Shown here: piece after piece, positions 1 through 23,472 of the stretch
Layout of the letters: each line of letters opens with the position of its first letter
Numbering within the stretch: position 1 is the first letter of the stretch
Virus record (IMG/VR): IMGVR_UViG_3300025093_000126
Coordinates: 1-23,472 of that record
Length of the DNA stretch: 23,472 bases
From: a virus
Strand: one strand, 5' to 3'
The notes under the pieces: model-generated
Seen by the model: the letters and a program-made list of their open reading frames with translations, nothing else
Databases searched by the model: none
What the model was told of the DNA's origin: nothing
Position numbers and translations under genes: made by a program

Positions 1-81
1 ACAACCAAACGAAGAAAACAGAAGATGGAAGCTATTAGACAACAACAGAGGTTTAATAAGTGGAGTAAAGAGAATACATAA
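1..81 (+). CDS. C-terminal end of an unknown basic protein (partial)
   Basis: Frame 1 is open from the window edge to a TAA at 79-81, giving 26 residues rich in Lys, Arg and Gln (begins TTKRRKQKMEAIRQ, ends NKWSKENT). It is probably the tail of a gene that starts before the window. The composition suggests a helical, nucleic-acid-binding or simply charged C-terminus, but the fragment is too short to assign. It lies on the same strand as, and 72 bases ahead of, the terminase genes. Confidence 0.45.
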   Translation, partial: TTKRRKQKMEAIRQQQRFNKWSKENT

Positions 82-153
82 ATATATATGTATATACAAC
101 CATCACTAATATATTCATATATATGTGTTATAGTATAAATAACATAAAATAAC
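82..153 (+). promoter_or_regulatory. AT-rich leader with possible promoter before the terminase genes
   Basis: This 72-base gap is almost pure A/T and contains a CATATATATG palindrome (about 116-125) and TGTTATAG at 126-133, followed directly by TATAAATA at 134-141. It is a looser version of the TTGTTATATT..TAA motif found in other larger gaps of this window. TATAAATA also equals the T4 late promoter consensus, which may be chance in such AT-rich DNA. The start ATG is at 154. A promoter role is inferred from position only. Confidence 0.3.
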
Positions 154-450
154 ATGCCGTTCCAAAAAGGAAATAAACTAAGTAAAGGCCGTCCAAAAGG
201 TGCAATCAATCGTTCAACTGAGATGATGAAGTTGAGTGTTGCTCGTGCAACAAATCAAGTATTGAATGATTTACCTAAGTTAATGGAGGATATGAAAGAG
301 AAAGACCCGATTAAGGCGGTAGAGATAGCATTAAAGTTGTTAGAGTTCCACTTACCTAAACAATCACGAGTAGAAATGAAAGGTGAGATAGAACAGAAAA
401 TACAACAGATTACTGTTAACATTAATAAAGCAGATGGAAATAACGATTAA
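154..450 (+). CDS. terS: Putative small terminase subunit (DUF5681-like)
   Basis: 98 residues. The N-terminus carries a basic GNKLSKGRPKGAINRST segment (residues 6-22), typical of short phage proteins encoded just before the large terminase gene (DUF5681-like, often called small terminase). Residues 25-70 look helical, with a DPIKAVEIALKLLEFHLPK segment like the TDPxKAxxLxLKLxEYxxPK stretch of that family. The expected role is to recognise phage DNA and recruit the large subunit. The gene overlaps the next one by 17 bases, which suggests translational coupling. Small terminases diverge greatly, so the call rests on the basic motif and the position. Confidence 0.62.
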   Translation: MPFQKGNKLSKGRPKGAINRSTEMMKLSVARATNQVLNDLPKLMEDMKEKDPIKAVEIALKLLEFHLPKQSRVEMKGEIEQKIQQITVNINKADGNND

Positions 451-1600
451 CACAACTGTAACCTTTGATAATCTTATATCAGCCAGTAAGAGAATCACAC
501 ACCATGTCGGAGGAACCAGAAGTGGCAAAACTTATGCCATCCTTCAATATCTCATAGTAAAAGCTCTACAAGAACCACAGCAAATAACTGTGGTTCGTAG
601 AACTGTACCAAGTTTAAAGAGAAGTGTTATAAAAGACTTCAAAGAGATAATGTTAGACTTAGGTATATGGAGTAATGAATCGTATAACATCTCAGATAGG
701 GTATATTCGTTCTCTAACGGTAGTTCTCTGAGTTTTGTTAATACTGATGATGCAGAGAAATTAAGAGGTGTTAAATCGAATATTTTATTTATTGATGAAG
801 CATCAGAACAACACGAAGAATCATATTTCCAATTGAGTATTCGTACAACAGGTGAGATTATCTTAGCTTATAACCCAACTATCTCACCTTATCACTTTCT
901 TCGTGGTATGGATGATGTAGAAGTATTTAATACAACCTACAAGGATAATCCTTACTTACCTGATGTAATGGTAAAAGAGATTGAATCTCTTGAGAAGAAG
1001 AATCCAAAGTATTGGAAGATATATGGTTTAGGTGAATATGCAGCTAACGAGAAAGCAGTATTCCAAAACTTTCAGATATTAGAAGAAATGCCTACACATG
1101 AATTAGTAGGATTTGGAATCGATTTTGGATTTAGTAATGACCCAACTGCTTTGGTAGCCGTACATAGACATCACGATATGTTGTATGTAAGAGAACTAAT
1201 GTATGATACAGGTCTAACTACAACAGATATTATTAACAAATTAAAATCACTAAACATAGGTAGACAAGATGAGATATGGGCCGATTCTGCAGAGCCACGA
1301 TTAATCGAAGAAATCTATCGTTCTGGTTTTAACATAAAACCTGTCAAGAAGGGGCCTGATAGTATCAACTTCGGTATCTCGGTATTACAGAACTTTGGTT
1401 TAGTTGTAGATAAGAAGAGTACGCATTTGATTGATGAGTTATATGGTTATGAATACAGAACAGATAAGAATGGTATTGTATTAGATAAACCACAAGACTT
1501 CAATAATCACCTAATCGATGCATTGCGTTATTTAGCAATGTCAAGATTGAGTATAAAAGAACAGAACCGAGGGAAATATACAATATCCTTTGGTAATTAA
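434..1600 (+). CDS. terL: Terminase large subunit (ATPase and nuclease)
   Basis: 388 residues, a complete DNA-packaging motor protein. The ATPase domain has Walker A GGTRSGKT (26-33), Walker B ILFIDE (117-122, D121 and E122) and the NPT coupling motif (147-149). The RNase H-like nuclease domain shows the three acidic sites: D230 in GIDFGFSNDPTA, D284 in WADSAEPR and D362 in HLIDALRY. It would dock on the portal encoded at 9994-11265, pump DNA into the prohead and cut the concatemer. The length is on the short side for the family but no motif is missing. The start at 434 lies inside the small-subunit gene, and Walker A follows only 25 residues later, so no later start is plausible. Confidence 0.95.
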   Translation: MEITINTTVTFDNLISASKRITHHVGGTRSGKTYAILQYLIVKALQEPQQITVVRRTVPSLKRSVIKDFKEIMLDLGIWSNESYNISDRVYSFSNGSSLSFVNTDDAEKLRGVKSNILFIDEASEQHEESYFQLSIRTTGEIILAYNPTISPYHFLRGMDDVEVFNTTYKDNPYLPDVMVKEIESLEKKNPKYWKIYGLGEYAANEKAVFQNFQILEEMPTHELVGFGIDFGFSNDPTALVAVHRHHDMLYVRELMYDTGLTTTDIINKLKSLNIGRQDEIWADSAEPRLIEEIYRSGFNIKPVKKGPDSINFGISVLQNFGLVVDKKSTHLIDELYGYEYRTDKNGIVLDKPQDFNNHLIDALRYLAMSRLSIKEQNRGKYTISFGN

Positions 1601-1609
1601 AATAATAAT

Positions 1610-1957
1610 ATGGCACAAATAGTAGAAGTAGAATTACCAGAAGAATATATAAACAAGAACAAGTATGAGATATACACACATCTTGAACAAGTTAGTATAT
1701 ATGCTCACAAGTTAAAAGAACAAATAGAAGATTTACAAGCTGAGGTAAAGTTAAGAGATTTACAATTACAAAAACAAAGAGCTGATATTTTAAAACTTAA
1801 ATCGTATGTAGGACATCAAAACATTAAGATAAAAGATTTAGAATTAGAAAGTGATAACTTTATTGAGGTAAGTGTAGAAGAAGAAAAAGAAACACCAAAC
1901 TTTATACCTGCAAGTTTACCATTTGAAGAAGTACAAGGAAAGATAAATAAGATATGA
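1610..1957 (+). CDS. Coiled-coil protein of unknown function
   Basis: 115 residues; family not recognised. Residues about 28-80 are rich in Leu, Lys, Glu and Gln with heptad-like spacing (EQIEDLQAEVKLRDLQLQKQ), predicting a coiled coil. The N-terminus is acidic and the C-terminal 35 residues contain a Glu run and a Pro-containing tail. There is no signal peptide or membrane segment. Its stop overlaps the next start in ATGA (1954-1957), so it is probably translationally coupled to the chaperone-like gene. A morphogenesis accessory role is possible from context only. Confidence 0.6.
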   Translation: MAQIVEVELPEEYINKNKYEIYTHLEQVSIYAHKLKEQIEDLQAEVKLRDLQLQKQRADILKLKSYVGHQNIKIKDLELESDNFIEVSVEEEKETPNFIPASLPFEEVQGKINKI

Positions 1958-2598
1958 AAAAAGAAGTAAAGATAGTAGTACCAACAAATTATTCAGCAGT
2001 AACACTTAAGAAGTATTTACGAATACAAAAAGATTTAAATGATTACTCTGATAATAAAGAAGCACAAGATGCATTCTTAGTATGGAACTTATGTGGTTTA
2101 ACACCTGAGATTACAAATGCATTAGATAATGAAACCTTACAAAGTATCGTAGTAGATTTACAAGGATTCTTATCAAAGACAGATTTTGAATTACAAAGAA
2201 TTGTAGATATTAATGGTGTTAAGTATGGATTTGAACCTAACTTAGCTAAGATGAGTTATGGTGCTTATTTAGATTTAACAAGATTTAAAGATATTGGTAT
2301 TGATGAGAACTGGTCTTCTATCATGTCTATATTATACAGACCTATAACACAGAAGAGAGGTGCCTTGTACGATATAGAACCTTATAAGGGTGAAGAACCA
2401 AAGAACAAAGATATGTGGTTAGATGTAAACATGGATGTGCATTTCGGATGTTTTTTTTTCTTCAATCGTATCTCAAATCTCTTGTTGAAAGATACCCTGA
2501 ACTCTTCGAAGGAAACCCTGGTGACGGAAGTGAATCATCCATTCATACACACAATTTTTCAAAAAAGTGGGGAAGCTATACATCAATTGTTTCGTTAG
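1954..2598 (+). CDS. Tail-assembly-chaperone-like protein, zero-frame product
   Basis: In frame this gives 214 residues. Residues 1-166 are well formed, with a YGFEPNLAKMSYGAYLDL segment (91-108) and an SIMSILYRPI segment (122-131), similar to proteins I associate with Bacteroidetes phage tail genes. At residues 167-170 the frame runs through a T9 tract (2451-2459) coding four Phe. The 44 residues after it look unstructured and unlike any family, whereas the -1 frame continues with conserved-looking sequence to 2741. The likely full protein is therefore a 262-residue -1 fusion, with this 214-residue form as alternative product, as for lambda G and GT. The chaperone role is inferred from the two-product pattern and similarity. 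A one-base homopolymer error in the assembly is the main alternative. Confidence 0.65.
   Translation: MKKEVKIVVPTNYSAVTLKKYLRIQKDLNDYSDNKEAQDAFLVWNLCGLTPEITNALDNETLQSIVVDLQGFLSKTDFELQRIVDINGVKYGFEPNLAKMSYGAYLDLTRFKDIGIDENWSSIMSILYRPITQKRGALYDIEPYKGEEPKNKDMWLDVNMDVHFGCFFFFNRISNLLLKDTLNSSKETLVTEVNHPFIHTIFQKSGEAIHQLFR
2451..2460 (+). other. T9C slippery site, candidate -1 frameshift
   Basis: Nine T followed by C. In the zero frame the codons are TGT TTT TTT TTC; the last seven bases fit the X XXY YYZ heptamer (T TTT TTC), so both tRNAs could re-pair after a -1 slip. A T9 run is also long enough for RNA polymerase to add a base. I see no convincing downstream stem-loop, which slightly favours transcriptional slippage. 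Confidence 0.6.
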
Positions 2599-2741
2599 CC
2601 AATGAAGATGTAACTAAGTTTGATGTGGTTACATCTATGGAACTTGAACAATGTTTGTTGTACCTATCATATAAAGCCGATAAAAACCAATTAGAAGGGA
2701 TAATTCATAGGCAAGCTATGGCTAAATACAAGCGAAAGTAA
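2451..2741 (+). CDS. -1 frame extension of the chaperone-like gene
   Basis: From the T run the -1 frame is open to a TAA at 2739-2741 and encodes about 96 residues: three Phe, then LQSYLKSLVERYPELFEG, later FSKKWGSYTSIVSLANEDV and a helical C-terminus ending AMAKYKRK. The WGSYTSI..LA..DV..FD..T segment resembles the C-terminal part of the family whose N-terminal part is encoded in frame from 1954. An ATG at 2415 lies in this frame, but starting there would read 12 residues of shadow sequence, so I treat the region as an extension reached by slippage rather than a separate gene. The fusion would be 262 residues. Confidence 0.6.
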   Translation, partial: FFFLQSYLKSLVERYPELFEGNPGDGSESSIHTHNFSKKWGSYTSIVSLANEDVTKFDVVTSMELEQCLLYLSYKADKNQLEGIIHRQAMAKYKRK

Positions 2742-2767
2742 GCTTATCAATATAATTGTGATGTAGT

Positions 2768-2785
2768 TTGTTATATCTATAAAAC
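2768..2785 (+). promoter_or_regulatory. Intergenic motif TTGTTATATC..TAAAA
   Basis: TTGTTATATC at 2768-2777 followed by TATAAAAC, in the 48-base gap before the gene at 2790. It matches the motif seen before 7101, 9594, 16404 and 20248. It is a candidate promoter; the leader would be only about 10 bases. Confidence 0.35.
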
Positions 2786-2789
2786 ATTT

Positions 2790-3038
2790 ATGTCATATTC
2801 AAGAAGTTTAAGAAAAGCGAGAACTACTGGTACATCAGTAGGGCCTACACTTGGTAAATCTTCACCTAAGAATAATAGAAGAGGATGTCTATGTTTAGAT
2901 TCAAACACCTACTCTACTAAATGCTGTGAAGGTTACCTTATAAATCAAGGAATCGGAAAGACAGAATCGGTAATAGTAGAATATGGTGCTTTTTCTGATG
3001 GGTTTTCTAATGGATTTGATATACAAATAATAAGATAA
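2790..3038 (+). CDS. Small cysteine-containing phage protein
   Basis: 82 residues with a very basic, Ser/Thr-rich N-terminus (1-31), then a compact core with four Cys in the pattern CxC-x9-CC (C33, C35, C45, C46), within RGCLCLDSNTYSTKCCEG. This RGCLC...YS.KCC.G signature is one I associate with small conserved proteins near fibre genes of flavobacterial phages; the function is unknown. The Cys pattern could bind metal or form disulfides. There is no signal peptide or membrane segment. It follows a 48-base gap with a candidate promoter and ends 4 bases before the fibre gene, so the two are probably co-transcribed. Confidence 0.6.
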   Translation: MSYSRSLRKARTTGTSVGPTLGKSSPKNNRRGCLCLDSNTYSTKCCEGYLINQGIGKTESVIVEYGAFSDGFSNGFDIQIIR

Positions 3039-3042
3039 TACT

Positions 3043-5817
3043 ATGAGCTTAACTAAAGACCAATTAAGAGCATCGAATACTAATTCGTTTCCTAATAATA
3101 ATTCTCAAGCTATTACACCAGAGATTCTAAGGGATTTCAATACAGAAATGATTGATTCTCTTGTTGATGAAGTTTCTTTTAGTGGTTCAACAGAACCTAT
3201 GATTTCATCATCTCTTGCAACTGCGAGTTTTGATACTGTTAGTAGAGACATGACTTTCACAAAGAATGATGGAACTCAGTTCGATGTAAACATACCAGGT
3301 GGTGGTACTGGTACAGCAGATACAGGTTCATTACTTGTAACTGCATCTGTAGCTGATGCAACAATCACATATACAAAAGGTGATGGTTCTCAATTTACAA
3401 ATACTATAAATAATGTACAGTTTGCTACTCAATCAGAAGACCTTTATATTCATGTAAAGAATACAAGTGGTTCACCAATCAACAAAGGATTAGCAGTTCA
3501 TGCAACAGGTGTAACAGGAGAAAATATAAATGTAATCCTTGCAGATTCTTCTACACCTTCTTCTATGCCAGCCATTGGTATCTTAGAAGAAACATTAGCA
3601 GCAAATGCTGTAGGTAGAGCAATCGTTGCTGGTAGATTAAGAAATGTCGATACAAGTGGATTAGCTGCAGGAGAAAATGTATATGTAAATGGAGCTGGAG
3701 TACTAACAGTAAATGCACCAACAGGTTCAGATTTAGTACAATCTATTGGTGTTGCAGGTAAAATAAATGCAACTGAAGGTGAGATAATTATACAAGGAGC
3801 AGGTAGGGTAAATGCTTTACCAAACATTACAGAAGGATATGTATGGGTAGGAGGTGCTGAATCAGTACCAACAACATTAGCTACTTCATCTATTGCATTT
3901 GTAGATAGAGATAACACATTTACAGGCACACAATCATTTGATAACATTACAGTTAGTGGTACTGGTTCATTTGCTTATATAGAATCAGTAACAGGTTCAG
4001 CTAAGATTATCGGTGATGCCTTTATACAACTTAACACAGATACACCAGCTGTAAGATTTGGTGGTGTTAAAGTAATTGATTCTGGCTCAGGTGCTGGTAC
4101 AGGTTCTTTTGAATACGATTCTGAAACTAACCATTGGTTATACACAGCAGAAGATGGACATTCAGCAGGATTTATATCAGGTCCAACAGGCTCAGACAAA
4201 TCAAACATTATACATTTAACACAAGATACTATTCCTATTGCTAATGGTGATAATCATTTAGCAGATTCAGGAATAACAAAAATTAATGCTAACTCATATC
4301 AAGTAGCAGATAACTTAACTGCAAGAACATCGTTAAACACAAGTGGTTCTGCAGGTAAATCATATGTTAGTATATCATCAGCTGATGGTGGTAATGGTTC
4401 TAACTTTTTCCAAATGAACCAAACTACTTTAGGTGCACTTACACAGATACAACAAAATGATGGTGATGGTGGACAAAACATGGTACTTACCAAAGGTGGT
4501 GTAGGACAAATTACTCTTAACTTAGATGGTACATCAGGTCAAGCACATGGTGATTTTGCAAATGGAACTAATGGACAATCTGCATTTGTTGGTTCTCCAT
4601 TTATACAAATAGCAGACCAAGCAAGTGGTATAGATAGAAGAATTATATTAGCAGCTAAAGCATCAAACATAACAGGTGGAGGATTATCATCACCAAACCC
4701 AACATTAGCAATTGCAACAGGTGCAGGTTTACAAGAAGTATTCCAATTCCAAGATGCTAGTGTTTATACTGATGGTACAGTAGTTGCACATACACCTATG
4801 AACTTTAGTGGTTCTATTACAGGCTCAACTACAATTTATGATGAAACTATTATTAGTGGTACATTCTCAACAGAACCTTCACAATCAGTAACGATAGGAC
4901 AACAACCAGGTTTACCTTTAAACTCAGAAAGAGAATTTATTGGTTTACCAACTTATACTGATTTAAGTGGTATTGGTGGTAATACCTTTGATAATGAATC
5001 AGGTATCTACCTAAAAGGTAATGCAAGTTCTCAAGATGCTGGAGCTCTAAGAATTAAATACTCTGGTGGAGGTGGTTCATTCTTCTCTGTAACAAACTTT
5101 GGTCCAAATCAATTTGGTTCATTTTTACTACCAAGTGGTTCAGGAGCTACTGGATATACACAAGCATTTGGACAAGTACAATATCCTGGTGGTGTACCAC
5201 AAGGACAATATTTTATAGATGCTGATGCAGTACAAATAGGTACAAACAAATCAAATGCAAGTATCGAGTTTGGTAACCCTGCTTATTCAGACCCAATCAA
5301 GTTTAATACAGGTATAATTGTTGGTAATCCTGGTAGTGGATATAACCCTAACTTTAGAGCACAGATTGATGGTACAATAACTGCATCATTATCCGAAGGA
5401 TATGTGTGGGTAGGTGATAGTAATAATACATCAGTACTTGCAGCTACTTCATCATTCGGTGGAGGTGGAGGTGGTCCAGCAACTGTTACAACTGTAACAC
5501 CATCTGCTGGTACTGCAACTCTTGATTTATCATTAGGTACAAAATTCTATTTAGATATCCCAACAGGTACAACAACAGATATCGCAGTAAGTAACAGAGC
5601 TGATGGACAATCGTTCTCATTATTAGTATCACAATCATCTGCAGCTACAGGTTCACTATCGTTTACAGATAGTACATTTAAATTTGCAGGTGGTACTGAT
5701 TTCCAAGCAACTGATGCAGTATCTTCAGAAGATATCATATCATTTGAAATATATAATAACTCAGATGGTGCAGGTAATCAGTACATATATGCAGCATCTG
5801 TTAAAAACTTAGTATAA
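3043..5817 (+). CDS. Large tail fibre / virion structural protein
   Basis: 924 residues, very rich in Gly, Ser, Thr, Asn and Ala and poor in Cys, as in phage fibres. Residues 1-45 form a short N-terminal segment (SLTKDQLRASNTNSFPNNN) that may attach to the virion. Residues about 125-260 form a domain seen in marine phage fibres (LYIHVKNTSGSPINKGLAV ... GLAAGENVYVNGAG). A central beta-rich region follows. EGYVWVG occurs twice (264-270 and 785-791), bracketing the middle of the protein. Residues about 813-924 form a terminal module (LDLSLGTKFYLDIPTGT ... DIISFEIYNNSDG) that resembles the C-terminus of the fibre at 12717-14288. The gene ends one base before the propeller gene, suggesting joint expression and perhaps one appendage. 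Host binding is inferred. Confidence 0.7.
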   Translation: MSLTKDQLRASNTNSFPNNNSQAITPEILRDFNTEMIDSLVDEVSFSGSTEPMISSSLATASFDTVSRDMTFTKNDGTQFDVNIPGGGTGTADTGSLLVTASVADATITYTKGDGSQFTNTINNVQFATQSEDLYIHVKNTSGSPINKGLAVHATGVTGENINVILADSSTPSSMPAIGILEETLAANAVGRAIVAGRLRNVDTSGLAAGENVYVNGAGVLTVNAPTGSDLVQSIGVAGKINATEGEIIIQGAGRVNALPNITEGYVWVGGAESVPTTLATSSIAFVDRDNTFTGTQSFDNITVSGTGSFAYIESVTGSAKIIGDAFIQLNTDTPAVRFGGVKVIDSGSGAGTGSFEYDSETNHWLYTAEDGHSAGFISGPTGSDKSNIIHLTQDTIPIANGDNHLADSGITKINANSYQVADNLTARTSLNTSGSAGKSYVSISSADGGNGSNFFQMNQTTLGALTQIQQNDGDGGQNMVLTKGGVGQITLNLDGTSGQAHGDFANGTNGQSAFVGSPFIQIADQASGIDRRIILAAKASNITGGGLSSPNPTLAIATGAGLQEVFQFQDASVYTDGTVVAHTPMNFSGSITGSTTIYDETIISGTFSTEPSQSVTIGQQPGLPLNSEREFIGLPTYTDLSGIGGNTFDNESGIYLKGNASSQDAGALRIKYSGGGGSFFSVTNFGPNQFGSFLLPSGSGATGYTQAFGQVQYPGGVPQGQYFIDADAVQIGTNKSNASIEFGNPAYSDPIKFNTGIIVGNPGSGYNPNFRAQIDGTITASLSEGYVWVGDSNNTSVLAATSSFGGGGGGPATVTTVTPSAGTATLDLSLGTKFYLDIPTGTTTDIAVSNRADGQSFSLLVSQSSAATGSLSFTDSTFKFAGGTDFQATDAVSSEDIISFEIYNNSDGAGNQYIYAASVKNLV

Positions 5818-5818
5818 T

Positions 5819-7000
5819 ATGAGTTTAGGATTCCACAACACGGCATTCCCTAAAGTAAACACACGAGATACAAGAAGTAGCTTTTACGATGCTTTTGGGA
5901 GTTATTACTCACCTAACAATGTAACTACTTCTTCAGTAGCAGGATTTGAATCAGGTGTTTCTGCTTCTTATTCTGCTTTTACAGAAACTCATGGTGGTAC
6001 TTGTACTGCAGCTATTTCATCAACTGGTAAATTAGCTGTTTGTTATGAATCCTCAACAACTTTATCTATCTATAATGGTATAGGTGGTGGTGAGAATACT
6101 GTTAACTTACCTGGTGGTGCTGATAATTGGAGAGGTATGGTTTACAATCCTGACTCTAATTACTTTGTAGTAACAGCAGATAGAGCAGTAGCAGTAGAAG
6201 CTGATACTGCAGCAACTTCAAGTATTACTTTACCTTATGGTTCATCACAAACATGGGGTAGTGTACAATATGAAGGAGACCATTATATAGCTCCTATATT
6301 TGGTAGTACAACACAAATCGGTAGATTATCAATGACTACAGGTGGTTTTAACACCTCTACACTTATTGGTTCATCATTTACTTCTACAACAAACTTTGGT
6401 TCACCTGCAATGTCAAGAGATGGTGTGTTAGTATGGGCTGGTGAAGGTAATGGAGATGTAAAAGAATACGATATAGTAAACGATACATTTAGTACAATAT
6501 CAGGTGGTATCCAATATGCAGGTTATCAAGGATGGGCTCCACTACCAAATGGTAAATTATTTAGTCCTGGTTGGAATAGTTCTAACTATATGTTATACAC
6601 ACCAGCAAGTTTAAATGGTGGTACATCAAAAATAGATGTAATTGCAAAAGGATTCTCAACAACATCATTTGGGCCTTGGAGTAATGTATTTACAGGTCTT
6701 GATGGTAATGCTTGGTATTCATCATCAAAAGGTGTATCACAGATAGGTGGTATCTATACTGATTTATATTGTTACAATTGGAGAGAGAATATATTCTTTA
6801 AAACACAATATAAATTACCAGCAAACTCAACAGGTGGTGATAGACAGAATCAAGCAATAGTTTGTATGCCTGATGGTAGATTATTTATAGCTCCTAACAA
6901 TGGTGCTAGTGTTTATTACACAGTAAAAATATTTGATACGAACAATACAACAGATATGAACTCACGAGTAAATGGCTTATTGCCAGATACCGGTAACTAA
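5819..7000 (+). CDS. Predicted beta-propeller virion protein, probable fibre-tip or accessory adhesin
   Basis: 393 residues. Seven related segments of the type W/F-x-x-x-x-x-x-(D/N)G-x-(L/Y)-x-(V/F/A) recur every 42-55 residues, near 62-76, 104-119, 146-161, 193-208, 236-251, 287-300 and 342-358 (for example GWAPLPNGKLFSPG and AIVCMPDGRLFIAP). This spacing fits a seven-bladed beta-propeller. Residues 1-55 are Ser-rich and may attach the domain to the fibre encoded one base upstream. No enzyme motif is apparent. Receptor binding is inferred from gene order. The gene ends in a TACCGGTA palindrome just ahead of a 100-base regulatory gap. Confidence 0.6.
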   Translation: MSLGFHNTAFPKVNTRDTRSSFYDAFGSYYSPNNVTTSSVAGFESGVSASYSAFTETHGGTCTAAISSTGKLAVCYESSTTLSIYNGIGGGENTVNLPGGADNWRGMVYNPDSNYFVVTADRAVAVEADTAATSSITLPYGSSQTWGSVQYEGDHYIAPIFGSTTQIGRLSMTTGGFNTSTLIGSSFTSTTNFGSPAMSRDGVLVWAGEGNGDVKEYDIVNDTFSTISGGIQYAGYQGWAPLPNGKLFSPGWNSSNYMLYTPASLNGGTSKIDVIAKGFSTTSFGPWSNVFTGLDGNAWYSSSKGVSQIGGIYTDLYCYNWRENIFFKTQYKLPANSTGGDRQNQAIVCMPDGRLFIAPNNGASVYYTVKIFDTNNTTDMNSRVNGLLPDTGN

Positions 7001-7035
7001 AAATAAAGTATATAAAAATATAAAATTTAAAAGTT

Positions 7036-7060
7036 TACCGATATAATTGTTATATTGGTA
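7036..7060 (+). promoter_or_regulatory. Strong hairpin containing the TTGTTATATT motif, before the capsid operon
   Basis: TACCGATATAA (7036-7046) and TTATATTGGTA (7050-7060) form an 11-bp stem with one G-T wobble and a TTG loop; T7035-A7061 extends it. The recurring TTGTTATATT motif (7047-7056) forms the loop and 3' arm. No T run follows, so it is not a classic terminator. It could be a promoter with operator symmetry or an RNA processing or stabilising element for the scaffold/capsid message. The rest of the 7001-7100 gap is A/T-rich. Confidence 0.4.
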
Positions 7061-7100
7061 AGATATATCATTTAATACAAAACAAAAAAGAGAGAAAATT

Positions 7101-7838
7101 ATGAATTCAAACACAGTATTAGGTAAGATAATGGCTTTACTATCTTTAGAATCTAAAGAAGGTGAAGAAAAACTTACTGTAGCAAAATTAGCTGATGGTA
7201 CTCTTGTTGAATCTCCAACTTTTGATGTGGGAGAACCTGTTGAGGTTATCCACGAAGATGGAACAAAAACTCCTGCTCCTGATGGAGAACACTTATTAGA
7301 GTTAAGAGATGAGTCTGATAACATTAACAGAATCAAAATCTTTACTGAAGGTGGAATCATCAAGGAAAGAGAAAATGTTGAAATCGAAGCAAAAGAACAC
7401 GAAGATAAAGAAGAGGAGATGGCTGATGTAACAACAGAGGAGGTAAAAGACTTACCTGAATCTGGAACGAAATCAGAAGAATCTGAGCAAGTAGCTCTTG
7501 AAGAACATGATTCTAAAGAAGAAGAAATGATTGACGAGGAGGTGGTTGACAAAGACGCTGAAGAAATTGACTTAGGCGATATGAAAACTAAACTCGAAGA
7601 GCATGATTCTAAGGTTGAAGAACTTAAAGAAAGAATCGAAGAACTTGAGTCTGCTATCAAAGAGATGGCTGATGAAAAAGAAAAATTAGAGGAAGAAGAA
7701 AAGAAAGAGGAAGAATTAGAATCTAAGAAATTAGATGGTGCTCCTGTTGAAGAGTCTTCATACTTTAGTAAAAGAAACAAAGGAGATTACAAGATTAAAT
7801 CTTATACAAACTCCGTTATTTCGAAAATGTACAAATAA
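7101..7838 (+). CDS. Capsid scaffold / prohead core protein
   Basis: 245 residues, extremely acidic and Glu/Lys-rich, placed immediately before the major capsid gene, as scaffolds are. Residues 22-93 form a small beta domain (VEVIHEDGTKTPAPDGEH ... GGIIKERENVE) that I associate with scaffold-type proteins of flavobacterial phages. Residues 98-205 are coiled coil and include three copies of an E-H-(D/E)-x-K-x-E-E-(M/L) motif at 99-107, 135-143 and 167-175. The C-terminal 25 residues turn basic and aromatic (SKRNKGDYKIKSY), the usual capsid-binding end. The start has a purine-rich leader (AAAAAAGAGAGAAAATT). Its codons, like those of the capsid gene, use more C-ending forms than neighbours, fitting high expression. 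It would be removed or cut by the protease at 22116. Confidence 0.75.
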   Translation: MNSNTVLGKIMALLSLESKEGEEKLTVAKLADGTLVESPTFDVGEPVEVIHEDGTKTPAPDGEHLLELRDESDNINRIKIFTEGGIIKERENVEIEAKEHEDKEEEMADVTTEEVKDLPESGTKSEESEQVALEEHDSKEEEMIDEEVVDKDAEEIDLGDMKTKLEEHDSKVEELKERIEELESAIKEMADEKEKLEEEEKKEEELESKKLDGAPVEESSYFSKRNKGDYKIKSYTNSVISKMYK

Positions 7839-7868
7839 TAAAAAAACTTAATTTAAAAGAGAGAAAAA

Positions 7869-8855
7869 ATGAGAAAATTACAAAATTTCACAACTGGTCA
7901 ACCGGTAATTTCCAACTCTACATACGCTGGTGAAGCGGCTGCAGGGTATATCGGAGCGGCTTTACTTTCTGCTAGAACTCTTGACAACCAATTAGTAACA
8001 ATCAAACCAAATGTAAAATTCAAAGAAGTTATACAGAAGGTTGATGTTTCTGGTATTGTACAAGACGCTTCTTGTGACTTCGTTACAAGTGGTTCAGTTT
8101 CTATCGAAGAAAGAATACTTGAGCCTAAAGAGCTACAAGTTAACTTATCACTTTGCAAACAAGAATTTGTTGATTCTTGGAATGCTTTACAATTAGGATT
8201 CTCTGCATTCGATGAAATCCCAAGAGATTTTAACGATTACTTAGTATCTTATGTTGGAGGAAAAGTAGCAGAAGCTACAGAACAATCAATCTGGCAAGGT
8301 TCATCATCTACAAATGGTGAGTTTGGTGGATTCGAAAATGCTTTATCTGCATCAGCAGCAACTTTACTAACTACTGCAGTACAACCTGCAAGAGTTGATG
8401 GAACAGGTGCTATTATATCTGGTTCTATTACAGCAGCGAATGTTGTAGATAGATTACAAGATGTTTATGACACTATTCCTTCTACTGTATATGGTAAAGA
8501 AGATTTAGTTATCTACATCGGTTCTAAAACTGCAAGAGCTTATCAATCAGCACTTTCAGGATTAGCTGACCCTGTAAACAATTCTTACAACAACCAATTG
8601 AATGTTGGTGAAAAACCACTTAACTTCCAAGGTATTGAATTAGTTCTTTGTCCTGGTATGAGTGATGACAAGATTGTTGCAGCTCAAAAATCTAACCTAT
8701 TCTTTGGTACAGGTTTAATGAGTGATTACAACGAGGTACGCGTGCTAGACATGGCTAATTTAGACGGAAGTCAGAATTACAGAGTTATCATGAGATATAC
8801 TGCTGGAACTCAATTCGGAGTTGGTTCTGATATCGTTTATTTTGGAGCATTTTAA
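7869..8855 (+). CDS. mcp: Major capsid protein (HK97-like fold)
   Basis: 328 residues, building block of the head shell. The N-terminal arm is Ala/Gly-rich (YAGEAAAGYIGAALLSA, 19-35). Residues 84-144 contain EPKELQVNLSLCKQEFVDSW and a long helix (DYLVSYVGGKVAEATEQSIW) matching the spine-helix region of flavobacterial phage capsid proteins. There is no long delta domain ahead of it, which agrees with a separate scaffold gene upstream. The C-terminus ends in beta-rich VIMRYTAGTQFGVGSDIVYF. A purine-rich leader (AAAAGAGAGAAAAA) precedes the start. The gene is 30 bases after the scaffold gene and 34 before the tube-like gene, in one unit ending at the 9477 terminator. Confidence 0.85.
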   Translation: MRKLQNFTTGQPVISNSTYAGEAAAGYIGAALLSARTLDNQLVTIKPNVKFKEVIQKVDVSGIVQDASCDFVTSGSVSIEERILEPKELQVNLSLCKQEFVDSWNALQLGFSAFDEIPRDFNDYLVSYVGGKVAEATEQSIWQGSSSTNGEFGGFENALSASAATLLTTAVQPARVDGTGAIISGSITAANVVDRLQDVYDTIPSTVYGKEDLVIYIGSKTARAYQSALSGLADPVNNSYNNQLNVGEKPLNFQGIELVLCPGMSDDKIVAAQKSNLFFGTGLMSDYNEVRVLDMANLDGSQNYRVIMRYTAGTQFGVGSDIVYFGAF

Positions 8856-8889
8856 TAAGTTTAACAATTAATTATAAAAAGGAGAAACT

Positions 8890-9432
8890 ATGAGTTGTTT
8901 AATTAACAAAGGAAGAAACGAAGTATGTAAAGATTCAGTAGGTGGACTGCAGGGTGTTTACTTCATTAACTTCGAATCAGGTTCTTTTACTAAGAACGCT
9001 GACGGTGAAATCACTTCATTGAGTGGTTCAACTGCTTATTTTTACGAACTCAAAGGTACTTCTACTTATACAGAAACTGTCAACTCTTCGCGAGAGAATG
9101 GTACAACATTCTTTTCTCAAGAGACTGTACTTAACTTGAAAAAGTTAACTAACAGTATGACAACTCAATTAAAATTGTTAGCTTATGGCAGACCTCAAAT
9201 TATTGTATGGACTAATAGTGGAGATGCATTATTAGCTGGAGAAGAACATGGAAATGATTTAACTGCAGGTACAATCCAAACTGGTGGAGCACTTGGTGAC
9301 CTTTATGGTTACTCTGCTACTTTCACAGGTGAAGAGAAATTACCAGCAGCTTTCTTAAGTGGTTCTACTACAACTAACCCATTCGCTGGTTTAGTAGCTG
9401 GTCCAACAATCGTATATGGTACGAATGACTAA
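8890..9432 (+). CDS. Probable major tail tube protein
   Basis: 180 residues of beta-rich sequence with features shared by abundant structural proteins of Bacteroidetes phages: CKDSVGGLQGVYFINF (13-28), SSRENGTTFFSQ (67-78), KLLAYGRPQIIVW (95-107) and GDLYGYSATFTGEEKLPAAF (136-155). The size and placement after the capsid gene fit a major tail protein; a head decoration protein is the alternative. The start is supported by a true Shine-Dalgarno match (AAGGAG, 8879-8884, five bases before ATG), rare in this window and consistent with strong translation. It is the last gene before the hairpin terminator. Confidence 0.55.
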   Translation: MSCLINKGRNEVCKDSVGGLQGVYFINFESGSFTKNADGEITSLSGSTAYFYELKGTSTYTETVNSSRENGTTFFSQETVLNLKKLTNSMTTQLKLLAYGRPQIIVWTNSGDALLAGEEHGNDLTAGTIQTGGALGDLYGYSATFTGEEKLPAAFLSGSTTTNPFAGLVAGPTIVYGTND

Positions 9433-9476
9433 TAATATTCGATAAGTAGATAATTACTTTGAGAACTTATAAAATT

Positions 9477-9509
9477 AAAAAACCCTTCCTTGATTGGAGG
9501 GGTTTTTTT
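9477..9509 (+). terminator. Intrinsic terminator closing the scaffold-capsid-tube unit
   Basis: A 13-bp stem, AAAAAACCCTTCC (9477-9489) with GGAGGGGTTTTTT (9496-9508), contains one T-G wobble, has a TTGATT loop and ends in seven T (9503-9509). The A run on the 5' side means it could also act on the other strand. It lies 45 bases after the tube gene stop. Confidence 0.9.
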
Positions 9510-9567
9510 ATGCCTAATGGTGAGGTATGACTGAGTTATGTTTAGATAACTATAAGTTATTTCTTGT

Positions 9568-9585
9568 TTGTTATATTCATAAAGA
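9568..9585 (+). promoter_or_regulatory. Intergenic motif TTGTTATATT..TAAAG after the terminator
   Basis: TTGTTATATT at 9568-9577 followed by CATAAAG, 16 bases before the ATG at 9594 and about 60 bases after the terminator. A promoter is expected here to restart transcription for the portal and neck genes, which makes this the best-placed copy of the motif. TTTG at 9567-9570 recalls the end of the Bacteroidetes -7 box TAnnTTTG. Confidence 0.45.
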
Positions 9586-9593
9586 TTAGAATT

Positions 9594-9992
9594 ATGCTTA
9601 GTTATTATATCTCTCAATCTAATGAATTCGTTATCCGCACACAAGATACTGCCTCTGTCATAACTGATGGTACAGGTAGTGGTGAGCAGTTAACACTAAT
9701 ATTAGAGGATATGTTAACATATTCTCAATCTTATTATCCTTTACCAACAAGTTCTTATTCATGGAATCCATATGAGAACATTTTAACTTTTTCACAATCG
9801 TTAGAGAATCAGGTAGAGACAGGACAACAATTTATTGTACACATTAGTGGTAGTGTTAGTGGTAGTATATACAATGGTAGTATGGCAATATTCTCATCAC
9901 AATCAGTAACACCTGAAGATAAAACAGTATATACAACTCAAAACGAAGAGTTTATCTCTAATGTTACCAACAACGATTATATAGTAATGTAA
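9594..9992 (+). CDS. Small beta-rich virion protein, function unknown
   Basis: 132 residues from the ATG at 9594. The reading frame can be extended to a TTG at 9564, but that would run through the promoter-like motif and add ten residues of odd sequence (MFVIFIKIRI), so the ATG is preferred. The protein is rich in Ser, Thr, Tyr and Gln (LSYYISQSNEFVIRTQD; HISGSVSGSIYNG) and predicted all-beta, like small structural proteins near flavobacterial phage portal genes. There is no signal peptide. One base separates it from the portal gene. A minor virion or head-decoration role is possible, from context only. Confidence 0.6.
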   Translation: MLSYYISQSNEFVIRTQDTASVITDGTGSGEQLTLILEDMLTYSQSYYPLPTSSYSWNPYENILTFSQSLENQVETGQQFIVHISGSVSGSIYNGSMAIFSSQSVTPEDKTVYTTQNEEFISNVTNNDYIVM

Positions 9993-9993
9993 T

Positions 9994-11265
9994 ATGAAAA
10001 AAGAACAGAACTTTAACATTGTAAACTTTACAAGACAGGATATTCCTATTGTAACCGAAGATATTAAAACAAGATATCAATGGGTGCCTGTTGGAATACT
10101 TGAACAAGATGATTACTTCGGTTTAATTACTGAGGCTTATAATACATCTACAACAAATGCAGCTGCAGTTGATGGTGTAGCTGATTTAGTATATGGTAAA
10201 GGTCTCTTTACAAAAGAAGAAGAGAAACAAATAAAATTAGATAAAATCATTCCACCAGAAGATTTAAGAAAAGTATCATTTGATTTAAAATTGTATGGTA
10301 ATGCTGCATTCCAAGTAATATGGAATGAATCACATACACAGATACTTAAGATGTATCATACACCTGTACAAAATCTTCGTGCTAAGAAAATACATCACTT
10401 AGGTAAAGTAGAAGGTTACTACTATTGTGTGGATTGGACTGATATGAGAAAACAGAAACAAAAGAAGTATTTACCTTCTTTTGGTTCATCTAATGAAGAA
10501 ATAGAAGTACTATATGTTAAAGAGTACGAACCTAACAGATATTACTATTCATTACCTGATTGGATAAGTGCATTACAATTCTCATTCTCAGAAGCTGAGT
10601 TATCTAACTTACACCTTAACAATATCGAGAATGGATTCTTGCCAGTTGCAATGGTTAACTTCAATAATGGAGTTCCTGCACCTGAAGAAAGACAAACAAT
10701 AGAAGCACTATTAGAATCTAAATTTACAGGTACAAGAAATGCTGGTAGATTTATGGTATCGTTTAATGATGATGCTGTAAACAAACCTACAATAGATACA
10801 CTTCCGATGGAGAACTTACATGAGAAATATCAGTATGTTGCTGAATATGCTCAAGATAGAATTCTCGTGGCTCATAGAATTGTTTCCCCATTACTATTTG
10901 GAATCAGAACTGCGAATAATGGATTCTCTTCTCAATCGGAAGAAATGAAAACTGCATATTCTATTATGCAAACTATGACAATATTCCCTTTCCAAAACCT
11001 TTTAATTAACTCTATATACCATGCATTTAGAGTTGGTGGTATCGATATATCAGAATTATATTTTGAACAACTTACACCTCTTGTAATCCTTTCTACAACT
11101 GCTGAAGAAACAGATAGTTCAGTAGAAGAAGTACAAGAAACAATCGATGATAACCTACAAGGTGGTGAAGGTGAACAAACTGAATCAGAAGAACAACAAT
11201 TAACAGAAGAGTATGAACCTCTAAGACCAAGTGATTTTGGTTTTGAAGCATACTATAAAGACTAA
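9994..11265 (+). CDS. Portal protein
   Basis: 423 residues; the dodecameric ring at the head vertex through which DNA is packaged. The wing/stem-like pattern of portals is present: an N-terminal region with NTSTTNAAAVDGVADLVYGK (about 49-68), DLKLYGNAAFQVIW (97-110), a central PDWISALQFSFSEAELS segment and the long helical part with AQDRILVAHRIVSPLLFGI (about 287-305), followed by NNGFSSQSEEMKTAY. The C-terminal 60 residues are Glu/Gln-rich and probably disordered (EETDSSVEEVQETIDDN). Its partner is the terminase at 434-1600. It starts one base after the previous gene and is followed 7 bases later by the connector. Here the portal gene lies downstream of the capsid gene, the reverse of the common order. 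Confidence 0.88.
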   Translation: MKKEQNFNIVNFTRQDIPIVTEDIKTRYQWVPVGILEQDDYFGLITEAYNTSTTNAAAVDGVADLVYGKGLFTKEEEKQIKLDKIIPPEDLRKVSFDLKLYGNAAFQVIWNESHTQILKMYHTPVQNLRAKKIHHLGKVEGYYYCVDWTDMRKQKQKKYLPSFGSSNEEIEVLYVKEYEPNRYYYSLPDWISALQFSFSEAELSNLHLNNIENGFLPVAMVNFNNGVPAPEERQTIEALLESKFTGTRNAGRFMVSFNDDAVNKPTIDTLPMENLHEKYQYVAEYAQDRILVAHRIVSPLLFGIRTANNGFSSQSEEMKTAYSIMQTMTIFPFQNLLINSIYHAFRVGGIDISELYFEQLTPLVILSTTAEETDSSVEEVQETIDDNLQGGEGEQTESEEQQLTEEYEPLRPSDFGFEAYYKD

Positions 11266-11272
11266 TAAGATT

Positions 11273-11785
11273 ATGGCATTTGGATTATTAATAACACGAA
11301 ACGATATTATCAAGAACACACCACTTGGTGGTGCAGTTGATGCGGATGCTCTTCTACCATTTATCAGAACAGCACAAGAAAAATACATTCTTAACTTGTT
11401 AGGTACTGTATTGTATAATAAATTACAAGATGATGTAGAATCACAAACTGCATTTACAGGATATTACCAAACACTTGTAGAAGAATATGTAAAACCTACA
11501 TTAATTTGGTATGGATGTGTAGAATATATTCCATTCAGTGCTATATCTTTTAAATCTGCAGGAGCAGTAAAACAAAACTCAGAAACAGGTGTATCACCAA
11601 GTAAAACAGAAGTAGATTATCTATTATCTAAAGCATTAAACAATGCAGATTACTACTCAACAAGATTACAAGATTGGTTGATAGCAAATAACACGAATGT
11701 ACCTGAATACAATGAATCAACAGGTGATTCTACAATGATTTATCCTGACCAATCAAATCAGTACTTTGGAGGGATAGAACTATAA
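11273..11785 (+). CDS. Head-tail connector, DUF6712 family
   Basis: 170 residues from the ATG at 11273. An earlier in-frame ATG (11231) would overlap the portal gene by 35 bases and add MILVLKHTIKTNKI, which does not fit the family, so the later start is chosen. Diagnostic segments are LLITRNDIIKNTPLGGAVD (5-23), ILNLLGTVLYNKL (39-51), YVKPTLIWYGCVEYIPFSA (72-90) and KTEVDYLLSKALNNADYY (111-128), typical of DUF6712 proteins next to Bacteroidetes phage portal genes. They are thought to be adaptor/head-completion proteins stacking under the portal. The gene lies between portal and neck genes, as expected for a connector. Confidence 0.8.
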   Translation: MAFGLLITRNDIIKNTPLGGAVDADALLPFIRTAQEKYILNLLGTVLYNKLQDDVESQTAFTGYYQTLVEEYVKPTLIWYGCVEYIPFSAISFKSAGAVKQNSETGVSPSKTEVDYLLSKALNNADYYSTRLQDWLIANNTNVPEYNESTGDSTMIYPDQSNQYFGGIEL

Positions 11786-11798
11786 AAAATATTATATT

Positions 11799-12698
11799 AT
11801 GAGTACACCATCACAAACACCTAATAGAGCTCAGATTACAAAGGATAGTGCAGTTAACTTTTCTTTGTATTACAATACTTTAAACTTCTTCAAAACAATT
11901 ATGAAGAATCATCCAAGTATTTCAAAAGTATCTCAAGGTGATATATTCAATTTTGATACAACAGAGTTTCCACAATATCCTATTGGTAATGTAATGATTA
12001 CTAATGCAAGATTTGAAGGAAGTACTACAAATTATCAAATACAATTAATCGTTGCTGATAAATCAGTAACACTTAATGATGGTGATTTACCTAATAGAAC
12101 AGATAATAAACAAGAAGTACCATTTTATGGTACAGATGATACAGTAGATATTCATGCTAACACATTGAGTATCTTAAATGATTTAACAGCTTATGTTCAG
12201 AAAGGGAACTATGGAATGGAGGTGAATGGGTTAATATCCTGTGAACCTTTTGCAGAGCGGTTTAACAATGGGCTGGTCGGATGGTCAGCCGATTTCGAAC
12301 TAACTGTACACAACGATAGAAACCGTTGTCTTTTTTTTTTGATGCCACCTAGCGGTAGCTATTGGAGAATTGAAGATTGTGAAACAGGAGATTTATTTAA
12401 TGCAGTATTAGCAACAACAGGTTCATTAGGACAAGTATTTGCTACAAAGTATGTACCAGCTCCAACAGGTTTCTTAGAATCGTATGAGAACATAAGATGT
12501 TTTGAAATAAAAGAAAAAATAGAAAATAGAGATGATTATCAATTTTATAACTTACCTGTACTTGAGATACCTTACGAGGATTTTGGAACTTGTGAGTTAT
12601 GTGAATTATGGACAAATCCTAAAGTTTGGGATACAACACCTGAACGATGGGATAACAACCAACCAGATGATGCTCTCAGAAAGTGGATATACACTTAA
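11799..12698 (+). CDS. Neck / tail-completion protein with in-frame C-terminal extension across a T10 run
   Basis: 299 residues in frame. Residues 1-177 look like a tail-completion/neck protein of flavobacterial phages: an N-terminal helix (YYNTLNFFKTIMKNHPSIS), a beta core with FPQYPIGNVMITNARFEG, a NILNDL-like helix and the final strand FELTVHNDRNRCL. Proteins of this type normally end close to that strand. Here a T10 run (codons 178-181) leads into a second region, residues 182-299, with YWRIEDCETGDLFNAVL, GQVFATKY, ENIRCFEI and CELCELW segments; I recognise only a resemblance to small Cys-containing domains attached to phage structural proteins. Slippage in either direction on the T run stops translation at once, giving about 180 or 184 residues, so a short and an extended neck protein may coexist. 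Confidence 0.72.
   Translation: MSTPSQTPNRAQITKDSAVNFSLYYNTLNFFKTIMKNHPSISKVSQGDIFNFDTTEFPQYPIGNVMITNARFEGSTTNYQIQLIVADKSVTLNDGDLPNRTDNKQEVPFYGTDDTVDIHANTLSILNDLTAYVQKGNYGMEVNGLISCEPFAERFNNGLVGWSADFELTVHNDRNRCLFFLMPPSGSYWRIEDCETGDLFNAVLATTGSLGQVFATKYVPAPTGFLESYENIRCFEIKEKIENRDDYQFYNLPVLEIPYEDFGTCELCELWTNPKVWDTTPERWDNNQPDDALRKWIYT
12330..12340 (+). other. CT10 slippery tract at a domain boundary
   Basis: C followed by ten T (12331-12340) then GATG. Zero frame reads CTT TTT TTT TTG ATG. With one extra T the frame becomes ...GAT GCC ACC TAG (stop at 12350-12352). With one T fewer it reads TTT TGA (stop at 12340-12342). A weak hairpin, GCCACC-TAGC-GGTAGC with one mismatch, follows at 12344-12359. 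It is the longest homopolymer in the window. Confidence 0.6.
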
Positions 12699-12716
12699 AA
12701 ATAATAAAATAAAGAT

Positions 12717-14288
12717 ATGAGTAACTTAAGTAATTTATTTATAAGTCAATCCTTCTATGGGATTATAAATTTAGAAAACTCTCTTGAGCCATTATCATCG
12801 GCAAGTACTGATGTGCAATTACAAGATGGTGTTGGAGAAAATATAGGATTGAAGATATTATCAGGTTCAAATAACTTTGCATTCCAAAGTGATGTTCATG
12901 TTGGTAATAATCTAATTGTAAGTGGTAATACAGATTTAAAAGGTGATGTAGAAGTTACTGGCTCTGTTGATATAAGTGGTTCACTTAGATTACATGGAGA
13001 TAAAGTACTTTCAGGCTCACTTGATGTATTAGGTAGTATCACTGCTAGTAATTCTATTAGTACATCTCAAGATATATTTGCAGCTACTGCATCATTTGAT
13101 ACAATCAATGCAAGAAAATTAAATGTAACAATAGAATCATCATCTGTAATCTTTTCAAGTGGTTCGAATGTATTAGGTGATGAACCAACAGATACACAAA
13201 TCTTAAGTGGTTCTGTATTCATTCCTAATGTAGAATATCTTGCTGGTAATCCTGTTGATACAGATACTCGTATCAATAACTTAAATGCATCATCAGCATC
13301 ACAAGAACAATCGATAGATTCTTTAAACTCATATACTCAATCTGCCGATGTTAGATTCTCTACGATAGGTCAAGTTACCTCTTCGTTGAATTCGTTCACT
13401 GCATCTCAAGAAAACATCAATGCGGGGTACAATTCGTTTACACAATCAACAGATGTTAGGTTAAGTAACATAGAAACTTACACTTCATCAGCAGATTTAC
13501 GATTTGATGCGATACAACAAGTAACAGAATCATTACAAGCATATACATCATCTGCAGATATTAGATTTAGTAATTTAGAAATCACATCTGCATCTGTAAA
13601 CAACTCTGTTAGTTTACTAAACTCTTACACACAATCTAACGATACATACATCAATAATTTATCTGCAAGTATAAGTGGTGGACAACATATACAAGACCAG
13701 AGATTAGATTCATTAGAATCATTCACAGGCTCACTTGTAACTGATTTTGTAAGTACTACAACATTCAATGATTACACATCATCTACTGATAATAGATTAT
13801 ATTACTTAGAACTCAATAGTGGTTCACAACAAGTTAGTATAGATAATATAAATTTATTTACTTCATCAATACAAACAGAAGTAGATGGATTATCAGCTGA
13901 AACTGCATCTTATGCAAGATTAGATAGAGATAATGATTTTAGTGGTTCACAAATTATTACAGGTTCGGTAAATGGACATGTAGAAAATATATCAGTTGCA
14001 TCAGCAACTGCATCAATTGATTGTTCACTTGGTAACTTCTTTACTGTAACTCTTCCAGCAACAAATACTGAATTAGTTGCAACTAATGTAACACCAGGTC
14101 AAACAATCTCATTAAGATTACAATCACAAGTAAATGCATCTATGACTTATACAGATGGTAGTATTAAGTTCCCATCAGGATTAGAGTATGTTCCATCTAC
14201 AACAAGTTCATATGATTTAGTAACATTTGTATCATTTGATAATAATTCATTGGTAGGTGCAGCACTTAATACATTTAATATAAGTTAA
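12717..14288 (+). CDS. Tail fibre with long coiled-coil-type repeats
   Basis: 523 residues. Residues about 55-120 form a beta-solenoid-like stretch of short repeats (NTDLKGDVEVTGSVDISGSL). Residues about 180-410 carry repeated units of 15-18 residues such as LNSYTQSADVRFS, NSFTQSTDVRLS, TYTSSADLRFD and AYTSSADIRFS, which fit a trimeric helical or beta-helical fibre shaft. A DRDNDFSG segment then leads to a C-terminal beta module (423-523; CSLGNFFTVTLP ... YTDGSIKFPSGLEY) related to the end of the fibre at 3043-5817. There is no signal peptide. It stands 18 bases after the neck gene and 6 before the adhesin gene. Its function as a side or central fibre is inferred from composition and context. 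Confidence 0.68.
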   Translation: MSNLSNLFISQSFYGIINLENSLEPLSSASTDVQLQDGVGENIGLKILSGSNNFAFQSDVHVGNNLIVSGNTDLKGDVEVTGSVDISGSLRLHGDKVLSGSLDVLGSITASNSISTSQDIFAATASFDTINARKLNVTIESSSVIFSSGSNVLGDEPTDTQILSGSVFIPNVEYLAGNPVDTDTRINNLNASSASQEQSIDSLNSYTQSADVRFSTIGQVTSSLNSFTASQENINAGYNSFTQSTDVRLSNIETYTSSADLRFDAIQQVTESLQAYTSSADIRFSNLEITSASVNNSVSLLNSYTQSNDTYINNLSASISGGQHIQDQRLDSLESFTGSLVTDFVSTTTFNDYTSSTDNRLYYLELNSGSQQVSIDNINLFTSSIQTEVDGLSAETASYARLDRDNDFSGSQIITGSVNGHVENISVASATASIDCSLGNFFTVTLPATNTELVATNVTPGQTISLRLQSQVNASMTYTDGSIKFPSGLEYVPSTTSSYDLVTFVSFDNNSLVGAALNTFNIS

Positions 14289-14294
14289 TAAATT

Positions 14295-15935
14295 ATGAGG
14301 TTTACACCAGTAACACACTTTGCATCGGGTCAATTAGAACCTTGTGTAACTGCTATAGGTAGTGGCTCAGTTTCTTCTTCATTCCAAGTAGGAAATGTAA
14401 ATTGGAATCTGTATCTATTTACTTCTTCAGTACAACAAGGTGGTTCACCATCTTTATCACCTGAAACATACCAATTCGAAGTTTTAGATGGTTCTACAAC
14501 ACGAGCTATCGTAGGAGTAATCGGTGGTGGTGGTAGTGGTGGTAACAATGGATTAGCTAGTACCGATGGTGCTGGTGGAGGAGGTGGTGGTGTTAACATC
14601 GTATCAGATGTACAACTATTCGAAGATGCAACATATACTATTACTATTGGACATGGTGGAGATAGAAGTGAAGAAGCAACTTCAGGTATAAGACTAGGTG
14701 AGGATGGACAAGATTCTTCTTTCTCACAAGATGGTGGTAGTTTTATAATTACTGCTACAGGTGGTAGTGGTGGTTCAGGTTCTCTTGGAGGTGCTAGTGG
14801 TACTCCATTAGGTAACACAACAACATTTGGTAACTATGGTGGTAATGGTGCATTACAAGCTAGTTCAGGTTCTGAAGGTGGATATGGATTCTCTGTATAT
14901 TTTGGTGGAGGTTATTTACTAAGAGCAGGTGGTGGTGGAGCTAAAGAAGGTACTGCTGCAAGTGGACTAAGTGCAAAAGCATTTGGTGGAGGTAGTGGAC
15001 TTATTGGCCAAGGTATCAATGGAGCTGGTGGTGAACTAAGAGATGATGGTAGTGGTACAACTGTACAAGCCTTTGGTGGTGGAGGTGGAGGTGGAGAATA
15101 TTATATCCCTGCAAATAATAACTATGTAACTTCATTTGGTGGTGGTGGAGCTGTATTTATTTGTGTTCCTACAAACTTATGTACAGGTTCTTTATACTCA
15201 CCATCAGGAGAATATAGAAGTTTCTTACATAGTAACTATATATCAACAAAATTACAATCATTTGGTAAAGCACCATATGAGCAATTCGTAACTAATTTAG
15301 TTACAGGTGGACAAAACTTAGACCATTACTTTACTTATGATACTGGTTCTGATATTAAATCTGCAGCATTATATGCAAATTATACCTCATCTGCAAATGC
15401 AATCATTGCACCTCAATCAGGTATAGGTTCTGGTTCATTTGCGGGTGATTTAGATATAGGACCTAATATTGGTACAAATGATTATTATTCTTGTTCATTA
15501 GATAATGTTGATGTATCAAATGGATTTAGTATAGAATGGTATGGTAAACCACCTAATAGTACCGCATATATTGCATGGGCTCTAACAGATGGTATATATC
15601 CAACCGATAACCCTTCAGTAAAATTCTATAAAGATTATATAGATTTATATGATGATGTTGGTGCTAAAACTACAATCAATGCAACTGTATTCCCATCAGG
15701 TTTATCACATCATGTTGTTACTTATGGTGGTGGAACAATTAAGTGGTATATTAATGGTACACTTGATACAACAACTACTTATACAATCTCTAATAACTTA
15801 GATAATCCTGAGTTACAAATAGGTGAACCAAATACACCAGGTAATTCAGACCAGTATAACAGAGTATTTAGAGTTTATACAACAGATTTAAACTCAACAC
15901 AAGTAACACAAAATTATAACGCAGCAACATCGTAA
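14295..15935 (+). CDS. Glycine-rich adhesin with C-terminal lectin-like domain
   Basis: 546 residues. Residues about 68-290 contain a dense series of Gly runs (77-80, 94-99, 156-167, 195-206, 212-215, 231-240, 261-267, 282-285) separated by short beta strands, like the glycine-rich domains of phage tail proteins and the polyglycine-II sandwich of T-even-type gp38 adhesins. Residues about 395-546 resemble a LamG/concanavalin-like lectin domain: NGFSIEWYGKP (409-419), HHVVTYGGGTIKWYINGTL (472-490), PELQIGEPN and a final RVFRVYTTDLNSTQV. Such domains bind sugars. A receptor-binding role at the fibre tip is therefore likely. It follows the coiled-coil fibre directly and overlaps the next gene by one base (TAATG). 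Confidence 0.68.
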   Translation: MRFTPVTHFASGQLEPCVTAIGSGSVSSSFQVGNVNWNLYLFTSSVQQGGSPSLSPETYQFEVLDGSTTRAIVGVIGGGGSGGNNGLASTDGAGGGGGGVNIVSDVQLFEDATYTITIGHGGDRSEEATSGIRLGEDGQDSSFSQDGGSFIITATGGSGGSGSLGGASGTPLGNTTTFGNYGGNGALQASSGSEGGYGFSVYFGGGYLLRAGGGGAKEGTAASGLSAKAFGGGSGLIGQGINGAGGELRDDGSGTTVQAFGGGGGGGEYYIPANNNYVTSFGGGGAVFICVPTNLCTGSLYSPSGEYRSFLHSNYISTKLQSFGKAPYEQFVTNLVTGGQNLDHYFTYDTGSDIKSAALYANYTSSANAIIAPQSGIGSGSFAGDLDIGPNIGTNDYYSCSLDNVDVSNGFSIEWYGKPPNSTAYIAWALTDGIYPTDNPSVKFYKDYIDLYDDVGAKTTINATVFPSGLSHHVVTYGGGTIKWYINGTLDTTTTYTISNNLDNPELQIGEPNTPGNSDQYNRVFRVYTTDLNSTQVTQNYNAATS

Positions 15936-16354
15936 TGAAAGAACTAAGAGATTTAGCAAAAGTATATAAACAGAAAGCATTACAAGCTATCAATCCTGGT
16001 GTGCCTTATAAAAAGTATAAGAAGACAGGTAGTTCTAAAGCATATAAGACTGGTAATTTATATAGAAGTGTAGCACAAGAAAACAGAATCAATACCATGT
16101 TCACAGAAGATAAGAGAACAGGTAAGATGAAGTTTACATTTAAATTCAATGTACCTTCTTATGCAAAATATGTTCATTATGGTACAAAGAATATGGAAGC
16201 TAGACCTTTCGCACAGATAGCTGCAGAATCACCTGAGTTCAAGAAAACCAAAGATGAACTAATGAATACAAAATCAGCAGAACTACTCGAAGATATCTTT
16301 GGTGATTTAAATAAGATGTGGGCTAGTGGTGGTGATAACCTCTCAGTACAATAG
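15935..16354 (+). CDS. HK97 gp10-like neck/tail protein
   Basis: 139 residues, basic. The core motif YAKYVHYGTKNMEARPF (76-92) is the signature of the HK97-gp10-like family, whose members sit at the head-tail joint or terminate the tail tube. It is preceded by a TGNLYRSV helix segment (39-46), also typical. The start overlaps the adhesin stop by one base (TAATG), implying coupled translation, although the fibre and adhesin genes separate it from the other neck genes. A 49-base gap with a promoter-like motif follows. Confidence 0.75.
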   Translation: MKELRDLAKVYKQKALQAINPGVPYKKYKKTGSSKAYKTGNLYRSVAQENRINTMFTEDKRTGKMKFTFKFNVPSYAKYVHYGTKNMEARPFAQIAAESPEFKKTKDELMNTKSAELLEDIFGDLNKMWASGGDNLSVQ

Positions 16355-16378
16355 TATCCGATATATATAATTTCTTTA

Positions 16379-16396
16379 TTGTTATAATATAAAAGT
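16379..16396 (+). promoter_or_regulatory. Intergenic motif TTGTTATAAT..TAAAAG
   Basis: TTGTTATAAT at 16379-16388 followed by ATAAAAG, in the 49-base gap between the gp10-like and distal tail genes, 15 bases before the ATG at 16404. It matches the motif of other gaps and is a candidate promoter for the tail-tip genes. Confidence 0.4.
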
Positions 16397-16403
16397 TAAA
16401 TTT

Positions 16404-17573
16404 ATGGCTTTATCTATTATACAAAACCCAGCTGATGTATCTCTAGCACAATCACCTATTGCTTTTGCTGTATCTGAGTCAAATGCGAATGTGTTTACCT
16501 CATCTTCTATGCAGTATATTGCTGAATTGTACTTTTGGACAGGCTCTACAACAGATAGTGGTTCATCTGCTAACTACACATTACAAAAATATCCTAATAC
16601 ATCAAGAACAGGTATATTTGATGTTTCTCGTATTATTAACTCTGAGTTGAGTGATATAGTACAAGAAGTAAGTTCTTCTGTTAGATACTTTGCTATCGAT
16701 TCCTATGTACAATATCTAAGTGGTTCTACTTTCTTAACAGGCTCTCATGTTCGTTCTAACACATTTAAAGCTATTGATGGATACTCAGTATTCCAAGAAC
16801 CAATATCAGAGAGTATAAGTGATAAAACACCATTCTGGCCTATGATGACAGATGTAGATACTACACAATCTTATCAAGATGGTAACTATGGTAGATTATC
16901 TATATGGAAAGGTGCTGGTTCTGATTTAAGTACAACACAATTAATTTATTCAGGTAACTTAGATGATAACAACTTTGTTGTAACAACAGGTCAAACAAAT
17001 ACAACTAATATGGTTGGTACATTCCCTATATCACCAAACGAACCTGATTGGCCATTAGACCCTGGTACAAGTGAGTTTTCTATACAAGCTTTTGCAGGTG
17101 CAAGTGCAGTATCAAGTAAAATAAACTTCAAAGAAGTTTGTCAAACAAAATATGATAACATTAGAATCAAGTGGAAAAATAGATATGGACAGTTTGATTA
17201 CTTTAACTTTAATTTAGTATCTCGTCAAGCTATGAGTACAAGTAGACAAAGATATCAACCACAAATCGGTTCTTGGAATAACAGAACACTTACATATGAG
17301 AAATACGAGAACTCTGTACAAAATTACATTGTAGATTCAGACCAGACTTTATCAGTTAATACTGATTATGTTAAAGAATCATACAATGATATATTTAAAC
17401 AACTAATGGTATCAGATGAAATCTATTGGATAACAGAAGAAGGTAATCCTGAAAATGTATTACCATTAGCATTACAATCTACAAACTTTGCACAAAAAAC
17501 TGAGAAAGTAGATAAACTTATTCAATATTCTTTTGATTTCATTAGAGGACAAGGATATAAATTAATTATATAA
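16404..17573 (+). CDS. Distal tail / baseplate protein (Dit-like)
   Basis: 389 residues. The N-terminus (ALSIIQNPADVSLAQSPIAF) resembles structural proteins of flavobacterial phages placed before the baseplate hub. Around residues 254-271 RIKWKNRYGQFDYFNFNL matches the NRYGxFDxFxF motif of this group. The C-terminus ends in FDFIRGQGYKLII. The middle is Ser/Thr-rich and beta-predicted. By position, 15 bases before the hub gene and upstream of the tape measure, it is likely to link the tail tube to the tip. The exact family is not certain; a general baseplate protein is the safe reading. Confidence 0.55.
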   Translation: MALSIIQNPADVSLAQSPIAFAVSESNANVFTSSSMQYIAELYFWTGSTTDSGSSANYTLQKYPNTSRTGIFDVSRIINSELSDIVQEVSSSVRYFAIDSYVQYLSGSTFLTGSHVRSNTFKAIDGYSVFQEPISESISDKTPFWPMMTDVDTTQSYQDGNYGRLSIWKGAGSDLSTTQLIYSGNLDDNNFVVTTGQTNTTNMVGTFPISPNEPDWPLDPGTSEFSIQAFAGASAVSSKINFKEVCQTKYDNIRIKWKNRYGQFDYFNFNLVSRQAMSTSRQRYQPQIGSWNNRTLTYEKYENSVQNYIVDSDQTLSVNTDYVKESYNDIFKQLMVSDEIYWITEEGNPENVLPLALQSTNFAQKTEKVDKLIQYSFDFIRGQGYKLII

Positions 17574-17588
17574 TAAAAACATGACAAT

Positions 17589-19661
17589 ATGTCAGTAGTA
17601 AGCGGAAGAAATTCGATATTCAAGATTATTGCAAGAGGGGTTACCTTAGACCAATACGATGATGAAGATATATTTTTATCAAACAATGTAACAGGTTTAT
17701 TCGATATAGGTAAACTACCCTCTGATTTTACTCGTCAGATAACCTTACCAGGTACTAAGAGAAATAATGAGTTCTTTGAGCATGTATATGATATATCTGT
17801 TGATGAACCTTTTTTGTTTAAAACAAATGAAAAGGTAATCGCTCAGTTTGATTTTGATGGTTTCTATGTTGCACAAGGATATATGCAGTTAGAGAATGTA
17901 GTTATCAAAGAAAACAAATTTATAGATTCTTATACAGTTTCTATATTTGGTTTATTATCTTCGTTCTCAAGAGATTTACAAAGTACACTACTTACAGATT
18001 TAGACCCATTACAAATATATGACCATACAGCATCTTATGAAATAATAGAAGAATCAATGAGTGGTTCTATGTCAACGAAACCTGATACTATTACAAATAG
18101 TGGTTCGTTTGCTGCTGGTGATATTATATATCCTATTGTAGATTATGGTGAAGGATATACATTACAAGCCTCTTTACCTGATAATGATTTTGGTATAGAT
18201 ACATACGATGGTGGTGAATTAAATGTATTAGATTTTAAACCAGCGATTAGAATCAATAAAGTAATTGATGCAATCTTTGAACAATCACAATATACCTACG
18301 AATCAGAATTCTTATCATCATCATTCTTTGATAATCAATATGTACTTTGTGATAATGGAAATAAAAGAGCTGTATATGATGGTGTAGATTTAAATACAGA
18401 AGGATTGATAAAGGTAGGCCCTATTAGTGGTTCATCTGTACCACATACATGGACTTCTGCTGGTGTATCAGAATCATTAGATTTCCAAAATGTAGAGTAT
18501 GACCCATCACTTAAAGTAAGTGGTTCTTTGTATAATATGACAAACAATATGGGTGTATCAGGTGCAGGAGTTGGTTGTCAAACATCTATGACAGTTAAAT
18601 TTAACTTCCTTGTTAGTGGTTCTGATTCTACTATATCAATACCACAGATTAGTTTATTCTTCAAAGAAACACCACAATCAGGTTCTTTCCAAGGCCCTAT
18701 TGTACCTCTTGATTTTATGAATGAACAAATCAGACAAAGAATACGAGGTAAATCAGGTACAGGTGAAGAATCATTTACCTTAGAACAGAAAATACAAACT
18801 ACCTTGTTTAGAGGACATACCTATGACCCACAATTGTTTATTAGTGGTTATCTTGGTTCTACTGGTGCTAAATTTATATTAGGACCTGAAGGTAACTCAG
18901 AATCTTATTTAGAGGTTACTAAATTAAATGAGATTGCTGATTTTAGAATCATGAGAATAAAACCTAATATGCCTTTTGCAACAAAAGGTATTTCATCATT
19001 AGAGTTTTTACAAGGAGTACAAAAGAAATACAATCTACAAATTTATCCAAGTAAAACGAAACCAAGACATTTTATTATCAAACAATTTAATGATTGGTAT
19101 AAAGAAGGTAAAGTAGTTTCGTTTGATAGATTTATTGATTTGAATAAAAAAATAAAAGTAATACCTGCAAACAACTTAGGTGTTAGAAACTTAGAGTTTG
19201 GTGATACATTAGATTTAGATTTTATATCACAAGATTTTAATAAAACAAATAACAGAGAGTATGGTAAAACATACTATACAGATACAGAGAACTTTTTCTC
19301 ACAAGGACAATATAAAGTAGAATCAGAGTTTTCATCATCTCCATTAAGATATGTAGGTGGTACAGGTGCAGAAGGAACAGGTGCTGCGAATCAAGGTACA
19401 CTATTCTCTGCTAATCCTGGTTCATCATCAACATCAGCTTGTGGTGGTACACCAAACTCAAGTTATTATCATAATGGTTCGGGTACTTATCCTGTAGCTG
19501 GTGATAGAATATTTACTGATATCAACATGACAATACCAGCAACACTAATAAACTACTTCTATGTACTTAGTCCAGGTGATGATTTATTAGTAATGAATCC
19601 TGGTAGTGCACAAGTACTTAGTGTTGGTAGTTGTATTGGTGGTGGAGGCCCAACAAGTTAA
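17589..19661 (+). CDS. Baseplate hub / tail-tip protein, N-terminal part
   Basis: 690 residues. The N-terminus has the DFTRQITLPGTKRNNEFFEHVY segment (shown here as two parts: DFTRQITLPGTK, 41-52, and RNNEFFEHVY, 53-62) and GYMQLENV, typical of hub proteins in Bacteroidetes phages. The later region (EFLQGVQKKYNLQIYPSKTK, about 475-495; FNDWYKEGKVVSFDRFIDLN) is characteristic of the same family. After FFSQGQYKVESEF (about 569-581) related proteins appear to continue to a RPRIxFYNG segment. Here a Gly/Ser linker and a Cys-bounded domain (617-682, C618 and C682; GDRIFTDINMTIP) follow, then a stop. The expected continuation is encoded by the next gene. An ATG at 17581 opens only a five-codon frame (MTICQ) and is not the start. 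Confidence 0.65.
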   Translation: MSVVSGRNSIFKIIARGVTLDQYDDEDIFLSNNVTGLFDIGKLPSDFTRQITLPGTKRNNEFFEHVYDISVDEPFLFKTNEKVIAQFDFDGFYVAQGYMQLENVVIKENKFIDSYTVSIFGLLSSFSRDLQSTLLTDLDPLQIYDHTASYEIIEESMSGSMSTKPDTITNSGSFAAGDIIYPIVDYGEGYTLQASLPDNDFGIDTYDGGELNVLDFKPAIRINKVIDAIFEQSQYTYESEFLSSSFFDNQYVLCDNGNKRAVYDGVDLNTEGLIKVGPISGSSVPHTWTSAGVSESLDFQNVEYDPSLKVSGSLYNMTNNMGVSGAGVGCQTSMTVKFNFLVSGSDSTISIPQISLFFKETPQSGSFQGPIVPLDFMNEQIRQRIRGKSGTGEESFTLEQKIQTTLFRGHTYDPQLFISGYLGSTGAKFILGPEGNSESYLEVTKLNEIADFRIMRIKPNMPFATKGISSLEFLQGVQKKYNLQIYPSKTKPRHFIIKQFNDWYKEGKVVSFDRFIDLNKKIKVIPANNLGVRNLEFGDTLDLDFISQDFNKTNNREYGKTYYTDTENFFSQGQYKVESEFSSSPLRYVGGTGAEGTGAANQGTLFSANPGSSSTSACGGTPNSSYYHNGSGTYPVAGDRIFTDINMTIPATLINYFYVLSPGDDLLVMNPGSAQVLSVGSCIGGGGPTS

Positions 19662-19673
19662 AAATATAAGATT

Positions 19674-20228
19674 ATGAGTAGACAAAAAATGTTTATACCA
19701 ACTTTTATCTCTAATGCAGATTTCGAATCTGCAAGAGTAAGACCGCGTGTATTTTTCTATAACGGTCAAGTTGAAACAAATGGATATGTACTTGGTGGTA
19801 AGAATAATAAAGCTGGTTTTAGTTCTAACTATCAATTGAATACACTATTCCCTTATATAGACCATTTCTCATCAGGTTCATCTGCTAGTACATTTAATAA
19901 TAGATTTCCTGATGCTAATTCTGAATCTCTATTATATTTTAACGAAACACCAGCATATGGTGAAGAACAACCAACAGGTTCTTTATATACAGAGTATTGG
20001 AGTAAGTATGTTGCATTATTATACAATCCTAAAACAAGATTGATAGAATGTTCAGCAGTATTACCATTTGCAGATTATGTAGATTTAGAACTGAATGATA
20101 TAATTGAATGGAGAGGTAATCACTACCATCTTCGTGCAATAAACAAATACAACCTTAAAACAGGTGAATGTGAAATACAACTATTAGGCCCAATCATCCA
20201 AGATGCGTTGGATAACCAATATACTTAA
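19674..20228 (+). CDS. Baseplate hub C-terminal part, encoded separately
   Basis: 184 residues. Contains IPTFISNADF (8-17), RVRPRVFFYNG (21-31), SLYTEYWSKYVALLYNPKTR (about 102-121) and a C-terminal LELNDIIEWRGNHYHLRAIN segment, which I recognise as the usual C-terminal part of the large hub protein in related phages, where it follows the FSQG.xKVE segment without a break. Here it is its own gene 12 bases after the 690-residue protein. It would probably assemble with that protein in the tail tip. The start has an in-frame alternative at MFIPT five residues later, but the first ATG has the usual ATTATG context. Confidence 0.62.
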   Translation: MSRQKMFIPTFISNADFESARVRPRVFFYNGQVETNGYVLGGKNNKAGFSSNYQLNTLFPYIDHFSSGSSASTFNNRFPDANSESLLYFNETPAYGEEQPTGSLYTEYWSKYVALLYNPKTRLIECSAVLPFADYVDLELNDIIEWRGNHYHLRAINKYNLKTGECEIQLLGPIIQDALDNQYT

Positions 20229-20234
20229 TTAAAA

Positions 20235-20252
20235 TTGTTATATTAGTATGAT
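20235..20252 (+). promoter_or_regulatory. Intergenic motif TTGTTATATT..TATGA
   Basis: TTGTTATATT at 20235-20244, followed by AGTATGAT, so the start ATG (20248) lies inside the motif's 3' part. TAAAATTG ending at 20237 fits the Bacteroidetes -7 box TAnnTTTG at seven of eight positions. If this is a promoter, the transcript would be nearly leaderless. Confidence 0.35.
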
Positions 20253-20382
20253 AAAAGATGTAATACAAAAATTACAAGAGAAAGATTTTTACAATGTTAG
20301 TGAAGATATAGATATTGCTAAAGGTAAGTATCAGATACCAAGAACATTTAAAGATTTAAAAAACCTATTTAAAAGAATATAA
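20248..20382 (+). CDS. 44-residue protein before the tape measure gene
   Basis: A short open frame from ATG 20248 to TAA 20380-20382 encodes 44 residues (MIKDVIQKLQEKDFYNVSED, later YQIPRTFKDLKNLFKRI). Its stop overlaps the tape measure start by one base (TAATG), and it fills the gap between hub and tape measure completely, which argues for a real gene. Short proteins with a YNVSE...GKY.IPRT.K segment seem familiar from Bacteroidetes phages, but I cannot name a function. The slot just before a tape measure gene often holds tail-assembly chaperones, but this protein does not resemble one. Confidence 0.65.
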   Translation: MIKDVIQKLQEKDFYNVSEDIDIAKGKYQIPRTFKDLKNLFKRI

Positions 20383-22082
20383 TGGCAGATAACACAGTAA
20401 CATACAACGCAGTAATTGATGTGGATACAAGAGGTGTACAAGATGTAGATGTTCTTAACAGAGCAGTACAAACATCTGTTGGTGCCTTTGATACACTTAA
20501 CCAAGCAATCGGTGAAACTGAAGATGCGTTAGGTAAGTTAGACCCTGTCAAAGATGCAAAGAAATTTAAAGTATTACAAAAAGAAATAAAAGAATTAAGA
20601 GATAGACAAGAAGATGTAGAGATTGCATCTCGTAGATTCACAGAAGCACTTGCAGAACAACCAGGTATTATTGGTTTAGTAGGTGGTTCATTAGATGGTT
20701 TGAGAGGTACTATGAAAGTATTCATGGCAAACCCAATCATTGCAGTTGTAACGGCTATTGCTGGTGCATTTCTTGCGATGAGAGAATCTCTAACTAAAAC
20801 ATCAGAAGGACAAGAAACACTAAACAGAATATCAGCAGCATTTGGTAAGATTGCAGGCCCTATCTTTGCATTAATAGAAAAGATAGCATTACCAATCTTT
20901 GAAGGGTTTGCTAAAGTAATAGAGAAGGTTGCTAGTGGTATTAATAGATTTGCTAAGTTCTTAGGTATCTCATCAGAAAAGATTGAAGAGGCATCTCGTA
21001 ATTCATCTGAGGTATTACAAACAGCATACGAAGAAGAAGAGAAAAGACAAGAAGAACAAACTAAGAAACAAGAAGAAGAATCTCAGAAAAGATTAGATAA
21101 TCTTAAAGAAGAAGCAGATAAGAAGAAAGCCTTGATGGAATCTGCGGCTAAGATACAAGATGAAGCTGAGTTATCTTTACTTGATAAGAAACAAAGAGAG
21201 ATTGTAGAAAGAGAAAGAAGATTTAACGAAGAGTTAAAAATTCTTAAACAAGCTGGTTATGATGATTTTACAGCATTAGAAGCAGAATACAGAGCTGATT
21301 TACTTGCTATAGAAGATTCGTATAAAGAAGAAGTAAAAGATACAACAGAAGAAGATGCACAAGCACTGAAAGATGCTCAATCACAAAAAAGACAAGATGA
21401 GTTAAACTTTATTGAAGCTGATTTCAATCTTAGACAAGCTCTTAATCAATTAACATTTGAAGATTCTCTTAACTTACTTAACAAACAAAGAGAACTACAA
21501 AGAGAAGAATTAGTTGCAAATGATGCAACAAACAAACAACTCGTAGCATTTGATAAACAAACAGCTGCGATGAGAATACAAATCCAAGAAGATGAAGAAC
21601 GAGCTAAGTTAGCAGTTGTATCTGATGCTCTTGGTATGATTGCACAAGCAGTTGGTGAAAATAGTATTGCTGGTAAAGCGGCGGCTGTTGCTCAAGCAAC
21701 TATCAATACTTACTTAGGAGCTACTCAAGCTCTTGCAACTTATCCACCACCATTTGGTGCTATTGCTGCGGCTACTGTAATTGCAGCTGGTTTATTACAA
21801 GTTAAAAAGATTGTAAGTACTAAAGTACCAAAACCAGCAGGTAGTAAATTACCAGCAAAAGGATTTAGTAGTGGAGGAGCTGCATCACCTCCAACGATAT
21901 CTGCTCCACAAGTAGAGACAGGAGCTGTATCACAAGCTAATACATCAACTCAGATTGCAGAAACAATCGCACAAAGTTCACAAAGACCAGTACAAGCTTA
22001 TGTAGTATCAACAGCAGTATCAAGTACACAAGCATTGGATAGAAGAACGAATGCGGCGGCTACCTTTGGAGGAGGTGGATAA
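20382..22082 (+). CDS. Tail tape measure protein
   Basis: 566 residues. Residues 37-92 form helices with a GKLDPVKDAKKFKVLQKEIK segment. A hydrophobic helix lies at 117-133 (NPIIAVVTAIAGAFLAM), with weaker ones around 158-175. Residues 200-420 are a long charged coiled coil (Glu, Lys and Gln runs). The C-terminal hydrophobic part INTYLGATQALATYPPPFGA (about 443-462) and AAATVIAAGLLQVKKI is typical of tape measures of Bacteroidetes phages. It would fill the tail tube, set its length and enter the host envelope. At about 0.15 nm per residue the tail would be near 85 nm if fully helical, short for a siphovirus. It overlaps the 44-residue gene by one base. Confidence 0.82.
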   Translation: MADNTVTYNAVIDVDTRGVQDVDVLNRAVQTSVGAFDTLNQAIGETEDALGKLDPVKDAKKFKVLQKEIKELRDRQEDVEIASRRFTEALAEQPGIIGLVGGSLDGLRGTMKVFMANPIIAVVTAIAGAFLAMRESLTKTSEGQETLNRISAAFGKIAGPIFALIEKIALPIFEGFAKVIEKVASGINRFAKFLGISSEKIEEASRNSSEVLQTAYEEEEKRQEEQTKKQEEESQKRLDNLKEEADKKKALMESAAKIQDEAELSLLDKKQREIVERERRFNEELKILKQAGYDDFTALEAEYRADLLAIEDSYKEEVKDTTEEDAQALKDAQSQKRQDELNFIEADFNLRQALNQLTFEDSLNLLNKQRELQREELVANDATNKQLVAFDKQTAAMRIQIQEDEERAKLAVVSDALGMIAQAVGENSIAGKAAAVAQATINTYLGATQALATYPPPFGAIAAATVIAAGLLQVKKIVSTKVPKPAGSKLPAKGFSSGGAASPPTISAPQVETGAVSQANTSTQIAETIAQSSQRPVQAYVVSTAVSSTQALDRRTNAAATFGGGG

Positions 22083-22102
22083 AACTATAAATTAACTAAT
22101 AA

Positions 22103-22120
22103 TTGTTAAATTAATATGAA
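22103..22120 (+). promoter_or_regulatory. Degenerate copy of the intergenic motif (TTGTTAAATT..TATGA)
   Basis: TTGTTAAATT at 22103-22112 followed by AATATGA, the ATG at 22116 lying in the 3' part as in the copy at 20235. It differs from the other copies at one core position. The preceding 22083-22102 are A/T-rich with no other signal. Confidence 0.25.
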
Positions 22121-23459
22121 ACTATTTGAATTAACCATAGATGATGTACTGATGGATGAGGTGTTTGCTATCTCATTAGTAGAAGAACCTGCAATCGAAA
22201 GTAACTTCATGTGGTTCGATAAAGAAAAAGTACTATTTGAAAGAGTAGATAAAGAAAAAAGATTAGTAGTAGGTCCTGTTCTTATACCTAATAAAAAGAT
22301 TTTTAGAGTTGATGGTGAAGGTAATGGATATGAAGTATTCTTTAAACCTGAAACAGTTGAGAAACTAGCACAAGGATATTTGAAAAAAGGATATCAATCT
22401 AAATCTACATTAGAACACAAAGAAAAAGTAGATGGTGTACATCTTGTAGAATCATGGATAAAAACAAATAAGTTAGATAAATCTAATTCTTATGGTTTGA
22501 ATGTACCTGTTGGAACATGGATGGGTATGTTTAAAATCGATAACGATGAAATTTGGGAAGATTATGTGAAGAATGGTGAAGTTAAAGGCTTTTCGATAGA
22601 AGGTCTGTTCACTCACGATTTAGTAAAAGCATCATCGGTATCATTAGATGGTATATTAGAACAAGAAGCAACTTACCTATTAAATCAAATAAGAGCAATC
22701 ATAAAGAAAGATAAAAGATACTCAGATGGTAAAAGAGTGGAGATGGAATCATATAATGATTATCCACAAGGAGTAAAGAATAACGCTAAAAGAGGTATTG
22801 AACTAAATAAAAAGATAAACAACAGATGTGCAACACCTGTTGGCAAAATAAGAGCACAACAGCTTGCACAAGGTAAACCCATCAGTATAGAGACAATCAA
22901 GCGCATGTACTCTTATCTGTCAAGAGCCGAAGCTCAATATAGAAAGAATGAAGGTGATAATGAAGCATGTTCAGTTGTCTCTTACTTATTATGGGGTGGT
23001 TTAGCTGGTTTAGGTTGGAGTAGAAATAAATTAAGAGAACAAGGTTTATTAGAAGCAGAAGTACAACCTCAAATAGATTCTACATATCCTGGTGAATCTA
23101 ATACTATGGTAACAGGTTCAATAGATATATCAGAAGAGATTGCTAAGGTACAAGAACAAATAGATGCAAAGGCAGTTGCAACTTATGATGGTTTACCTCT
23201 TTACGAAACTAAAGAAGAAGCAGAAAAAGTAGCAATAGAAATCGGATGTGAAGGTTCTCACATACACAATATAAGTGGTAAAGATTTATATATGCCATGT
23301 GCAAAACATAGTGATACAACAGATAAATTATTGGGTGGTTCGATTGAGGATAGGAGAGAGGAATTAATTACACCAAATCCATGTCAGAGTGGTTACATAG
23401 CCATTGGTACAAAGATTAAAGATGGAAGAGAAGTACCTAATTGTGTTCCCGAGAAGTAA
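22116..23459 (+). CDS. Prohead protease (XkdF-like) fused to three C-terminal modules
   Basis: 447 residues. Residues 1-165 are an XkdF-like prohead protease: VDE-type start (DDVLMDEVFAISLVEEPAIE, 9-28), EKRLVVGPVLIP (47-58), H101 in TLEHKE, GTWMGMFKIDNDEIW (133-147) and S160 in GFSIEG. H101 and S160 are the likely catalytic residues. Residues 212-308 form a second domain (YNDYPQGVKNNAKRGIELN; CATPVGKIRAQQLAQG; IKRMYSYLSRAEAQY; SYLLWGGLAGLGWSRNKL) known fused to phage proteases, function unknown. Residues 356-398 (GLPLYETKEEAE; GCEGSHIHNISGKDLYMPC) have a C-x3-HxH-x10-C-x2-H pattern that could bind metal. The end, GREVPNCVP (437-445), is a tail found on such proteins. It would cut the scaffold and head proteins during maturation, yet lies 13 kb after the capsid gene. 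Confidence 0.78.
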   Translation: MKLFELTIDDVLMDEVFAISLVEEPAIESNFMWFDKEKVLFERVDKEKRLVVGPVLIPNKKIFRVDGEGNGYEVFFKPETVEKLAQGYLKKGYQSKSTLEHKEKVDGVHLVESWIKTNKLDKSNSYGLNVPVGTWMGMFKIDNDEIWEDYVKNGEVKGFSIEGLFTHDLVKASSVSLDGILEQEATYLLNQIRAIIKKDKRYSDGKRVEMESYNDYPQGVKNNAKRGIELNKKINNRCATPVGKIRAQQLAQGKPISIETIKRMYSYLSRAEAQYRKNEGDNEACSVVSYLLWGGLAGLGWSRNKLREQGLLEAEVQPQIDSTYPGESNTMVTGSIDISEEIAKVQEQIDAKAVATYDGLPLYETKEEAEKVAIEIGCEGSHIHNISGKDLYMPCAKHSDTTDKLLGGSIEDRREELITPNPCQSGYIAIGTKIKDGREVPNCVPEK

Positions 23460-23462
23460 GAT

Positions 23463-23472
23463 ATGTTAGATA
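23463..23472 (+). CDS. Possible start of the next gene (partial)
   Basis: An ATG at 23463, three bases after the protease stop, in the usual ATATG context, opens a frame (MLD...) that runs off the window. Only three codons are visible, so the gene cannot be identified. Confidence 0.3.

Follow-up and report, generated by a model that had tools for sequence, protein, structure and literature searches.

Ten consecutive thymidines between the two domains of a phage tail terminator gene: a candidate slippage element for short and long products

Why a phage gene should carry ten consecutive thymidines exactly at the boundary between two protein domains is the question raised by the locus discussed here. 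The window, i.e., the whole stretch of DNA that was analysed, comprises 23,472 bases and is a linear virus record from IMG/VR (IMGVR_UViG_3300025093_000126). The original prediction, made from this sequence alone, was that the T10 run at a domain boundary yields short and extended forms of one protein. It placed the run, the open reading frame and the stops TGA and TAG in the two other frames at the positions given in Table 1, all of which were confirmed, and it correctly counted 118 further residues in the zero frame after Leu181. The answer proposed below is a probable one and is drawn from comparisons among related sequences: the run and an RNA hairpin directly upstream of it would form a selected recoding element, through which stem-loop-assisted transcriptional slippage would produce short and long terminators from one gene.

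Table 1. Positions of the features discussed, all numbered along the window.
Feature	Position	Strand	Basis or remarks
Predicted tail terminator gene, long zero-frame form	11799..12698	+	299 aa, ATG start; homologues in >200 IMG/VR contigs
Predicted tail terminator domain, residues 1-180	11799..12338	+	Foldseek; +1 short form would end here
C-terminal extension, residues 181-299	12339..12695	+	Small beta domain, four invariant Cys; model pLDDT 79
RNA hairpin ACAACG-AUAGAAAC-CGUUGU	12310..12329	+	Directly upstream of T10; fold and synonymous-shuffle statistics
Putative T10 slippage run, codons CTT TTT TTT TTG, Leu178-Leu181	12331..12340	+	Sequence, conservation
TGA, +1 frame stop, putative 180-aa short form	12340..12342	+	Immediate +1 stop in 156/157 distinct T10 sites
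TAG, -1 frame stop, putative 184-aa short form	12350..12352	+	-1 stop within 22 nt in 157/157 sites
DUF6712 protein	11231..11785	+	Syntenic upstream neighbour, head-tail connector position; PF20459 E = 2.4e-20
Tail-assembly-chaperone-like gene	1954..2598	+	Zero-frame product 214 aa; T9 run at 2451-2459
-1 frame continuation of the chaperone-like gene	2415..2741	+	Conserved 85-93 residue C-terminus via -1 shift at T9

The terminator domain and its extension

The gene comes after the portal and DUF6712 genes. The AlphaFold model of the 299-residue long form is of modest confidence (pLDDT 51). With few exceptions, the best Foldseek matches of its first ~180 residues in the PDB are proteins of the tail terminator, collar or neck, including those of Mu, R4C, lambda (gpU) and an R-type pyocin, with E-values from 6e-5 to 1e-3. 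Because of these matches and the position after the portal and DUF6712 genes, this part models as a gpU-like tail terminator, its ring-forming and tail-capping role being inferred. The matched chains have 120-180 residues and, unlike the window protein, no C-terminal extension. The original prediction had described the product as a tail-completion or neck protein. This assignment does not hold, as the gene models as a gpU/Mu-type terminator, while the tail-completion/Neck1 family phrog_5 corresponds to the gene at 15935-16354.

Pfam and PHROGs gave no convincing match to either half of the 299-residue protein, and Rfam, Pfam and PHROGs returned nothing decisive for the gene or the T10 site. 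No relative of the terminator gene was found by tblastn against cultured phages or in two scans of bacterial and archaeal genome contigs. Gp09 of Nonlabens phage P12024L was considered and set aside, being a positional neighbour but no clear homologue. The best cultured matches of the neighbouring terminase, portal and DUF6712 genes are found in Flavobacterium and Nonlabens phages. The family carrying the T10 gene is uncultured and probably infects marine and freshwater Bacteroidota. Elsewhere in the window, positions 22116-23459 encode an XkdF-like serine protease (Peptidase_S78_2) joined to a DUF3721 domain.

A structure search of the PDB with the extension domain gave no match. Its matches in BFVD, A0A6J5SNN9 and A0A6J7X4Z4, are predicted proteins of uncultured phages with 288 and 868 residues. 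In seven loci (L310, L316, L354, L357, L391, L397 and L400) the domain after the junction is longer, with 144-924 residues, and fibre-like. Past the same hairpin-T10 joint, these proteins go on with linkers rich in Thr, stretches rich in Gly and, once, an Lcl_C-like domain. The two genes that follow the terminator gene in the window are also fibre-like, one of them with Gly-rich and Laminin_G_3 domains. Four of the fibre-fused relatives have a homologue of the window gene at 16404 in the next position instead, and fibre genes therefore appear to have been absorbed into the terminator gene. An adhesin or attachment role of the long form is likely, by inference. Another tail-region ORF, of 426 residues, also contains a stretch that weakly matches the extension domain (E 4.5e-5; L121 and L122, ORF at 5072).

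Conservation at the T10 run and at a second T run

The T10 run is the longest homopolymer in the window. Only two T-runs exceed seven, this one and the T9 in the chaperone-like gene, and 0.08 runs of ten or more are expected under a first-order model. A chance origin is excluded because the run is conserved among homologous sites. Protein-level and DNA-pattern scans of IMG/VR viral contigs recovered a few hundred loci carrying the gene. There are 163 distinct homologous sites of 135 nt. T10 is present in 157 of these, T9 in three and T11 in one, and two have no run. The original prediction had called for such a comparison of run lengths among relatives. It had also named an assembly error in the run as grounds for refutation, which T10 at 157 distinct sites excludes. 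A search of the whole of IMG/VR with the pattern CGTTGYC-T(n)-R returned at least 120 stretches with T10, 23 with T9 and one with T11; the single T11 and only three of the T9 matches lie in the terminator gene. IMG/VR contigs are assemblies, and in the contigs that are off by one (T9 in L026, L060 and L431, T11 in L022) real variants cannot be distinguished from assembly errors.

Codon usage was analysed in 64 non-redundant full-length genes, 62 of which bear the run. The sequences are phylogenetically related, and counts of conservation are not independent trials. All 62 run-bearing genes encode the run as CTT TTT TTT TTR without a single interruption, and Leu181 is read from TTG or TTA, never from CTN. 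On the tree, the codon of Leu178 changes twice, that of Phe179 once and that of Phe180 twice, all within run-less lineages, compared with 6-32 changes in other invariant Leu columns and 4-19 in other invariant Phe columns. Even with Ile at residue 178, as in L062 and L063, the T10 run persists. Two criteria of programmed slippage are met in this way, namely an uninterrupted A/T run of about nine or more and its conservation beyond what the protein requires.

The hairpin ends one base before the run in the window and 1-2 nt before it across relatives. Its stem, CAAYG/CGTTG, is longer in many of them. The 5-bp core is kept in 59 of the 62 run-bearing genes, where synonymous shuffles give 1.7 ± 1.3, which fulfils the criterion of stem-loop-mediated slippage that a hairpin lie directly upstream of the run. 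The mean folding energy is -6.0 kcal/mol (-0.7 kcal/mol in the shuffles). Arg176 is encoded by CGT in 59 of 64 genes, compared with 11 of 409 Arg codons (2.7%) elsewhere in the same genes. Judged by these statistics, the hairpin before T10 is under selection. Compensatory changes are few, and support from covariation is weak because nearly fixed residues dictate most of the pairs; the case for the hairpin rests on synonymous constraint, not on covariation. Nor is the hairpin strictly needed, since three of the 62 genes have a broken core and retain T10, and since no strong hairpin is conserved at the second T run. In one contig (L045, around 4500) the Arg176 codon is TGA, giving an even shorter terminator; this may be an error. 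Another hairpin, followed by T7, lies at 9483-9509 in the window, between genes ending at 9432 and starting at 9564, and resembles an ordinary intrinsic terminator.

Downstream of the run, both non-zero frames stop within 22 nt at all 157 distinct T10 sites. In the codon set both are closed within 17 nt in 62 of 62 genes, a level of closure matched at no other of 243 codon positions (median 0.21), and the criterion of near stops in both other frames is met. The immediate +1 stops are largely a consequence of the amino acid sequence, with 39.3 of 41 expected in synonymous shuffles, and are for this reason not counted as independent evidence. The -1 stop follows at a mean distance of 8.1 nt, compared with 22.5 ± 2.3 nt in the shuffles. 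Across the 157 sites it is TAA, TGA or TAG at one of several places, and it persists while residue 183 varies among N, D, K, S and E. Pro184 is encoded by CCT in 21 of the 22 genes in which the -1 stop depends on it, and in 13 of the 39 in which an earlier -1 stop is present. Similarly, Ser185 is AGY in 10 of 11 cases where the stop needs AGY and in 4 of 38 otherwise. On this codon evidence the -1 stop is clearly the selected one.

T9 or T10 runs occur in all relative genomes scanned, and most have a second run besides the terminator site. In the regions that were fetched and in L098, this second run lies ~10 kb upstream in the tail-chaperone-like gene. The annotation of that gene rests on Phage_TAC_7 (E = 1.2e-4; 22.5 bits, below the curated cut-off of 25) and phrog_3140 (E = 0.0028). 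At all 22 distinct sites, with T9 or T10, nothing but a -1 shift leads into its conserved C-terminus, and the chaperone criterion of a frameshift-extended product with a conserved C-terminus is met. A conserved strong hairpin was looked for at this run and not found. Both the hairpin at the terminator site and the second T run had been missed by the original prediction.

Short and long forms in relatives, and the rival mechanisms

The outgroup L442 shares its record with L098 and has only one terminator, of 178 residues, ending in ...DRCLFNLSGKINLC, without extension, run, hairpin or CGT. In 26 loci a separate short gene of ~174 aa, without the run, lies directly upstream of the long gene, its product ending in NRCLFELYPN, NRCLFELM or a close variant. 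The end of the terminator domain in the window protein is equivalent to the ends of both the short paralogue and the short-only outgroup protein. The short copies take two positions on the tree, which suggests two duplications of the terminator gene; support values were not assessed. Tandem pairs are found, e.g., in L176 (2314-3709), L187 (2475-3870), L186 and L190. In 25 relative records and the window, one terminator gene was found in each, except in two records with a tandem pair.

Joint loss of the run and the hairpin is seen in two separate lineages, one comprising L142/L144/L176/L177 and the other L129/L187, each within the duplicate-bearing group, in which a separate upstream gene encodes the short form. 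These lineages still encode the long form, with the residues LFFL read from TTA TTT TTC TTA or TTG TTC TTC TTA. A long form without a homopolymer had been named in advance as refuting the idea of two forms. Such genes do exist in these two lineages, but they do not refute it; they fit the slippage idea because both lineages carry a separate short gene. Loss of the run is never seen in single-copy lineages, where its only variants are one T11 and three T9 contigs. The retention of T10 in most duplicate-bearing lineages counts against the slippage reading. Overall, the proposal that T10 at the domain boundary gives short and extended forms is supported comparatively, without expression data, by the codon constraint on the run, the closed frames, the relatives with short-only or separate short genes, and the fact that run and hairpin have disappeared, together, only from lineages with a short gene.

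The same short form could also arise on the ribosome, by -1 (or +1) frameshifting on U UUU UUU or U UUU UUG followed by an immediate stop, as in E. coli dnaX. This explanation is unlikely, though the strongest of the rivals. Both sequences are perfect slippery heptamers in frame, which satisfies one criterion for such a shift, the clearly selected stop is the -1 stop, and the second site needs a -1 shift, the usual ribosomal direction for tail-chaperone-like genes. However, a heptamer needs only seven U's, whereas the run retains all ten, and CTN is never used for Leu181. The hairpin lies upstream, 1-2 nt from the run, and not 5-9 nt downstream of it. The criterion of a conserved 3' stimulator is not met, with 20-27 third-position changes at residues 184-186. 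Transcriptional slippage is preferred over ribosomal slippage because ten T's are kept, the hairpin is directly upstream and nothing downstream is conserved.

It is improbable that the element is simply an intrinsic terminator or attenuator inside the gene, at which some transcripts end at the U-tract and expression of the downstream tail genes is lowered. A hairpin followed by U10 has the layout of a terminator, but the stems are weak (about -2 to -8 kcal/mol), the truncated mRNAs would lack a stop codon, and a terminator tolerates interruptions of its U-tract, of which there are none in 62 genes. It would also leave unexplained the conservation of the out-of-frame stops, the exact domain boundary and the separate short genes. 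A terminator role in addition to slippage is possible.

A phase-variable contingency locus, with T10 as the long-on and T9 or T11 as the long-off state of the genome and replication slippage as the switch, is very improbable. The natural T9 and T11 contigs named above would be its off states, yet these may be assembly errors, and T10 at 157 of 161 run-bearing sites is far from a mixed on/off spectrum. In addition, the hairpin and the paired stops would be superfluous. Finally, the idea that a homopolymer sequencing error has fused two neighbouring genes, or that LFFL is plainly conserved as protein, can hardly be maintained: T9 in the window alone would give a TGATG stop-start overlap, but relatives without an ATG there (Leu-Ile, Leu-Ser, Leu-Thr or Leu-Val) keep T10 in frame, for which reason the overlapping-gene model was dropped, and synonymous sites are held fixed in the run and in the hairpin and far less so in neighbouring codons.

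In the preferred mechanism, stem-loop-assisted transcriptional slippage, the nascent hairpin directly behind the RNA polymerase would help the RNA-DNA hybrid to realign on the run, so that some transcripts would end up with nine, eleven or another number of U's. Faithful copies would be translated into the 299-residue long form, i.e., the terminator with its extra domain. Copies off by a number that is not a multiple of three would, in either direction, reach a stop within 22 nt and yield a plain terminator of ~180 residues. One gene could thus supply two kinds of subunit for the terminator ring, one plain and one with an accessory, probably adhesin-like, domain. The sequence, its conservation, the positions of the stops and the patterns seen in duplicate-bearing relatives and the outgroup are direct observations. 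In the absence of RNA or protein data, it is only inferred that the run slips, that it does so during transcription, that virions contain both products and that the extra domain resembles an adhesin. The ratio of short to long form is likewise inferred and could be anything, also with respect to the few decorated copies among short ones that the original prediction envisaged.

A broader reading, for which the chances appear even, joins both T runs. Poly-T slippage may be a standard means of recoding throughout this lineage, at two sites per genome. The hairpin-T10 joint may be a fixed connector for interchangeable adhesin or fibre modules, with slippage setting how many terminator subunits carry them, and lineages with a separate short gene could then lose the joint.

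Implications and comparison with known systems

If the mechanism is correct, polymerase slippage would determine the composition of a natural virion component, the terminator, and a conserved terminator-like hairpin in a coding region would gain a second use. The series of short-only outgroup, slippage-joined gene, duplicated gene and loss of slippage after duplication makes the reasons why phages recode structural proteins directly testable. T-run "frameshift errors" in genomes of uncultured phages can be real signals, given two sites conserved across a large lineage. No earlier report of the T10 site was found in a literature search of incomplete coverage.

Slippage of RNA polymerase at A9 or T9 runs is established (PMC5009743). 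The logic and the layout are those of dnaX of Thermus thermophilus (tau/gamma): a single ORF likewise encodes the long product, and the short one arises by slippage on a homopolymer after which stops soon close the other two frames (PMC5009743). The claim that a long form in frame and a short form by slippage reverses the usual logic can therefore not be upheld. Unlike the window gene, dnaX encodes a polymerase subunit, not a virion protein.

In IS1447, an A9 run beside a stem-loop slips at ~16% in each direction (PMC6211511). As far as the accessible parts of the sources go, IS1447 and the Roseiflexus IS630 resemble the T10 site in having a stem-loop beside the run and slippage in both directions, and they differ in run type, which is T5C5 in IS630 and A9 in IS1447. 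The outcome is also opposite: slippage in IS1447 leads to the full-length transposase, while in the window gene it would lead to the short form.

Mixed rings are known from phage SPP1, in which plain and domain-extended copies of the tail tube protein, gp17.1 and gp17.1*, occur in the virion at 3:1 and the extra domain of gp17.1* is thought to bind cell surfaces (PMC6316719). As proposed for the window gene, both kinds of a tail ring subunit come from a single gene. The long form of SPP1 depends on a ribosomal +1 shift at CCCUAA and belongs to the tail tube, whereas in the window gene the default frame encodes the long form and the protein is a predicted tail terminator. The neck passage structure of lactococcal 936 phages consists of a conserved neck part of ~180 residues followed by swappable binding modules, and TpeX of these phages is the product of a programmed frameshift, according to the portion of the report that was available (PMC6669499). 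That portion gives no indication that the neck passage protein is recoded, and the protein is not a gpU-like terminator, in which it differs from the window gene. To the extent that the 936 report could be consulted, it and SPP1 demonstrate that mixed plain and decorated rings, as well as neck adhesins, exist in phages.
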